Of a stretch of 64,000 nucleotides of DNA, positions 1 through 64,000 are shown one piece after another. The stretch is taken from positions 364,474-428,473 of the forward strand of contig NZ_SLXP01000001.1 of NCBI RefSeq assembly GCF_004343075.1, written 5' to 3'. The notes beneath the pieces are model-generated. The model did not search any database, had not been told where the DNA came from, and saw nothing but the letters and a program-made list of their open reading frames with translations. Source of the stretch: Rhodovulum marinum (GTDB taxonomy: Bacteria; Pseudomonadota; Alphaproteobacteria; Rhodobacterales; Rhodobacteraceae). Both the position numbers and the translations under genes were made by a program. Position 1 is the first letter of the stretch. Each line of letters starts with the position of its first letter.

Positions 1-466
1 CGTTATAGGGGTGCACGAATTCCGCGCCGGTCGAGGCCTGCACCTCGGCGAAGACCGCCTCGCGGCTCGACGTGGACGGCTCGCACTCGGTGATGATCCC
101 GCCATAGCCGCGCACGGCGTCCTTCTTGGCCTGCGGCGCGGTGCGCGGCATCACCACGTGGCAGGGGATGCCCCGCCGCCCGGCGGCATAGGACAGCGAC
201 AGCGCGTGGTTGCCCGACGAATGCGTCGCCACGCCCTTTTTCGCGGTCTCGTCGTCCAGGCCGAACACCGCGTTGCACGCGCCCCGCACCTTGAACGCGC
301 CCGCCTTCTGGAAGTTCTCGCACTTGAAGTACAGCTCCGCCCCGGTCAGCTCGTTGAAATAGCTCGAGGTCAGCACCGGCGTGCGGTGGATATGGGGGGC
401 GATGCGTTCATGCGCCGCCACCACGTCGTCATAGGTCGGGATATACATCTGCTTGTCGTCTTTCAT
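1..466 (-). CDS. bhcB: beta-hydroxyaspartate dehydratase BhcB, 3' end off window
   Basis: Fold-type II PLP enzyme of the threonine dehydratase/serine racemase family. In the beta-hydroxyaspartate cycle it dehydrates (2R,3S)-beta-hydroxyaspartate to iminosuccinate in the cytoplasm. The visible N-terminal 155 residues start MKDDKQMYIPTYDDVV and contain the PLP-lysine segment NFQKAGAFKVRGA (about residues 51-63) and the phosphate-loop-side motif SSGNHALSLSYA (about 83-94), both typical of the family. The ATG at 466-464 lies 7 bases after the bhcA stop, so the two genes are co-transcribed. The name rests on context: bhcA immediately upstream and an IclR regulator divergent from it, as in Paracoccus denitrificans bhcRABCD. 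On sequence alone it could be a threonine dehydratase or serine racemase. bhcC and bhcD would be expected beyond base 1. Confidence 0.88.
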   Translation of the reverse strand, partial: MKDDKQMYIPTYDDVVAAHERIAPHIHRTPVLTSSYFNELTGAELYFKCENFQKAGAFKVRGACNAVFGLDDETAKKGVATHSSGNHALSLSYAAGRRGIPCHVVMPRTAPQAKKDAVRGYGGIITECEPSTSSREAVFAEVQASTGAEFVHPYN

Positions 467-473
467 CGCACCC

Positions 474-1652
474 TCACGCCGCCGCCTGCACCGGGGCGGC
501 CTTGTTCGTCCGGTAATAGTCCTGTGCCGCGGCGACCCCGCTGCCCAGCGTGACCGGCACGCCCATGTCGGCCATCGCCATTTCCGCCGTCGCGATCCCC
601 GACAGCGCCATCACGTCGGTCAACATGCCCAGGTGACCGATGCGGAACACCTTGCCCGCGACCTCGCCCAGCCCGGCGCCGAAGGCGACGTGATAGGCAT
701 CGGCGGCGTGACGGACCAGGGCGTTGCCATCCACCCCCTCGGGCAGAACGATCGCCGTCACCGTATCAGAGTAGAGCGCGGGCGAGACCGCGCAAGGCCG
801 CAGCCCCCAGGCGGCCACGGCGGCGCGCACGCCCTCGGCGATCCGGTGGTGGCGGGCGAACACGTTGTCCAGCCCCTCGGCCAGCAGCATGTCGCAGGAC
901 GCGCCCAGCCCGTTGATCAGGCCGACCGCGGGGGTATAGGGCGTGCCCAGCTTCAGCATGTCGCGGAAATCGAAGAAACAGCGCGACAGTTTCGCGGTTT
1001 CCATCGCGGCCAGCGCCTTGGGGCTGACCCCAACGATGGCAAGGCCCACCGGCAGCATGAACCCCTTCTGCGAACCGGTCACCGCCAGGTCGACGCCCCA
1101 TTCCGTCATGCGGAAGTCCATCGAGGCGATGGAACTGACGCCGTCGACCATCAACAGCGCCGGGTGGCCCGCGGCGTCCAGCGCCGCGCGCACCGCCGCC
1201 ACGTCCGAAACGACACCCGTCGCGGTCTCGTTATGGGTGACCAGCACCGCCTTGATCTGGTGGCCCGTATCGGCGGCCAGGATCTCGGCAAAGCGGTCCA
1301 CCGGGGCGCCTTCGCCCCAGGGGCATTCGACGACCTCGACATCCAGCCCGTGGCGCTGGCACAGGTCGATCCATTTCAGCGAGAACATGCCGTGGCGCGC
1401 GGCCAGCACCTTGTCGCCGGGGCTCAGCGTGTTGGTGACCGCGGCCTCCCAGCCGCCCGTGCCCGAGGCCGGGAACAGGATCACCTCGCCCGCGTCCATC
1501 TTCAGCACCTCGGCCACGCCGGTCTTGGCGCGCTCGAACAGCGGCGGGAACGCGGCCGAGCGGTGGTCCATCGTGGGGATGTCGCAGGCCCGGCGGATCG
1601 ATTCCGGGATATTGGTCGGGCCGGGAATGAAGACGGGGTTCTGGCTGGACAT
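474..1652 (-). CDS. bhcA: L-aspartate:glyoxylate aminotransferase BhcA
   Basis: Class V (fold-type I) PLP aminotransferase of 392 residues. In the beta-hydroxyaspartate cycle it transfers the amino group of aspartate to glyoxylate, giving glycine and oxaloacetate. Visible hallmarks are FIPGPTNIPESIRRA at the N-terminus, the segment LMVDGVSSIASMDFRM, and VTGSQKGFMLP with the PLP lysine. It resembles serine-glyoxylate aminotransferases, so SgaA-like activity is the alternative. The reading frame is open up to 1751, but the ATG at 1652 is preferred: AAGGATGA lies about 8 bases upstream and the protein then begins MSSQNPVFIPGPTN as in homologues. It is first in the bhc operon and divergent from bhcR, and control by BhcR is inferred from that arrangement. 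Confidence 0.92.
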   Translation of the reverse strand: MSSQNPVFIPGPTNIPESIRRACDIPTMDHRSAAFPPLFERAKTGVAEVLKMDAGEVILFPASGTGGWEAAVTNTLSPGDKVLAARHGMFSLKWIDLCQRHGLDVEVVECPWGEGAPVDRFAEILAADTGHQIKAVLVTHNETATGVVSDVAAVRAALDAAGHPALLMVDGVSSIASMDFRMTEWGVDLAVTGSQKGFMLPVGLAIVGVSPKALAAMETAKLSRCFFDFRDMLKLGTPYTPAVGLINGLGASCDMLLAEGLDNVFARHHRIAEGVRAAVAAWGLRPCAVSPALYSDTVTAIVLPEGVDGNALVRHAADAYHVAFGAGLGEVAGKVFRIGHLGMLTDVMALSGIATAEMAMADMGVPVTLGSGVAAAQDYYRTNKAAPVQAAA

Positions 1653-1735
1653 GGGTTCATCCTTTTCGTGTCGCGCCACGGGGATACCGCGGCGGCAGGG
1701 TGCGGCGCAATTTTTTTGAAAAAATCCTGCGCTGG

Positions 1736-1805
1736 ATGAAAAAACATGCAACCACCCTGAAATCGCGCCGTTTTTCGGCTTTCATTAAATGAAAAAACAT
1801 TTCAT
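1736..1805. promoter_or_regulatory. candidate BhcR operator cluster in bhcA-bhcR intergenic
   Basis: The 186-base divergent region is the only AT-rich stretch nearby and holds repeated half-sites. TTTCAT (1780-1785) and ATGAAA (1789-1794) form an inverted repeat with a 3-base spacer. A further TTTCAT (1800-1805) pairs with the same ATGAAA. The 12-mer ATGAAAAAACAT occurs exactly twice, at 1736-1747 and 1789-1800. IclR-family regulators bind short inverted repeats in such divergent promoters, so these are the likely BhcR sites; binding itself is inferred. Confidence 0.5.
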
Positions 1806-1838
1806 TTTCCCGGAAATACCCTGCCGGAGCCGACTCGC

Positions 1839-2654
1839 ATGACCCAGCCCCGCCCCCGTGGCCGCCCCCGCGCCTTTCACGACAAGACCGAACAGAACAC
1901 GATACAGTCGCTCGACCGGGCGATGGCGCTGCTCAGGGCGCTGGCCAAGACCAACGGGCTGACGCTGACCGAACTGGCCGACCGGTCGGGGCAAAGTGCG
2001 GCCACCGTCTACCGCGTGCTGGTCACGCTGCAGGGCCACGAGATCGTCGAATTCGAAGAGGGCGCCCAGCGCTGGCACGTCGGCGCGGGGGCGTTCCGCA
2101 TCGGCTCGGGGTTCCTGCGCCGCGCGAATGTCGCCGAACGCTCGCGCGGCGCGATGCAGGCGCTGATGCGCGCCACCGGCGAGACCGCCAACCTGGGCAT
2201 CGAGAACCGCGACGAGGTGCTGTTCCTGACCCAGGTCGAAACACACGAGGCGATCCGCGCCTTCTTTCCCCCCGGCACCCGCAGCCCGATGCATGTCTCG
2301 GGCATCGGCAAGGCGCTGCTGGCCTATTACCCCGAGGCGCGCGTGGCGCGGATCGTCGCGGAAAGGGGGCTGCCGGGCTTCACCTCGCTGTCGATCACGT
2401 CCGAGGCCAGCCTTGCCCGCGACCTGGCCCGCACCCGCGAACGCGGCTTCGCCATCGACGACCAGGAACGCGCCGAGGGCATGCGCTGTGTCGCCGCGCC
2501 GGTGTTCAACGCCCATGGCGAACCGGTCGCGGGGCTGTCGGTGTCGGGGCCGGCCTTCCGCATGACCCTGTCCGAGGCGACGCGCATGGGGCAAGAGGTG
2601 CGCCGCGCCGCCGACAGCGTGACCGCGGCCATCGGGGGCAGCACGCCGGGCTAG
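1839..2654 (+). CDS. bhcR: IclR-family regulator BhcR
   Basis: A 271-residue IclR-type transcription factor. The winged helix-turn-helix (about residues 26-80; [16 protein letters not shown], then [19 protein letters not shown]) is followed by the effector-binding domain (about 90-265; [18 protein letters not shown], then [18 protein letters not shown], both typical IclR motifs). In Paracoccus denitrificans BhcR controls bhcABCD and responds to glyoxylate. Its position here, divergent from bhcA, supports the same role. The start is the first ATG after the repeat-rich intergenic region. Its TAG stop (2652-2654) shares the palindrome CTAG with the TAG stop of the convergent hydantoinase gene. 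Confidence 0.88.
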
Positions 2655-5600
2655 CGCGCGCCCCAGCCCCCGCCGCCCGGCGTGCGCAGCTCGAACAGCG
2701 CGCCCGCGGGCAGCGCGATCTCGTCATTGCCCTTCAGCCGTTGCCGGCGGCCGTCGGGCCATTCCGCCCAGTTCTCGCCCACCGCGCCCGGCGCCCCGCC
2801 ATCGACGCCGAAGGGCGGGATTTCCCGATGCGAACACAGCGTCGTCACCGTCACGTCGTCCAGGAACCGCAGCCGCCGGATCACCCCGTTGCCGCCATGC
2901 CAGCGCCCCGCGCCGCCGGACCCCGCCCGGATCGAGAATTCCTCCAGCCGCACGGGGAAGCGTTTTTCCAGCACTTCCGGGTCGGTCATCCGCGTATTGG
3001 TCATGTGGCTTTGCACCGCGTCGCAGCCGTGAAACCCCGGCCCCGCCCCGGTGCCGCCCGCGATCGTTTCATAGTTCTGGAAGCGGTCGTTGCCCCAGAC
3101 GAAATTGTTCATCGTCGCCTGGCTGCCCGCGATCACCCCCAGCGCGCCGTACAACGCGTTGCACGCCGCCTGGCTGACCTCGGTATTGCCCGCGATCACG
3201 GCCGCCGGGTAGGCCGGGTTCAGCATGCAGCCTTCGGGCGCGATGATCTTCAGGGGCTTCAGGCAGCCCTCGTTCAGCGGGATATCGGCGCCCACCATGG
3301 TGCGGAAGACATACAGCACCACCGCCCGGCACACCGCGAAGGGCGCGTTGTAATTGCCCGCATGCTGGGCGCTCGTGCCGGTGAAGTCGATCACCGCCTC
3401 GCGCGCGTCGCGGTCCACCCGCACCGCCACCTCGATGACCGCACCATGGTCCATCGGGTAGGTGAAGCGGCCATCGGACAGCCGCCCGATCACCCGGCGC
3501 ACGCTTTCCTCGGCGTTGTCCTGCACGTGGCCCGTATAGGCCACCACCACGTCGCGGCCGTATTGCTCGACCACCTTCAACAGCTCGCGCCGCCCGGTTT
3601 CGTTCGCGGCCACCTGTGCCTTGAGGTCGGCCATGTTGTGGGCGACGTTGCGGCAGGGATAGCGGCCCGAGCGCAGCACCGCCTCGGCCTCCTCCTCCAA
3701 AAGCCGCCCGCGGTCGACCAGGCGCACGTTGTCGATCAGCACGCCCTCTTCCTCGATATGGGTCGAGTCGGGCGGCGAAGACCCCGGCGTGCGCCCGCCG
3801 ATATCGGCATGGTGCCCGCGCGAGCCCAGCCAGAACAGGATATCGTCGCCCACGAAGACCGGCGTCACCACCGTCACGTCGGGCAGGTGCGTGCCGCCAT
3901 TGTAGGGCGAATTCAGCATGAACGCATCGCCCGGCCGGATCGCGCCCGCATTCTCGCGCATCACGGTCTTGATCGAGTCCGACATGGACCCGAGATGCAC
4001 CGGCACATGGGGCGCGTTGGCCACGAGATCCCCGTTGGCATCGAAGATCGCGCAGGAAAAATCCAGCCGTTCCTTGATGTTGACCGACCACGAGGTGTTG
4101 GCCAGCGTCGCGCCCATCTGGTCGGCCACCGACATGAACAGGTTCGACATGACTTCCAGCAGGACCGGGTCCGCCTCGGTACCCAGCGCGCGGGGCCGGG
4201 CCTTGGCGGCGATGCGGGTGAGGATCAGGTTCCCGCGCGCGTCGACCTCGGCCGCCCAGCCCGGTTCGACCATGTTGGTGCCCGTGGGTTCGGTGATGAT
4301 CGCGGGGCCGTCGATCCGCGCGCCCGCCCCCAAGGTCGCCCGGTCATACAGCGGCACCTCGACCGTTTCGCCCTCCAGGTAGACCGGCACGCGGGCCTTC
4401 ACCTGCGCGCGGGCCTCGGGCGCCATCGCGGCGGGCGCCTCGCCGGTCTCGCCGATCGCCTCGACATCCAGCATGTCGAAGAACAGCGCCCGTTCCGGCG
4501 AGGTGAAGCCGAACCGCGCAAGGTGCGTCTCCTCGAACGCCGCCTGCATCTGCTCGGGCGTGCCGAACGGCACCTCAAGCGTCTGGTGCGAGCCCTCATA
4601 ACGCAGATGCGCCCGCGCCACGCAGCGGATCGCCCCCGCGGGCACGCCCTGCCCCGCCACCTCGGCCACCGCCTTTTGGCGCAACCCGTCCAGCGCCGCC
4701 TCGGCCTGCGCGATATCTGCCAACGGCGCGTCCAGCTGGCATTCCTCCATCGCCCGGATCTCGGCCAGCCCCATGCCATAGGCCGACAACACGCCCGCGA
4801 ACGGGTGCAAGAACACCCGCGTCATCCCCAGCGCGTCCGCCACCAGGCAGGCATGCTGCCCGCCCGCGCCGCCGAAACACTGCAGGGTATAGCCGGTCAC
4901 GTCATGGCCCCGCTGCACGCTGATCTTCTTGATCGCGTTGGCCATGTTGTCGACGGCGATCTTGAGAAAGCCCTCGGCCACCTCTTCGGGGCTGCGCGGC
5001 GCCTCGCCGGTCTCGGCGGCGATCTCCGCGGCCAGCGCGGCGAACCCCGCGCGCACCGCTTCAACGTCCAGCGGCTGATCCCCGTTCGGCCCGAACACCG
5101 CCGGGAAATGGTCGGGGTTCAGCTTGCCCAGCATCACGTTGCAGTCCGTCACGGTCAGCGGCCCGCCGCGGCGATAGCACGCGGGCCCCGGATCGGCCCC
5201 CGCGCTTTCCGGCCCCACCTGGAACCGGCCCGACGCGAACTTGCAGATCGACCCGCCGCCCGCCGCCACCGTGTGGATATCCATCATCGGCGCGCGCATC
5301 CGCACGCCCGCCACCTCGGTCTCGAAGCTGCGCTCATAGGCGCCCGCGTAATGGCTGACATCGGTGGACGTGCCGCCCATGTCGAAGCCGATCAGCCGGT
5401 CGAACCCCGCCGCCTCGGCGGTCTTGACCATGCCAACGATGCCCCCCGCCGGCCCCGACAGGATCGCGTCCTTGCCCTGGAACAGGGCGGCATCGGTCAG
5501 CCCGCCATTCGACTGCATGAACAGCAACCGCTCGCAGCCCCCCGCGCCCACGTCCAGCGCGCCCGCAACCTGGTCGACATAGCGGCGCAGGATCGGCGAC

Positions 5601-6247
5601 AGATAGGCATCGACCACCGTGGTATCGCCCCGCCCCACCAGCTTGATCAGGCGCGAGGCGCGGTGACTGACCGACACCTGGGTAAACCCCACCTCCGCCG
5701 CGATCTCGGCCAGCCGCTCCTCGTGCGTGCCGTTCAGATAGGCATGCATCAGCGCGATGGCGACCGCGCGAAGCCCGCGGTCATACGCCGCCTGCAACGC
5801 CGCGCGCGCCGCCTCCTCGTCCAGCGGCACCAGCACGGCACCCTCGGCGTCCAGCCGCTCGGCCACCTCGGCCACGTCCTCGTACAGCAGTTCGGGCCGC
5901 TTGATTTCCAGGTCGAACAGCCGCGGCCGGGTCTGGTAGCCGATCCTGAGCAGATCCTTGAACCCTTGCGTGATCAGCAGCAGAACCCGCTCGCCCTTGC
6001 GCTCCAGCAGGGCGTTGGTGGCGACCGTGGTGCCCATCTTGACCGCCCGGATCGCACCCGCGGGCAGCGGATCGCCCGCGCCCAGCCCCAGCACCTCGCG
6101 GATGCCCTGCACGGCGGCGTCGCGATAACGTTCGGGGTTCTCAGACAAAAGCTTGTGGGTCGACAGCGTGCCGTCAGGCGCCCGCGCGACGATATCGGTA
6201 AAGGTGCCGCCGCGGTCGATCCAGAATTCCCAAGCCCCCTCGGCCAT
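2651..6247 (-). CDS. fused hydantoinase A/B (5-oxoprolinase family)
   Basis: A single 1198-residue chain joins the HyuA and HyuB halves of the ATP-dependent N-methylhydantoinase/5-oxoprolinase/acetone carboxylase superfamily. The N-terminal half has the actin-like nucleotide signature [36 protein letters not shown] and [13 protein letters not shown]. The C-terminal half starts near residue 690 ([18 protein letters not shown]) and has the HyuB motifs [16 protein letters not shown] and GGGGWG at the end. These enzymes open lactam or hydantoin rings at the cost of ATP. The substrate cannot be read from sequence; 5-oxoproline is the commonest for fused forms. The ATG at 6247 is chosen because GGAGG lies 8 bases upstream, although the frame is open 39 bases further. 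An Lrp regulator is divergent. Confidence 0.9.
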
Positions 6248-6410
6248 CCGCCCCCTCCGTCTTGCAGGTCGGCGCACCATGTCCATTGCGCGCGGCCAAG
6301 GTCAAGACCGCGCCCCCATGGCTTGCGGACATTTTCCCGCGACCGCCACCCTTGAACCCAATCTTTCAGAACATTATTCCCATCACAGACCGAATGACAG
6401 GGAGCCAATC

Positions 6411-6890
6411 ATGGCACGCAGCGACGACAAACCGGCACTCGACGCGCTCGACCGGCGCATCCTGGGCGAATTGCAGGCCGATGCGGGCCAATCGCTGGAC
6501 GAGATCGCGAAAAAGGTCGGCTCGTCCAAGACACCCGTCTGGAACCGCATCCGCAAGATGCGCGAGGCGGGCGTGATCCGCCAGCAGACGGTGATCGTGG
6601 ACCCCGCCGCGCTGAACCGGGGGACGTGTTTCTTCGTGCTGATCCGCACGTCCGAGCACGAGGCCGAGTGGCAGCGCCGGTTCCTCGATGCGCTGCGCCG
6701 CCGCCCCGAAGTGCTGGAGGCGCACCGCCTCGCGGGCGAGATCGACTATATCCTCAAGGTCCGCGTGGCCGATGCCGCGGCCTATGACACGTTCTACCAG
6801 GCGCTGATTTCGGACGTGCGCATCTTCAACGTCACGGCCCTGTTGTCGATGGAGGAGATCAAGGCCACCACCGTCCTGCCCGTGGACTAG
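6411..6890 (+). CDS. Lrp/AsnC-family regulator
   Basis: A 159-residue Lrp/AsnC transcription factor. The N-terminal helix-turn-helix (ALDALDRRILGELQ, then LDEIAKKVGSSKTPVWNRIRKM, about residues 9-50) is followed by the RAM ligand-binding domain (about 70-155; VLEAHRLAGEIDYILKVRV). Such proteins sense amino acids and form octamers or higher assemblies. The ATG is preceded by AGGGAG about 6 bases upstream; the longer open frame upstream has no family similarity. Divergent placement next to the fused hydantoinase suggests that gene, whose products may be amino acids, is its target. This is inference from arrangement. Confidence 0.88.
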   Translation: MARSDDKPALDALDRRILGELQADAGQSLDEIAKKVGSSKTPVWNRIRKMREAGVIRQQTVIVDPAALNRGTCFFVLIRTSEHEAEWQRRFLDALRRRPEVLEAHRLAGEIDYILKVRVADAAAYDTFYQALISDVRIFNVTALLSMEEIKATTVLPVD

Positions 6891-6962
6891 GACAGCGGCA
6901 CCGGGAAATCGCCCGTCCCCGGCCCCGCGCGAAACCGCGCCCGGCCATGGACGCGGGTGCAA

Positions 6963-6990
6963 GCGCGGCGCCCCGGCGGGGGCGCCGCGC
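6963..6990. terminator. bidirectional hairpin between convergent genes
   Basis: Perfect 12-bp stem (GCGCGGCGCCCC with its complement at 6979-6990) and a GGCG loop, between the lrp stop at 6890 and the convergent GMC oxidoreductase stop at 7013. There is no T-run, which is common for terminator-like hairpins in GC-rich alphaproteobacteria. It could serve both strands. Confidence 0.55.
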
Positions 6991-7012
6991 CCGATCCCCT
7001 GCCGCCGGCGGC

Positions 7013-8584
7013 CTAGAGGTTCTGCGCCGACATCTCGCGCGCGATGTGATCGGCCTGCCGGATCGCCAGCGCCACGATGGTCAGCGTCGGGTTTTCCGCC
7101 GCTCCCGTGGTGAATTGCGACCCGTCCGAGACGAACAGGTTCGGCACGTCATGCGCCCGCCCCCACCGGTTCACCACCCCGTCGCGCGGGTTCTCGCTCA
7201 TCCGGTTGGTGCCCAGGTTATGCGTGCTGGGATAGGGCGGCGTCGGGAAGGTGCGGGTCGCGCCCACCGCCTCGTAGACCGCCGTGCCCTGTTTATAGGC
7301 GTGGTTGCGCATGGCGATGTCGTTGGGGTGGTCGCTGAAATGGACGTTTGCGACCGGCAGCCCGTGCTGGTCCTTGACGTCGTGGTTCAGCGTCACCCGG
7401 TTGGTTTCCTGCGGCATGTCCTCTCCGACGATCCACATGCCCGCCATGTTCTCATAGGCATCGAGCGCACTGGTGAACTCGCGCCCCCAGGCGCCCGGGT
7501 CGAGGAAGGCCGCCATGAACGGGATGCCGAGGGCCAGCGTCTCCAGCTCGTAACCGCCGACGAACCCGCGGCTTGGATCGTGCCGCGCCTCGTCGCTGAT
7601 GATCCCGGCCATGGTCGTGCCGCGCCACATCCTGACCGGTTTGTCGAAGGTGGCATAGACCGACCCCGTCATGTGCCGCATGTAGTTGCGCCCGACCTGC
7701 CCCGAGGAATTCGCCAGCCCGTCGGGGAACATCGCCGAGGCCGAGTTCAGAAGCAGACGCGGGCTTTCGAACGAGTTGCCCGCCACGCAGACCACCCGCG
7801 CCGCCTGCATCTGCAGGTTCCCGTCCGCGTCGAAATACTCGACGCCCGTCACCTTGCCGCTGTCGTCGTGCAGGATGCGCGCGGCATGACAGCGTTCGCG
7901 AACCTCCAGGTTCCCGGTCGCCTCGCCCCGCGGGATGTCGGTATAGGCCGAGGACCACTTCGCCCCCCATTTGCAGCCCTGGAAACAGAACCCCGTCTGG
8001 TGACAAAAGGTGCGCCCGTCATACTCGGCCGAGTTGATCGCCATCCGCCCGGTATGCACCTCGGTGTAGCCCAGCGCGCGGGCCCCGGCCTCGAACACCT
8101 TGTAATTGTTGTTGCCCGGCAGCCCCTCGCGCCCGCCGGTGCGGGTCACGCCCAGCTTGGCCTCGGCCTTCTCGTACCAGGGGTCCATCTCGGCGGCGTC
8201 GATCGGCCAGTCCAAGAGGTTCGCGCCCTGCACCGGGCCATAGGTCGTCGCGGCCTTCCATTCATGCTCCTGGAACCGCAGGGACGCGCCCGCCCAGTGC
8301 GTGGTGGTGCCCCCCACCGCCTTGACGATCCAGGCGGGCAGACCGGAAAAATCGCGGGCCACGCGCCAGTCGCCGCTGGTCGTGCGCGGGTCGGTCCAGG
8401 CCAGCTGGCCGAAGCTCTCCCACTCGTCGTTGACGTAATCCTCGGGCAGATACCGCCCGCCCGCCTCCAGGCTGACGACGCTCACGCCCTTTTGCGCCAG
8501 TTCGTTGGCCAGAACGCCCCCGCCCGCGCCGGTGCCGATGATGACGACCACGCTGTCGTCGGTCAGTTCAAATGGTGCAGCCAT
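7013..8584 (-). CDS. GMC-family FAD oxidoreductase (dehydrogenase large subunit)
   Basis: A 523-residue glucose-methanol-choline family flavoenzyme. The FAD dinucleotide motif is VVVIIGTGAGGGVLANELA (residues 12-30, GxGxGG). GGTTTHWAG follows near 91-99. The C-terminal GMC domain contains STHNLGTNRMSENP and ends with VSDGSQFTTGAAENPTLTIVALA. A cysteine cluster, Cys194-x5-Cys200-x3-Cys204, is visible. It pairs with the next gene upstream, a gluconate 2-dehydrogenase subunit-3-like protein, so it is probably a sugar-acid, polyol or alcohol dehydrogenase feeding the respiratory chain. It has no signal peptide of its own and may be exported with its Tat-bearing partner. GGAGGAGAGG precedes the ATG. 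No cytochrome subunit is adjacent. Confidence 0.9.
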   Translation of the reverse strand: MAAPFELTDDSVVVIIGTGAGGGVLANELAQKGVSVVSLEAGGRYLPEDYVNDEWESFGQLAWTDPRTTSGDWRVARDFSGLPAWIVKAVGGTTTHWAGASLRFQEHEWKAATTYGPVQGANLLDWPIDAAEMDPWYEKAEAKLGVTRTGGREGLPGNNNYKVFEAGARALGYTEVHTGRMAINSAEYDGRTFCHQTGFCFQGCKWGAKWSSAYTDIPRGEATGNLEVRERCHAARILHDDSGKVTGVEYFDADGNLQMQAARVVCVAGNSFESPRLLLNSASAMFPDGLANSSGQVGRNYMRHMTGSVYATFDKPVRMWRGTTMAGIISDEARHDPSRGFVGGYELETLALGIPFMAAFLDPGAWGREFTSALDAYENMAGMWIVGEDMPQETNRVTLNHDVKDQHGLPVANVHFSDHPNDIAMRNHAYKQGTAVYEAVGATRTFPTPPYPSTHNLGTNRMSENPRDGVVNRWGRAHDVPNLFVSDGSQFTTGAAENPTLTIVALAIRQADHIAREMSAQNL

Positions 8585-8606
8585 AGTTCCTCTCCTCCCT
8601 ATGGCC

Positions 8607-9131
8607 TTACAGCCAGCTGATATCGTCGAAGCCGCGTTCCAGATAGCCGCCCTGGCTATAGCTCTCGCCCTCGTAGCCGAAGATCGGCCAGACCGCTTTC
8701 TGGTTGTAAAGGCCGGTCACCAGCCCGCCGCGGATCATCTGGAAGAAACCGCTTTCCTCCATCCCGCGCAGAATATCCACGCGGTCCCGCTCCCACCCGG
8801 TGCCGAGGTAGCTGGCAAACCCCTTGCCCTGCGCCGCGGCGTCCAGCGCGGCGATGCCGGCCTCGATCGCGGGGGCCATCTCGGGCGTGTCATAGCCCTT
8901 GACCGCGATCACGTAATTCTCGTCCGGGATTCGGTCGTGCGGATAGATATCGCGCGCCATCTGCACCAGCGTGGCGAACGCCTCGGGCTTGATATGCGTG
9001 GTTTCATAGGCCCAGGCCGCGTCGGGCGCGGCGACAAAGCCCGCCCCCACGACAAAGGACGCCCCCGCCGCGGTGGCCCGCGACAAAAGCTGGCGCCGGG
9101 TCATCCCCCGGACGTCTGCGGTGGGTGTCAT
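8607..9131 (-). CDS. gluconate 2-dehydrogenase subunit 3-like, Tat signal
   Basis: A 174-residue small subunit of the gluconate 2-dehydrogenase subunit 3 family. The N-terminus carries a twin-arginine signal (MTRRQLLSRATAAGASFVVG, then a hydrophobic stretch and AWA as likely cleavage site near residue 41). The mature part has IYPHDRIPDENYVIAVKGYD and a C-terminal GYLERGFDDISWL typical of the family. It is 22 bases upstream of the GMC oxidoreductase and in the same operon. These small subunits accompany a GMC flavoprotein and guide it through Tat as a hitchhiker. The start is supported by GGGAGGAG about 8 bases upstream. Confidence 0.85.
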   Translation of the reverse strand: MTPTADVRGMTRRQLLSRATAAGASFVVGAGFVAAPDAAWAYETTHIKPEAFATLVQMARDIYPHDRIPDENYVIAVKGYDTPEMAPAIEAGIAALDAAAQGKGFASYLGTGWERDRVDILRGMEESGFFQMIRGGLVTGLYNQKAVWPIFGYEGESYSQGGYLERGFDDISWL

Positions 9132-9184
9132 TGATCTCTCCTCCCTTCAATGACGGGGCGGCCTCCCAACCGCCCGGAAATGCG

Positions 9185-9580
9185 TTACTTGAACCGTCCT
9201 CCGCGCTCCAACACCTCGATCTGGTAGCCGTCCGGGTCCGCGACGAAGAAGAACCGCGCCACGACCTCGCCCGCGGGGGCGAATTCCACCAGCTTGCGCG
9301 GCGCCAGCCCCTCGGCCTCGAAGCGGGCGTGTTCCGCGTCCAGGTCCTCGACCGACACGGCCAGGTGCCCATAGCCGTCGCCCAGGTCGTAAGGCTCCGT
9401 CCGGCCCTTGTTCACGGTCAGCTCGACCTCGAACTCGCTTTCGGGATTGCTCATGTAGACCAGCGTGAACTCGGGAAAGTCCAGCCGGTCCGCGACCGTC
9501 AACCCGAACGCCTTTTCGTAGAACGCCACCGAGCGCGCCTCGTCGAGCACGCGGATCATGCTGTGGATTGCCTTGGCCAA
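9185..9580 (-). CDS. glyoxalase I-like VOC protein (TTG start)
   Basis: A 131-residue vicinal-oxygen-chelate protein similar to lactoylglutathione lyase, which isomerises the methylglyoxal-glutathione hemithioacetal to S-lactoylglutathione. All four metal ligands expected from E. coli GlxI can be placed: His6 (AIHSMIRV), Glu53 (FEVEL), His72 (YGHLAVSV) and Glu122 (DPDGYQIEVLE). The start codon is TTG at 9580, chosen because GGAGG sits 6 bases upstream and the metal ligand His6 requires it; the next ATG would remove that ligand. It lies upstream of the GMC pair in the same direction, so detoxification of a carbonyl product is possible. It may also be a divergent glyoxalase. Confidence 0.85.
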   Translation of the reverse strand: MAKAIHSMIRVLDEARSVAFYEKAFGLTVADRLDFPEFTLVYMSNPESEFEVELTVNKGRTEPYDLGDGYGHLAVSVEDLDAEHARFEAEGLAPRKLVEFAPAGEVVARFFFVADPDGYQIEVLERGGRFK

Positions 9581-9642
9581 GCGGTCCTCCGTTCGTTCTG
9601 CCTGTGTCGAACGAAATCATAGACCGGCCCGGGCACGCCGCG

Positions 9643-9662
9643 GGTAGTAGCGTCTTACTACC
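9643..9662. promoter_or_regulatory. perfect inverted repeat upstream of the VOC/GMC operon
   Basis: GGTAGTA, six bases (GCGTCT), then TACTACC: a perfect 7-bp inverted repeat ending about 60 bases upstream of the TTG start of the glyoxalase-like gene and just after the ribbon-helix-helix gene. Symmetry and placement suit a dimeric regulator. It could also form a weak hairpin in the transcript. No regulator is assigned. Confidence 0.4.
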
Positions 9663-9675
9663 GCGCCGAAACCGC

Positions 9676-9966
9676 CTATTCCGCGGCCACCGCCACCCCG
9701 CCCCGGCGCCCGGTCTCGATGAACACCAGGCACGCACAGCGCAGAAGCGAGGTGAAATTCCCCGGCTCGCCATGCAGTTCCAGCACTTCCGCATGCAGCT
9801 TCGAGATAAAGGCCGGCGTCGTCACGCCCTCGCTTTCGGCGATCTCGTCGAGGATCGCCCAAAAGCTGTTTTCCAGCCGGATACTTGTGGAATGGCCGTT
9901 CAGCCGCAGCCGCCGCGTGGTGGAGTCGTACCGCTGCGGGTCCTGGCCGGCGAAAATCTGGCACAT
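9676..9966 (-). CDS. ribbon-helix-helix domain protein
   Basis: A 96-residue protein starting MCQIFAGQDPQRYDSTTRRL. The core TRRLRLNGHSTSIRLENSFWAILDEIAESEG (written here in two overlapping parts: TRRLRLNGHSTSIRLE and ENSFWAILDEIAESEG) is the beta-strand plus two helices of the RHH_4 type found in many alphaproteobacteria. Function is unknown; DNA binding is possible from the fold. GGAGGACAAGG precedes the ATG. A much longer open frame continues upstream but is antisense to gamma-glutamyltransferase and is not coding. It is followed at 95 bases by the glyoxalase-like gene. Confidence 0.8.
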   Translation of the reverse strand: MCQIFAGQDPQRYDSTTRRLRLNGHSTSIRLENSFWAILDEIAESEGVTTPAFISKLHAEVLELHGEPGNFTSLLRCACLVFIETGRRGGVAVAAE

Positions 9967-10146
9967 GGTCCTTGTCCTCCCTGCCGGGCGGTTGCGCCGC
10001 CCCGTTCTTGTCGCAGGTCCCCAACTTAACCCCAGACGCGCGCCCGGACCAAGCGCCTTGGCCCCGCGAAAATCCGCCAAGGGGGGTTCTGCGCGGGCCC
10101 GCCTCGCCCTAGGCTTGTGCCAAACCACGCAACAAGAGGTTCCCCC

Positions 10147-11937
10147 ATGCGCCCCTGGCCGCTTGCCCTGCCCCTCGTCCTCGGCCTCGCCCTGCCCGCC
10201 CCCGCGCAAGAGGCCGCCGACACCGTCGCCCCCGAACCCGCGACCGAGGCCGCGGCCTTTGCCGGGCTGTCGCCCGAGGCGCGCGCGGCGCTGGACGCCA
10301 AGGCCGCCGGAACACCCGTCACCGCAAATGACTGGATGATCGCCGCCGCCAACCCGCTGGCGGTCGAGGCCGGCGCCCGCATCCTGCGCGCGGGCGGCAG
10401 CGCGGCGGATGCCATGGTCGCCGTGCAGGCGGTCCTCGGCCTGGTAGAGCCGCAAAGCTCGGGCCTGGGGGGTGGCGCGTTCCTGGTGTGGTATGACGCG
10501 GAAACCGGCGCGGTCACAACGCTGGACGGGCGCGAAACCGCGCCGCTGGCCGCCACGCCGCGCCTCTTCCAGGACGAGACCGGCGAGCCGCTGAAATTCT
10601 TCGACGCCGTGGTGGGCGGCCGGTCCGTCGGCACGCCGGGCACGCCCATGCTGCTGGAACAGGCGCACCGCCGCTGGGGCCGCACGCCCTGGCCGACCCT
10701 CTTCGCCGACGCCACCCGGCTGGCCGAGGACGGGTTCACCGTCTCGCCCCGCCTGGCCGAGCTGGTGGCCGCCGACGCCGACCGCCTGGCGCGTTTCCCC
10801 GAAACGGCGGCCTATTTCCTGCCCGGCGGCGCGCCCCTCGCGGCGGGACAGACCCTGAAGAACCCCGCCTATGCCGACACCCTGCGCCAGATCGCGGCCC
10901 GGGGCGCCGACGCCTTCTATACCGGCGAGATCGCCGCCGACATCGTGCGCAGCGTGCAGGGCGCGCCGGGCAACCCCGGCGTCCTGTCCGCCCTCGACCT
11001 TTCGCTTTACCAGGTCAAGGAACGGCCCGCCGTCTGCGTGGACTACCGCGCGCACGACGTCTGCGGCATGGGACCGCCGTCCTCGGGCGCGCTGACCGTG
11101 GGCCAGATCCTCGGGATGCTGGGCCAGTACGACCTTGCCGCGCTTGGCCCGGACAACCCCGAAAGCTGGCGGTTGATCGGCGACGCCTCGCGCCTCGCCT
11201 TCGCCGACCGGGGCCGTTACATGGCCGATTCCGATTTCGTGCCGGTGCCGACCGTGGGGCTGGTGGACCCGGCCTACCTTGCCGCCCGCGCCGAACTTCT
11301 GGCGGGCGACGACGCCCTGCCCGAGGTCGCCCCGGGCACCCCGAAATGGGACCACGCGCGGGTTTGGGCCGATGACCGATCCATCGAGTTCCCCTCCACC
11401 TCGCATATTTCCATCGTCGATGCGGACGGCAACGCGCTGTCGATGACCACCACCATCGAGAATGGCTTCGGCTCGCGGCTGTTCGTGCGCGGTTTCCTGC
11501 TGAACAACGAACTGACCGATTTTTCCTTCCGCAGCCACGCGGACGGCATCCCCATCGCCAACCGGGTCGAACCGGGCAAACGCCCCCGCTCGTCCATGGC
11601 GCCGACCATCGTGCTCAAGGACGGCGCGCCCGCACTGGTGGTCGGCAGCCCCGGCGGCAGCCGCATCATCGGCTATGTCGCCAAGACCATCGTCGCCCAT
11701 CTGGATTGGGGCCTGAACGTGCAACAGGCCGTCGCCCTGCCCCACTTGGTGAACCGCTTCGGCACCTATGACATCGAGGCCGGCACCGGGGCCGAGGCGC
11801 TGGCCGAGCCGCTCGCCGCGCTGGGCTATGAGGTCAATGCCCGCGACCTGACCTCGGGGCTGCATGCCATCGCGCTGGGCGACGGGCTGTCGGGCGGCGC
11901 CGACCCGCGCCGCGAGGGCATCGCGCTGGGCGATTAG
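10147..11937 (+). CDS. ggt: gamma-glutamyltransferase (periplasmic precursor)
   Basis: A 596-residue precursor of the N-terminal nucleophile hydrolase that cleaves or transfers the gamma-glutamyl group of glutathione and related compounds. A Sec signal peptide (MRPWPLALPLVLGLALPAPA) directs it to the periplasm. The large subunit contains SSGLGGGAFLVWYD and VDYRAHDVCGMGPPSSG. Autocleavage is expected before Thr418 (in PSTSHISIVDADGN), the small-subunit nucleophile, aligned with Thr391 of E. coli. VVGSPGGSRII supplies the oxyanion glycines. The length is normal. The ATG has AAGAGG upstream; a GTG 30 bases earlier would spoil the signal peptide. Confidence 0.92.
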   Translation: MRPWPLALPLVLGLALPAPAQEAADTVAPEPATEAAAFAGLSPEARAALDAKAAGTPVTANDWMIAAANPLAVEAGARILRAGGSAADAMVAVQAVLGLVEPQSSGLGGGAFLVWYDAETGAVTTLDGRETAPLAATPRLFQDETGEPLKFFDAVVGGRSVGTPGTPMLLEQAHRRWGRTPWPTLFADATRLAEDGFTVSPRLAELVAADADRLARFPETAAYFLPGGAPLAAGQTLKNPAYADTLRQIAARGADAFYTGEIAADIVRSVQGAPGNPGVLSALDLSLYQVKERPAVCVDYRAHDVCGMGPPSSGALTVGQILGMLGQYDLAALGPDNPESWRLIGDASRLAFADRGRYMADSDFVPVPTVGLVDPAYLAARAELLAGDDALPEVAPGTPKWDHARVWADDRSIEFPSTSHISIVDADGNALSMTTTIENGFGSRLFVRGFLLNNELTDFSFRSHADGIPIANRVEPGKRPRSSMAPTIVLKDGAPALVVGSPGGSRIIGYVAKTIVAHLDWGLNVQQAVALPHLVNRFGTYDIEAGTGAEALAEPLAALGYEVNARDLTSGLHAIALGDGLSGGADPRREGIALGD

Positions 11938-12116
11938 GGCCGGCCCCGCGGCGCGGCGGTGTCGCGCAGGTCGGGCCAGGGCGCGGCCTGTGCATCCGTC
12001 AAGTCGCGGCCGATGAACCCGGAATGATCCTCCAGCGCCTCTTGCAACTCGTCAAGGTCGGCGCTGTGAAACATCGGGCCGGGCATCACCAGGTCCAGGG
12101 GGGAACGAAACGGCAT
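11934..12116 (-). CDS. small hypothetical protein, 60 aa
   Basis: A 60-residue acidic protein starting MPFRSPLDLVMPGPMFHSAD and containing LDELQEALEDHSGFIGRDL. GGAGACC lies about 8 bases before the ATG. It is downstream of the YdcH-like gene in the same direction, 83 bases away, and its stop overlaps the ggt stop from the other strand by 3 bases. I do not recognise a family. The central charged segment looks helical. Coding is supported by the RBS and composition only. Confidence 0.5.
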   Translation of the reverse strand: MPFRSPLDLVMPGPMFHSADLDELQEALEDHSGFIGRDLTDAQAAPWPDLRDTAAPRGRP

Positions 12117-12156
12117 CGGTTTGGTCTCCGTGTTGGGTGGGGTGAATGGTCGGGGT

Positions 12157-12192
12157 GCCGGGCGGCGTCTGGGGGACATGCCACCGCCCGGC
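12157..12192. other. intergenic hairpin between two small genes
   Basis: GCCGGGCGG (12157-12165) pairs perfectly with CCGCCCGGC (12184-12192) around an 18-base loop, between the YdcH-like gene and the 60-residue gene. It could attenuate or stabilise the transcript; no T-run follows on either strand. Confidence 0.3.
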
Positions 12193-12199
12193 GGGCCGG

Positions 12200-12439
12200 T
12201 CACGCGCGGCGCGCCGGCCGTCGGGCACGGTCGATCGTGCGCAGCGCCCCCTCGCAGGCGAAAATCGCGTCCTTCAGGCGCAGCCGGTCGCGTTTGAGCG
12301 CCTTCAGCCGGGCCAGATCGGGCATCGGGCGGCGCTGTTCGCCGGTCACCTGCGCATCCAGCGCCCGGTGACGCGCGCGCAGCGCCTCGATCCGCGCGCC
12401 CAGCGCGCCGGGGGCGTCGATTTCGGCCTTTTCGCTCAT
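12200..12439 (-). CDS. YdcH-family (DUF465) small protein
   Basis: A 79-residue, highly charged, helical protein of the YdcH/DUF465 family: ALGARIEALRARHRALDAQV, then LKALKRDRLRLKDAI, which matches the family's LKK-K-x-LKD-I core. DUF465 proteins form short antiparallel coiled coils and have no established biochemical role. AGGAGGACACAG precedes the ATG, an unusually strong RBS. It begins the small two-gene unit that runs towards ggt and is divergent from the LysR regulator. Confidence 0.8.
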   Translation of the reverse strand: MSEKAEIDAPGALGARIEALRARHRALDAQVTGEQRRPMPDLARLKALKRDRLRLKDAIFACEGALRTIDRARRPARRA

Positions 12440-12533
12440 GGTCTGTGTCCTCCTGGTCCTCGGTTGCGCATCGGCGCGCGGCCCCTGCCGCCGCCATGAG
12501 GATCAGGTGGGGGCGCGCCACTCGATATCCCAT

Positions 12534-12568
12534 CCAATCGCGCTAGGTTTTCCGATTGGAAAAACCTA
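12534..12568. promoter_or_regulatory. interlocking inverted repeats upstream of LysR gene
   Basis: Two overlapping inverted repeats sit just before the LysR-type gene. CCAATCG (12534-12540) pairs with CGATTGG (12553-12559). TAGGTTTTCC (12544-12553) pairs with GGAAAAACCTA (12558-12568), with one extra A. The second straddles the possible TTG start at 12556, which favours the ATG at 12583. LysR-type autoregulation through such sites is common, so this is a candidate operator for the regulator and the divergent small-gene unit. Confidence 0.42.
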
Positions 12569-12582
12569 TCGAACACACCCCG

Positions 12583-13518
12583 ATGCCGCCCGACCCCACG
12601 ATCCGCCAGTTGCGCTATTTCGCCATGCTCGCCCAGACCGGCCATTACCGCCGCGCGGCCGAAAGGCTGGGCATCACCCAGCCCTCGCTCAGCCTGCAGA
12701 TCGCCGGGCTGGAAGAAACGCTTGGGCTGCGGCTGGTCGAACGCGGCCGCGGCGGCGCGGTGTTGACGCCCGCGGGCCGCGAGGTGCTGGAACGTGCCGC
12801 GCGCATCCTCGACCAGGTGGCGGCGCTGGGCGACATCGCGGCGCGGCTGCGCACCGGCATGGCGGGCACGATCCGGCTGGGCGCGACCGCCACGCTGGGG
12901 CCCTATATCCTGCCCAATGTCGCCCGCCGCCTGCACGACCGCTTTCCCGACCTTCGCCTGTTCATCCACGAAGCCGCGCCGCGTCGCCTGTTCGACGACC
13001 TTCTGGCCGGGCGCCACGACCTGATCCTGACGCAACTGCCCGTCGCCTCGGACCGGCTGCGGGTCGAACGGCTGTTCCGCGAGCCGATGAACCTGGTGGT
13101 GGCGCGCAGCCATCCCTTTGCCGGGCGCGGGCGCGTCACGGATGCCGACCTTGCCGGGCAGACCGTTCTGACGCTGTCCAGCGCCTTTGCCCTGCACGCC
13201 CAGATCGAGGCGCTGTGCCACGAGCTGGGCGCCAACCTGCGGCAGGATTACGAAGGCACCAGCCTCGACGCCCTGCGCCAGATGGCGGCGATGGGGATGG
13301 GGCTGGCCTTCCTGCCCGCGCTTTACGTCCGGTCCGAAATCACCGGGCGCGGCGACGATGTCGCGGTGCTGCAGTTCCGGCAGGACCGGTTCACCCGCTC
13401 GATCGGGCTGGCCTGGCGCACGGGCTCCGGCGACGAGGCCAGCTATCGGCGCATGGCCGAGCTGGTGCGCGAGGTCGCGGCCGATGATTTCCGCGGCCTG
13501 GTGGTGCCCGAACGCTAG
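12583..13518 (+). CDS. LysR-type regulator, OxyR-like without peroxidatic Cys
   Basis: A 311-residue LysR-type transcription factor. The winged helix-turn-helix (residues 5-65; IRQLRYFAMLAQTGHYRRAA, then LGITQPSLSLQIAGLEE) is followed by a periplasmic-binding-protein-like effector domain (about 93-300). The effector domain resembles OxyR around LTLSSAFALHAQIEALCHEL and TSLDALRQMAAMGMGLAFLP. By alignment from memory the OxyR peroxidatic Cys199 position is Ala203, while the Cys208 position is retained as Cys212, so a disulfide switch as in OxyR is not possible. A longer start at TTG 12556 (nine more residues) exists, but it lies inside an inverted repeat. Neither start has a good RBS. Confidence 0.85.
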   Translation: MPPDPTIRQLRYFAMLAQTGHYRRAAERLGITQPSLSLQIAGLEETLGLRLVERGRGGAVLTPAGREVLERAARILDQVAALGDIAARLRTGMAGTIRLGATATLGPYILPNVARRLHDRFPDLRLFIHEAAPRRLFDDLLAGRHDLILTQLPVASDRLRVERLFREPMNLVVARSHPFAGRGRVTDADLAGQTVLTLSSAFALHAQIEALCHELGANLRQDYEGTSLDALRQMAAMGMGLAFLPALYVRSEITGRGDDVAVLQFRQDRFTRSIGLAWRTGSGDEASYRRMAELVREVAADDFRGLVVPER

Positions 13519-13666
13519 GCCGCGCGCTCCGGAAAATACTGAAAATTCTAGGCAACAGGGCGCTTTTCAGTCTGCGGGGCACCCCGTCGGCAGTTCCCGT
13601 TAACGCCGTGGTGAGGGGCGCGCGCGCATCCTGCCGCCAGGAACCGACTGGCCAAGGGGACCAAGA

Positions 13667-13789
13667 ATGCGCGCCGACCGCGACGCACGCCATATTCCGT
13701 GGGGCACCGCCCCCGCGGCCCGCGACGGGCCGGGCACCACCCGCCGCGCCGCGCCCATCGGCGCGCGCCGTCCGCCGCACGGCAGGTGA
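13667..13789 (+). CDS. possible 40-aa leader ORF before RTX gene
   Basis: A 40-codon frame starting MRADRDARHIPWG has a better RBS (AAGGGGACC about 6 bases upstream) than the RTX gene itself and ends 15 bases before the RTX start. It is arginine- and proline-rich and unlike any family I know. It may be a translated leader coupled to the large gene, or chance. The rest of 13519-13804 shows no other gene. Confidence 0.22.
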   Translation: MRADRDARHIPWGTAPAARDGPGTTRRAAPIGARRPPHGR

Positions 13790-13804
13790 CCGGGCAGACC
13801 CGCG

Positions 13805-16800
13805 ATGGCCACCTACAGCGTCACCACAGCCAACTGGAACGACCCGGCCTTCTGGTCCTCGATCAGCCAGGGCACGGCGGGCCATACGCTCGACTTCTCG
13901 GCGCTGCCCGCGTCCTATTCAGTGTTCGTCGACCCGGTCACCGGCACGATCACCCTGTCGGACGGCGCCACGACCTTCGTGGTCGGCGAGGCCGGCTATG
14001 GCGGCACCGCCGACGCCACCCTGGGCGGCACCACGCTTCTGTCCTATTTCACCGGGCTGACCGGCGGCGCGGGCAACGACACGCTGTGGGGAACGGCCGG
14101 CAACGACACGCTGTCGGGCCGGGCGGGCGACGACATCCTGCGCGGGGGCACCGGGAACGACCGGCTGCTGGGCGGCGACGGCGCCGACACGATCCTGCTC
14201 GAAAACAACTTCGACCGCGACACGATATATGGCGGTGAGGGCGGCACCGATTCCGACCTGGTCGACCTGACCTCGGTCACCGGCCCGGTCACGGTCGACT
14301 ATTACGGCAACGAGCAGGGCATCGTCACCGACGGCCTCGACACCGCCACCTTCTACGAGATCGAGGGTTTCACCCTGACCGGCCAGGCGGATTTCCTGAC
14401 CGCCGGGGCGGATTCGCTGGGGATTTGGGCCGATCTCGGCGCGGGCGACGATACCGCCTGGACGGGCCTCGGGGCCGACACGATCCATGGCGCGGACGGC
14501 GCGGACGAGATCTATGGCGACGCCGGCAATGACAGCATCGAGGGCGGCACCGGCAACGACAACCTGGGCGGCGACGCGGGCGACGACACCGTGCGCGGCG
14601 GGGCGGGCGACGACTATGTCGAGGGTGACATCGGCGCCGACCTGCTTTCGGGGGGCACCGGGAACGACTACATCACCGGCGGCGCGGATGCCGATACCAT
14701 CCAGGTCGAGGACGGGTTCGGCACCGACACGATCCTGGGCGGCGAGACCGCCACCACCGGCAGCGACGACGACGCGATCGACCTGTCGGCCCTGACCGGC
14801 CCGGTCAGCGTCACCGCCACCGGGGTCGAGGCCGGCACCGTCACCGACGGCACCGACACCCTGACCTTTACCCAGGTCGAACGGCTGATCCTGACCGATT
14901 TCGCCGACACCGTCGTGGGCAATGCCGACACCGTCGGCATCGCGATCGACGCGGGCGCGGGCAACGACCGGATTTCCTCGGACGACGGCGCCGACAGCGT
15001 GCTGGGCGGCGACGGCAACGACACGATCACCACCAACGACAACGACGACACGCTGGATGGCGGCGCGGGCAATGACAGCCTGACCGCGGGCTTCGGCGAT
15101 GACCTGCTGATCGGCGGCGACGGCAACGACTACCTGTCCGACGGTTATGGCGCGGACACCCTTTATGGCGGCGCGGGCGACGACACGCTGTGGGCGGGCC
15201 GCAGCGATTTCGACCTGATCTATGGCGATGACGGCGCCGACCTGATCAATGTCGTCTCCCAGATGGGGCAGGACACCATCTATGGCGGCGAGGGCGGCAC
15301 CGACCTCGACACGCTGGATTTCTATTTCTTCGACTACGTGCCCCAGGCCGTCACCGTCACCTATTCCGGGGACGAGGCCGGCACCTTCACCGACGGCATC
15401 GCCACCGCCACCTTTTACGAGATCGAGCACCTGTCGCTGACCGACCAGGCCGACAGCGTGAACGGCAGCCTGTCCTCGGCGGCGATCTCGATCGACGGGC
15501 TGGACGGCTATGACACGCTGATCGGCGGGGCGGGCGACGATACCTTCCTGGGCGGGGCGGGGAATGACAGCCTGCTGGGCGGCGCCGGCGCCGACAGCAT
15601 CGACGGCGGCGCGAACAACGACCGCATCTTCGGCGAGGACGGGGCCGACACGCTGGATGGCGGGATCGGCAGCGACACGATCTACGGCGGCGCCGACAAC
15701 GACCTGATCTATGGCGGCGGCTATACCGGCAATGCCGACCAGCTGCACGGCGATGACGGCGACGACACGATCTATGGCGGCGACGGGGCGGGCTATGACC
15801 TGCTCTACGGCGATGCCGGCGACGACCTGCTGGACGGCCGGCAGGGCAACGACACGATCCAGGGCGGCACCGGCAGCGACACGATCCATGGCGGCGCGGG
15901 CGACGACAGCCTGCTGGGCGGCGAAGACGGCGATACCTTCGTCATCGAGGACGGGTTCGGGGCCGACATCATCGCCGGCGGCGAAACCGTGACGACGGGG
16001 GTCGATCTCGACGTGATCGACCTGTCGCTTCTGACCGGCGCCGTCACCGTGACCTATGCCGGCGACGCGCTGGGCGCGATCATGGACGGCAGCGACACGC
16101 TGACCTTCTCCGAGATCGAGCGGCTGATCCTGACCGGCCTCGACGATGTCGTGGAGGGCGCGGGCGACAGCGTCGGGTTCGAGATCGACGCCGGCGCCGG
16201 CGACGACAGCCTGCGCGGCGGGTCGGGCGACGACACGCTGATCGGCGGGGATGGCAACGACACGCTGATCGCCGGGACCAACACCGGCGCGGGCGACTCG
16301 CTGTCGGGCGGGGCCGGCGACGACGTGCTGACCGACAGCTACTGGAACGCCACGCTCGACGGCGGCGACGGGGCCGACCTGTTCAATGTCGGCTATGGCG
16401 TGGCCACCGTGAGCGGCGGCGAGGGCGGCACGGATTCCGACACGCTGTCCTTCGCGCTGGCCGACGACGCGGTGAACGTCACCGTATCGGGCGACGAACT
16501 GGGCAGCTACGGCGACATCGACGGCGACAGCGGCACCTTCTCGGGGATCGAGGTCTTCGAACTGACCAGCGAGAACGACACGCTCAATGCCAGCGGTGAC
16601 AGTTCGGGCATCGAGGTGCTTGCGGGTGCGGGCAATGACACCGTCACCGGGGGCAGCGGCGCCGACCGGATCGACGGCGAGGCCGGAAACGACTCGCTGT
16701 CCGGCGGGGCGGGGGCCGATACCCTCGCGGGCGGGACCGGCGCGGACACCATCCTGGGCGGCGACGATGCCGACCGGATCGTCGTCGAGGACGGCTTCGG

Positions 16801-18670
16801 CAATGACAGCATCTGGGGCGGCGAGGGCGGCACCGATGCCGACACGCTGGACCTTTCGGCCGTCACCACCGACCTGGATTTCCGCGTCGGCGGCACCGAA
16901 TGGGGCAATGTCACCGTCGGCACCGACACGCTCAAGTTCTGGGAGATCGAGGATTTCATCCTCGGGCAGGGCGACGACCAGCTGTCCTTCGGCACCAACA
17001 GCACCGTGGCGCTCTGGGCCGACGGGCAGGCGGGCAACGACACGCTGCTGGGGTCGAGCTACGACGACACCTTCATCGGCGGCGAGGGCGACGACCGCCT
17101 GTACGGCAATGGCGGGGCGGATTCGCTGGTCGGCGATGCCGGGCAGGACTCGGTCTATGCCGGGTCGGGCGACGACACGGTCTATGCCGGCGAGGGTTCG
17201 GACCTTGTCGATGGCGGCGACGGCGCGGACTATATCAACACCCGCATGCCGGTCGGCACCGGCCTGCCCGACATCGCCTATCCGGGGTCATACAGCGCCG
17301 ACACCGACCCCTTGGGCGACCGCGACACGGTCTATGGCGGCATCGGCAACGACACGATCCTGACCGGCGACGACGCCGACCTGGTCTATGGCGGCGACGA
17401 CAACGACTCGATCGAGGGCGGGTTCGACGCCGACACGCTGTTCGGCGACGAAGGCAACGACACGGTCATCGGCGGCGAGGGCAGCGACCTCGTGGAGGGT
17501 GGCGGTGGCGACGATTTCCTGGTCGGCGGCTACCTTCCCACCGATGCCTATTTCTTCGACATGCCCGATGCCGGCGACGCCGTCACCAACAACGACCGCG
17601 ACACGATCCAGGGCGGCGCCGGCAACGACACGATCTATGGCTATGACGACGCGGATTCGCTGTCGGGCGATGACGGGCAGGACGTGCTGTTCGGCGGGGC
17701 CGATGACGACACGCTGACCGGCGGGCTGGGCGACGACGCGCTGACCGGCGGCGAGGGCGACGACCGCTTCGTCTATGTGGCGGGCGACGGCGCCGACACC
17801 ATCGCCGATTTCAACGCGGGCGCCAGCGGCACCCTCGACGACGGCATCGGCACGAACAACGATTTCATCGACCTGTCGGCCTTTTACGACAACCTGCAAC
17901 AGCTTTACGCCGACCAGGCCGATGACGGGGTGCTGAACCAGTCGAACACGCTGGATGCCAAGGGCCGCGCGGTCGACTATTCCGACAACGACCAGTTCGC
18001 CGGCGGCAGCCTGACCTTTACCGGCGCCACCGCCGACAACAGCTTTTACACCCAGGAAAACACCGCCGTGGTCTGCTTTGCGGCGGGGACGCTGATCCTG
18101 ACCGAAACCGGCGAGGTGCCGGTCGAAACCCTGCGCCCCGGCGACCGGGTGGTCACCCGCGACGACGGGCCCCGGCCGCTGGTCTGGATCGCCACCCGGC
18201 GCATCGGCCCGGCCGAGCTGGCCCGGAACCCCCGGCTGCGCCCGGTGATCCTGTCGCCCGCGCTGACCGGCGGCGCGGCGCCCCTGACCGTCTCGGCCCA
18301 GCACGGGCTGGTGCTGGCACGCCGGGGCGGCGACGAGGTTCTGGTGCGCGCCACCCACCTTGCCCGGCTGCGCGGCGGGCAGGCCCGCATCGCCCGGGGC
18401 GCCCGGCAGGTCAGCTATTTCCACCTGATGTTCGAACGGCACCAGATCGTCTTTGCCAATGGCGCCCCGGCGGAAAGCTTCTATCCCGGGCCGCAGGCGG
18501 TGCGCGCGCTGACCCCGGCGGCGCGCCGCGCGCTGTTGCGCGTGCTGCCGGCCGCGGGCCCGGCCCCCCTCGCCGCGGCCCGCCCGCTGCCCGGCTATGG
18601 CCCGACCGCGCGCCCCTTTGCCCGGTTTCGCGAATTGCCCGCCAGCCTGCGCGCGCTGGCGGCGTGGTGA
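13805..18670 (+). CDS. RTX calcium-binding repeat protein with C-terminal Hint domain
   Basis: A 1621-residue, very acidic secreted-type protein. After an N-terminal domain of about 90 residues it has many haemolysin-type nonapeptides (GGxGxDxLx, e.g. GGAGNDTLWG, GGEGDDRLYG) that bind calcium in beta-rolls. Six copies of a non-RTX module of about 90 residues, each opening with a stretch like IxVEDGFGxDTI-GGE, start near residues 128, 297, 479, 712, 858 and 992. The C-terminus (from Cys1424, CFAAGTLILTETGEVPVETL) is a Hint domain of the type found in many Rhodobacteraceae RTX proteins; VSAQHGLVLA supplies a candidate conserved histidine. No signal peptide is seen; type I secretion is likely, but no transporter genes are adjacent. 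The RBS is weak. Function may be surface or matrix binding. Confidence 0.92.
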   Translation: MATYSVTTANWNDPAFWSSISQGTAGHTLDFSALPASYSVFVDPVTGTITLSDGATTFVVGEAGYGGTADATLGGTTLLSYFTGLTGGAGNDTLWGTAGNDTLSGRAGDDILRGGTGNDRLLGGDGADTILLENNFDRDTIYGGEGGTDSDLVDLTSVTGPVTVDYYGNEQGIVTDGLDTATFYEIEGFTLTGQADFLTAGADSLGIWADLGAGDDTAWTGLGADTIHGADGADEIYGDAGNDSIEGGTGNDNLGGDAGDDTVRGGAGDDYVEGDIGADLLSGGTGNDYITGGADADTIQVEDGFGTDTILGGETATTGSDDDAIDLSALTGPVSVTATGVEAGTVTDGTDTLTFTQVERLILTDFADTVVGNADTVGIAIDAGAGNDRISSDDGADSVLGGDGNDTITTNDNDDTLDGGAGNDSLTAGFGDDLLIGGDGNDYLSDGYGADTLYGGAGDDTLWAGRSDFDLIYGDDGADLINVVSQMGQDTIYGGEGGTDLDTLDFYFFDYVPQAVTVTYSGDEAGTFTDGIATATFYEIEHLSLTDQADSVNGSLSSAAISIDGLDGYDTLIGGAGDDTFLGGAGNDSLLGGAGADSIDGGANNDRIFGEDGADTLDGGIGSDTIYGGADNDLIYGGGYTGNADQLHGDDGDDTIYGGDGAGYDLLYGDAGDDLLDGRQGNDTIQGGTGSDTIHGGAGDDSLLGGEDGDTFVIEDGFGADIIAGGETVTTGVDLDVIDLSLLTGAVTVTYAGDALGAIMDGSDTLTFSEIERLILTGLDDVVEGAGDSVGFEIDAGAGDDSLRGGSGDDTLIGGDGNDTLIAGTNTGAGDSLSGGAGDDVLTDSYWNATLDGGDGADLFNVGYGVATVSGGEGGTDSDTLSFALADDAVNVTVSGDELGSYGDIDGDSGTFSGIEVFELTSENDTLNASGDSSGIEVLAGAGNDTVTGGSGADRIDGEAGNDSLSGGAGADTLAGGTGADTILGGDDADRIVVEDGFGNDSIWGGEGGTDADTLDLSAVTTDLDFRVGGTEWGNVTVGTDTLKFWEIEDFILGQGDDQLSFGTNSTVALWADGQAGNDTLLGSSYDDTFIGGEGDDRLYGNGGADSLVGDAGQDSVYAGSGDDTVYAGEGSDLVDGGDGADYINTRMPVGTGLPDIAYPGSYSADTDPLGDRDTVYGGIGNDTILTGDDADLVYGGDDNDSIEGGFDADTLFGDEGNDTVIGGEGSDLVEGGGGDDFLVGGYLPTDAYFFDMPDAGDAVTNNDRDTIQGGAGNDTIYGYDDADSLSGDDGQDVLFGGADDDTLTGGLGDDALTGGEGDDRFVYVAGDGADTIADFNAGASGTLDDGIGTNNDFIDLSAFYDNLQQLYADQADDGVLNQSNTLDAKGRAVDYSDNDQFAGGSLTFTGATADNSFYTQENTAVVCFAAGTLILTETGEVPVETLRPGDRVVTRDDGPRPLVWIATRRIGPAELARNPRLRPVILSPALTGGAAPLTVSAQHGLVLARRGGDEVLVRATHLARLRGGQARIARGARQVSYFHLMFERHQIVFANGAPAESFYPGPQAVRALTPAARRALLRVLPAAGPAPLAAARPLPGYGPTARPFARFRELPASLRALAAW

Positions 18671-18680
18671 CGCGCCGCGC

Positions 18681-19886
18681 CTAGCGCAGCAAATCGGCCA
18701 GCATCCGCGCCTTGGCGGGATAGATCCAGGCCGCATCGAACAGCCTTTCCGCCGCGCGCCGCGCCCCCTGGCCCAGCCGCGCCGCCCGCGCCCGGTCGTC
18801 CAGCAGCCGGCCGATCGCATCGGCCAGCGCCGCGGGGTCGCGGTGATCGACCATCTCGGCCGAAACGCCCGGCTCGACCGCCTCGCGCACGGGCGCGCAG
18901 TCCGACACCGCCAGGGGCGCGCCCACCGCCATCGCCTCGACCAGCGACCAGGACAGCACGAAGGGCACCGTCAGGTAGACATGCACATCCGTGCCGCGCA
19001 GCAGGCTGCGCCAGTCGCCCCGCCCCAGCGGCCCCGGCCAGTGCAGGCGGGTTTCGTCAAGCGCCAGCTCCTCCAGCATCCGCGCCTTCCAGCCCTTCCC
19101 GTCCGCGGGCCGCGGGCCATAGGCGACCCGGTCCTCGCCGCCGATCACCGCGTGCAGGTTGGGCCGGCGCGCCTGCAGGATCGCCAGCGCGCGCATGAAC
19201 TCGGGAAAGCCGCGCGTGGGCTCCATGCCGCGGGTGGCATAGGTGACGATCTCGGCGCCCTCGGGCAGCGCCAGGCCGGGCAAGGCCATGCGCGCGCCGG
19301 GGGCGGGCGCGAAGAACCCGGTATCGACCCCGTCATGCATCACCGTGATCCGGTCGCGCATCCAGCCGGGGAACTGGTCGGCCTGGAACCGCGTCGGGCA
19401 CAGCACCATGTCGGCCTCGGCCAGGTCCATCAGCGTGGGCGCGTTGCGCGCCAGCGCCAGCGCCCGGCGGTCGGGATCGTTGCCGCCCCGCACCGGGCCG
19501 ATCGCGTCCACCGGCGGGTGGCGGTAATACCATTCGACATAGCTGACATAGCGCGTCTCGGGCCAGACCGCCTTGGCAAAGGTTCCCGCGCCCCAGCCCG
19601 AATGCGCCACCACGATATCGGGGGCCAGCCCCGCACCCCGGGCGGCCAGCGCCGCGTTGGCAAAGGCCTGCCCGTTGATCATCGCCGATTCCAGCGGCCG
19701 CGCGAAACGGTGCACCCCCTCGGTCGGGGCGCGGTGCGGCGTCATCCGCACCACCCGGCAGCCCGGCGGCGGCGTCACGCCGTCGCGTTCGGTCATGAAC
19801 CACACGCGCCAGCCCTGCCGCGCCAGGTAGGCGCCAAAGCCCCCGAACTGCGCCGGGAAATTCAGGTGCGAGAACAGGATCTCCAT
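18681..19886 (-). CDS. glycosyltransferase family 4-type protein
   Basis: A 401-residue GT-B fold glycosyltransferase. The N-terminus MEILFSHLNFPAQFGGFGAY is the acceptor-side Rossmann start. The donor-binding half includes VTYATRGMEPTRGFPEFMRA, HAVIGGEDRVAYG and the family E-x7-E region LSWSLVEAMAVGAPLAVSD. Donor and acceptor are unknown; capsule, exopolysaccharide or lipopolysaccharide assembly is likely. It is convergent with the RTX gene with only 10 bases between the stops, leaving no room for a separate terminator. No other polysaccharide genes are adjacent, so it is an orphan transferase. Confidence 0.85.
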   Translation of the reverse strand: MEILFSHLNFPAQFGGFGAYLARQGWRVWFMTERDGVTPPPGCRVVRMTPHRAPTEGVHRFARPLESAMINGQAFANAALAARGAGLAPDIVVAHSGWGAGTFAKAVWPETRYVSYVEWYYRHPPVDAIGPVRGGNDPDRRALALARNAPTLMDLAEADMVLCPTRFQADQFPGWMRDRITVMHDGVDTGFFAPAPGARMALPGLALPEGAEIVTYATRGMEPTRGFPEFMRALAILQARRPNLHAVIGGEDRVAYGPRPADGKGWKARMLEELALDETRLHWPGPLGRGDWRSLLRGTDVHVYLTVPFVLSWSLVEAMAVGAPLAVSDCAPVREAVEPGVSAEMVDHRDPAALADAIGRLLDDRARAARLGQGARRAAERLFDAAWIYPAKARMLADLLR

Positions 19887-19936
19887 GGCAGAGGCTTACG
19901 CCGCCATGGTGAACAAAGCCTTGCCGCGGGCCTGCC

Positions 19937-21841
19937 TCAGTCGGTCCTGGGCTTGTCCCCGGCGGCCAGGATCTCGGTCGGGGAAATCGGGTCGGTATGG
20001 CTGCGCGGCGTGGCCTCGTGCAGCGGCCCCTGCGCCAGCGCGTTCTCCAGCTCGGCGTTCAGCAGCTTGCTGAGGGCAACGTAGTCCTCGTTGCGGTCGA
20101 TCGGCACGCCCGGTTTCCACACCGTCGCCAGGTCGCGCAGCGCGGCGCGGTCGAACTCGAAAAAGGTCTTCTCGGCATTTTCCGCCTCGAACGGCGTCAG
20201 CCCGGTCTTCTCGATGGCGAAGCGACCCGCCCTCAGCGCGCTGTCGAACAGCTCGCGCACCACGTCATTGGCGCCCGCGCGGTACAGCTCGAACACGTGC
20301 ACCCGGTCGCGGGCGCGCGCGATGATATGCAGGTCGGGCCGGATGCGGCGGGCATAGGCCACCAGTTTCGTGTTCGCCTCGGGATCGCCCAGGCAGGCCA
20401 CCAACACCTCGGCCGTCTCGATCCCGGCCGAGGCCAGCAATTCGGGCCGCGTCGGATCGCCGTAGGACGCCTTGAACCCCAGCCGGCGCAGCTTTTGCAC
20501 CGCGGCCAGGTCGTGGTCCATCACCGTGGTCCGGGCGCCGGTCATCGTCACCATCCGGTTCACCGTCAGCCCGAACCGGCCCATCCCCGCGATGATGACC
20601 GGGTGACGTTCCTCGATCCGGTCATGTTCGGGCGTCTCGCCATGCACCCGCGACCAGCGCACCAGCAACTGGTGCAGGATGAACAAGGCCGGCGTGATCA
20701 GCATCGACAGCGCGATCACCAGGTTCGACATGTTCGCCACGCCCTCGGGCAGGATCCGCTGCGAGGCGGCAAAGGACGACAGCACGAAACCGAATTCGCC
20801 CGCCTGCGCCAGACCCAGCGTGAACAGCCAGCGGTTGTCGCGGTCCAGCTTGAAGGCGCGGGCCAGGCCATACAGGACCGCCACCTTGATCATCACCAGG
20901 CCCACCACGTAGACCGGCACCAGGATCGGCGCCTCGCGCACGATCGAGAAATCCATCCCCGCGCCCACGGTGATGAAGAACAGCCCCAGCAGCAGGCCCT
21001 TGAACGGCTCGATCGAACTTTCCAGCTCGTGCCGGAACTCGGAATTGGCCAGGACCACGCCCGCCAGGAAGGTGCCCAGCGCGGGCGACAGCCCCACCAT
21101 CAGCATCAGCGACGCGATGCCCGCCACGATCACCAGCGCCATCGCGGTGTTCAGCTCGCGCAGCCGCGCCGCCTGCACATAGCGAAACAGCGGCCGCACC
21201 AGGTAGTGCCCGGCCAGAACCGTGCCCGCCACCGCGCCCAGCGTGACCAGCGTCACCCCCCAGGCCGGCAGCCCCGCGATCAGGTTCGCCGCGCCGTGAT
21301 GGCCCTCCTCGGGCCCGTGCCCGCCGCCGCCCAGCGCCAGGAACGGCATCAGCGCCAGCATCGGGATCACCGCGATGTCCTGCATCAACAGCACCGAGAA
21401 CGCGCTGCGCCCGCCCGGCGTCGTCATCAGCTTTTTCTCGGTCAGGGTCTGCAGCACGATGGCGGTGGACGACAGCGCGAAGATCATCCCCATCGCCAGC
21501 CCCGCGCGCCAGTCCTGCCCGAACGCCATCGCCGCCGCCGTCACCAGCGCCAGCGTGATCAGCACCTGCAGACCGCCCAGCCCCACCAGCTTGTCGCGCA
21601 TCGCCCACAGGGCGCGGGGTTCCAGTTCCAGCCCGATCAGGAACAGCATCATCACCACGCCGATCTCGGCGACATGGCGCAGGCTGTCCATCTCTGCGCC
21701 CACCACGCCCAGCACCGGGCCCAGCACGATCCCGATCAACAGATAGCCCAGCACGGATCCCAGCCCCAGCCGCGAGGCGATGGGAACCGCCAGCACGATG
21801 GCGCCAAGATACAGCGTCGCCTGGATCAGAAAGCTTTCCAT
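19937..21841 (-). CDS. CPA2 cation:proton antiporter, KefB/KefC-like
   Basis: A 634-residue membrane protein of the monovalent cation:proton antiporter-2 family. About 12-13 membrane segments fill residues 1-390 (MESFLIQATLYLGAIVLAVP, FALSSTAIVLQTL, LMQDIAVIPMLALMP). Then comes a cytoplasmic RCK/TrkA-N domain with the NAD-binding motif VIIAGMGRFGLTVNRM (about 405-420) and VMDHD after the next strand. The family exports K+ or Na+ in exchange for protons, and Kef members are gated by glutathione adducts. Whether this one responds to glutathione is unknown. The next gene upstream is a second, unrelated antiporter in the same orientation, 156 bases away. Confidence 0.9.
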   Translation of the reverse strand: MESFLIQATLYLGAIVLAVPIASRLGLGSVLGYLLIGIVLGPVLGVVGAEMDSLRHVAEIGVVMMLFLIGLELEPRALWAMRDKLVGLGGLQVLITLALVTAAAMAFGQDWRAGLAMGMIFALSSTAIVLQTLTEKKLMTTPGGRSAFSVLLMQDIAVIPMLALMPFLALGGGGHGPEEGHHGAANLIAGLPAWGVTLVTLGAVAGTVLAGHYLVRPLFRYVQAARLRELNTAMALVIVAGIASLMLMVGLSPALGTFLAGVVLANSEFRHELESSIEPFKGLLLGLFFITVGAGMDFSIVREAPILVPVYVVGLVMIKVAVLYGLARAFKLDRDNRWLFTLGLAQAGEFGFVLSSFAASQRILPEGVANMSNLVIALSMLITPALFILHQLLVRWSRVHGETPEHDRIEERHPVIIAGMGRFGLTVNRMVTMTGARTTVMDHDLAAVQKLRRLGFKASYGDPTRPELLASAGIETAEVLVACLGDPEANTKLVAYARRIRPDLHIIARARDRVHVFELYRAGANDVVRELFDSALRAGRFAIEKTGLTPFEAENAEKTFFEFDRAALRDLATVWKPGVPIDRNEDYVALSKLLNAELENALAQGPLHEATPRSHTDPISPTEILAAGDKPRTD

Positions 21842-21997
21842 CGGTCCTTTCGCCGGTCCGGGGTCGGGGGGTCCTGGGCGCGGGTTTGATACGCCGTCAC
21901 GGCCCGGACTCGCACCGGGGCCGCATCGCGCGCCACCCTAGCGATCTTCGCACCCGCAGCAAGACGGAACAAGCCAACAAATCGAAACGCCGCGGGC

Positions 21998-24511
21998 TCA
22001 GGCCGCGTTCAGCCCGGCGGGGGCCAGCGCCTCGGGGGCGATGCCGCGTTTCTCGGCGCTGGCGCGCACCGCCGCCTGCAACGCGGGGCTGCGGTCCAGC
22101 AGCCGGCGGAACCGCGCCTCGTCCAGCACCAGAAGCGTCGAGGGCACGATGGCGCGGATCTCGGCGCGGCGCGGCTTCTGCATCAGGATCGCCATCTGCC
22201 CGAACATCTCGCCCCGGCCCAGCCGCCAGGTCTGCCCCGCGCTTTCCAGTTCGACCGCGCCCGAGGCGATGAAACAGACGCTGCGCGGCAGGCTGTCCTT
22301 GCGCACCACCCGCTCGCCCGCATCGGCATAGCGGGTCACCAATGCCCGGGTCAGCCGCTTCAGCGCGGCCTCGTCCAGGTCGGCGAAGACCGGGAAACAG
22401 CGCACCAGTTCGGCCTTTTCCACCGCGAGGTCCAGCTTGGGCCGTTCCTCGCAGGCCGCCCGGCGGCGCGCGATGTCCTGCATCAGCACCGTGTGCAACT
22501 CTGCCCCGATCAGCCCGTCCTCGCGCATCGCGTCGTATTCGCGTTCCTCAAGACGCAGCGCGGTGCGCCGGATGAACCGCCGCTCCAGTTCCTCGGCATA
22601 GCCGGGGTATTGCAGCCGCAGCCCCTCCAGCGCGGTCTCGACCGCCTCGCAGCGCCGCGCCAGCAGCTCCTGCAACAGCTCGGCCACCCGGCGGCCATGG
22701 ATGCGCCGGATGCGCCCGTCGATGAACCCGCCCAGGTCGCGCAGGATCAGCCGCTGCGACAGCAATATCTCGAACCGGTCCGCCGTCATCCGTGCCAAAG
22801 GCCGCGACAGGCGCACCCGGTTGTGCAGGAACACCGCCGCGCGGAACGTGCGGCCATAGCCCAGGCTGGCCTTGGCCGCGCGCTGGTACCCCAGCCGCCC
22901 GCCCGTGCGCGCGCCCTCGATCAGCCGGTCGACCTCGGACAGGATGGGTTCGGCCAGGCTTGCCGACATGGTGCGATCCTTGATGCGGGCCAGGATCGCG
23001 TCGCGTTCGGCGCCGGCCAGCGCGATCAGACCCAGCGCCACGCGGTCGCGGTCCAGGATCTCGGCGTTTTCCTCGGCCGCCTTCACCGCGCCGTCCAGCC
23101 GCTCGCCGAACCGTTTCGCCTCGGACCGGACGATGTCATGGGTCAGCTCGTAATTCTCGGTGGTCTTGGCCACGTCCTCGCGCACGGTCTGCAACGCCAC
23201 CGCGATCACCTGGTTCGACAGCGCCTGGTCGATGGGCGACAGCCGGTCCAGCCCCAGCCGCGCGATCACCCAGCGCAGCGTCGTGCCCTGCACGATCAGC
23301 GTGAACAACGTGAACCCGGTCGCCAGGATCCCCACCAGCCGCTTGACCTCGACCGGCACCCGCACGCTTTCGGTCACCGCCAGCGCCAGCGCCAGCGTGA
23401 CCGCGCCGCGCAGCCCGCCCCACAGGATCGCCACCCGGTAGGGCCGTTCGACCACCGGCGACAGGCGGATCAGCGACAGCATCGGCAACAGCCCGAACAG
23501 GATCACCACGCGGGCGGCGATGGCCGCCAGTGTCACCACCGCGATCAGCGCGAAATCCCCGATCCGCACCTCCTCCAGCAGCCGCGGGATCAACAGCGCG
23601 GCCAGGATGAAGATCAGGGCGCCGGCCCAATGCGCCAGCAAATCCCAGACCTCTCGCAGGTTGGCCCAGGCCGCCGGCGGCAGCCGCCCCGGCCCCGTCA
23701 GGTTCAGCGTCAGCCCCGCCGCCACCACCGCGATCACCCCCGAGGCGCCCACGCTCTGTTCCGCGCCGATATAGGCGAGATAGGGCAAGGCGACCGACAC
23801 CGAGATCTGCGCCAGCTCATAGCGGCCGAACAGCGCCATCAGCCAGACCGCCAGCCGCGCCGCCAGCCAGCCCGTGACCGCGCCCCCCGCGATCAGCACC
23901 GGGAACCGCGCCAGCGCATCGCCCAGCGCCGGGTCGGGCACGCCCAGCATCACGAACCCCATGAACAGCCCGAACAGCGCGATGGCCGCCGCGTCGTTCA
24001 ACAGGCTTTCGCCCTCGATGATCCGCGCCAGCCGCCGCGGCGCCGAGATCGACCGGAAGATGCCCACCACCGCCGAGGGGTCCGTGGTCGACACGATCGC
24101 CCCGATCAGCAGGCAGACGGCCAGCGGCAGCGCGCTGGCCCAGTTCAGCGCATAGCCCACCGACAGCGTCGCCACGACCACCGCCACCACCGCCAGCACC
24201 AGGATCGGCACCCAGTCGTCCAGCATCCGCCGCAGGTTCACCCCCAGCGTCACCTGGAACAGCAGCGTCGGCAGGAACACGTAAAGGAACACGTTCGACC
24301 GGATCGGCAACGCCAGGATCGCCTCGGCCACCGGGTTCAGCGCGTCGGTCAGTTCCGTGCGCAGGAAGAACAGCGCCCCCGCCCCGATCAGGATGCCCAG
24401 CGCCGCCAGGATCACGCTGTAGGGCAGGCGCAGCCGCGCGGCCAGCGGCTCGGCCGCGCCGATCAGCAGGAACAGGAAGGCCACGATGGTGGTCAAGACG
24501 ACGATATCCAT
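21998..24511 (-). CDS. CPA1 Na+/H+ antiporter with C-terminal cyclic-nucleotide-type domain
   Basis: An 837-residue NhaP/NHE-type antiporter. About 12-13 membrane segments lie in residues 1-420, with STTDPSAVVGIFRS and ESLLNDAAAIALFG carrying the CPA1 transport aspartates. A long cytoplasmic region follows, and a cyclic-nucleotide-binding fold occupies about 700-810 (CFPVFADLDEAALKRL, RLGRGEMFGQMAILMQKPRR). In that fold the ribose-binding glutamate of the phosphate-binding cassette is Gln, although the arginine is present, so nucleotide binding is doubtful. The architecture is like SOS1 and sperm NHE. The ATG at 24511 is chosen as the start of the first membrane segment; the far longer open frame upstream is antisense to oppA. 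Confidence 0.88.
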   Translation of the reverse strand: MDIVVLTTIVAFLFLLIGAAEPLAARLRLPYSVILAALGILIGAGALFFLRTELTDALNPVAEAILALPIRSNVFLYVFLPTLLFQVTLGVNLRRMLDDWVPILVLAVVAVVVATLSVGYALNWASALPLAVCLLIGAIVSTTDPSAVVGIFRSISAPRRLARIIEGESLLNDAAAIALFGLFMGFVMLGVPDPALGDALARFPVLIAGGAVTGWLAARLAVWLMALFGRYELAQISVSVALPYLAYIGAEQSVGASGVIAVVAAGLTLNLTGPGRLPPAAWANLREVWDLLAHWAGALIFILAALLIPRLLEEVRIGDFALIAVVTLAAIAARVVILFGLLPMLSLIRLSPVVERPYRVAILWGGLRGAVTLALALAVTESVRVPVEVKRLVGILATGFTLFTLIVQGTTLRWVIARLGLDRLSPIDQALSNQVIAVALQTVREDVAKTTENYELTHDIVRSEAKRFGERLDGAVKAAEENAEILDRDRVALGLIALAGAERDAILARIKDRTMSASLAEPILSEVDRLIEGARTGGRLGYQRAAKASLGYGRTFRAAVFLHNRVRLSRPLARMTADRFEILLSQRLILRDLGGFIDGRIRRIHGRRVAELLQELLARRCEAVETALEGLRLQYPGYAEELERRFIRRTALRLEEREYDAMREDGLIGAELHTVLMQDIARRRAACEERPKLDLAVEKAELVRCFPVFADLDEAALKRLTRALVTRYADAGERVVRKDSLPRSVCFIASGAVELESAGQTWRLGRGEMFGQMAILMQKPRRAEIRAIVPSTLLVLDEARFRRLLDRSPALQAAVRASAEKRGIAPEALAPAGLNAA

Positions 24512-24757
24512 GCCCCAGACATACCGGATCGCGCGGGGGGGGCGCCACCGCCCGCGCACGCCCCCGCCGCCCCCCGATGCGCGGCAAACCGCCGGCGCCC
24601 GTTCCGCGGGCGAAATGGCGGAAATTGCATCCCCTTTGCCTCGCGCAACCTGCAGGCGTGCCCGCATGACGCAACGGCGCCGCCCCTTGCGCCTTGCCTC
24701 GCGCGTCCCGCTGCGGCAGCCTTTGCGTTCCGACATCGTTTCAGGAGCAGAGACAGA

Positions 24758-26344
24758 ATGTTCACCGAATCGACACGGCGAATCCTGCTTGGCGCCACGA
24801 TCCTGGCCGGGCTGGCGGGAACGGCGGGCGCCACCACCTACATGCGCGGCAATGACGGCAACCCCGAAACGCTGGACCAGCACAAGACCTCGACCGTGGC
24901 CGAGGCCAACATCCTGCGCGATCTTTACGAGGGGCTGGTGGTCTATGACCGCGCGGGCCACGTGATCCCCGGCGTCGCCACCGAATGGACGATCAGCGAG
25001 GATGGCACGGTCTATACCTTCACCCTGCGCGACGACGCGAAATGGTCGAACGGCGACCCGGTCACCGCCGGCGATTTCGTCTATTCCCTGCGCCGCATCA
25101 TGACCCCCGAAACCGGCGCGAAATACGCCAACATCCTGTATCCCATCAAGAACGCCGAGGCCGTGAACAAGGGCGAGCTGCCGCCCGAGGAAATGGGCGT
25201 CGCGGCCCTGGACGACCGCACCCTGGAAATCACGCTGGCCGCGCCCACCCCCTATTTCCTGGAACTGCTGACCCACCAGACCGGCCTGCCGGTGCATCCC
25301 GCCTCGGTTCAGGCGCACGGGTCCGATTTCGTCCAGCCGGAAAACATGGTCTCGAACGGCGCCTACACGCTGAAATCGAACACCCTGAACGACCGCATCG
25401 TTCTGGCGAAGAACCCCGAATTCCACGACGCCGCCAATGTCGCCATCGACGAGGTGCATTTCCTGCCCTTCGAGGATCGCGCGACCTGCGTGCGCGGCTG
25501 GGAGGCGGGCGAGGTGCATTCCTGTTCCGACCTGCCCGCCGAGGATATCGAGCGCCTGCGCGCCGAACACGGCGACGCGGTCCATGTCGTGCCCTATCTC
25601 GGCACCTATTATTACGCGCTGAACCACGAGGACGAGTTCCTGTCCGACCCCGACGTGCGCCGCGCGCTGTCCATGGCGATCGACCGCGAATTCCTGGCCG
25701 AGGAAATCTTCCAGGGCACCATGGCGCCGGCCATCAGCTTCGTGCCGCCGGGGATCGGCAATTACGACGGCTCGCCCGAGGTGGATTATTTCTCGATGTC
25801 CATGCTCGACCGCGAGGACATGGCGGCCGAGATCCTGGCCGCGAAGGGCGTGACGCCGGAAACCCCGCACACGCTGGAACTGATGTACAACACGTCGGAA
25901 AACCACAAGAACGCGGCCACCGCCATCGCCGACATGTGGTCGAACCTTGGGGTGAACGTCGAATTCAACGTCCGCGATGCCTCGGCCCATTACGCGCATC
26001 TGCGCGACCGGGGCGATTTCGACGTGGCCCGGGCGGGCTGGATCGGGGATTATTCCGATCCGCAGAACTTCCTGTTCATGGTCGAGTCGGACAATGACGG
26101 GTTCAACTACGCCCGCTACGACAACCCCGACTACGACGCGCTGATGGATCGGGCCGCGGTGACCACCGACCTGGCCGAACGCGCGGCGCTCCTGAACCAG
26201 GCCGAGGCGATCTTCATGCGCGACCTGCCCTTCATCCCGCTGCTTTACTACACCTCGCGCTCGCTGGTCTCGCCCAACCTGTCGGGCTGGGAGGACAACA
26301 TCCAGAACGTTCACCCGACCCGCTTCCTCAGCCTGTCGGAATAG
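24758..26344 (+). CDS. oligopeptide ABC transporter substrate-binding protein (OppA-type)
   Basis: A 528-residue periplasmic binding protein of the OppA/DppA cluster C family. The signal peptide (MFTESTRRILLGATILAGLA, cleavage near GAGATTY) is followed by the OppA-like N-terminus GNPETLDQHKTSTVAEANIL and RDLYEGLVVYDRAGHVIPGV, and WTISEDGTVYTFTLRDDAKW, which closely resemble E. coli OppA. It delivers peptides to the permease encoded by the next three genes. AGGAG lies about 11 bases before the ATG. The 246-base region to the divergent antiporter contains its promoter; I see no clear operator in it. Confidence 0.9.
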   Translation: MFTESTRRILLGATILAGLAGTAGATTYMRGNDGNPETLDQHKTSTVAEANILRDLYEGLVVYDRAGHVIPGVATEWTISEDGTVYTFTLRDDAKWSNGDPVTAGDFVYSLRRIMTPETGAKYANILYPIKNAEAVNKGELPPEEMGVAALDDRTLEITLAAPTPYFLELLTHQTGLPVHPASVQAHGSDFVQPENMVSNGAYTLKSNTLNDRIVLAKNPEFHDAANVAIDEVHFLPFEDRATCVRGWEAGEVHSCSDLPAEDIERLRAEHGDAVHVVPYLGTYYYALNHEDEFLSDPDVRRALSMAIDREFLAEEIFQGTMAPAISFVPPGIGNYDGSPEVDYFSMSMLDREDMAAEILAAKGVTPETPHTLELMYNTSENHKNAATAIADMWSNLGVNVEFNVRDASAHYAHLRDRGDFDVARAGWIGDYSDPQNFLFMVESDNDGFNYARYDNPDYDALMDRAAVTTDLAERAALLNQAEAIFMRDLPFIPLLYYTSRSLVSPNLSGWEDNIQNVHPTRFLSLSE

Positions 26345-26358
26345 GCTATAGGCCCGCG

Positions 26359-26383
26359 CGGCCCCGGACCTGCGCCGGGGCCG
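26359..26383 (+). other. perfect hairpin after oppA-type gene
   Basis: CGGCCCCGG pairs perfectly with CCGGGGCCG around a 7-base loop, 15 bases after the substrate-binding-protein stop and before the first permease gene. No T-run. It probably protects the 3' end of the upstream cistron and lowers expression of the downstream permease genes. Confidence 0.55.
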
Positions 26384-26407
26384 TGCCCGCAAAGAACACG
26401 TCCCGCG

Positions 26408-27325
26408 ATGCTGATCTATGCCCTTCGGCGCCTTCTGGGCGCGATCCCGACGCTTTTCATCATCGTTACCGCCGCCTTCTTCATGATGCGGCTGGCCCCC
26501 GGCGGCCCGTTCGACCAGGAACGCACGCTGGAGGCCACGGTGATGGCCAATCTCAACGCGACCTTCGGCCTCGACAAGCCGCTCTGGCAGCAATACGCGA
26601 TCTATCTCGGCAACCTGTTCCAGGGCGACATGGGGCCCAGCTTCATCTACCGCGACAAGCGCGTGCACGAGATCCTGGCCGAGGGCCTGCCGGTGTCCGT
26701 GCAGCTCGGCGCCTCGGCGCTCCTGCTGGCCTTCGTCCTCGGCACGGCGCTCGGCACCGTCGCCGCGCTCCGGCAGAACAGCCGGGTCGACTACGCGGTG
26801 ATCGCGGTGGCGACCTTCGGCATCACCGTGCCGAATTTCGTGGTCGCCCCGGTGCTGTCGCTGGTCTTTGCGGTGATGCTGGGCTGGCTGCCGGCGCAGG
26901 GCTGGGGCGACTGGCGCCAGATGATCCTGCCGGTGATCGCGCTGGCCCTGCCGCAGGTCGCCGTCATCGCCCGCCTGATCCGCGGCGCGATGATCGAGGC
27001 GCTGCGCTCCGACCACGTGCGCACCGCCCGCGCCTATGGCCTGCCCGCGCGCATGGTGGTCGCGAAACACGCGCTGCGCGCCGCGATCCTGCCCGCGATC
27101 AGTTACCTTGGCCCGGCGGCGGCCGCCCTTCTGACCGGGTCCATCGTGGTGGAACAGGTGTTCAACCTGCCCGGCATCGGGCGCTATTTCGTGCAGGGTG
27201 CGCTGAACCGCGACTACACGCTGGTGATGGGCACGGTGGTGATCGTCGCGGTCTTCGTCGTGGTGTTCAACCTGCTCGTCGACCTTGCCTATGCCCTGTT
27301 GGATCCGAGGGTGCGCTATGACTGA
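26408..27325 (+). CDS. peptide ABC transporter permease (OppB-type)
   Basis: A 305-residue inner-membrane permease with six predicted segments. It starts MLIYALRRLLGAIPTLFIIV and has the family motif TARAYGLPARMVVAKHALRA (the EAA loop that docks on the ATPase, about residues 200-220). It ends LLVDLAYALLDPRVRYD as OppB proteins do. Together with the next gene it forms the transmembrane pore. Its stop overlaps the start of the second permease gene by 8 bases, so translation is coupled. Confidence 0.9.
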   Translation: MLIYALRRLLGAIPTLFIIVTAAFFMMRLAPGGPFDQERTLEATVMANLNATFGLDKPLWQQYAIYLGNLFQGDMGPSFIYRDKRVHEILAEGLPVSVQLGASALLLAFVLGTALGTVAALRQNSRVDYAVIAVATFGITVPNFVVAPVLSLVFAVMLGWLPAQGWGDWRQMILPVIALALPQVAVIARLIRGAMIEALRSDHVRTARAYGLPARMVVAKHALRAAILPAISYLGPAAAALLTGSIVVEQVFNLPGIGRYFVQGALNRDYTLVMGTVVIVAVFVVVFNLLVDLAYALLDPRVRYD

Positions 27326-28424
27326 CACCGCCGCCCCCGGCCGCTCGCTCTGGGCCACCGCGCTGCTGCGGCTGCGGCGCAACCGCGCGGCGATGGCCTC
27401 GCTGGTGATCCTCGCGCTGATCGCGTGTCTCGCGATCTTCGGCCCCCGGCTCGCCCCCCACGGCTATGCCGAGGTCTATCCCGAATTCGTCAAGGTGGCC
27501 CCCAGCCTGCGCCCCTACCCGCAGGAAGACCAGGTCATCCCCGCCGCCGAACGCGCCCTGAAACGCGCCCGCGTCGAACTGGGCGAGATCACCATCGACA
27601 ACGGCACCGTCCGCATCCCCCTGACCTCGCCCCGCGAGATCGACCCGCGCCTGGCCCGTTACCTCGACCGCTCCGACGTGTTCACCGAGGCGCGCATCGT
27701 GGACCTGTCCCCCGACGGCAAATCCGCCGTGGCCGAGGCCCGCGTGCAGCAACTGTATTTCCTGATGGGCACCGACGCGAACGGGCGCGACCTGCTTTCG
27801 CGCATCCTGATTTCCTTGCGCATCTCGCTGACCATCGGGCTTCTGGCGACGGCGGTGGCGCTGACCATCGGCGTCGTCTACGGCGCGACGGCGGGGTTCC
27901 TGGGCGGGCGCATCGACAACCTGATGATGCGGGTGGTCGATATCCTGTACTCTTTGCCCTTCGTGTTCTTCGTGATCCTGCTGGTGGTGTTCTTCGGGCG
28001 CAACGTGGTGCTGATGTTCATCGCGGTGGGCGCCGTCGAATGGCTGGACATGGCCCGCATCGTGCGCGGGCAGACCCTGTCGCTGAGGCGCCGCGAATTC
28101 GTCCAGGCGGCCGAGGCGATGGGGGTTTCCGGCGGCGCGATCATCCGCCGCCACATCATCCCCAACACGCTGGGCACCGTCATCATCTACATGACGTTGC
28201 TGATCCCCAAGGTGATCCTGCTGGAATCCTTCCTCTCCTTCCTCGGGCTCGGCGTGCAGGAACCGCTGACCTCGCTGGGCGTGCTGATCGCCGAGGGCGC
28301 CAAGAACATGCGCAACGCCCCCTACATGCTGATCTACCCCGCCGCCACCATGACCGTCCTGCTGTTCGCGCTGAACTTCCTGGGCGACGGGCTGCGCGAC
28401 GCGCTCGACCCCAAGGACCGCTGA
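27318..28424 (+). CDS. peptide ABC transporter permease (OppC-type) with extra periplasmic segment
   Basis: A 368-residue OppC-like permease. The first membrane segment (about 18-45, ASLVILALIACLAIFGPRLA) is followed by a hydrophilic insert of about 100 residues before the conserved GTDANGRDLLSRIL. E. coli OppC is about 300 residues and has only a short loop there. The insert is charged and looks folded. The EAA loop RRREFVQAAEAMGVSGGAII is present, as is the C-terminal LGDGLRDALDPKDR. The ATG at 27318 lies inside the 3' end of the previous gene. Confidence 0.9.
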   Translation: MTDTAAPGRSLWATALLRLRRNRAAMASLVILALIACLAIFGPRLAPHGYAEVYPEFVKVAPSLRPYPQEDQVIPAAERALKRARVELGEITIDNGTVRIPLTSPREIDPRLARYLDRSDVFTEARIVDLSPDGKSAVAEARVQQLYFLMGTDANGRDLLSRILISLRISLTIGLLATAVALTIGVVYGATAGFLGGRIDNLMMRVVDILYSLPFVFFVILLVVFFGRNVVLMFIAVGAVEWLDMARIVRGQTLSLRRREFVQAAEAMGVSGGAIIRRHIIPNTLGTVIIYMTLLIPKVILLESFLSFLGLGVQEPLTSLGVLIAEGAKNMRNAPYMLIYPAATMTVLLFALNFLGDGLRDALDPKDR

Positions 28425-28425
28425 G

Positions 28426-30033
<1,608 letters not shown>

Positions 30034-30104
30034 CACCCGCCCCCTTGCAAACCGCGTGCGGAGTTGATCTGAGGGGGCGCGAAACGGGAATGACGGAGGC
30101 AGCG

Positions 30105-32258
30105 ATGGCCTATCTGGACAGGGCGGGATTGCAGGTGGCCGACGTGCTGGCCGCGTTTGTCGAGGACCGGGCGCTGCCCGGCACCGGGATCGACGCGGGC
30201 GCCTTCTGGAACGGTTTCGCCGGGTTGGTGCGCGATTTCACCCCGCGCAACCGCGAGCTTCTGGAAATCCGCGAGGAATTGCAGGCCAGGATCGACGCCT
30301 GGCACCTCACCCACCGCGACGCCCCCCATGACCACGAGGCCTACAAGGCCTTCCTCGCCGAGATCGGCTATCTCCGCCCCGAGGGCGGCGATTTCCAGAT
30401 CGACACCGCGAACGTGGACCCCGAAATCGCCACCGTCCCCGGCCCGCAACTGGTGGTGCCGATCACCAATGCGCGCTACGCGCTGAACGCCGCCAATGCC
30501 CGCTGGGGCAGCCTGTATGACGCGCTTTACGGCACCGACGCGATGGGCGGCCCGCCGCCCGCGGGCGGCTATGACCGCGGCCGCGGCGCCCGCGTCGTGG
30601 CCCGCGCGCGCGTCTTCCTGGACGAGGCGTTCCCGGTCCAGGGCACCAGCCACGCCGACGCCCGGCGCTATCACGTCAAGGGCGGCGCGCTTCTGGTCGA
30701 CGACAACCCGCTGGAGGATCCGTCGAAATTCGCCGGTTTCCGCGGCCATCCCCGCGCCCCCGACGCGGTTCTGTTGCGCAACAACGGGCTGCACGTGGAA
30801 CTGGTGTTCGACCGCACCCACCCGGTCGGCGCGCGCGACCAGGCGGGGCTGGCCGCCATCCGGCTGGAATCGGCGGTCTCGGCGATCATGGATTGCGAGG
30901 ATTCGGTGGCCTGCGTCGACGCCCCCGACAAGGTCGCGGCCTATGCCAACTGGCTGGGCCTGATGAAGGGCGACCTGACCGCCGAGTTCCAGAAGGGCGG
31001 CGAACGGCTGACCCGCGCGCTGAACCCCGACCGCGACTATATCGCCCCCGACGGCACCCCCTTCACCGTCAAGGGCCGCGCGCTGATGCTGGTGCGCAAC
31101 GTGGGCCACCTGATGACGACCCCTGCGATCCTGGACACCGACGGCCACGAGGTGTTCGAGGGGCTGATGGACGCCGCCATCACCACGCTGATCGCGCTGC
31201 ACGACCTGAAAAAGACCGACGGCCCGCGCAATTCCCCCGCCGGGTCCATCTACGTCGTCAAACCCAAGATGCACGGCCCCGACGAGGTCGCCTTTGCCGA
31301 CGACACCTTCACCCGGGTGGAGGAGATCCTCGGCCTGCCGCGCCATACCGTGAAACTGGGCATCATGGACGAGGAACGCCGCACCTCGGTCAACCTCAAG
31401 GAATGCATCCGGGCGGCGAAACACCGCGTCGCCTTCATCAATACCGGGTTCCTCGACCGGACGGGGGACGAGATCCACACCTCGATGGAGGCCGGCCCCT
31501 TCAGCCGCAAGGAGTTCATCAAGCGGAAATCCTGGATCACCGCCTATGAAAACCTGAATGTCGATATCGGGCTGGAATGCGGGCTGTCGGGCCGCGCGCA
31601 GATCGGCAAGGGCATGTGGGCGATGCCCGACCGGATGGCGGCGATGCTGTCGGCCAAGATCGACCACCCCAAGGCCGGGGCCACCTGCGCCTGGGTGCCC
31701 TCGCCCACCGCCGCCACCCTGCACGCGCTGCATTACCACGCGGTCGACGTGCTGGCGGTGCAGAAACAGCTGAAAAAGGGCGGGCGCCGCGCCCATGTCG
31801 ACGGCCTTCTCGACATCCCGCTGGCCGCCTTCCGCAAATGGTCCACCGTCCAGATCCTCCGCGAGGTCGAGAACAACGCGCAAGGCATCCTTGGCTATGT
31901 CGTGCGCTGGATCGACGCCGGCGTGGGTTGTTCCAAGGTGCCCGACATCAACGATGTGGGCCTGATGGAAGACCGCGCCACCTGCCGCATCTCGGCCCAG
32001 CACATCGCCAACTGGCTGCACCATGGCGTGGTCAGCCCCGAGGACGTGATGGAGGTCATGCGCCGCATGGCCCAGGTGGTCGACCGCCAGAACGCCGCCG
32101 ACCCGGCCTATGTGCCGATGGCGCCGGGCTATGACGGCATCGCCTTCCAGGCGGCCTGCGACCTGGTGTTCATGGGCCGCGACCTGCCCTCGGGCTATAC
32201 CGAACCGGTGCTGCATGCCCGCCGGCTGGAACGCAAGGCGGAACTGGCCCGCCACTGA
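30105..32258 (+). CDS. glcB: malate synthase G
   Basis: A 717-residue monomeric malate synthase of the G type, which condenses glyoxylate with acetyl-CoA to malate. Visible hallmarks are [20 protein letters not shown] with the catalytic arginine, the acidic cluster [11 protein letters not shown], and [15 protein letters not shown]. Length is normal. Of the two in-frame ATGs, 30105 is preferred because GGAGG lies 5 bases upstream and the protein then starts [10 protein letters not shown]; 30090 would add MTEAA. It gives a second way to use glyoxylate besides the bhc cycle. It follows the peptide transporter by 71 bases but is functionally separate. Confidence 0.93.
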
Positions 32259-32264
32259 CCCCGG

Positions 32265-33596
32265 TCAGCCCGCGTTGCCGAACGCCCTGTCGCGCAGCGC
32301 CGACACGGCGTTCGCATGCGCGTCGAACCCCTCGTATTCGGCGAAGCGCTTGGCCCTGGGCGCCAGCAGGTCATAGCCCTTGCGCGTCACGTAGCCCAAC
32401 CCGATGGTCTTCAGGTAATCGTGCACCCCCAGCGGCGAACGCGTCAGCGCCGCCATGTTGGTCGGCAGCACCGCGTTCGGCCCCAGGGTGAAATTCCCGA
32501 TGCAGATCGGCGTATGCGCGCCCAGCAGGATTTCCCCCGCGTTGCGGATCGCGCCCAGGTAATCATGCGGCACGTCCGCGTGAATCTGCAGGTGTTCCGG
32601 CGCGTAATCGTTCACGAACTCGCAGGCCGCGCCCATGTCCGGGGCCAGCACCACGCCGCCCCGCGGCCCGCACAGCACCGCCTGCGAATAACCCGTGCGT
32701 TCCTCGCCCATTTCGGCCCAGTAGCCGGGGATCGCGGCGATGGCCTCTTCGGCCACGGCGCGGCTGTCGGTCACCAGCCAGGCCGAACTGTCCGGCCCGT
32801 GCTCGGACTCGATCAACAGGTCCAGCGCGGCAACCCGCCCGTTCGCGGTGCCGTCCGCCAGGATGATCGACTCGCTCGGCCCCGCCGGCGTGCCGGGGTC
32901 CAGCCGGTCGGCCAGCAGGCGCTTGGCCGCGACCACCCAGGGGCTGCCCGGCCCCACGATCTTGGGCGCGCGCGGCACGGTTTCGGTGCCATAGGCCACC
33001 GCCGCCACCCCCTGCGCGCCACCGCATTTGTAAACCTCTTCCACCCCCGCGATGCGCGCCGCGACCAGGGTGGCCGCATCCACCTTGCCGTCGGGGCCCG
33101 GCGGCGTGACGATGAAGGGCCGGCCCACCCCCGCCACCACCGCCGGGATCGTCGTCATCATCACCACCGACGGGAACGACCCCTTGCCGCGCGGCACGTA
33201 GCAGGCGACGGAATCGATCGGCACCACCTTTTCGCCCGCGAAGACGCCCGGGTGCATTTCCTTCCACCACATCTCCTCGGGCATCTGCGCCTGATGGAAC
33301 CGCCGCACGTTGTCCGAACAGAATTCCAGCACCTCGATCATGTCGCGGTCCACCGCGTCGAAGGCCGCGTCGAAATCGGCGCGGGTCGCCGCGATGGCAT
33401 CCGCCGTCACCGGCGCGCGGTCGAACTCCTGCGCGAAACGGGCCAGCGCCGCGTCGCCCTCGTCCCGCACCGCCTCGATGATGGGGCGGGCCTTTTCCAT
33501 CACCGGGCCAAGGTCGCCCTCGGTCCGTTTCAGCAGGCCCGCGCGGGCGTCGGCGTCCAGCGTGGAAAGGTCATGAAAGGTGATCTTGGGCGACAT
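32265..33596 (-). CDS. histidinol dehydrogenase-family oxidoreductase, not a classical HisD
   Basis: A 443-residue NAD-dependent alcohol dehydrogenase of the HisD fold. The catalytic Glu-His pair (DYAPEHLQIHAD) and the C-terminal His (FDAHANAVSAL) are present. By alignment from memory two Zn ligands of E. coli HisD differ: Gln259 is Glu (LLIESEHGPD) and Asp360 is Asn (IGNFTLGPNAVLPTN), and the substrate-site His367 is Ala. It is the last gene of an ABC transporter operon, with no his genes nearby. It therefore probably oxidises an imported alcohol. The family includes HpsN (sulfopropanediol dehydrogenase). GGAG precedes the ATG. Confidence 0.87.
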   Translation of the reverse strand: MSPKITFHDLSTLDADARAGLLKRTEGDLGPVMEKARPIIEAVRDEGDAALARFAQEFDRAPVTADAIAATRADFDAAFDAVDRDMIEVLEFCSDNVRRFHQAQMPEEMWWKEMHPGVFAGEKVVPIDSVACYVPRGKGSFPSVVMMTTIPAVVAGVGRPFIVTPPGPDGKVDAATLVAARIAGVEEVYKCGGAQGVAAVAYGTETVPRAPKIVGPGSPWVVAAKRLLADRLDPGTPAGPSESIILADGTANGRVAALDLLIESEHGPDSSAWLVTDSRAVAEEAIAAIPGYWAEMGEERTGYSQAVLCGPRGGVVLAPDMGAACEFVNDYAPEHLQIHADVPHDYLGAIRNAGEILLGAHTPICIGNFTLGPNAVLPTNMAALTRSPLGVHDYLKTIGLGYVTRKGYDLLAPRAKRFAEYEGFDAHANAVSALRDRAFGNAG

Positions 33597-33609
33597 GGGC
33601 GACTCCGGG

Positions 33610-34410
33610 TCATTTCGAGCGCAGGAAGATGTCCAGCCCCACCAGCCGGTCCAGCAGGAACACGGCGATCAGGGCGATGGCGATATACAGGACCGACACC
33701 GCGGCCAGGTCGGGCGTGATGACCGACCGGATCGAGTTGTAGATCTGCACGGGCAGCGTGACGGTGCGGCTGTCGGTCAGGAACAGGCTGACGAGAAACT
33801 CGTTGAAGGCGAGGATGAACATCAACAGCCCGCCGGTGATGACGCCCGGCATCACCGCGGGCAGCGTGACGGTCAGAAAGGTCTGCAAGGGCGGCGCGCC
33901 GCAATTCATCGCCGCGTTCTCGATCTCGGGGTCGATGGCGTTCACGCTGGCACTGACCGACCAGATCATGAAGGGCAGGTTGATGATGCACAACGCCACG
34001 CCCACCGGCCACAACTGGCCAAGGATGCGGATTTCCCCGAAAAAGATCATCATCGAGATGCCCGAGACCACCAGCGGGATGGTGAACGGCAACAGCAGGT
34101 AGACCTGCACCGCATTGCGGAACCGGATGCGGTAGCGCACCGTGGCGATGGCCGCCAGCGTGCCCACCGGCAGGCTGACCGCCGTGCAGATCGCCGAGAC
34201 ATAGAAGGTGCGCGCCAGCGCCGCCTTGAAGCTGTCCAGCTGCCACAGCTCGCCATACCAGCGCAGCGAAAACCCCTCGGGCGGGAAACGGATGATCTCT
34301 CCGGCCGTGAAGGACGCGCCGATCACGATCAGCGTGGGCAGGCTGAGGGTGATGAGACTCACCCACACCAGCCCCCAGATCGCGATGCGCTTGGACAGGC
34401 TGCCCCTCAT
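33610..34410 (-). CDS. spermidine/putrescine-type ABC permease (PotC-like)
   Basis: A 266-residue inner-membrane permease with six segments (first RIAIWGLVWVSLITLSLPTL). The EAA loop IENAAMNCGAPPLQTFLTVT is near residue 170-190. It is the second permease of a Pot-type importer. Its ATG overlaps the stop of the preceding permease (ATGA), so translation is coupled, and the HisD-like gene follows after 13 bases. The substrate is unknown; these transporters carry polyamines, but also quaternary amines, phosphonates and other small cations. Confidence 0.9.
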   Translation of the reverse strand: MRGSLSKRIAIWGLVWVSLITLSLPTLIVIGASFTAGEIIRFPPEGFSLRWYGELWQLDSFKAALARTFYVSAICTAVSLPVGTLAAIATVRYRIRFRNAVQVYLLLPFTIPLVVSGISMMIFFGEIRILGQLWPVGVALCIINLPFMIWSVSASVNAIDPEIENAAMNCGAPPLQTFLTVTLPAVMPGVITGGLLMFILAFNEFLVSLFLTDSRTVTLPVQIYNSIRSVITPDLAAVSVLYIAIALIAVFLLDRLVGLDIFLRSK

Positions 34411-35342
34411 TTCGCGCCCCTCACGCCCAGCGTGCCGGTGCCGGCCACCAGGAACACCCCCGCCACGATCAGGCTGCCCAGCGTCACCAGCACCATCGAC
34501 AGCGCCGCGCCAAGCCCGGGGTTCGAGATCTGGAAGAAACTGTCATAGATCGCCGACGCGATGAAATCCGACGTGCCGCCGCCCAGGATTTCCGGCATCG
34601 CGAAATCGGTCAGCGTCAGCGTGAACACCACCACCGACGCCCCGATCAGCCCCGGTTTCGCCATCGGGATCACCACGTGGCGAAAGGTCGAGGTCCAGCG
34701 CGCCCCCAGCGACTCCGAGGCCAGTTCCATGTCCTCGGGGATCGCGGCCAGCGCGGGCACCAGCAGAAGGATCGCAAAGGGCAGCATGTATTGCACCAGC
34801 CCGAAGATCACCGCCGGGTAGGTGAACAGCAGGTCCACCGTCGGCAACCCCATCCCCGCCAGCGCCGAGTTCACCAGCCCCTCGCGCCCCAGCACGATCA
34901 GCCAGCCATAGGCCCGTACCACCTGCCCGATGAAGAACGGCAAAAACAACGCCACCAACAGCGCCTTGCGCACCATGGCCGACGGCGTGCGCACGATCGC
35001 ATAGGCATAGGGAAAGGCCAGCGCGACCGAGATCGCGGTGACCAGAACCGCCCCCAGCAACGTCCGCCCCAGCACCCGGGCGTAAACCGGGCGGTCCAGG
35101 ATCGTCTGGTAATTCGTCAGGCTATAGGCCTCTTTCAGCCGGTAGGTGGACAGGTCCAGCTCGTGCAGGCTGTATTCCACCATGTAGCCCAGCCCGATCA
35201 CCAGCACGCCGACCAGGAACAGCGCGGGCGCCAGCAACGCCCACGCCGTCAGCCGCCGCATCCGCGCGGGCCACAGAACCGCCGCGGCGGCCTCGAGCGC
35301 ATCCAGCAGGCGCCAGGAAATCGGGTATTTCATGTGGGACAT
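34407..35342 (-). CDS. spermidine/putrescine-type ABC permease (PotB-like)
   Basis: A 311-residue inner-membrane permease, six membrane segments after an amphipathic N-terminus (MSHMKYPISWRLLDALEA). The conserved loop LASESLGARWTSTFRHVVIP is near residue 205-225. It pairs with the next gene to form the transmembrane part. The start is uncertain between the ATG at 35342 and one 9 bases downstream; neither has a strong RBS. A GC hairpin separates it from the binding-protein gene upstream. Confidence 0.88.
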   Translation of the reverse strand: MSHMKYPISWRLLDALEAAAAVLWPARMRRLTAWALLAPALFLVGVLVIGLGYMVEYSLHELDLSTYRLKEAYSLTNYQTILDRPVYARVLGRTLLGAVLVTAISVALAFPYAYAIVRTPSAMVRKALLVALFLPFFIGQVVRAYGWLIVLGREGLVNSALAGMGLPTVDLLFTYPAVIFGLVQYMLPFAILLLVPALAAIPEDMELASESLGARWTSTFRHVVIPMAKPGLIGASVVVFTLTLTDFAMPEILGGGTSDFIASAIYDSFFQISNPGLGAALSMVLVTLGSLIVAGVFLVAGTGTLGVRGAK

Positions 35343-35356
35343 CGGTCAGGACAACG

Positions 35357-35380
35357 GGCGGGGCCGACACCGGCCCCGCC
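35357..35380 (-). other. perfect hairpin after ABC binding-protein gene
   Basis: GGCGGGGCCG pairs perfectly with CGGCCCCGCC around ACAC, between the binding-protein stop (35392) and the first permease start (35342). No T-run on the coding strand. Likely a stabilising or attenuating element that sets binding protein above permease expression. Confidence 0.55.
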
Positions 35381-35391
35381 GCGAAGGGCGA

Positions 35392-36477
35392 TCACCCCTG
35401 GAAGATCTCGCTGAACTTGGCGAACCAGACCGGCTGGTTTTCCACCAGCACCGGCGAGGGCACCGAGACGAGACGCTCGAAATCCGCAGGCGTCGTCGGG
35501 TAGGACGGATCGCCCACCAGGTCCGCGGGCGGCGCGATCCCCGGGAAAACGGGCGGCAGGCCCAACAGCGAACACCACTTCTCCTGCGCCTCGCGCGACA
35601 GGGCGAAATTGACGAATTCCTTGGCCCAGTGCTCCTCGTTCGCAGGCAGGCCCCTGGGCACCCACAACCCGTCGGTATCGACCTTGCAGCCCTCTTTCGG
35701 CACGGTCCATTCCACGTCGATCCCGCTTTGCCGCGCCGCCCGCGCGTTCACGGAAATCGTGCAGGCCAGGTCGATCTCGCCGTTCTGGAACCAGGTGGTG
35801 AAATCGGCATCCTCGCCCAGAAGCGGCGCGTTTTCCTTGAGCTTGCGGTAGAATTCATAGCCCGGCTCCATGTTGCCGGGGATGTCCTCGAAACTGCCCC
35901 CGCCCGCGATCACCGCGATCGGGTTGAACCCGATCCCGTCATCATACAGCGCCACCCGCCCCTTGAATTTCGGGTCCAGCATCACCGTCCAGCTGTCGGG
36001 CGCCCCGTCGGGAAACGCCTCGGGCCGGTAGGCGCAGACATAGACATAGGCATAGGTATTCACCAGCGGATAGCCCTCCAGCCCGGTGGGCTTGGCCAGC
36101 GGCAACAACCCCTCCAGGTTGGAAAGGTCGCTCAGGTCCACCGTCACGCCGCGCAGCGCGGAAATCGTGGCATTGGTGGTGGTGTCCCAGTTGACGTGGA
36201 TGGGCGGGATGCGCCCCTGGTCGACCGCGGCCCAGATCTTGGGCTTGATCTCGTTATCCTCGGTGAAATCCAGCCGCACCGGGATGCCGGTCGCCGCGGT
36301 GAACGGGTCGGCCACGCCTTCCTTCAGCGCGTCGCCCCAGGCGCCCCCCCAGGCCCGCACGATGATCTCGGACGGCTTGTCCTGCGCCCGCAGGATGCCC
36401 GGCATGGCCAGCGCGCCGGCCCCCGCCGCGCCCAGTTTCAGGAATGTCCGCCGCCCGGCGAAATCGGTGGTCGTCAT
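35392..36477 (-). CDS. ABC substrate-binding protein (PotD-like), Tat signal
   Basis: A 361-residue periplasmic binding protein of the bacterial extracellular solute-binding family 1/8 type. The N-terminus has a twin-arginine signal (AGRRTFLKLGAAGAGALAMP, cleavage near LRAQD). The mature protein starts with IIVRAWGGAWGDALKEGVAD, typical of PotD-like proteins, and contains VNTYAYVYVCAYRPEAF and YDDGIGFNP. The ligand cannot be read from sequence. The ATG overlaps the stop of the ATPase gene (ATGA). The longer open frame upstream is inside the ATPase gene and lacks the signal context. Confidence 0.88.
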   Translation of the reverse strand: MTTTDFAGRRTFLKLGAAGAGALAMPGILRAQDKPSEIIVRAWGGAWGDALKEGVADPFTAATGIPVRLDFTEDNEIKPKIWAAVDQGRIPPIHVNWDTTTNATISALRGVTVDLSDLSNLEGLLPLAKPTGLEGYPLVNTYAYVYVCAYRPEAFPDGAPDSWTVMLDPKFKGRVALYDDGIGFNPIAVIAGGGSFEDIPGNMEPGYEFYRKLKENAPLLGEDADFTTWFQNGEIDLACTISVNARAARQSGIDVEWTVPKEGCKVDTDGLWVPRGLPANEEHWAKEFVNFALSREAQEKWCSLLGLPPVFPGIAPPADLVGDPSYPTTPADFERLVSVPSPVLVENQPVWFAKFSEIFQG

Positions 36478-37604
36478 GTCGTAAGGCTCCCCGTTGGTTT
36501 GTGTTCCGTGGTCACGGCGGGGGCGGGTCCCGCCGGAAAGGCGATCAGGTCGCGCGCCGCCCATTCCAGCCGCACCGGCTGGGCCTCGTCATAGACCGAG
36601 TGGCTGACCGGATCGTGGTCGAACACGTTCAGAACCGCGCCCCCCAGCCCCGGCACCTCGACCGCATAGACCATCCGCTCGCCCTCGAAGATGCGCTGGC
36701 GCACGATGCCGTCCACCGCGTTCTCGAACCGGGGCGCGCCGTCCCGCGGGCCGATGGCGATCTGCTCGGCGCGGATCGCGCACTCGACCGCCGCACCGGC
36801 GCCCAGCGCCGCGCCGCCGCGGGCCTTCAGCGTGGCCTCGCCCGCCGTGACGGTCACCGCCTCGGGGGTCTCTGCGGTCACCCGGCCCGGGAACATCGAG
36901 GTCACCCCGATGAACCGCGCGACAAAGGGATTTTCCGGCCGCCGGTACAGCGACACCGGGTCGTCCGCCTGCTGGATCACGCCGCCCTCCATCACCACGA
37001 TCCGGTCCGACATCACCAGCGCCTCGCGCTGGTCATGGGTCACGTTGATCGTGGTCACACCCAGTTCCTGCTGGATGCGGCGGAATTCCAGTTGCATGTC
37101 CTCGCGCAGCTTGCGGTCGAGCGCCGACAGGGGCTCGTCCAGCAGCAACAGGTCGGGGCCGAAGACCAGCGCGCGGGCGATGGCCACCCGCTGCTGCTGG
37201 CCGCCCGACAATTCATGCGGGCGGCGGTCCTTGAACTCGGCCAGCCGGACAAGGGCCAGGTAGTCGTCCACCAGCCCCGGGATGCGGGCGGGATCGAACC
37301 GGCGCATCTTCAGCGGATAGGCCACGTTCTCGGCCGCGGTCATGTGCGGGAACAGGGCCAGTTTCTGGAACACCATCCCGATCGACCGCTGCCAGGCCGG
37401 CACCCGGTCCATCCGCACGCCGCCGATGCGGATTTCGCCCGCGTCGGGCCGGTCGAACCCGGCGATCATCCGCAAAAGGGTCGTCTTGCCACAGCCCGAG
37501 GGGCCGACCACGGTCAGGAAATCGCCCCGGTCCACGTGCAGCGTGGCGTTCGACACCGCGGCCACTGTCCCGAACACCCGCGAGACCCCCGCGATTTCAA
37601 CCAT
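36474..37604 (-). CDS. spermidine/putrescine-type ABC ATPase (PotA-like)
   Basis: A 376-residue ABC ATPase. Walker A is [18 protein letters not shown], the Q-loop is in [15 protein letters not shown], the signature is [15 protein letters not shown] and Walker B is [20 protein letters not shown]-terminal TOBE domain (about 290-350) follows. It energises the downstream permeases. The ATG at 37604 is chosen (GGAAG 4 bases upstream); a GTG at 37619 would add five residues and also has purines upstream. It is the first gene of the operon ATPase, binding protein, permease, permease, HisD-like enzyme. The phased repeat array lies about 125-160 bases upstream. Confidence 0.9.
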
Positions 37605-37726
37605 CCGGCTTCCGGACACCGTACCGACCTTTCCACCCGTCCCGCGCGCCGCCGAATGCTGGTCGGGCGGGGGCGGAGTGTCAAGCCGACCCGCCCCGCC
37701 AGGCGGGCGAAAAGTCCGATAAAAGT

Positions 37727-37765
37727 CATATGCGATTCATATGGAATTCATATGCGATTCATATC
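37727..37765. repeat. 11-bp phased tandem array of CATATG hexamers
   Basis: Four hexamers lie exactly 11 bp apart: CATATG at 37727, 37738 and 37749 and CATATC at 37760, with spacers CGATT, GAATT and CGATT. Seen as a longer unit, TCATATGCGATTCATAT occurs at 37726-37742 and again at 37748-37764. The array covers the end of the SDR gene (its TGA is at 37761-37759) and the upstream region of the ABC operon. It is AT-rich in a GC-rich background. Sites on one face of the helix suggest a cooperative regulator of the ABC operon. Confidence 0.6.
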
Positions 37766-38532
37766 GCCGAAATGTAGCCGCCATCGACATACAGGATCTG
37801 CCCCGTGACATAGGCCGCGGCGTCGGATGCCAGGAACACCGCGGCCCCGATCAGGTCGTCCATCCGCCCGAACCGGCCCATCGGGATCTTGCCCAGCATG
37901 GCCTTTTGCCAGTCCTCGTTTTCATAGAAGACCTCGGTCAGGTCGGTGCGAAAATACCCTGGTCCCAAGGCGTTGACCCGGATTCCCGCCCCCGCCCACT
38001 CGGTCGCCAGCGCCCGCGTCATCCCCAGCATGCCGCTTTTCGACGCGGTATAGGCCGTCGCCGTCGGCACCCCCACCGCCGAGGTCAGCGAGCCCAGGTT
38101 GACGATGCTCCCCGGCTTTCCCGCGGCCAGAAGCGGCCGCGCAAACCCCTGCGCCACGAAAAACGCGCCCTTCAGGTTGGTGTCCAGGATCCTGTCCCAC
38201 AACTCAGGCGTCACCGCGTCCGAGGGACAGACCTGTTCGATCCCGGCATTGTTCACCAGGATGTCGGGCGCCATTCCAAGCCGCTGGATTCGCTGGAAAA
38301 GCGCGTCAATCGCGGCGCTGTCCGACACGTCGGCGGCCAGCGGGATCGCGGTGTGCCCCTGCGCCGCGACCGCCTCGCAGACCGGGTCGAGGGCGGCCGC
38401 GTCGCGGGCCACGGCCAGGATATCGGCCCCATGCGCGGCCAGCCCCTCGGCCAGCGCCCGCCCGATGCCCCGGCTGGCCCCGGTGACCAGCGCCACCCGC
38501 CCCGTCAGATCGAAATTCGCCTTCGACACCAC
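37759..38532 (-). CDS. short-chain dehydrogenase/reductase
   Basis: A 257-residue classical SDR. The Rossmann motif VALVTGASRGIGRALAEG (TGxxxGIG) is at residues 13-30, NNAG at about 93, the catalytic Ser in VNLGSLTSAVG, and Tyr/Lys in TAYTASKSGMLGM. The C-terminus ends YVDGGYISAI. Such enzymes oxidise alcohols or sugar acids with NAD(P). Substrate unknown. It starts with GTG (38532) after GGGGGTGG. It lies upstream of the ABC operon in the same direction, so it may act on the same substrate class as the HisD-like enzyme; the repeat array between them suggests a separate promoter for the ABC genes. Confidence 0.87.
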   Translation of the reverse strand: MVSKANFDLTGRVALVTGASRGIGRALAEGLAAHGADILAVARDAAALDPVCEAVAAQGHTAIPLAADVSDSAAIDALFQRIQRLGMAPDILVNNAGIEQVCPSDAVTPELWDRILDTNLKGAFFVAQGFARPLLAAGKPGSIVNLGSLTSAVGVPTATAYTASKSGMLGMTRALATEWAGAGIRVNALGPGYFRTDLTEVFYENEDWQKAMLGKIPMGRFGRMDDLIGAAVFLASDAAAYVTGQILYVDGGYISAI

Positions 38533-38682
38533 GCCACCCCCAATGCTTCAACCGCCCGCATCAGAGCCCGCCCGCGCGCGATCTGTCAAACCCCGCGCGG
38601 GTCGCGCGCATGCCCCCTTCAGCATCCCGCGCCGCTTGCCTAAAGTGGCGCCGACCCCGCCACAGCGGCAAGGACCGACAGC

Positions 38683-39669
38683 ATGACCACCCCCCGATCG
38701 CCCAACCCTCGCCGCGTTCTGATGCTGGGCGCCACCGGCACGATCGGCAAGGCCACCACCCGCGCCCTTGCCGCCCGCGGGCACGAGGTGACCTGCCTCG
38801 TCCGCCCCGGCCGCAACCGCCCGAACGACCTGCCCCCCGGCGTGGACCTGCGCGCCTGTGACGTGACCGACCCCGCCGCGCTGGTCCGCGACGGGATCAG
38901 GGGCGCGCGGTTCGATGCGCTGGTCTCCTGCCTTGCCTCGCGCACCGGGTCGCCCCGGGACGCCTGGGCGATTGATCACAAGGCCCATTCCGACGCGCTG
39001 GCCGCGGCGCGCGAGGCGGGCGTTACCCATGTGGTCCTGCTTTCGGCGATCTGCGTGCAGAAACCGTTGCTGGAGTTCCAGAAGGCCAAGCTGGCCTTCG
39101 AAGAGGAACTGATCGGCTCGGGCCTGAGCTATTCCATCGTGCGGCCGACGGCGTTCTTCAAGTCGCTGTCGGGCCAGGTGGAGCGGGTGCGGCAGGGCAA
39201 GCCGTTCCTGCTGTTCGGAGATGGCGCCCTGACCGCCTGCAAGCCGATCAGCGACGATGATCTGGGCGCCTATATCGCCGATTGCCTGGACGACGAAAGC
39301 CGCCGGAACAAGGTCTTGCCGATCGGGGGCCCCGGCCCGGCCATCACCCCCCGCGAACAGGGCGAGGAACTGTTCCGCCTGATGGGGAGGGAACCGAAAT
39401 TCCGGTCCGTGCCGGTGGGCATGATGGACGCGATCATCGCGGTTCTGGGCGCGCTGGGACGGGTATCGCCCAGAATGCGCGACAAGGCGGAATTCGCCCG
39501 GATCGGGCGGTATTACGCGACCGAGTCGATGCTGGTGCTGGACCCGGCGACCGGGCGCTATGACGCCGATGCCACGCCCGAAACCGGGACCGAAACCCTG
39601 TATGATTTCTATGCGCGGCTGGTGCGCGGCGACGAACGCGTGGACCTGGGCGAACACGCGATGTTCTGA
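38683..39669 (+). CDS. bciA: divinyl (proto)chlorophyllide 8-vinyl reductase, BciA type
   Basis: A 328-residue NADPH-dependent atypical SDR that reduces the 8-vinyl group of divinyl chlorophyllide in (bacterio)chlorophyll synthesis. After the N-terminal VLMLGATGTIGKATTRAL comes a block nearly identical to plant DVR: HVVLLSAICVQKPLLEFQKA, SYSIVRPTAFFKSLSGQVE, ACKPISDDDLGAYIADC and VLPIGGPGPAITPREQGE. These match recalled Arabidopsis DVR and Rhodobacter BciA sequences. AAGGA precedes the ATG by 8 bases. It is isolated from other photosynthesis genes in this window and divergent from the SDR. It implies the organism makes bacteriochlorophyll, or did recently. Confidence 0.92.
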   Translation: MTTPRSPNPRRVLMLGATGTIGKATTRALAARGHEVTCLVRPGRNRPNDLPPGVDLRACDVTDPAALVRDGIRGARFDALVSCLASRTGSPRDAWAIDHKAHSDALAAAREAGVTHVVLLSAICVQKPLLEFQKAKLAFEEELIGSGLSYSIVRPTAFFKSLSGQVERVRQGKPFLLFGDGALTACKPISDDDLGAYIADCLDDESRRNKVLPIGGPGPAITPREQGEELFRLMGREPKFRSVPVGMMDAIIAVLGALGRVSPRMRDKAEFARIGRYYATESMLVLDPATGRYDADATPETGTETLYDFYARLVRGDERVDLGEHAMF

Positions 39670-39679
39670 CGCCGGCGCT

Positions 39680-39883
39680 TCAGGCCGGGACGAACTGGAC
39701 GATGCAGCCCGCGCCCTGGTGCGGCGGCACGGGGGGCAAGGATTGCCCGTTCATGTAGAACGGGGTGCCGGGGGCGAGGGTCAAACCGGGCAATGGACCG
39801 TCGGCGGGGCTGCATCACCCCGGATACGATTGCAACGAAGGGGTGATCGCCTGGGGCGGTTCCTCCTGGACGACGCTGGTGCG
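39680..39883 (-). pseudogene. decayed 3' gene fragment with in-frame TGA
   Basis: In one minus-strand frame the region reads as protein with strong GC3 bias: TSVVQEEPPQAITPSLQSYP, then a TGA at 39817-39815, then CSPADGPLPGLTLAPGTPF and YMNGQSLPPVPPHQGAGCIV, ending at a TGA at 39682-39680. Another TGA at 39886-39884 limits the frame upstream. No start codon with RBS precedes the segment. It looks like the C-terminal remains of a gene whose family I do not recognise. It fills most of the gap between bciA and the MEMO gene. Confidence 0.4.
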
Positions 39884-39911
39884 TCAGCGGCTGGCCCCGG
39901 CCCGATCGTCG

Positions 39912-41273
39912 TCAGGCACAGTCTTCGGCAAAGCTTTCGGCGCGGAAACGGTCCAGCGTCAGGCCGGGGGACCAGTGATCCTCGGGGAGCCCGGCCTTGC
40001 GTTTGAGCGCGCGCAGGAACTGGGCCGGATCGGGCAGTTGCTCCCAGACCTGTGGCAGGAAGGTGCCGCGGTTCCGGCCCGAGGTCAGGATCAGCCCGTC
40101 CTGGCCCGGCGTGATCCGGGCCAGCGCGTCGGCCTCGTCGGCGAAGTCGAGCGGCGCCGGGCGCGACAGAACCGCGATCTTGAGCCGCGCCCCGGCAAGG
40201 TCCTCGCGCGGCAGGGGCGGGAAACGCGGGTCGGACAGCGCCGCCTTCTGCGCGTTGGCGGCAACGTCCGAGAACAGCGGCCGTTGCGGGGCGAGCGAGC
40301 CCACGCAGCCCCGAAGCCGCCCGTCCTGCGTCAGGGTCACGAAACTGGCCGCCTCGGTGGCCAGCTGGGGCGCGAAGGTATCGGCGGCGATGGCCGGGTC
40401 CTTGCCCGTGCGCAGCCTAATCTCGATGGCCTGGCGCGCGGTGCGCAACAGCGTCGCCCGCGCCCCCTCGCCCAACATCGGCGCATTGAGGGGGAAGAAC
40501 GCCCAGGCACCGTAGCCCACCACGCGGGCCATGTCGCCGCTGGCCGCGCCGCTGTTGCCCATCGCGAGCCTGAGCGGCTTGCTGGCCCGCCCGGCGCGGG
40601 AGATCAGCCAGCCCGCGATGGCCCGCGCCCCGCAGGCATGCGCGCCGTCCAGGCGGCCTGTCTCGGCGCGTTCGATCATCGCGGCGGTTTCGGCATCGCG
40701 CTTGCGCGCGGCCCGGTCGTCCAGGAAATGGCTGAGGTCCGAGGACAGCACGAAGAATGTGTCGCAATCGTCCAGCGCGTCGATGACGGCGGCGACCTCG
40801 GCCGCGCTGGCGTCGCCGATCACCAGCGGCACAACCGGCACGCCCGGCCAGAGATGGGCGAGGAAGGGCAGCTGGGTTTCGATGCCGTGTTCGTCGTCAT
40901 GGGCGGCGTCGAGGGCGCGGGCCAGCCCGGCCTGTGCCAGAGTTTCGCAGGCCGCCCGGTCGATGGGCAGATCGCCCAGTGGCGTTGCGAACCCCGCCTG
41001 CGTGGGAAAGGCGATGCCACGGAAGGCGAGGCGGCGCGAGGGCGACAGGATCGCGATGCGGCCCGGCCGCGCGGGCGCAACCCCGTGCGACAGCCCCGCG
41101 AACCGCCCCGAGTAGCGATAGCCGGCATGGGCGGCGACGATGGCCCGGGGCATGGCGCCCGCCGTCGCGCCCTCGGCCCCCGACAGGTGGCGCGCGACCT
41201 CGCCCCGCAGCGCCTTTGCCCCGGCGGGGAAGAAGGTGCCGGCGAAACGCAGGGGGCGCAAGGCTTCGGCCAT
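39912..41273 (-). CDS. MEMO-AMMECR1 fusion (AmmeMemoRadiSam system)
   Basis: A 453-residue fusion. Residues 1-265 are a MEMO-like domain (class III dioxygenase fold): AAHAGYRYSG with His49, AHDDEHGIETQLPFLAHL, VLSSDLSHFL, and Cys214 in AHACGARAIAGWL. Residues about 270-453 are an AMMECR1 domain: LRGCVGSLAPQRPLFSDVAA, LSDPRFPPLP. The two normally separate partners of the AmmeMemoRadiSam system are here one chain, and the radical SAM partner is divergent 93 bases away. At the place of the MEMO metal-ligand His81 (GPSHH in human) the sequence is SPSRRL, so both histidines are Arg. The biochemical role of the system is not established. Confidence 0.88.
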   Translation of the reverse strand: MAEALRPLRFAGTFFPAGAKALRGEVARHLSGAEGATAGAMPRAIVAAHAGYRYSGRFAGLSHGVAPARPGRIAILSPSRRLAFRGIAFPTQAGFATPLGDLPIDRAACETLAQAGLARALDAAHDDEHGIETQLPFLAHLWPGVPVVPLVIGDASAAEVAAVIDALDDCDTFFVLSSDLSHFLDDRAARKRDAETAAMIERAETGRLDGAHACGARAIAGWLISRAGRASKPLRLAMGNSGAASGDMARVVGYGAWAFFPLNAPMLGEGARATLLRTARQAIEIRLRTGKDPAIAADTFAPQLATEAASFVTLTQDGRLRGCVGSLAPQRPLFSDVAANAQKAALSDPRFPPLPREDLAGARLKIAVLSRPAPLDFADEADALARITPGQDGLILTSGRNRGTFLPQVWEQLPDPAQFLRALKRKAGLPEDHWSPGLTLDRFRAESFAEDCA

Positions 41274-41366
41274 GGGCTTGCACGCTCCGATTGAACCTTG
41301 CCCTATCTAGTACCATCTTTTGCCGGTGCAACGCACACGCGGCGCGTCCCCCGCGAAGGAGAGCGA

Positions 41367-42434
41367 ATGACGACCGCCCGCCACTGGAGCCCGAAACCCG
41401 GCACCGACCGCCTGGTCTGCGAACTGTGCCCGCGCCTGTGCGAGCTGGGGCCGGGCCAGCGTGGGCTGTGTTTCGTCCGCCGGCGCGCGGGCGACCGGAT
41501 CGTGCTGGACACCTATGGCCGGTCGTCGGGGTTCTGTATCGATCCGATCGAAAAGAAGCCGCTGAACCACTTTTTGCCGGGCACACCGGTGCTGTCCTTC
41601 GGCACGGCGGGCTGCAACCTGGCCTGCAAGTTCTGCCAGAACCACGAGATATCGAAAAGCCGCGAGGTCGACGCGCTGGCCCACGCGGCCAGCCCCGAAA
41701 TGATCGCGAATGCCGCGCGCAACGCGGGCGCGGCCTCGATCGCGTTCACCTACAACGATCCCGTCATCTTCCACGAATACGCCATCGATACGGCGCGGGC
41801 CGCGCGCGAACGGGGCGTGCGGTCGGTCGCGGTGACCGCCGGATATGTCATGCCGAAGCCGCGGGAAGAGTTCTTCGCGGTCATGGACGCCGCGAATATC
41901 GACCTCAAGGCGTTTTCCGAGACGTTCTATTTCAAGCTGACGGCCGCGCACCTGGCCCCGGTGCTGGAAACCATCGACTACGCGGTGAACGAAACGGCCT
42001 GCTGGGTCGAACTGACCACGCTGCTGATCCCCGGCCAGAACGACACGCCGGCCGAGATCGAGGCGATGTGCGGCTGGATCCTCGACCGGCTGGGGCCGGA
42101 CGTGCCGCTGCATTTCACGGCCTTTCACCCCGATCACCGGATGCGGGACGTGCCCGCCACGCCGCCCGCGACCCTGCTGGCGGCACGGGCGCGCGCCAGG
42201 GCGATGGGCCTGAACCACGTCTATGTCGGCAACGTCCACGACAAGGCCGCGCAGTCGAGCTATTGCGCGGGCTGCGGGGCGCGGGTGATCGGGCGCGACT
42301 GGCACGAGTTGTCGGACTGGCGCCTGTCGGATACCGGCGCATGCCTGGGCTGCGGGGCAGGTTTTCCCGGCGTGATCGAGGGGCCGCCCGGAACCTGGGG
42401 ACGCAAGCGCCGCCCGGTGCGGATCGTGGCCTGA
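41367..42434 (+). CDS. AmmeMemoRadiSam system radical SAM enzyme
   Basis: A 355-residue radical SAM protein. The 4Fe-4S motif is Cys83-x3-Cys87-x2-Cys90 (GTAGCNLACKFCQNHEISKS). An N-terminal cysteine group (Cys18, Cys21, Cys25, Cys35) and a C-terminal CAGCG/CLGCG pair probably bind metal. Also conserved are YNDPVIFHEYAIDTA and VPLHFTAFHPDHRM. It belongs to the PflA-like AmmeMemoRadiSam subgroup (AmrS). Its substrate is unknown, though a partner protein modification has been proposed for the family. The ATG at 41367 is chosen for GGAG at 6-9 bases upstream. It is divergent from the MEMO-AMMECR1 fusion. Confidence 0.9.
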   Translation: MTTARHWSPKPGTDRLVCELCPRLCELGPGQRGLCFVRRRAGDRIVLDTYGRSSGFCIDPIEKKPLNHFLPGTPVLSFGTAGCNLACKFCQNHEISKSREVDALAHAASPEMIANAARNAGAASIAFTYNDPVIFHEYAIDTARAARERGVRSVAVTAGYVMPKPREEFFAVMDAANIDLKAFSETFYFKLTAAHLAPVLETIDYAVNETACWVELTTLLIPGQNDTPAEIEAMCGWILDRLGPDVPLHFTAFHPDHRMRDVPATPPATLLAARARARAMGLNHVYVGNVHDKAAQSSYCAGCGARVIGRDWHELSDWRLSDTGACLGCGAGFPGVIEGPPGTWGRKRRPVRIVA

Positions 42435-42549
42435 CCCGACCCGGAGAGGCGGCACCACAAGACCGTTGCCATCGCCCCCGTTTTCGACCATCCCGGCACA
42501 GAGGGCACGCCGCGCCCGTGCCCCGGCCGAACAGGAAGGAGGCGCCCCG

Positions 42550-43746
42550 ATGTGGCTGAGTGATTTCCGGGTGGTCCTGCCCGACAGGGTTCTGCCGCGC
42601 GGGTCGGTCCTGCTTGCGGGCGGTCGGATCGCCGAGATCGCCGACCGGCCCGTACCGGGCGCCGCGCTGAGTGGCGACGGGCTGATCCTGATGCCGGGAT
42701 TCGTCGACATGCATGGCGACATGATCGAGCGCGAGGTGGAACCCCGGCCCAACGTGCGCATGCCCATGGAACTGGGCCTGCGCGATCTGGACCGCCGCCT
42801 GAAGGTGGCGGGCGTGACGACGGCCTATGCCGCGGTCAGCTTCAACCCGAAATCGGCCTATGGGCACCTGCGCAGCCTCGAGCATTCCAAGGCGATGCTG
42901 CGCGCGCTGAAGAAGATGCGCCCGATGCTGAAGGTCGATCACCGGGTGCATGCGCGGCTGGAAATCAACAACCCCCAGGCGCTGGAGGTGGTGCGCGAGC
43001 TGATCGCCGAGGGCACCGCCGACCTTGTGTCGCTGACCGACCACACGCCGGGACAGGGCCAGTATCGCGACCTGGAACGGCTGGCGCGGAAGACCGCGGC
43101 CGAGAAGGGGCTGAGCCTGGAAGAGGGCGCACGCGCGGTGCAGGCCCGGATCGCCGAGAAACAGCGCCACGCAGGCGAGGTGGCCGCACAGCTGGCCGCG
43201 GTTTCGGCACTGTGTGCCGAGAACGGGATCGTGCTGGCCAGCCATGATGACGACACCGCCGAGAAGGTCGCGCTGATGGCGGACCTGGGCGCCACGATCA
43301 GCGAGTTCCCGGTGACGCTGGCGGCGGCACGGTCGGCGCGGGCGCGCGGTATGGTGACCGCGATGGGCGCGCCGAACGCGCTGCGCGGCGAAAGCTATTC
43401 GGGCAACCTGTCGGCGCGCGAGGCGCATGCCGCGGGGGTGCTGGACATCCTGGCGGCCGATTACCACCCCTCGGCGATCCTGCCCGCGATACTGGTGCTG
43501 GCGCAAGGCGATCCCGAGGGGCTGGCCGGGGCGGCCCGGCTGGCCAGCGCGAACCCGGCCCGCGTGCTGGGGCTGACGGACCGGGGCGAGATCGCAGCGG
43601 GACGACGGGCGGACCTGGTGATCGCCGACGACACGGATGTGGGACATGTGCGCGCGACCTTCCGCGAGGGGCGGAAGATTTTCTCGGACGGGTCATTGGC
43701 GTTGCGCCCGACCGAGACCCGGGTGGACCGCGTGCCCTCAACATGA
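42550..43746 (+). CDS. phnM: PhnM-type amidohydrolase (ribose methylphosphonate triphosphate diphosphatase)
   Basis: A 398-residue amidohydrolase of the PhnM family. In the C-P lyase pathway PhnM removes pyrophosphate from alpha-D-ribose 1-methylphosphonate 5-triphosphate. Metal-site motifs seen are LMPGFVDMHGDMIEREVEPR, LKVDHRVHARLEI and VLASHDDDTAEKV, with GESYSGNLSAREAHAAGVLD and AADYHPSAIL near the C-terminus. AAGGAGG precedes the ATG by 8 bases. No other phn gene is in the window, so it may be a stand-alone paralogue with another substrate. It follows the radical SAM gene by 115 bases. Confidence 0.87.
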   Translation: MWLSDFRVVLPDRVLPRGSVLLAGGRIAEIADRPVPGAALSGDGLILMPGFVDMHGDMIEREVEPRPNVRMPMELGLRDLDRRLKVAGVTTAYAAVSFNPKSAYGHLRSLEHSKAMLRALKKMRPMLKVDHRVHARLEINNPQALEVVRELIAEGTADLVSLTDHTPGQGQYRDLERLARKTAAEKGLSLEEGARAVQARIAEKQRHAGEVAAQLAAVSALCAENGIVLASHDDDTAEKVALMADLGATISEFPVTLAAARSARARGMVTAMGAPNALRGESYSGNLSAREAHAAGVLDILAADYHPSAILPAILVLAQGDPEGLAGAARLASANPARVLGLTDRGEIAAGRRADLVIADDTDVGHVRATFREGRKIFSDGSLALRPTETRVDRVPST

Positions 43747-43769
43747 CGGAACCTGCTCTGCGCCGGATT

Positions 43770-43793
43770 TCGCCTTGGCTTTCGCCAAGGCGA
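43770..43793. terminator. hairpin and REP-like region after phnM
   Basis: Perfect 10-bp stem TCGCCTTGGC/GCCAAGGCGA with a TTTC loop between the convergent phnM and carbamoylase genes. It is followed by a second short inverted repeat (TGGGGGC/GCCCCCA) and a stretch ending CTTGGACCAAGAAGAAG, which I recall as a common intergenic repeat of Rhodobacteraceae genomes. No T-run. Likely a bidirectional terminator. Confidence 0.55.
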
Positions 43794-43849
43794 CCGGCTG
43801 GGGGCGCTGCCCCCAGACCCCCGGGGTACTTGGACCAAGAAGAAGGGCG

Positions 43850-44764
43850 TCAGCCGGTGCCCGGCCGGGTCAAGGCGGCGTAGTCGGCGGGTTGGCGGTG
43901 CTGCTTGAAATCGAAGATGTTGCGCCGGATTTCCGCGCAGCGGTCGAGATCGACGGTCGCGGTGATCACCTCGTCGGCCAGCGTCACGGTGCGGGCGACG
44001 ATCTCGCCGGTAGGCGCGACGATAAGGCTGCCGCCGATCAGGTCGCAGCCTTCTTCGCGCCCGGCCTTGGCGGTGGCAACGGCCCAGAGCCCGTTCTGGT
44101 ACGCGCCGGCCTGCACCGACAGGTCGTTGTGGAAATATTGCAGGTGGTCGTGTTCGGGCGCGGGGGGGTAGTGCAGCGGCGTGTTGTAGCCCAGCACCAC
44201 CAGTTCCGCGCCGCCCAGCCCCAGCATCCGCCAGGTTTCGGGCCAGCGGCGGTCGTTGCAGATGCACATCGCCAGCCGCCCGCCCAGCGCATCGAACACC
44301 GGAAAGCCGAGGTCGCCCTTTTCGAAATAGCGTTTTTCAAGGTGCTGGAAGGGGCGCCAGGGTTCGTTCTCGCGGTGGCCGGGCAGGTGGATCTTGCGAT
44401 ACTTGCCGACGATGACGCCGGTTTCGTCGACGAGGATGGCGGTGTTGAAGAAGCGGCCCTCGGGAGTGAGTTCGGCATAGCCCAGGTGGAACCCGATGCC
44501 CAGCCGCGCGGCCTCGTCGAAGAGCGGGCGGGTTTCGGGGGACGGCATTTCGGTTTCGTACCATCGGGCCAGTTCGTCCCGGTCCTCGATGAACCAGCGG
44601 GGAAAGAACGAGGTCAGCGCGAGTTCGGGGAAGACGACGAGGCGGGCGCCGCGCGCGTGTGCCTCGCGCATCATCGCGACCATGCGGGCGACGGCCGAGG
44701 TGCGGGGCTCGTCGGCGGCGATGGGACCCATCTGGGCGGCGGCGACGATGAATTTGCGGCTCAT
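43850..44764 (-). CDS. N-carbamoyl-D-amino acid hydrolase-like nitrilase-fold enzyme
   Basis: A 304-residue member of the nitrilase superfamily, the same length as and very similar along its whole length to Agrobacterium N-carbamoyl-D-amino acid amidohydrolase (from memory). The catalytic triad is visible: Glu in LVVFPELALTSFFPRW, Lys in IVGKYRKIHLPGH, and Cys in MCICNDRRWPETWRM. It cleaves the carbamoyl group of N-carbamoyl amino acids to amino acid, CO2 and NH3. It is last in the TRAP operon; its ATG overlaps the stop of the diaminopropionate ammonia-lyase gene (ATGA). Substrate: a carbamoylated amino acid, possibly ureido-diaminopropionate by context. Confidence 0.9.
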   Translation of the reverse strand: MSRKFIVAAAQMGPIAADEPRTSAVARMVAMMREAHARGARLVVFPELALTSFFPRWFIEDRDELARWYETEMPSPETRPLFDEAARLGIGFHLGYAELTPEGRFFNTAILVDETGVIVGKYRKIHLPGHRENEPWRPFQHLEKRYFEKGDLGFPVFDALGGRLAMCICNDRRWPETWRMLGLGGAELVVLGYNTPLHYPPAPEHDHLQYFHNDLSVQAGAYQNGLWAVATAKAGREEGCDLIGGSLIVAPTGEIVARTVTLADEVITATVDLDRCAEIRRNIFDFKQHRQPADYAALTRPGTG

Positions 44765-46023
44765 GCGGGGCTCTCCGGTCGGGTGCGGCGGGTGCGGACT
44801 GTGGCGGCATCGGCGCCGACGAGGTCGGCATAAAGGCCGGGATCGGTGTCGCCCTCGGTGCCGAAGACGAGGATGCGGGCAGCGGGGGTCAGGCAGAGCG
44901 CCTCGCGCGCGTCCGCGTCGTTCATCGCGGCGAAGAGCGCGGCGAGCCCCGCCACGGCGGATTCGCCTGCGACAAGCGGGGGGTCGCCCGCGACCGGGTC
45001 GGCCAGCCGGCGCATCATCTCGACCGCGGCCGCGTCGGGCACCGCCATCACGGCGTCGCCATGGGTGGCGAGGATTTGCCAGGCCAGCGCCGAGACCTCG
45101 CCACAGGCCAGCCCCGCCATCAGCGTATCCAGATCGCCATGAACCGGCGTGGGCGTGCCCGCCCGGTAGCTATCGACCCAGCAGGCGGAGTCGTCCGGAT
45201 CGGCCAGCACGATCACCGGGCGCCGCTCGCCCCAGCGGCGTTTCGCCTGGGCGGCAACGGCCGCCGCCATGCCGCCCACGCCGGTTTGCAGGAAGATGTG
45301 GGTGGGCGGTTCCGGCAATGCCTCGAACGCCTCGGCGGCCATCAGTTCATAGCCCTGCATCACGTCCTTGGGGATATCCATGTAACCCGGGTAGGACGTG
45401 TCCGAGACCACGAACCAGCCCTCGCGGCTGGCGGTGTCCTGCGCCTCGCGCACGCTGTCGTCGTAATTGCCGGCGCAGCGGCGGACCTGGGCGCCATAGG
45501 CCTCGATGGCAGCCTTGCGGCCCTCGGACACGGTGGCGTGGATGAAGATCACGCACCGGCAGCCGAAGGTCTGCGCGCCCCAGGCGACCGACCGGCCATG
45601 GTTGCCGTCGGTGGCGCAGCAGACGGTGATTCCGGCGACGATATCGGCATGGGCGCCAGAGACGATTTCCGCCATGGGCACCGGGTGGCCCTTGGCGGTT
45701 TCCACCTCGCGCAGCAACAGGCGGGCCACGGCATAGGCCCCGCCCAGCGCCTTGAAACTGCCAAGACCGAAGCGGGTGGATTCGTCCTTGTAGTGGATCG
45801 AGGCGACGCCCGCCGCCTGCGCCAGCCCCGGCAGCGCGACCAGTGGCGTGGGCGCATAGCCCGGCCAGGAGGAAATCGTCGCCCGCGCGGCACTGAAGGC
45901 CGCGTCGTTGAGGATGGCGTTCTGGTCGTCGGTCCAGGGGGCGCGGTGCGCGGCGGTGGGGTTCTTCACCAGCGTGAAGGGGCGCGCGACGTCCGGGCCG
46001 CGGCGTGAAATCTCGGCTGTCAT
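44761..46023 (-). CDS. dpaL: 2,3-diaminopropionate ammonia-lyase
   Basis: A 420-residue fold-type II PLP enzyme. It cleaves 2,3-diaminopropionate to pyruvate and two ammonia. The PLP-lysine motif is DESTRFGLGSFKALGGAYAV, matching E. coli YgeX. Others are CCATDGNHGRSVAWGAQTFG, TSYPGYMDIPKDVMQGYELM and LQTGVGGMAAAVAAQAK. Length fits the family. GAGGAC precedes the ATG. It is translationally coupled to the carbamoylase gene and follows the TRAP binding-protein gene after 77 bases containing a hairpin. The product pyruvate enters central metabolism, and nitrogen is released. Confidence 0.92.
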   Translation of the reverse strand: MTAEISRRGPDVARPFTLVKNPTAAHRAPWTDDQNAILNDAAFSAARATISSWPGYAPTPLVALPGLAQAAGVASIHYKDESTRFGLGSFKALGGAYAVARLLLREVETAKGHPVPMAEIVSGAHADIVAGITVCCATDGNHGRSVAWGAQTFGCRCVIFIHATVSEGRKAAIEAYGAQVRRCAGNYDDSVREAQDTASREGWFVVSDTSYPGYMDIPKDVMQGYELMAAEAFEALPEPPTHIFLQTGVGGMAAAVAAQAKRRWGERRPVIVLADPDDSACWVDSYRAGTPTPVHGDLDTLMAGLACGEVSALAWQILATHGDAVMAVPDAAAVEMMRRLADPVAGDPPLVAGESAVAGLAALFAAMNDADAREALCLTPAARILVFGTEGDTDPGLYADLVGADAATVRTRRTRPESPA

Positions 46024-46042
46024 GGCTGTCCTCGATCCTCGA

Positions 46043-46063
46043 CCGGGGGCGGGGCGCCCCCGG
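46043..46063 (-). other. perfect hairpin after dctP-type gene
   Basis: CCGGGGGCG pairs perfectly with CGCCCCCGG around GGG, between the TRAP binding-protein stop (46101) and the start of the diaminopropionate lyase gene (46023). No T-run on the coding strand. Same class of element as at 26359, 35357 and 63602. Confidence 0.55.
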
Positions 46064-46100
46064 CCGGTTTTGCTGTGGCGTCAGACCCGGTGCAAGCGGA

Positions 46101-47138
46101 TCAGAACGCGCCCTTCTCTTCCTCGATCGAGGCAAGCAGCGCGTCCAGCATCTCGATGCCCTCGGCGCCGTACTGGTCCTCGATCAGGGCGCGGACGGCG
46201 GGCTGGGCGGCCTCGGCGAACTTGGCCTGTTCGGCGGGAGGCACCACGTTCACTTCCATCTTGGCGGCCAGCGCCGGAAGGCCGCGGTCGGACGCCTCGA
46301 TCACCCGGCTCATGGCGCGGCCCGACTCGGTCGCGACCTCGGCGGCCCAGTTGACCAGCGTGCGATGTTCGTCCGACAGGCCGTTATAGAAATCTGCGTT
46401 CATCGACCAGATGTAGGGCGTGATGACGTGGTTGGTGATCGAGAGATATTTCTGCACCTCATCGAACTTGGCAAAGGCGATGATCGGCACCGGGTTCATC
46501 TGCCCGTCGGCGACGCCCGTTTGCAGCGCGGTATAGACCTCGGCCCAGGGCAGCGGCGTGGGCTGGCCGCCCAGCGAGGAAACGATCGCCTCGTGCGTCG
46601 GCAGGGTCATGGTGCGGATGCGCAGCCCCTCCATGTCGGCCACGCTTTCGATCGGCTTTTTCGAGTTGGTGAAGGCGAAGAACCCGCCCGAGTCGATCAT
46701 CCCCAGAACCTTGAGGTCGGTCTTGGACTCGAGATCGGCGATGAACTTCTGTCCGAAGCTCGAGTCCTTGCTGATCACGCGGCTGGCCACCCCGATATTC
46801 GGAAAGGCAAAGGGAATGTCGAACACGCCCACCAGGTTGTAATGCTGCGCGATGCCACCGGCGGACGAGATCGTGCTTTCCACCAGCCCGGTGCGGACCT
46901 GTTCGATCACCTCGTTATCCTTGCCGAGCTGGCCGTTGGGAAACAGTTGCACCTCGATCTCGCCGTTCGAATTCGATTCCACGAGGCTTTTGAAAACCGC
47001 GGCCATGGTGCCGGAATGGCTTTGGAACGGGTCCTCGGGGTTCAGGTGCGCGAGCCGGATGGTAACGTCGGCGGCAAAGGCCTGGCCTGCCACCAGGGCT
47101 GCGGCGAGCGTGGCGCCGAAGGTCTTGAACATGGTCAT
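46101..47138 (-). CDS. TRAP transporter substrate-binding protein (DctP-type)
   Basis: A 345-residue periplasmic binding protein. The signal peptide is MTMFKTFGATLAAALVAGQA (cleavage near AFAAD). Typical DctP motifs are ADVTIRLAHLNPEDPFQSHS, LRIRTMTLPTHEAIVSSLGG and PTPLPWAEVYTALQTGVADG. The conserved Arg of the ligand site is probably in LRIRTM, which usually contacts a carboxylate. The expected ligand is therefore an organic acid or amino acid derivative; the following lyase and carbamoylase suggest a diaminopropionate-type compound. It is third in the operon after the two membrane subunits. Confidence 0.92.
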   Translation of the reverse strand: MTMFKTFGATLAAALVAGQAFAADVTIRLAHLNPEDPFQSHSGTMAAVFKSLVESNSNGEIEVQLFPNGQLGKDNEVIEQVRTGLVESTISSAGGIAQHYNLVGVFDIPFAFPNIGVASRVISKDSSFGQKFIADLESKTDLKVLGMIDSGGFFAFTNSKKPIESVADMEGLRIRTMTLPTHEAIVSSLGGQPTPLPWAEVYTALQTGVADGQMNPVPIIAFAKFDEVQKYLSITNHVITPYIWSMNADFYNGLSDEHRTLVNWAAEVATESGRAMSRVIEASDRGLPALAAKMEVNVVPPAEQAKFAEAAQPAVRALIEDQYGAEGIEMLDALLASIEEEKGAF

Positions 47139-47172
47139 GGGTGGTCTCCCTGTTGGTTGGATTTTGGGCTGG

Positions 47173-48456
47173 TCACAGTCCGAACAGCCGTGGCACGAAA
47201 AGCGTGAGGTCGGGCCAGAAGGCGATCAGCAACAGGATCGCCACCTCGGCCAGGATGAAGGGCCAAAGCTCGCGGGTGATCGCCTCGATCTTTTCGCCGG
47301 TGACCGAGGACAGCACGAAAAGGCACGCGCCAACGGGTGGCGTCATCAGCGAGATGTTCAGCGCGAGAATGATCATGATGCCCGCATGGACCGGGTCCAT
47401 CCCGAGGCTGAGCGTCAGCGGCGCCAGCACGGGGGCGAGGATGATGAGCGTGGCGTTGATGTCCATCACCAGCCCGATCACCAAGAGCAGCAGCACGATC
47501 AGCCCGATGATGACCTGCGGGTTGTCGGAAATCGCCAAAAGCCCCGCGGCGATGGCCTGCGGCACGCGGTTGAAGGTCATCCACCAGCCCAGGATGGTAG
47601 CGGACGCGATGATCAGGAAGATCACCCCGGTGATCCGGGTGGTGCGCACCGCGATCTGGTAAAGGTCCTGCCAGGTCAGCGCGCGGTAGATCACGCCGCC
47701 CACGAACAGGGCATAGGCCACGGCGATGGCCGCCGCCTCGGTCGGCGTGGCGATGCCGAAGAGGATCGAGCCGAGGATGAACACCGGCAAAAGCGCGGCG
47801 AGGAACCCCTCGCGGAAGGCTTGCACCACGATGCGGAAACTCGGCCGCCCCTCGCCCTTGGGCAGGCCCTTGGCCCGTGCGGTCAGCGCGATGACGGCCA
47901 TGCAGACCGCGCAGATCAGCAGCCCCGGCAGGATGCCCGCGGCGAACAGCCCGGCGATGGACACCCCCATGATCGAGCCGTAGATGATCGCCAGCGTCGA
48001 GGGCGGGATGGTCGGCCCGATGATCGACCCCGCGGCGGTGACCGCGCAGGCATAGGGGCGCGAATAGCCCGCCTTCTGCATCGCGGGCACCAGCGTGTTG
48101 CCGAAAGCCGCGGCATCGGCGGTGGCCGACCCGGTGATGCCCGCGAACATGACGCTGGCCACCATGTTGGAATGGGCCATGCCGCCGCGCATCCAGCCGA
48201 CCAGCGCATCGGCCAGTTTCACCAGCCCCGCGGTGATGCCCGACCGGTTCATGATTTCGCCCGCGAGGATGAAGAAGGGCATCGCGAGGAAGGGGAACAT
48301 GTCGAGCCCCGCGAACACCCGGTCCGGCGCCATTGCCATGAAACGCGGCCCCATGTCGAGGATGCCGACCATCCCTGCGACGCCGATGGAAATGCCCACC
48401 GGCATGCCCAGCGCCATCAGGCCGAAGAACGCGAGAGGGACGAGGTAGAAACCCAT
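47173..48456 (-). CDS. TRAP transporter large permease (DctM-type)
   Basis: A 427-residue inner-membrane protein with about 12 segments. It begins MGFYLVPLAFFGLMALGMPV. The DctM pattern is visible in PFFILAGEIMNRSGITAGLV, AGITGSATADAAAFGNTLVP, and ISLMTPPVGACLFVLSSVTG near the C-terminus. It carries the Na+-coupled transport path. The ATG overlaps the small-permease stop by one base (TGATG). It is followed by the binding-protein gene after 34 bases. Confidence 0.92.
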   Translation of the reverse strand: MGFYLVPLAFFGLMALGMPVGISIGVAGMVGILDMGPRFMAMAPDRVFAGLDMFPFLAMPFFILAGEIMNRSGITAGLVKLADALVGWMRGGMAHSNMVASVMFAGITGSATADAAAFGNTLVPAMQKAGYSRPYACAVTAAGSIIGPTIPPSTLAIIYGSIMGVSIAGLFAAGILPGLLICAVCMAVIALTARAKGLPKGEGRPSFRIVVQAFREGFLAALLPVFILGSILFGIATPTEAAAIAVAYALFVGGVIYRALTWQDLYQIAVRTTRITGVIFLIIASATILGWWMTFNRVPQAIAAGLLAISDNPQVIIGLIVLLLLVIGLVMDINATLIILAPVLAPLTLSLGMDPVHAGIMIILALNISLMTPPVGACLFVLSSVTGEKIEAITRELWPFILAEVAILLLIAFWPDLTLFVPRLFGL

Positions 48457-48989
48457 CAGCGCACCCTTGGATCCGGGGTGGCGGCGGCGATCCTGTCGAG
48501 CTCTTCGCGCGCGAAGAAGTCGTGCACGCCCATCAGCGCCAGTTGCACGCAGGCCACGGCGGCAGCCAGCGGCACGCCCGCGAAGGCATAGCCCTTGGGC
48601 ATGCCGTAGATCATGCTGAACCGGGACATGCCCCTTTCGGCAAAGCCCAGCCCGTACCAGAACAAGGCGAAGAAGAAGGCGAAACCGACGACGTCGAAGG
48701 CCACCGCCAGCCAGCGCCGCGCCGAGGCGGGCAGCCGCTCGAACAGGAAGGCGACGCCGATATGCTCGCGATAGGCGATGCCCGACGAGACCGCCAGCAA
48801 CGCCATCCAGATCATCAGGTAGCGTGCCAGTTCCTCGGTGAAGGTCAGCGGCAGCGGGATCGCGTAACGGACCAGCACCCCCAGCCAGACATCGAGGACG
48901 AGCAGCACCAGAAGCGCCACGCAAACCCGTTCGACAAGCCAGTTCACGCGCTTGCTCAGAATTTTGGCAGAGGATGCAATATCACCCAT
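48456..48989 (-). CDS. TRAP transporter small permease (DctQ-type)
   Basis: A 177-residue inner-membrane protein with four segments (VALLVLLVLDVWLGVLVRY, then LARYLMIWMALLAVSSGIAY with the conserved E-E-x-R region FTEELARYL before it). It is the first gene of the TRAP operon and divergent from the RpiR regulator. The start at 48989 gives MGDIASSAK; the open frame continues upstream to another ATG (MKTQFQPR) at about 49067, so the true start may be longer. RBS signals are weak for both. Confidence 0.85.
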   Translation of the reverse strand: MGDIASSAKILSKRVNWLVERVCVALLVLLVLDVWLGVLVRYAIPLPLTFTEELARYLMIWMALLAVSSGIAYREHIGVAFLFERLPASARRWLAVAFDVVGFAFFFALFWYGLGFAERGMSRFSMIYGMPKGYAFAGVPLAAAVACVQLALMGVHDFFAREELDRIAAATPDPRVR

Positions 48990-49050
48990 TCTGGGCGGTT
49001 CCCGGTCCCTGATGCGGTCTGGTTTCGGATCGTTCCCTTGCACCCGAGGC

Positions 49051-49098
49051 TGAAACTGCGTTTTCATAGAGTCAACGAAAACAGAAAAAATCTTTTCG
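49051..49098. promoter_or_regulatory. inverted repeats in TRAP-RpiR divergent region
   Basis: Two AT-rich inverted repeats lie between the divergent genes. TGAAA (49051-49055), six bases, TTTCA (49062-49066). CGAAAA (49076-49081), eleven bases, TTTTCG (49093-49098), ending 13 bases before the RpiR TTG start. Placement fits an operator for the RpiR-type regulator controlling both directions. Recognition by this protein is inferred. Confidence 0.42.
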
Positions 49099-49111
49099 CG
49101 CCGGAGGTCAC

Positions 49112-49975
49112 TTGCCCAAATCCGAGGCAGATCGCCCATCGCTGACGCGCCGGATTCACGAAGCCTATCGCGCCCTTCCGGCCGGGGAACGCCGGGCCGC
49201 CGATATCGTGCTGGCGATGCCCGGGGAACTGGCGGTCTGGTCGGCCTCGGAACTGGCGGACAGGGCCGCGGTGTCGAACGCGACGATCTCGCGATTCGTG
49301 CGCCGGCTTGGGTATCGCTCCTTCGAGGAGGCCCGCCGCGAGGCGCGCACCATGCGCGCCGCGGGATCGCCGCTGTACCTCGCAGAAAGGGCCGGGGCGG
49401 ATGGGCCAAGCGATGCCCTGACCGAGACGCTGGCCACGGAAACGGCGTTGTTGCAGGCCACGCTGGCACAGCTTGACGGCGACATGCTGGACCGGATCGC
49501 GATGCGGCTGGCCCGGGCGCGGCGGGTTCGGTTCGCGGGGTTCCGCAACAGCCACGTCGCCGCCGATTTCGGGCGCCGCGCCCTGGCGCAGATGCGCCCC
49601 GATGTCGAGATGCTGAACGCCCCCGGCCAGACCCTGGCCGAGGGGATCGCGGGCGTTTCGGCAGAGGATGCGGTGATCATCGTCGGCCTGCGCCGCCGCC
49701 CCGCGGGGTTCGGCCGCTTCGTGCGTGCGGTTGCCGCGACCGGGGCCGATATCGTGCTGCTGGCAGATCCGGGCATCCGCGAGGCCCCCGCCGAGGTGCG
49801 CTGGACGCTTGTCTGCCCGGTCGAGACCCAGCAGACCCTGGACAGCTATGTCGGCGCGATCGCGGTCTTGCGGCTGGTTGCGCTGGCCACCATGGGGCGG
49901 CTGGGACCGGCCGCGCGCGATCACCTGGAGCGGATCGAATCGATCCACGACGCGCTGGACGAACTGGACGGCTAG
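49112..49975 (+). CDS. RpiR/MurR-family regulator (TTG start)
   Basis: A 287-residue transcription factor with an N-terminal RpiR helix-turn-helix (about 10-80; SELADRAAVSNATISRFVRR, LGYRSFEEARREAR) and a C-terminal SIS domain (about 125-265; RVRFAGFRNSHVAADFGRRA, DAVIIVGLRRRPAGFGRFV) that usually senses phosphosugars or related anions. The start is TTG, chosen because GGAGG lies 6 bases upstream and no ATG fits. It is divergent from the TRAP, lyase and carbamoylase operon, its probable target. Confidence 0.88.
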   Translation: MPKSEADRPSLTRRIHEAYRALPAGERRAADIVLAMPGELAVWSASELADRAAVSNATISRFVRRLGYRSFEEARREARTMRAAGSPLYLAERAGADGPSDALTETLATETALLQATLAQLDGDMLDRIAMRLARARRVRFAGFRNSHVAADFGRRALAQMRPDVEMLNAPGQTLAEGIAGVSAEDAVIIVGLRRRPAGFGRFVRAVAATGADIVLLADPGIREAPAEVRWTLVCPVETQQTLDSYVGAIAVLRLVALATMGRLGPAARDHLERIESIHDALDELDG

Positions 49976-50043
49976 GCCCGTGTCTTTTGCATCGGGCGCC
50001 CAGCCGCTATGCTGCCCGCGATCCCGACGCCCGGAGCCCGCCG

Positions 50044-51285
50044 ATGCGCCTTGCCGCCCCGTTGCTGTTCCTCGTCCTCGCACTTTTCGCCCCACCCGCC
50101 GCCGGGCAGGACCGGGCCGGCGTCGAACGACAGTTCAGCGCCTGGCTGGAACAGGCGGTCTGGCCACGCGCCCGGGCCGAGGGCGTGTCGCGGACCACCT
50201 TCGAGACGGCCTTTTCGGGTGTGCGGCTGAACTGGGACCTGCCCGACCTGGTGCCGCCGGGCGCGACGGCGCAAACGCCGAAACGGCAGCGCCAGGCCGA
50301 GTTCGGATCGCCCGCACGGTATTTCGCCCCGAACACGGTGGCGACCGCCACGCGCATCGGCCGCGAGATGGCCCGGCGCCATGCGGGCACGCTGGCCGCC
50401 GTGGAACGCGCAACCGGCGTGCCGGGGCGGATCGTGCTGGCAATCTGGGGCCGCGAAAGCGGGTATGGCCGCGTCGCGATCCCGCATGACGCGTTCGAAG
50501 TGCTGGGCACCAAGGGCTTCATGAGCACGCGCGCGGCCTATTTCACCGACGAGCTGATCGCCGCGCTGAAGATCGCGGAAACCGGCGCGGTGCCCGGTGG
50601 CGCGATGAAAAGCAGTTGGGCCGGCGCGCTGGGCCAGCCGCAATTCATGCCGTCGAGCTATCTGCGATACGCCGTGGATGGCGACGGCGACGGGCGGGCC
50701 GATATCTGGCGGTCCGAGGCCGACACCATCGCGTCGATCGCGACTTACCTGCAACGGCACGGCTGGGTGCCGGGGCGCGATTGGGGGTTCGAGGTGCGGG
50801 TGCCCGCGTCGGTGTCCTGCACGCTGGAAGGCCCCGACCAGGGCCGCCCGATCGAGGAGTGGGAGGCGATGGGGGTCGCCCGAGTCTCAGGCAAACCCTT
50901 CCCCGTGCACGAGCGCCGGGGCGAGGGGTTCCTGATGATGCCCGCGGGGCGGAACGGGCCGGCCTTTGTCGTGACGCCGAATTTCTATGTCCTGAAGGAC
51001 TATAACATGAGCGACCTCTACGCGCTGTTCGTCGGCCATGTGGGCGACCGGATCGCCTATGGCATGGGCGATTTCGAGGGCGCGTGGGGCCCCGTGGGCG
51101 GGCTTTACCGGTCCGACATCGCGGCGATGCAGCGCGCGCTGGAAGGTATGGGCCATGACGTGGGCGGGGCGGACGGTCTGCCCGGGTTCAAGACGCGTCG
51201 GTCCATCGGGCGCTGGCAGGAATCGCTTGGGCGGCCTGCCACCTGTTTCCCCGAGGCAGGGATGAAGGCTGCGCTGGCGCGTTGA
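50044..51285 (+). CDS. lytic murein transglycosylase (MltB-like)
   Basis: A 413-residue periplasmic peptidoglycan lyase. The signal peptide (MRLAAPLLFLVLALFAPPAA) is followed by the SLT_2 domain (about 30-330). The catalytic Glu is in VLAIWGRESGYGRVAIPHDA, and GALGQPQFMPSSYLRYAVD and ADTIASIATYLQRHGW are hallmarks of the MltB group. A C-terminal peptidoglycan-binding domain (about 355-413; IAAMQRALEGMGHDVGGADG) is present. The ATG at 50044 has GGAG 8 bases upstream and starts the signal peptide; the longer frame does not. It is a stand-alone gene. Confidence 0.9.
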   Translation: MRLAAPLLFLVLALFAPPAAGQDRAGVERQFSAWLEQAVWPRARAEGVSRTTFETAFSGVRLNWDLPDLVPPGATAQTPKRQRQAEFGSPARYFAPNTVATATRIGREMARRHAGTLAAVERATGVPGRIVLAIWGRESGYGRVAIPHDAFEVLGTKGFMSTRAAYFTDELIAALKIAETGAVPGGAMKSSWAGALGQPQFMPSSYLRYAVDGDGDGRADIWRSEADTIASIATYLQRHGWVPGRDWGFEVRVPASVSCTLEGPDQGRPIEEWEAMGVARVSGKPFPVHERRGEGFLMMPAGRNGPAFVVTPNFYVLKDYNMSDLYALFVGHVGDRIAYGMGDFEGAWGPVGGLYRSDIAAMQRALEGMGHDVGGADGLPGFKTRRSIGRWQESLGRPATCFPEAGMKAALAR

Positions 51286-51380
51286 GGCATACCGCTTTTC
51301 CGGTTTCGCCCGGCCGCGTTCGGGGGCACCATCGGCGCGAGGACGGTCGACGATTTGGCCATCAGCGCAAGGGGTAAGGC

Positions 51381-53456
51381 GTGGCGAACGAACAGGGCAT
51401 CCGCGTTGGCGTCGATATCGGCGGGACCTTCACCGATATCGTGCTGGACAATGGCGGGCGGCTGCATTCGGCCAAGGTGCTGACGACGCCCGACGCGCCG
51501 GAACAGGCGATCCTGGACGGCATCGCGCTGGTCACCGCCGAGGCGGGCGTGGCCCCCGGCGAGATTGGCCTGGTGATCCATGGCACGACCCTAGCCACCA
51601 ACGCCCTGATCGAACGGCGGGGCGCGCGCACCGCGCTGGTCACCACCGAAGGTTTCCGCGACGTGATCGAGATGCGGACCGAAAGCCGGTTCGAGCAATA
51701 CGACCTGAACCTTCAGTTGCCCACGCCGCTGGTCCCGCGCGAGGACCGGTTTCCCGTGGCGGGCCGGATCGGCGCCGAGGGGCAGGAGTTGCAGCCGCTG
51801 GACGAGGCCGCGCTGGCGGCGCTGGCCGAGCGGATCGCGAAGGGCGGCTTTGGCGCGGTCGCCGTCGGGTTCATCCATTCCTATGCCAACCCCGCGCACG
51901 AGGAGCGCGCGCGGGAAATCCTCGCCGCCCGACTGGACCTGCCCATTTCGATCTCGTCCGAGGTCGCGCCCCAGATGCGCGAATACGAGCGGTTCAACAC
52001 GGTCTGCGCCAATGCCTATGTGCGGCCACTGATGGAAAGCTATCTGTCGCGGCTGCAGGCGCGGCTGGGCGCGATGGGCGTGGGCTGCCCGGTGGTGATG
52101 ATCCACTCGGGTGGCGGGCTGATCCCGGTCGAGACGGCGGCGGCCTTTCCGGTGCGGCTGGTGGAATCGGGGCCCGCGGGCGGCGCGATCTTCGCCGCGG
52201 ATATCGCCCGGCGGTTCGGGCTGGAGCGGGTCGTCTCTTATGACATGGGCGGGACGACGGCCAAGATCTGCCTGATCGACGCGTTCCAGCCGCGTACCGC
52301 GCGCAGCTTCGAGGTGGCGCGCACCTATCGGTTCCGCAAGGGTTCGGGGATGCCGATTTCCATTCCCGTGATCGAGATGATCGAGATCGGCGCGGGCGGC
52401 GGATCGCTGGCCTGGGTCGACGCGATGGCGCGTATCCAGGTGGGCCCGGAATCGGCGGGTTCGGAACCGGGGCCGGCCTGTTACGGGCGGGGCGGCGCGC
52501 GGCCTGCGATCACCGATGCGGATTTGCTGTTGGGCAAGCTGGATCCGGGGAATTTCGCGGGCGGCAAGATCGCGCTGTCGGTCGGGCGGGCCGAGGCGGC
52601 GGTTGCGGGTGAGGTGGGCACGGCCCTGGGGCTGGACACGCGCGCCGCGGCCTTCGGCATCACCGAGGTGGTGGACGAGACCATGGCCAACGCCGCGCGC
52701 GTGCACGCGGTCGAAAGCGGCAAGGACATCGCCGGCCAGGTGATGATCGCCTTTGGCGGCGCGGCGCCGCTCCATGCCGCGCGGATGTGTGAAAAGCTAG
52801 GCATCGACCGCTGCCTGGTGCCGCGCGGGGCGGGCGTGGGGTCGGCCATCGGGTTCCTGCGGGCGCCCTTCGGCTATGAGGCGGTGGCCTCGCAGGTGAT
52901 GGGGCTGTCGGGGTTCGATGCCGATGCGGTGAATGCCCTGCTGGACGGGCTGAAGGCGCAGGCCGAAGGGTTCGTGCGCGCCGGGACCGAGGGCGCGATC
53001 ACCCGCGAGGTGACCGCCTTCATGCGCTATGCGGGGCAAGGCTGGGAAATCCCGGTCACGCTGCCCGACCGCGCCTTTGCGCCCGCGGATGGCCAGGAGA
53101 TCGCCGCGGCGTTCCGCGATCGCTATGCCGCGTTCTTCGGCCGCGCGGTGGACGGCCCCGAGATCGAGATCGTCAGCTGGTCGGTGCGGGCACAGGACAT
53201 CCGCCCGCAGCCCGAAACCCATCCGTTGGACACCGGCGGCACGCCGGTCACGGCGAAGGCCTCGCGCGCGGTCTTCGACCCGGGCCGCGGCGCAAACTTG
53301 CCCACCGCGATCCACGATCGCGACGCCCTGCCGCCCGGCACGCGCGTGATCGGCCCCGCGATCATCGTCGAGACCGAAACCTCGACCGTCGTCAGTTCGG
53401 CCTTCGACGCGGTGATCCAGGCCGACGGCGCCATCCTTTTGCTTCGGAAGGGCTGA
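51381..53456 (+). CDS. hyuA: hydantoinase/oxoprolinase subunit A (GTG start)
   Basis: A 691-residue HyuA-type subunit of an ATP-dependent hydantoinase or lactamase. The nucleotide-binding motif is [20 protein letters not shown] at residues 9-28; IHGTTLATNALIERRGARTA and VSYDMGGTTAKICLIDAF follow. It is separate from subunit B here, unlike the fused enzyme at 2651-6247. The start is GTG after AAGGGGTAAGG. Three bases separate it from hyuB, so the subunits are made together. The actual ring substrate is unknown (hydantoin, N-methylhydantoin, 5-oxoproline or another lactam). Confidence 0.92.
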   Translation: MANEQGIRVGVDIGGTFTDIVLDNGGRLHSAKVLTTPDAPEQAILDGIALVTAEAGVAPGEIGLVIHGTTLATNALIERRGARTALVTTEGFRDVIEMRTESRFEQYDLNLQLPTPLVPREDRFPVAGRIGAEGQELQPLDEAALAALAERIAKGGFGAVAVGFIHSYANPAHEERAREILAARLDLPISISSEVAPQMREYERFNTVCANAYVRPLMESYLSRLQARLGAMGVGCPVVMIHSGGGLIPVETAAAFPVRLVESGPAGGAIFAADIARRFGLERVVSYDMGGTTAKICLIDAFQPRTARSFEVARTYRFRKGSGMPISIPVIEMIEIGAGGGSLAWVDAMARIQVGPESAGSEPGPACYGRGGARPAITDADLLLGKLDPGNFAGGKIALSVGRAEAAVAGEVGTALGLDTRAAAFGITEVVDETMANAARVHAVESGKDIAGQVMIAFGGAAPLHAARMCEKLGIDRCLVPRGAGVGSAIGFLRAPFGYEAVASQVMGLSGFDADAVNALLDGLKAQAEGFVRAGTEGAITREVTAFMRYAGQGWEIPVTLPDRAFAPADGQEIAAAFRDRYAAFFGRAVDGPEIEIVSWSVRAQDIRPQPETHPLDTGGTPVTAKASRAVFDPGRGANLPTAIHDRDALPPGTRVIGPAIIVETETSTVVSSAFDAVIQADGAILLLRKG

Positions 53457-53459
53457 GCC

Positions 53460-55079
53460 ATGGACCAGATCGACGAAATCCGCCTGCAGGTGATGTGGAA
53501 CAGGCTGATCTCGGTGGTGGAGGAACAGGCCACCACGCTGGTCCGCACCGCGTTTTCCACCAGCGTGCGCGAGGCGGGCGACCTGTCGGCGGGGGTCTAC
53601 GACGCAGAGGGGCGCATGCTGGCCCAGGCGGTGACCGGCACGCCCGGCCACGTCAACACGATGGCCGAGGCGGTGGGGAACTTTCTGGACGCGATCCCGC
53701 CCGGGGACATGGCCGAGGGCGATACCTACGTCACCAACGACCCTTGGCTGGGCACCGGGCACCTGCACGACATCACGATGGTCACGCCGGTGTTCCGCGC
53801 GGGCGCGCTGATCGGGTTCTTCGCCTGCACGGCGCATATCGTCGACATCGGCGGGCGGGGATTCGGGGCGGATGGCAAGTCGGTCTACGAAGAGGGGTTG
53901 CAGATCCCGATCATGCGGTTCGCCATGCGGGGGCAGGTGAATGCCGACCTGATCCGCCTGCTGCGCGCGAACGTGCGCGAGCCGAACCAGGTGGTCGGCG
54001 ATTTCTACTCGCTGGCGGCCTGCAACGAGGTGGGGCTGCGCCGCCTGGGGGGCATGCTGGACGAAACCGGCCTGCCCGACCTTGGCGCCCTGGGCGATTT
54101 CATCCTGTCGCGGACCGGCCGGGCGATGCGCGAACGGATCGCCGCGCTGCCGCGGGGCAGCTGGACCAACGCGGTGACGAGCGACGGCTATGACGACCCG
54201 ATCCGGCTGGCGGCGAAGGTGACGGTCGAGGGCGAGCGGGTGCTGGTGGATTTCGACGGGTCGTCGCCGGTCAGCCGCTGGGGGATCAATTCCCCGATGA
54301 TCTACACCAAGGCCTATGCCGCCTACGCGGTGAAATGCGTGGTCGCCCCCGACATCCCGAACAACGCCGCCTCGCTGGCCGCGGTCGAGGTGACGTCCCC
54401 CCCAAACGTGGTGAACGCGCCGCGCCCCGCCCCCGTCTCGCTGCGCCACGTGATCGGCCATTTGGTGCCCGACCTGGTGCTGGGCGCCCTGGCCGGGGCG
54501 CTGCCGGGGCGCATTCCGGCCGAAGGCGCGGGGGCGCTTTGGAACATCCACATCTCGGCGCGGCCGGTGGCCGGGCAGGACGGGCGGCGGGCCGAGGTGC
54601 TGATGTTCAACTCGGGCGGGATGGGGGCGCGGCCGGGGCTTGACGGGCTGTCGGCGACGGCGTTCCCCTCGGGGGTGATGACCATGCCCATCGAGGCGAC
54701 CGAGCAGACCGGGCCGATCGTCGTCTGGCGCAAGGAGTTGCGCGAAGGGTCGGGCGGCGACGGGGAATTCCGCGGCGGGCTGGGCCAGGTGATCGAGATC
54801 GCGCCGCTGGACGGCCACGAATTCGAGTTCTCGGCGATGTTCGACCGCGTCGGCAGCCCGCCAAGGGGCCGCGCGGGCGGGGCCGCGGGGGCGGCGGGCC
54901 GGGTTGCGCTGGACGATGGCACGGCGCTGCGCCCGAAGGGCTGGCAATTCGTGCCCGCGGGCCGCCGGCTGGTGCTGGAACTGCCCGGGGGCGGCGGTTA
55001 CGGGCCGCCCGAACGGCGCGCCCCCGAGGCCCGGGCCGAGGATCGCCGCAAGGGCTATGTCAGCGGAGAGGAACCATGA
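53460..55079 (+). CDS. hyuB: hydantoinase/oxoprolinase subunit B
   Basis: A 539-residue HyuB-type subunit. Typical segments are FSTSVREAGDLSAGVYDAEG, TYVTNDPWLGTGHLHDITMV and ELPGGGGYGPPERR at the end. It forms the catalytic complex with HyuA. Its stop overlaps the start of the next gene (ATGA), coupling the SDR to the hydantoinase. Normal length for the separate subunit. Confidence 0.92.
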   Translation: MDQIDEIRLQVMWNRLISVVEEQATTLVRTAFSTSVREAGDLSAGVYDAEGRMLAQAVTGTPGHVNTMAEAVGNFLDAIPPGDMAEGDTYVTNDPWLGTGHLHDITMVTPVFRAGALIGFFACTAHIVDIGGRGFGADGKSVYEEGLQIPIMRFAMRGQVNADLIRLLRANVREPNQVVGDFYSLAACNEVGLRRLGGMLDETGLPDLGALGDFILSRTGRAMRERIAALPRGSWTNAVTSDGYDDPIRLAAKVTVEGERVLVDFDGSSPVSRWGINSPMIYTKAYAAYAVKCVVAPDIPNNAASLAAVEVTSPPNVVNAPRPAPVSLRHVIGHLVPDLVLGALAGALPGRIPAEGAGALWNIHISARPVAGQDGRRAEVLMFNSGGMGARPGLDGLSATAFPSGVMTMPIEATEQTGPIVVWRKELREGSGGDGEFRGGLGQVIEIAPLDGHEFEFSAMFDRVGSPPRGRAGGAAGAAGRVALDDGTALRPKGWQFVPAGRRLVLELPGGGGYGPPERRAPEARAEDRRKGYVSGEEP

Positions 55080-55894
55080 CCGGACCCTATGACACCATCC
55101 TGATCACCGGCGCCGCCGGGCGACTGGGCACCGAACTGCGCCAGGGCCTGGCCCCGCTGGCGAACAGGCTGCGCCTGACCGACCGGGTCGAGATTGCCGA
55201 CCTGCGCCCCAACGAAGAGGCCGCGATCCTGGACCTGGTCGACGCGGAGGCCGTGATGGAGGTGACAAAGGGCATCGATGCCATCGTGCATTTCGGCGGC
55301 GCGCCGCTGGAAAAGCCCTGGGCCGAGATCCTCGATTCCACGATCCGGGGGTCCTACAACGTCTACGAGGGCGCGCGGAAGAATGGTGTCGGCCGGATGG
55401 TCTATGCCTCGTCGGTCCATGCCATCGGCTATCACCCGCTCGACGCGCAGATCGACACCGAGGCGCCGGTCAGGCCCGACAGCCTGTACGGGGTGTCGAA
55501 ATGTTTCGTCGAGGCGCTGAGCCGGCTTTACTGGGACAAGTTCGGGATCGAGACGGCGTGCCTGCGCATCTTCTCGTCCTTCCCCGAACCCGCGGACCGG
55601 CGGATGCTGTGGTCCTGGCTGAGCCACGACGATTGCTGCCGTCTGGTGACGGCAGCCCTGACGGCGCCCTTCGTCGGGCACACGATCAGCTTCGGGCTGT
55701 CCGACAACCGGGTGAAACCGGTGGACAACACCAAGGCGGGCCACCTGGGGTATGTGCCGCAGGACAGCGCGGACCCCTATCGCGCGGGCGTCGAGGCGCG
55801 CACCGATCCGCCCGACCCCGACGCCCCCGCGACCCGGTTCCTGGGCGGCTGGTTCGTCGATCTCGGCCACCCCGACGACGCGGGGGCCGAATGA
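55076..55894 (+). CDS. uronate dehydrogenase-like SDR
   Basis: A 272-residue extended-type NAD-dependent epimerase/dehydrogenase similar in size and motifs to uronate dehydrogenase (Udh). It has ILITGAAGRLGTELRQGL (residues 8-25), VHFGGAPLEKPWAEILDSTI, the catalytic SSVHAIGYHP, and YGVSK with the Tyr and Lys. Udh oxidises glucuronate or galacturonate to the aldarolactone. Here it sits between hydantoinase subunits and an FAD oxidoreductase, so a different substrate, perhaps a hydroxy compound from ring opening, is possible. Start and stop both overlap neighbours (ATGA). Confidence 0.85.
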   Translation: MTGPYDTILITGAAGRLGTELRQGLAPLANRLRLTDRVEIADLRPNEEAAILDLVDAEAVMEVTKGIDAIVHFGGAPLEKPWAEILDSTIRGSYNVYEGARKNGVGRMVYASSVHAIGYHPLDAQIDTEAPVRPDSLYGVSKCFVEALSRLYWDKFGIETACLRIFSSFPEPADRRMLWSWLSHDDCCRLVTAALTAPFVGHTISFGLSDNRVKPVDNTKAGHLGYVPQDSADPYRAGVEARTDPPDPDAPATRFLGGWFVDLGHPDDAGAE

Positions 55895-57096
55895 GGGACA
55901 GCCATGACGTGGTGATCGTCGGCGGCGCGGTGATCGGGTCGTCGGTGGCCTATCACCTGGCCGCGAACCCCGATTTCGACGGCACGATCCTGGTGGTCGA
56001 GCGCGACCCGACCTATGCGCGGGCCTCGACCGCGCTGTCGGCCTCGTCGATCCGGACGCAATTTTCGAACGCGATCAACGTGAAGATCAGCCAATACGCG
56101 GGCGAGGTGATCCGCGATTTCGCCGAGACCATGCGGGTGGGCGATGCGCGGCCCGACCTGAATTTTCAGCCCGGCGGTTACCTGTTTCTCGCGCGCACGC
56201 CGGAACAGGCGCAGACGCTTCGCGAGAACCACGCGGTGCAGCGGGCCTGCGGGGCGGATGTCGTGCTGTGGGACCGCGACACGTTGGCCGATGCCTTCCC
56301 GCATCTGCGGGTCGAGGATATCGCGCTGGCCTCTTACGGGCGGTCGGGCGAGGGGTGGTTCGACAACATGGGGCTGCTGCAGGGATTCCGCGCCAAGGCG
56401 CGCGAACTGGGCGCGGAGTACGTCACCGACGAGGTGGTGGGAATCGGATGCACGGGTGGCCGGGTTGCCTCGGTCACGTTGAAATCGGGCGTGACGGTGA
56501 GGGCTGGAACGGTGGTCAATGCCGCCGGTCCGCGCGCGGCGATGGTGGCGCGGATGACCGGGCTGGACATCCCCGTGGAACCCCGAAAGCGCACGCTGTT
56601 CGTGTTCGATTGCGCCCGCTCGCCCGAGGGCACGGCGCGGGTGAATGGCGGGCGGCTGCCACTGATGGTCGATGTCACGGGCGTGCATTGCCGCCCCGAG
56701 GGGCGCTATTTCCTGACCGGCGGGGTGCCCGTTGACGACGCGGCCGTCGACCGGGACGATTTCGAGCCCCGACACGCCGAATTCGAGGAAATCGTCTGGC
56801 CCGCCCTCGCCGCGCGGTCCGAGGCGTTCGAGGCGATCAAGGTGGTGAACATGTGGGCCGGGCAGTATGCCTATAACACGCTCGACCATAACATGATCGT
56901 CGGGGCCCATCCCGAGTTGCCGAATTTCATCTTCGCCAACGGATTCTCCGGCCATGGGCTGCAACAGGCGCCGGCCACCGGGCGGGCGGTATCCGAGTTG
57001 ATCGCCCATGGCGGGTTCCGAACGCTCGATCTGTCCGACCTGGGTGTCGCGCGCATCCTTGGCAACCGGCCCTTCCTGGAACGGGCGGTGATCTGA
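55891..57096 (+). CDS. FAD-dependent amino-acid-type oxidoreductase (DAO family)
   Basis: A 401-residue flavoprotein of the D-amino acid oxidase/sarcosine oxidase family. The FAD motif is DVVIVGGAVIGSSVAYHLA (residues 6-24). Others are VNAAGPRAAMVARMTGLDIP, NMWAGQYAYNTLDHNMIVGA and FIFANGFSGHGLQQAPATGR, like FOXRED1-type and glycine/sarcosine oxidases. It is the last gene of the hydantoinase operon, coupled by ATGA. It could oxidise an amino acid formed after lactam or hydantoin opening. Substrate and electron acceptor are unknown. Confidence 0.9.
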   Translation: MRDSHDVVIVGGAVIGSSVAYHLAANPDFDGTILVVERDPTYARASTALSASSIRTQFSNAINVKISQYAGEVIRDFAETMRVGDARPDLNFQPGGYLFLARTPEQAQTLRENHAVQRACGADVVLWDRDTLADAFPHLRVEDIALASYGRSGEGWFDNMGLLQGFRAKARELGAEYVTDEVVGIGCTGGRVASVTLKSGVTVRAGTVVNAAGPRAAMVARMTGLDIPVEPRKRTLFVFDCARSPEGTARVNGGRLPLMVDVTGVHCRPEGRYFLTGGVPVDDAAVDRDDFEPRHAEFEEIVWPALAARSEAFEAIKVVNMWAGQYAYNTLDHNMIVGAHPELPNFIFANGFSGHGLQQAPATGRAVSELIAHGGFRTLDLSDLGVARILGNRPFLERAVI

Positions 57097-57187
57097 GACC
57101 GCCATCTGCGGCCAAACGCGTTCACAAACCGATGAGAATCGCAAGAGTCGGCAATCTTGTGCGGGCCGCCCCCTTGTCCCTGCGCTT

Positions 57188-57215
57188 TTGAAAAACACGT
57201 TCATTTCTCGATAGT
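57188..57215 (+). promoter_or_regulatory. probable sigma-70 promoter of repeat-protein gene
   Basis: TTGAAA (57188-57193) and GATAGT (57210-57215) are 16 bases apart, matching -35 and -10 consensus at 5 and 4 positions. The strong RBS AGGAGG follows and the ATG is at 57236, leaving a very short leader. It is the clearest promoter in the window. Confidence 0.55.
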
Positions 57216-57235
57216 TTAACGCACAGGAGGCACCC

Positions 57236-57661
57236 ATGGCCGACAAGACGACCGAACAGCTGATCGACGACCCGACTCCGTTCTCAAGCAAGTTCGGCTG
57301 GCCGCTGCTGAGCACCCGAAAGCCGAATATCGACCTCGACCGCGTCAGTTCCACGCCGTTTTCCAGCATGCTGAACCTGCCGTTGCTGTCGCAGGGGCGG
57401 ACGACGTCGACGGAACTGAGGACCGACGATCCGACACCGTTTTCACGCCGGTTCAACTGGCCGATGCTGAGTGGGCGGGCCACGAATGTCGAGCTGAAAA
57501 CCAACGACCCCACGCCGCTGTCGCGCGCACTGAACCTGCCGCTGCTGAGCGATCGGGCAACGGTCGCTGGCGGCGAGGTTTCGGGCGGCAGTTCGGGCGC
57601 ACCGGACAATGCCTTTTCCAAGTTCATCCGGCAGATCATCACCGGCGAAGTACAGAAATAA
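57236..57661 (+). CDS. four-repeat small protein of unknown family
   Basis: A 141-residue protein with four repeats of 26-27 residues. The TPFS motif occurs at 14-17, 40-43 and 67-70 and as TPLS at 93-96. P[LM]LS lies 9 residues later each time (23, 49, 76, 102). Repeats 1 and 3 carry DDPTPFS plus aromatic residues (FGWPLLS, FNWPMLS), and 2 and 4 carry LNLPLLS, so a two-repeat block seems duplicated. The tail is SGGSSGAPDN, then NAFSKFIRQIITGEVQK, probably helical. No signal peptide or membrane segment. AGGAGG lies 6 bases before the ATG, a promoter upstream and a strong hairpin downstream, implying high expression. I know no family like it. A structural or binding role is as likely as a peptide precursor. 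Confidence 0.82.
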   Translation: MADKTTEQLIDDPTPFSSKFGWPLLSTRKPNIDLDRVSSTPFSSMLNLPLLSQGRTTSTELRTDDPTPFSRRFNWPMLSGRATNVELKTNDPTPLSRALNLPLLSDRATVAGGEVSGGSSGAPDNAFSKFIRQIITGEVQK

Positions 57662-57667
57662 CGCGAT

Positions 57668-57699
57668 CGCGCGGCGCGGCATGCGGTCCGCGCCGCGCG
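57668..57699 (+). terminator. 12-bp hairpin after repeat-protein gene
   Basis: CGCGCGGCGCGG pairs perfectly with CCGCGCCGCGCG around an 8-base loop, starting 6 bases after the TAA. No T-run follows. It is probably a terminator or a 3' stabiliser for an abundant short mRNA. Confidence 0.6.
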
Positions 57700-57821
57700 G
57701 GCACTTGAACCCGAAACGGCGATGTCCATATCCGACGGGTTCCCGGGTGGCGGCCGACCGCCCCCGGCCCTGGACAGGCGTTGCACCCTTGGACCCGTCG
57801 CGCCACTTTCTCATCGCCAGC

Positions 57822-58208
57822 ATGCCGTCGGGCGCCTTGCCGTTGGATTGCCCTGACGCATGCCGGGCATCACGGTTTCCACGCCCCGTGCTGGCCATTC
57901 TTCTGGCCGTGGCTCTGCTGTTGCAGGGCGCTGCGGTAGCGGGCGGATCCTTTGCGGCGGTCACGGCCAGAATGGCCGTGGTTCTGGACCATTTGGTGCC
58001 GCCGCTTGCCGTCGGGCTTGAAAACCGCGTCACGGCCGCCGATCCATCGCTGCCCGAGACCGATACGATCCACTCAGCGTGCACGACCACCTCCCCGGCC
58101 CCGCCGGGCCGCCTGGCGGCGAACCGGAACATGCCTGCGCAAGCACCGGTCAGGTCGAACATGGAGACGGCGCACAGCGCGCGGGCGCCGCCGCGCCAGA
58201 TGGGCTGA
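57822..58208 (+). CDS. small secreted or membrane-anchored hypothetical protein
   Basis: A 128-residue frame with one hydrophobic segment, FPRPVLAILLAVALLLQGAA (about 19-38), which may be a signal peptide or anchor. The rest is Pro/Ala/Ser/Thr-rich without known domain, with one Cys after IHSA. The ATG has a poor RBS, and the frame is open upstream, so an earlier GTG start is possible. Codon bias is weaker than in neighbours. It lies between the repeat protein and a zinc-ribbon membrane protein. Confidence 0.4.
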   Translation: MPSGALPLDCPDACRASRFPRPVLAILLAVALLLQGAAVAGGSFAAVTARMAVVLDHLVPPLAVGLENRVTAADPSLPETDTIHSACTTTSPAPPGRLAANRNMPAQAPVRSNMETAHSARAPPRQMG

Positions 58209-58265
58209 ACCGTCGAACGGATCAACCCGGCCGCGCCCGCAGGCGCCGCCTTTCCAGGATCGAAC

Positions 58266-58631
58266 ATGACCACGACATTTCCGGCTCTTGCGAGCCTGCT
58301 GACCACTGCCGGGGCGCTGGCGCTTATGGTGAAGGGCGCAACGCGCTGGCGCGCGGCACGCCGGGCACCGCGCAGCCCCGCCACACCGCCGCCGATGCCC
58401 CGCGAGCCCGCACCACCGCCTTCCCGTGCCCCGCGGCGCACGGTCGCCCGGCCCGATGGCACCTGCGCCGGATGCGGCACGCCGATCCCGGGCACCGACA
58501 GCCATTGCGGCATCTGCGCGCGCAAGCAAACGGCCAGCCCCGATGCGGGCCGGACCGCACTGCTGCACTGGGCTTTCACGATCGTGGTGCTGACGATGAT
58601 CTACGGCGCGGGTTACCTCTTGGCGCCGTGA
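58266..58631 (+). CDS. small membrane protein with zinc ribbon
   Basis: A 121-residue protein. An N-terminal hydrophobic segment (FPALASLLTTAGALALMV) is followed by a Pro/Arg-rich linker and a four-cysteine ribbon, CAGCGTPIPGTDSHCGICAR (C-x2-C-x10-C-x2-C, about 76-95). A second membrane segment follows at the end (LLHWAFTIVVLTMIYGAGYL). AGGA precedes the ATG by 8 bases. Function unknown. It may form a unit with the preceding small gene, 57 bases upstream. Confidence 0.55.
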   Translation: MTTTFPALASLLTTAGALALMVKGATRWRAARRAPRSPATPPPMPREPAPPPSRAPRRTVARPDGTCAGCGTPIPGTDSHCGICARKQTASPDAGRTALLHWAFTIVVLTMIYGAGYLLAP

Positions 58632-58637
58632 GCCGGC

Positions 58638-58660
58638 CGGGGCAGGTCTCCCCTGCCCCG
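58638..58660. terminator. hairpin after zinc-ribbon gene
   Basis: CGGGGCAGG and CCTGCCCCG form a 9-bp stem with a TCTCC loop, 7 bases after the zinc-ribbon stop. The remaining bases to 58929 hold no gene that I can support. It separates this small-gene region from the convergent malonate operon. Confidence 0.5.
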
Positions 58661-58929
58661 TGCCCATGCCGCCCCCGGTCGATCGCCGTCGCCGAACCCG
58701 ATCTGAACCCTTAGCGCCTTTTGCAGCGGGAAACGCCCGATCGGGCCAGGTCCAAGCACCGCTCAAGGGGCGTCGCAATGGGCCGACCGAGTACGCCCCC
58801 GGAACGATGGGTGCCCCAAAGGATGATTGCACCGCCGACCAGCAGATCGAGGGTCGATCGCGGCGCGCATGGCCCGATAAAGACGAGGTCCAGGCCAACC
58901 CTTGGCAAGGAGGCCAGCCGGTTCTAGGC

Positions 58930-60453
58930 CTAGCTGCCCAGCGCGGCGAAACTGTCGGCATAGGCCTCGCGCAGGAGGTTCTTTTGCACCTTGCCCATGG
59001 TGTTCCGGGGCAAGGCGTCGACCACGATCAGCTTGCGGGGATGCTTGAACCGCGCAAGCGAGGCCCGCGCCGCCTCGGCGATGGCGTCGAGGTCGGGCGT
59101 TTCGCCGGGACGGGGCACGATCAGCCCCAGCACCGTCTCGCCGAAATCGGCATGCGGCACGCCGATTACCGCGCTTTCCAGCACGCCGGGCTGGGCATCC
59201 AGCACCAGCTCGATTTCCTTGGGATAAATGTTGTAGCCGCCCGAGATGATGAGATCCTTGTTGCGGCCGACGATCTGGACATAACCCCGGTCGTCGATCA
59301 GGCCCAGATCGCCGGTGATGAAGAACCCGTTTTCGCGCAGTTCCTCGCGGGTCTTTTCGGGCATGTTCCAATAGCCCTTGAACACGTTGGGGCCGCGCAC
59401 CTCGATCTGTCCGACCTCGCCGGGCGGCAGGGTTCTGCCCGTCGCGGGATCGGTGATCTTCACCTCCACCCCGGGCAGCGGGAATCCTACGGTGCCCGCC
59501 CGCCGCTCGCCCTCGTAGGGGTTGGAGGTGTTCATGTTGGTTTCCGTCATGCCGTAGCGTTCGAGGATGCGGTGCCCGGTGCGCGCCTCGAATTCGCGGT
59601 GGGTATCGGCCAGCAGCGGGGCCGAGCCCGAGATGAAAAGGCGCATGTGCCGGGCCAGGTCGCGCGTAAAGCGTGGATCGCCCAGCAGCCGGGTATAGAA
59701 GGTCGGCACGCCCATCATCGCGGTCGCCTTGGGCATCCCGTCCAGGATCGCGTCGAGGTCGAATTTCGGCAGGAAGATCATCGCGCCGCCCGCGGCCAGC
59801 GTCACGTTCGTGGCCACGAACAGCCCGTGGGTGTGAAAGATCGGCAGCGCGTGCAACAGCACGTCGTCGGCCGTGAAGCGCCAGTATTCCACCAGGGTCT
59901 CGGCGTTCGACAACAGGTTCCGCTGGGTCAGCATGGCCCCCTTGGACCGCCCCGTCGTCCCCGAGGTGTAGAGCAGCGCGGCCAAGTCTTCCTCGGCCCG
60001 CTCCACGGTATCAAAGCTGTCGGGCATTTCGGACAGCCGCCCAATCAGCGTTCCCGTGTCGTCGGCGTTCAGCGTTTCCAGCCCCGCGCCCAGCCGCTCG
60101 CACAGCGGCGCAAGCCCGGCCGCACCGGCCCCGTCGCAGACCACCAGCGCCGCGCCGCTGTTCTCGATGAAATAGGCCAGTTCCTCGACCGTATAGCCGG
60201 TGTTGAGCGGCAGGAACACGATGCCGGCCTGCATGCAGGCGGCATAAAGCGCGAGCGCCTCGGGCGATTTCTCGACCTGCACGGCCAGCCGGTCGCCCGG
60301 GCGCAAGCCCCGGTCGCTCAGGACATGGGCCAGCCGCGCGGCCTGTTTCAGGAAGGCGTCGTGGGTGACCGTCCGGCCATCGGGCAGGTGCAGAAAGGGC
60401 GTCGTCTTGCCGGCATGGCGACCAAACAGGTGATCGAAGAGCGGGTTCGCCAT
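58930..60453 (-). CDS. matB: malonyl-CoA synthetase
   Basis: A 507-residue acyl-CoA synthetase of the ANL superfamily. The P-loop is LLYTSGTTGRSKGAMLTQRN. Other motifs are RYGMTETNMNTSNPYEGER with the dicarboxylate-type arginine region, GFFITGDLGLIDDRGYVQIV, and PRNTMGKVQKNLLRE with the catalytic Lys. It activates malonate with ATP and CoA. It is last in the mat operon, 11 bases after matA. AGGAG precedes the ATG by 8 bases. The closest alternative is methylmalonyl-CoA synthetase activity. Confidence 0.92.
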   Translation of the reverse strand: MANPLFDHLFGRHAGKTTPFLHLPDGRTVTHDAFLKQAARLAHVLSDRGLRPGDRLAVQVEKSPEALALYAACMQAGIVFLPLNTGYTVEELAYFIENSGAALVVCDGAGAAGLAPLCERLGAGLETLNADDTGTLIGRLSEMPDSFDTVERAEEDLAALLYTSGTTGRSKGAMLTQRNLLSNAETLVEYWRFTADDVLLHALPIFHTHGLFVATNVTLAAGGAMIFLPKFDLDAILDGMPKATAMMGVPTFYTRLLGDPRFTRDLARHMRLFISGSAPLLADTHREFEARTGHRILERYGMTETNMNTSNPYEGERRAGTVGFPLPGVEVKITDPATGRTLPPGEVGQIEVRGPNVFKGYWNMPEKTREELRENGFFITGDLGLIDDRGYVQIVGRNKDLIISGGYNIYPKEIELVLDAQPGVLESAVIGVPHADFGETVLGLIVPRPGETPDLDAIAEAARASLARFKHPRKLIVVDALPRNTMGKVQKNLLREAYADSFAALGS

Positions 60454-60464
60454 GGTTCGGACTC

Positions 60465-61712
60465 CTATGCGAGGGCTTTCTCGGCCGCCGCGCTGAGCGA
60501 CCGGATGTCGGACGACGCGGCGACGTCATGCGAAGCGGCGAAACGTTCGTGGTTCTGCGAGACCTTGTTCAGGTCATAGAGGTAGTTGACCATCACGCCG
60601 GCCGATTGCGCCTGCCCCTTCTCCGACGTGTCGGCACGGGCGTGGACCTGGTGGATCAGCGCCCCGTTGCCAAGGTGGAACCGTGCCACAGGGTCGAAGG
60701 GGAGACCGTCGCCGCGCTTGGCCGCGAACAGGTAATGGGCGGCCAGCGCGCGCATCGCCTCGTCGTCGTCGGCATCCCAGCTTCGTCCCTCGGCGGTCAG
60801 CCAGCGCACCAGGCCCGGGATCGGCGAGAGCGTGACGAAGGTCTTGAGACCCGGGAATTCCAGCGACAGGTCTGCGGCGACCTGCTTGATCAGCGAATTG
60901 CCGAAGGAAATGCCCGCAAGCCCGGCCTGGCAGTTGGTGATCGAGTAAAACACCGCCGTGTCGGCCTGTTCACCGGCGATCTGGTCGCGTTCTTCGGCCA
61001 GCAGGGTCTGAATCGAACCGGGCACACCCCGGGTCAGCGCGACCTGGACGAAGATCAGCGGCTCGTCGGGCATGGCGGGGTGAAAAAAGGCGAAACAGCG
61101 CCGGTCCTCCGGTTCGAGGCGGCGGCGCAGGTCGTCCCAGCTGTCGATGGCATGGACCGCCTCGTAGGCGATGATCTTTTCCAGGATATGCGCCGGGCTT
61201 TGCCAGTTGATCGGGCGCAGCACCAGGAAGCCGCGGTTGAACCAGCTGGCGAAGAGGTGGCGGAAATCGAGGTCCACCGCCTGCAACGCATCGTCCGTAC
61301 GCCCCAGACGCAAAAGGTCGGCCCGCATCGCCACCAGCGCCGAGGTCGCGCCGGGCACCTGGTTCAGGCGGCGGAACAGTTCCTGCCGGGGCGGCTCGGC
61401 GGCGGCCATGAAGGCCCCGTAGGTGGTGCGGGTCTGGGCGGCCTCGTAGGCATCGAGGGCCGCGCGCACCGCCCGCGGAGAGATGTTCATTTCGTCGGCA
61501 AGGTGGCGGAAGAATTCGAGCTTTTCGTCATCCTGCATGGCCGCGTAGCGTTCCAGGATCGTACGCGCGACGGTCAGGCCGGTGATCTCGCCGGTGGCGC
61601 CGATCAGATCGGCGGCGAGGTCCGGCATGGGCCGGTTGTCGGCCCGCGCCCCGGCCCCCGCGCGGTAGGTCCGTTCGATCAGCGTGGACAGCATGTCGGC
61701 CAGCAGCGTCAT
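60465..61712 (-). CDS. matA: malonyl-CoA decarboxylase
   Basis: A 415-residue malonyl-CoA decarboxylase (MCD family). The all-helical N-terminal domain occupies about 1-115. The GNAT-like catalytic domain shows CFAFFHPAMPDEPLIFVQVA, VFYSITNCQAGLAGISFGNS, FVTLSPIPGLVRW and ARFHLGNGALIHQVHARAD, the last holding the family's catalytic His region. The product is acetyl-CoA plus CO2. Its ATG overlaps the matM stop (ATGA). The wider open frame upstream belongs to another frame of matM. Confidence 0.92.
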   Translation of the reverse strand: MTLLADMLSTLIERTYRAGAGARADNRPMPDLAADLIGATGEITGLTVARTILERYAAMQDDEKLEFFRHLADEMNISPRAVRAALDAYEAAQTRTTYGAFMAAAEPPRQELFRRLNQVPGATSALVAMRADLLRLGRTDDALQAVDLDFRHLFASWFNRGFLVLRPINWQSPAHILEKIIAYEAVHAIDSWDDLRRRLEPEDRRCFAFFHPAMPDEPLIFVQVALTRGVPGSIQTLLAEERDQIAGEQADTAVFYSITNCQAGLAGISFGNSLIKQVAADLSLEFPGLKTFVTLSPIPGLVRWLTAEGRSWDADDDEAMRALAAHYLFAAKRGDGLPFDPVARFHLGNGALIHQVHARADTSEKGQAQSAGVMVNYLYDLNKVSQNHERFAASHDVAASSDIRSLSAAAEKALA

Positions 61713-63025
61713 AGCCCCGGCCCCATCACCGCATTCGGCAGCCATGTCGCAAGCCCCGGGAACAGGCAGAGCAACACGATGGCCAGCACCATGCAGGCCA
61801 CGAAGGGCAGCGACCCGGTCAGGATCGTCCTGAGCGAAATATCGGGGGCGATGCCGTTGATGACGTAGAGGTTCAGCCCCACGGGCGGCGAGATCAGGCC
61901 GATTTCCATGTTGATCGTCAGCACGACGGCGAACCAGATCGGGTCGAACCCGGCGGTGGTGATGATCGGCAGCAGGATCGGCGCGGCCATCAAGATCACC
62001 GCAACGGGCGGCAGGAAGAACCCCGCGATCAGCAGGAAGACGTTGATCGCCCCCATCAGCACCCAGCGGTTCACATCCAGCGTGCCGATCCATTCCGCGA
62101 TCGACTGGGTGATGAACAGCGAGGACAGCATGTAGCTGAACACCCCCGCCGCGGCGATGATGAACAGGATCATCACCGATTCCTTGGTGCTGTCGCGCAG
62201 CACCACCCAGATGTCGCGCGGGTTCCACAGCCGGTAGATCACCATCGCGATCAACAGGCACAGCAGCGCGCCGACCGCGGCGGTTTCCGACGGCGTGGCG
62301 ACACCGCCATACATCGCGTAGAGCACACCGAGGATGATCGCGAGGAAGGGCAGGACGCGCGGGAGGATCTCGACCCTCTCGCGCCAGGAATAGCTGCCCG
62401 CGCTCAGCAACGCGGTATTGCCCGACCGCCAGGTCGAATACAGCGACCAGGCCATGAACAGCGCCACCAGCAACAGCCCCGGGATCACGCCCGCCAGGAA
62501 CAGCCGGCCGATCGAGGTTTCGGTGGCGATCCCGTAGACGATCATCGTGACCGAGGGCGGGATCAGGATGCCCAGCGTGCCACCCGCCGCGATGGACCCG
62601 GCCGCCACCCCGTCGGGATAGCCGCGCTTGCGCATCTCGGGGATGCCCATCTTGCCGATGGCCGCGCAGGTCGCGGGGCTGGACCCGGACATCGCCGCGA
62701 ACAGCGCGCAGGCGCCAAGGTTCGAGACGACCAGCCCGCCCGGCACCCGCGTCAGCCATCGTTCCAGCGCCTCGTAGAGGTCGGCACCCGCGCGGGTCGA
62801 GGCGATGGAGGCGCCCATGATGATGAACATCGGGATCGACAGAAGCGCGAAATTGTCGAGCTTGCCGAAGAATATCTCGGGCATCAGTTCCAGAGACCGC
62901 ATCCCGTCGAAGACGATCAGGAAGCCGGCCGAGACGATCAGCAGGCCTACCGCCACCGACACGCCGGAAAACAGCACGAGGATCGTGGCCAGCGCGACGA
63001 GACCGCCGAGGAGAAGCGGGTCCAT
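61709..63025 (-). CDS. matM: malonate TRAP transporter large permease (MatM)
   Basis: A 438-residue DctM-type permease with about 12-13 membrane segments. Examples are IPMFIIMGASIASTRAGADL, MSGSSPATCAAIGKMGIPEM, and INMEIGLISPPVGLNLYVIN. It is coupled to matQ upstream (TGATG overlap at 63025) and to matA downstream. With MatP and MatQ it imports malonate with Na+. The mat gene order P-Q-M-A-B is the same as in the Sinorhizobium meliloti malonate locus, which supports the substrate. Confidence 0.9.
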   Translation of the reverse strand: MDPLLLGGLVALATILVLFSGVSVAVGLLIVSAGFLIVFDGMRSLELMPEIFFGKLDNFALLSIPMFIIMGASIASTRAGADLYEALERWLTRVPGGLVVSNLGACALFAAMSGSSPATCAAIGKMGIPEMRKRGYPDGVAAGSIAAGGTLGILIPPSVTMIVYGIATETSIGRLFLAGVIPGLLLVALFMAWSLYSTWRSGNTALLSAGSYSWRERVEILPRVLPFLAIILGVLYAMYGGVATPSETAAVGALLCLLIAMVIYRLWNPRDIWVVLRDSTKESVMILFIIAAAGVFSYMLSSLFITQSIAEWIGTLDVNRWVLMGAINVFLLIAGFFLPPVAVILMAAPILLPIITTAGFDPIWFAVVLTINMEIGLISPPVGLNLYVINGIAPDISLRTILTGSLPFVACMVLAIVLLCLFPGLATWLPNAVMGPGL

Positions 63026-63570
63026 CAGGCGTCCTCCAGTCCGAAGGGGCGGTCAGCGCCGATCAGGATCGCCACCAGATCGGCCACCAGTTGCAAGAGC
63101 AAAAGCCCGAAGCCCAGCGGCAGCGCCAGGTAGGGTATCCACAGTTTCGGCCCCCACACGGTATCGGACCGCCAGCCGCGGTCCCAGGCGAAGTGCCAGA
63201 ACTCGAACCCGTACCAGAACATCACGGCGACGATCAGGATCGAGACCGACAGGGTGACGACGGCAAGCCCCATGCGCGCGCGCCGCCCCAGCCAAAGCGG
63301 CACGAGGTCGACATTCACATGCCCCCTGAGCCGCTGCACGTAGGGCAGCCCGATCAGGGTGGCCGCGATCATCAGGTAGACGACCGCCTCGGTCTGCCAG
63401 ACGGTGGACCCGTTCAGAACGAAGCGGACGAAGATCATCTGGCAGGTGATCGCGACAGCCGTCACGATCATCGCGGCCGAACACCATCCCGCAAGCGTCG
63501 AGACGGCGGCGACGGCACGCAGGAACAGGTTCTTGCCGGCATGCGCAACGGCGGCGCTTTGAACCGTCAT
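63025..63570 (-). CDS. matQ: malonate TRAP transporter small permease (MatQ)
   Basis: A 181-residue DctQ-type protein with four membrane segments (WCSAAMIVTAVAITCQMIFV; TEAVVYLMIAATLIGLPYV with the typical E-x-Y region; VTLSVSILIVAVMFWYGFEF; YLALPLGFGLLLLQLVADLV). GGAG lies about 10 bases before the ATG. It is separated from matP by 62 bases that carry a GC hairpin. Confidence 0.88.
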   Translation of the reverse strand: MTVQSAAVAHAGKNLFLRAVAAVSTLAGWCSAAMIVTAVAITCQMIFVRFVLNGSTVWQTEAVVYLMIAATLIGLPYVQRLRGHVNVDLVPLWLGRRARMGLAVVTLSVSILIVAVMFWYGFEFWHFAWDRGWRSDTVWGPKLWIPYLALPLGFGLLLLQLVADLVAILIGADRPFGLEDA

Positions 63571-63601
63571 CGTGGGCTCTCCAAGGATGTCCGTGCGAAA
63601 C

Positions 63602-63625
63602 GGGGCGGCGCGGGGACGCCGCCCC
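63602..63625 (-). other. perfect hairpin after matP
   Basis: GGGGCGGCG pairs perfectly with CGCCGCCCC around CGGGGA, between the matP stop (63633) and matQ start (63570). No T-run on the coding strand. It matches the position of hairpins after the other three binding-protein genes of the window. Confidence 0.55.
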
Positions 63626-63632
63626 CGGCGCG

Positions 63633-64000
63633 TCAGTCGACGGCGAGCGCGAGGTCCAGAAGGGCCTGCCCGTCAGGGGTTTCCGCAACGAAGGCCTTGT
63701 ACGAGGTTTCCTTGGCCAGGTCGCGCCAGGCGTTGAACTCGGCCTCGGTCATGTCGGCGATCTCGACGCCGGCCTCTTCGAAGACGCGGCGCGATTCCGC
63801 GTCTTCTTTCTTGGCCTCTTCCAGGTAATAGGCCTGCGCCTTTTCGGCCGCGGCCATCAGCGCGGCCTGCTGCTCCTCGCTCAGCCCCTCGAAGGTCGAC
63901 TTGTTCATGATCAGCGGCTGGTACATGAACCACAGCGCATATTCGCCCGCGGGGGTATAGCAGGCGACCTGTTCGTAGATGCGGTAGCTGACGAAGGACG
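63633..64000 (-). CDS. matP: malonate TRAP substrate-binding protein (MatP), 5' end off window
   Basis: Only the C-terminal part (about 122 residues) is inside the window. The frame continues to base 64000: SFVSYRIYEQVACYTPAGEY, then ALWFMYQPLIMNKSTFEGL and LSEEQQAALMAAAEKAQAYY, ending LDLALAVD. The PLIMNKSTFEGLSEEQQ pattern is typical of DctP-family proteins. An internal ATG at 63926 is not the real start. It is the first gene of the malonate operon. Confidence 0.87.
   Translation of the reverse strand, partial: SFVSYRIYEQVACYTPAGEYALWFMYQPLIMNKSTFEGLSEEQQAALMAAAEKAQAYYLEEAKKEDAESRRVFEEAGVEIADMTEAEFNAWRDLAKETSYKAFVAETPDGQALLDLALAVD

Follow-up and report, generated by a model that had tools for sequence, protein, structure and literature searches.

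The window, a stretch of 64,000 nucleotides of Rhodovulum marinum DNA, contains a gene for a protein of 141 residues that is built from four repeats and a C-terminal tail (Table 1). The repeat cores are located at residues 15, 41, 68 and 94, giving a spacing of 26, 27 and 26 residues, and the same period is seen in the DNA as four 38-nt copies in steps of 78, 81 and 78 nt, with the three other copies 68–79% identical to the reference copy. Both spacings bear out the four repeats of 26–27 residues that a first-pass annotation of this DNA had read in the open reading frame. Its proposal that a two-repeat unit was duplicated is in line with the match between repeats 1 and 3 (78% identity across 64 nt of DNA). 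The alternation of aromatic and leucine repeats, as judged by eye, also occurs in loci L009 and L011 and is less clear in L013–L015. In a 13-member alignment, the columns occupied in the window protein by serines 17, 26, 70 and 96 are invariant. Comparison of the window gene with three relatives gave pN/pS values of 0.44, 0.48 and 0.53, and across every pairing of these four genes (six pairs) the values are 0.30–0.82, indicating that the window gene is coding and under moderate to weak purifying selection.

AlphaFold modelled the window protein poorly (pLDDT 52, pTM 0.17), with a short helix for each repeat core and one in the tail, where the low-confidence helix is predicted for residues 125–136.

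The signals named by the first-pass annotation were largely recovered. The promoter-like site matches the consensus at 9 of 12 positions and was found once against a mean of 0.1 in shuffled sequences, which is a consensus match only, and the AGGAGG was seen before the start codon. The 3' hairpin has a perfect stem of 12 bp (57668–57679 with 57688–57699); however, no T run follows the stem, and the hairpin is missing from the output of the terminator scan. A gene for a CxxC-type protein is located further downstream in the window; its relatives occur in 4 of the 16 Rhodovulum genomes including the own genome. Three of them have it immediately after the group A gene, and in G008 it lies elsewhere.

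Table 1. Features of the four-repeat gene and its surroundings, in window coordinates
Feature	Position	Strand	Residues or sequence	Basis
CDS, four-repeat protein, Rhodovulum group A	57236..57661	+	141 aa	ORF, relatives, pN/pS
Repeat 1, aromatic type	57269..57346	+	residues 12–37, core TPFSSKFGWPLLS	
Repeat 2, leucine type	57347..57427	+	residues 38–64, core TPFSSMLNLPLLS	
Repeat 3, aromatic type	57428..57505	+	residues 65–90, core TPFSRRFNWPMLS	
Repeat 4, leucine type	57506..57583	+	residues 91–116, core TPLSRALNLPLLS	
C-terminal tail, alike in groups A and B	57614..57658	+	FSKFIRQIITGEVQK	alignment
Sigma-70-like promoter	57188..57215	+	TTGAAA-16-GATAGT	consensus match only
Shine-Dalgarno sequence	57225..57230	+	AGGAGG, 5 nt ahead of ATG	
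GC-rich 12-bp hairpin without T run	57668..57699	+		
Protein with CxxC-type zinc-ribbon-like motif and hydrophobic ends	58266..58631	+	121 aa	by eye

Four groups of paralogues in Rhodovulum

Genes at the loci compared here were predicted by an in-house caller, and some were named by eye. Places matching the window protein at E 0.01 were found in all 16 Rhodovulum genomes, with 2–5 per genome in a tally where some genes count as two places, and in none of the 45 non-Rhodovulum genomes of the same search. The own genome has three clear extra copies (E 1.3e-8 or better), one of which adjoins pucBA. Four groups of paralogues are separable by sequence and neighbours. Group A, to which the window protein belongs, has four or five repeats followed by the tail, and its gene neighbourhood differs between most species. 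Group B has two or three repeats with an A-like tail, and in the six loci read it adjoins one and the same pair, a small membrane-protein gene and a TetR-type gene. Group C has three or four repeats and its own N-terminus, and is without the tail. Group D has two repeats and a basic C-terminus, and its usual neighbours, named by eye, are HAD-phosphatase-like and peptidase-like genes. Three group B proteins (L005, L018 and L022) carry an additional N-terminal array of repeats of ~10 residues, TNPQVETKTM.

Group C beside the LH2 operon

In 10 of 12 distinct Rhodovulum genomes, the comparison covering 12 of the 16, the group C gene is arranged divergently to pucB of the LH2 operon pucBAC. The distance between the start codon of group C and the VWPTGLT codons of pucB is 407–435 nt. 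R. imhoffii (L074) and R. robiginosum (L076, the same as L055) are the two without a C-type gene next to pucB in the stretch read. In the own genome, the products of pucB and pucA score above the cut-off of Pfam LHC. The sequence TGTN12ACA, which we take to be a PpsR/CrtJ-like pattern, is present in each of the 10 distinct regions upstream of group C, compared with 0.35 expected from shuffles. It is absent upstream of groups A (0 of 8, a set that includes one group B gene, L030), B (0 of 6) and D (0 of 7). Since the region between group C and pucB is shared, the PpsR-like site may serve pucBA alone. The stretch that separates pucB from group C contains a conserved site, TGTCAACGNAGNCTNACA, in all 10 distinct sequences (L038 8453–8855 and its equivalents).

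A puc-linked protein with similar repeats in the Rhodobacteraceae

Search of 394 genomes of the family (393 genera) with the profile of the window family gave only the two Rhodovulum genomes and a weak place in G399 (E 9.5e-4). The latter is a protein of 230 residues, encoded directly after the PucC gene (PF03209, E 1.3e-112), in which an N-terminal domain is followed by repeats containing PLLSDRKP. With this protein as the query, matches at E 1e-4 or better, referred to here as X, were found in 43 of the 394 genomes. All 43 are among the 166 genomes with Photo_RC genes (Fisher p = 2e-18). PucB was found in all 45 genomes with X or a Rhodovulum match (43 and two) and in only 6 of the 80 genomes tested among the 121 RC-positive ones without an X match. 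Two of these six (G224 and G248) do encode X after pucC, and X is thus carried by 45 of the 49 non-Rhodovulum family genomes in which pucB was found. In the four others (G090, G130, G150 and G291), which are LH2-positive and by eye resemble the Rhodobacter/Cereibacter type, X was not seen near the puc genes.

X is on the contig and strand of pucB in 42 of 43 genomes, with a gap of 1,849–3,352 bp (median 1,916); in G061, X and pucB are on different contigs. X usually lies directly after pucC, with its start less than 100 bp from the pucC stop in all 27 of the 32 loci for which the distance was measured and with a 4-bp overlap in 14. The puc linkage of group C and X and the co-occurrence of X with LH2 genes link the family to LH2, and it is highly probable that the family as a whole is associated with this antenna. 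X lies equally close to pucC and pucBA, a position that would suit an LH2 assembly factor just as well as a subunit of the ring. The repeats of such a factor would hold new α–β units or bacteriochlorophyll transiently, together with PucC and outside the finished ring.

Two further features were seen at these loci. In L119 (8172–10103, minus strand), two tandem X genes encoding 345 and 227 residues lie behind pucBAC, the longer product having many 25-residue repeats. PucA has 106–123 residues with a long C-terminal extension in the X-bearing L116, L117, L120, L121, L125 and L131, 51 residues in the X-bearing L115, and 54 residues in the Cereibacter-type L152.

Relatives in Rhodopila and other families

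The architecture of X is shared by proteins of Rhodopila globiformis and of uncultured Rhodopila, and L078, L080, L081 and L082 are Rhodopila loci with two or three neighbouring genes for YflT-like domains with repeats. No puc gene was recognised in the 12 kb read at the Rhodopila loci. Search of 385 genomes of the class with the Rhodopila profile gave 30 genomes at E 1e-4 or better, among them the own genome. The nine best class-level loci (L153–L161), checked for motifs within stretches of 2.2–3.7 kb, show the pucB motif in 9 of 9, pucA in 8 and pucC in 6. An apparent lack of pucC near the class-level X was ruled out by this wider motif check. X is placed between pucA and pucC in L157, L158 and L161, and in L153 and L155 it has a pucBA pair on either side. 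The PucB and PucA proteins of L155 both give a match to Pfam LHC. Repeats are seen in all eight X proteins inspected at these loci. In L159 (1264–2484), from another family, X has only one repeat-like core and is oriented divergently to pucBA, like group C of Rhodovulum. The weak class-level matches L163, L166, L168, L170 and L172 were rejected as X; they match mainly in the N-domain and are glycine-rich and repeat-free.

Homology of the repeats

A repeat HMM was built from 39 Rhodovulum units. With it, 22 of 35 X proteins exceed the best of 1,800 shuffles (7.4 bits), the top score being 84.8, and the other 13, some of which have plain repeats by eye, are not above this ceiling. As a control, 819 other proteins from the loci score at most 2.4 bits, after 63 family-like proteins had been removed by pattern. 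Alignment of the Rhodovulum repeats with hhalign gave a probability of 98.7 against Rhodopila and of 98.2 against X. The repeat spacing is 25–28 residues in the six Rhodovulum proteins measured, and 25, multiples of 25, or 27 in four X proteins. In Rhodopila, the steps are 17, 17, 26, 16, 16 and 26 residues in L082 and 16, 16, 26, 16, 16 and 26 in L080, where the first 26 is split into 19 + 7 by an extra pattern match. Judged by these profiles, the repeats of the window family and X are homologous. The model of a Rhodopila member has a pLDDT of about 88 in the N-domain and below 45 in the repeats. Such low-confidence models of the repeats fit, but do not prove, chains that would become ordered only on a partner.

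The first-pass annotation had also considered a repeat precursor of a modified peptide. The protein is small, repeated and without a known domain, as such a precursor, or a protein unrelated to photosynthesis, could be. However, no adjoining modification or maturation gene was recognised by eye, and homologous repeats occur within larger, puc-linked proteins, which leaves the precursor idea unsupported and makes either explanation extremely improbable.

Database and literature searches

The window protein has no match in Pfam or NCBIfam, and the relatives scanned have none above the cut-offs of these databases. PF16582 (TPP_enzyme_M_2) was returned for 3 of 10 members of the family alignment A1 (best E 2.7e-6) and was rejected; in one member the match covers 12 residues at 12 bits, compared with a cut-off of 30.1, and the match is taken as a shared GWPLL-like stretch. 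Sequence searches of the PDB gave six matches for the window protein at E 0.75 or worse, and matches at E 0.26 or worse for profile A1 and E 0.33 or worse for an X protein, all of which were taken as chance. Foldseek with the Rhodopila model gave BMC shell and PII proteins (best E 0.094), which was regarded as a generic alpha/beta fold. Plasmid records gave no match to the X protein or the window protein.

No paper on the window repeat family was found in the literature searched, which covered few subscription papers and no preprints, nor was the family found in passages of PMC11762602, PMC9230146, PMC6052148 and PMC4949548. The family therefore appears to be undescribed, being nameless in Pfam, NCBIfam, the PDB and the literature searched. 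The absence of a known domain and the novelty claimed at first pass hold so far, and the profile search with the repeat protein placed it in no known family. The suggestion of a scaffold or multi-copy binding protein also holds so far, as the repeats resemble a repeated binding motif.

Possible role at LH2

The sequences and their gene linkage suggest that the family product binds LH2. We infer that group A, the unlinked paralogue represented by the window gene, acts on LH2 in the same way as the linked group C and X. In the preferred reading, to which we give a probability of about one half, the window protein is a belt subunit of LH2 with one repeat for each α–β unit. The repeat of 26–27 residues, TP[LF]SxxxxWPLLSxRKxxxEL, would lie at the membrane surface as a short motif docking onto a single α–β unit of LH2. 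With one repeat docked per unit, the chain would form a belt along the ring, as LH2-γ does in Rps. palustris. The invariant serine of each repeat could be the ligand of one additional bacteriochlorophyll; this addition of pigment by the repeats is a tentative proposal, held to be less likely than not. More broadly, belts that add one bacteriochlorophyll per repeat may constitute a widespread modular class in Alphaproteobacteria, distinct in sequence type, rather than a peculiarity of Rhodopseudomonas. Of this class Rhodovulum would have amplified free-standing paralogues with two to five repeats, a picture that we hold to be conceivable rather than probable. Such a class may have been overlooked because laboratory models of the Rhodobacter/Cereibacter type seem to be without it. 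If it exists, belt swapping could tune the antenna size and the 800-nm absorption in Rhodovulum.

Several points count against the belt. The repeats show no sequence kinship with LH2-γ, the window gene is located away from the puc genes and has no PpsR-like site, four LH2-positive genomes show no X, and two Rhodovulum genomes and Rhodopila are exceptions to the puc linkage. The 13 X proteins below the shuffle ceiling and the poor model of the four-repeat protein also count here. In addition, the assembly of functional R. sulfidophilum LHII in a mutant of R. sphaeroides has been reported, and rings may therefore form without any member of the family. The pucC motifs in six of the nine class-level loci also weaken the belt and strengthen its main rival, the assembly factor. 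This explanation is further favoured by the position of X directly after pucC, often with the 4-bp overlap, in the Rhodobacteraceae and by its placement between pucA and pucC in the three class-level loci mentioned above. It also agrees with the role of PucC, described in a study of R. sphaeroides as directing LH assembly (PMC4949548). However, the near-fixed spacing of the repeats would better suit a chain along a ring of identical units, and L154, L156 and L159 show pucBA without a pucC motif, a weak point as the stretches are only 2.3–3.7 kb. On balance, an assembly factor is considered less likely than the belt.

A divergence of group A was also considered, in which the same docking motif would be directed to another target, such as LH1–RC or the intracytoplasmic membrane, and the C-terminal helix would be a second binding site. 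Such a change would fit the neighbourhood of the window gene, where no puc genes are seen by eye, and the tail that groups A and B share and group C is without. However, the repeats of groups A and C are very alike in their cores, and no RC or LH1 genes were recognised by eye near the group A genes (window, L040, L043 and L075), making the divergence quite improbable. The belt along the LH2 ring is retained as the preferred reading of the window protein.

LH2 is among the best-studied photosynthetic antennas, yet a further conserved gene adjoins pucB in 45 of 49 non-Rhodovulum genomes of the family. Should the ring or pigments be bound by the repeats, the stoichiometry normally given for LH2 would lack a component in many phototrophs. 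What LH2-γ does, reported from one genus, would then become testable across many of them.

Comparison with known systems

X resembles the window protein in its homologous repeats and in its link to phototrophs and LH2. It differs in the N-terminal YflT-like alpha/beta domain, for which the window protein, with repeat 1 starting at residue 12, has no counterpart, and in its location in or beside the puc operon, where the group C paralogue but, by eye, not the window gene is found. Pfam YflT (PF11181) weakly resembles three Rhodopila N-domains (E 0.03, 0.032 and 0.12, below the gathering score), and this resemblance is not seen in L059 or L082 in the same scan. Rhodobacter capsulatus has two extra genes behind pucBAC, encoding PucD and PucE, one of which is an LH2 gamma chain. 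The likeness lies in the gene arrangement, with extra genes following pucBAC.

The closest parallel in form is LH2-γ of Rps. palustris, a chain of 97 residues with six repeats of the type EYKGHSGHPLIKQEG (Qian et al. 2022, PMC9618040; PDB 7zcu chain S). It forms an extended ribbon that passes round six of the nine α–β units, a serine in each repeat ligates one bacteriochlorophyll with more 800-nm absorption as the result, and it is reported only in Rhodopseudomonas (PMC9618040). The window family, in contrast, spans Rhodovulum, Rhodopila and further genera, has repeats of 25–28 residues in Rhodovulum, and is tied to LH2 by the gene linkage of relatives of the window gene. No kinship to the EYKGHSGHPLIKQEG-type repeats was found with hhalign (probability 0.08) or with the repeat HMM (−0.9 bits), and a PDB search with the family profile at E 10 did not return 7zcu_S; by sequence, the window family is not a member of the family of LH2-γ. 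The likenesses are those of design. Both are small repeat chains tied to LH2, in the window family by its genes, without a globular domain; both have a serine and a P-L-(I/L) step per repeat; and the period of ~16 residues of LH2-γ recurs in the Rhodopila relatives, mixed with the Rhodovulum-like period of 26 residues. By this analogy, the window family may perhaps work like LH2-γ.
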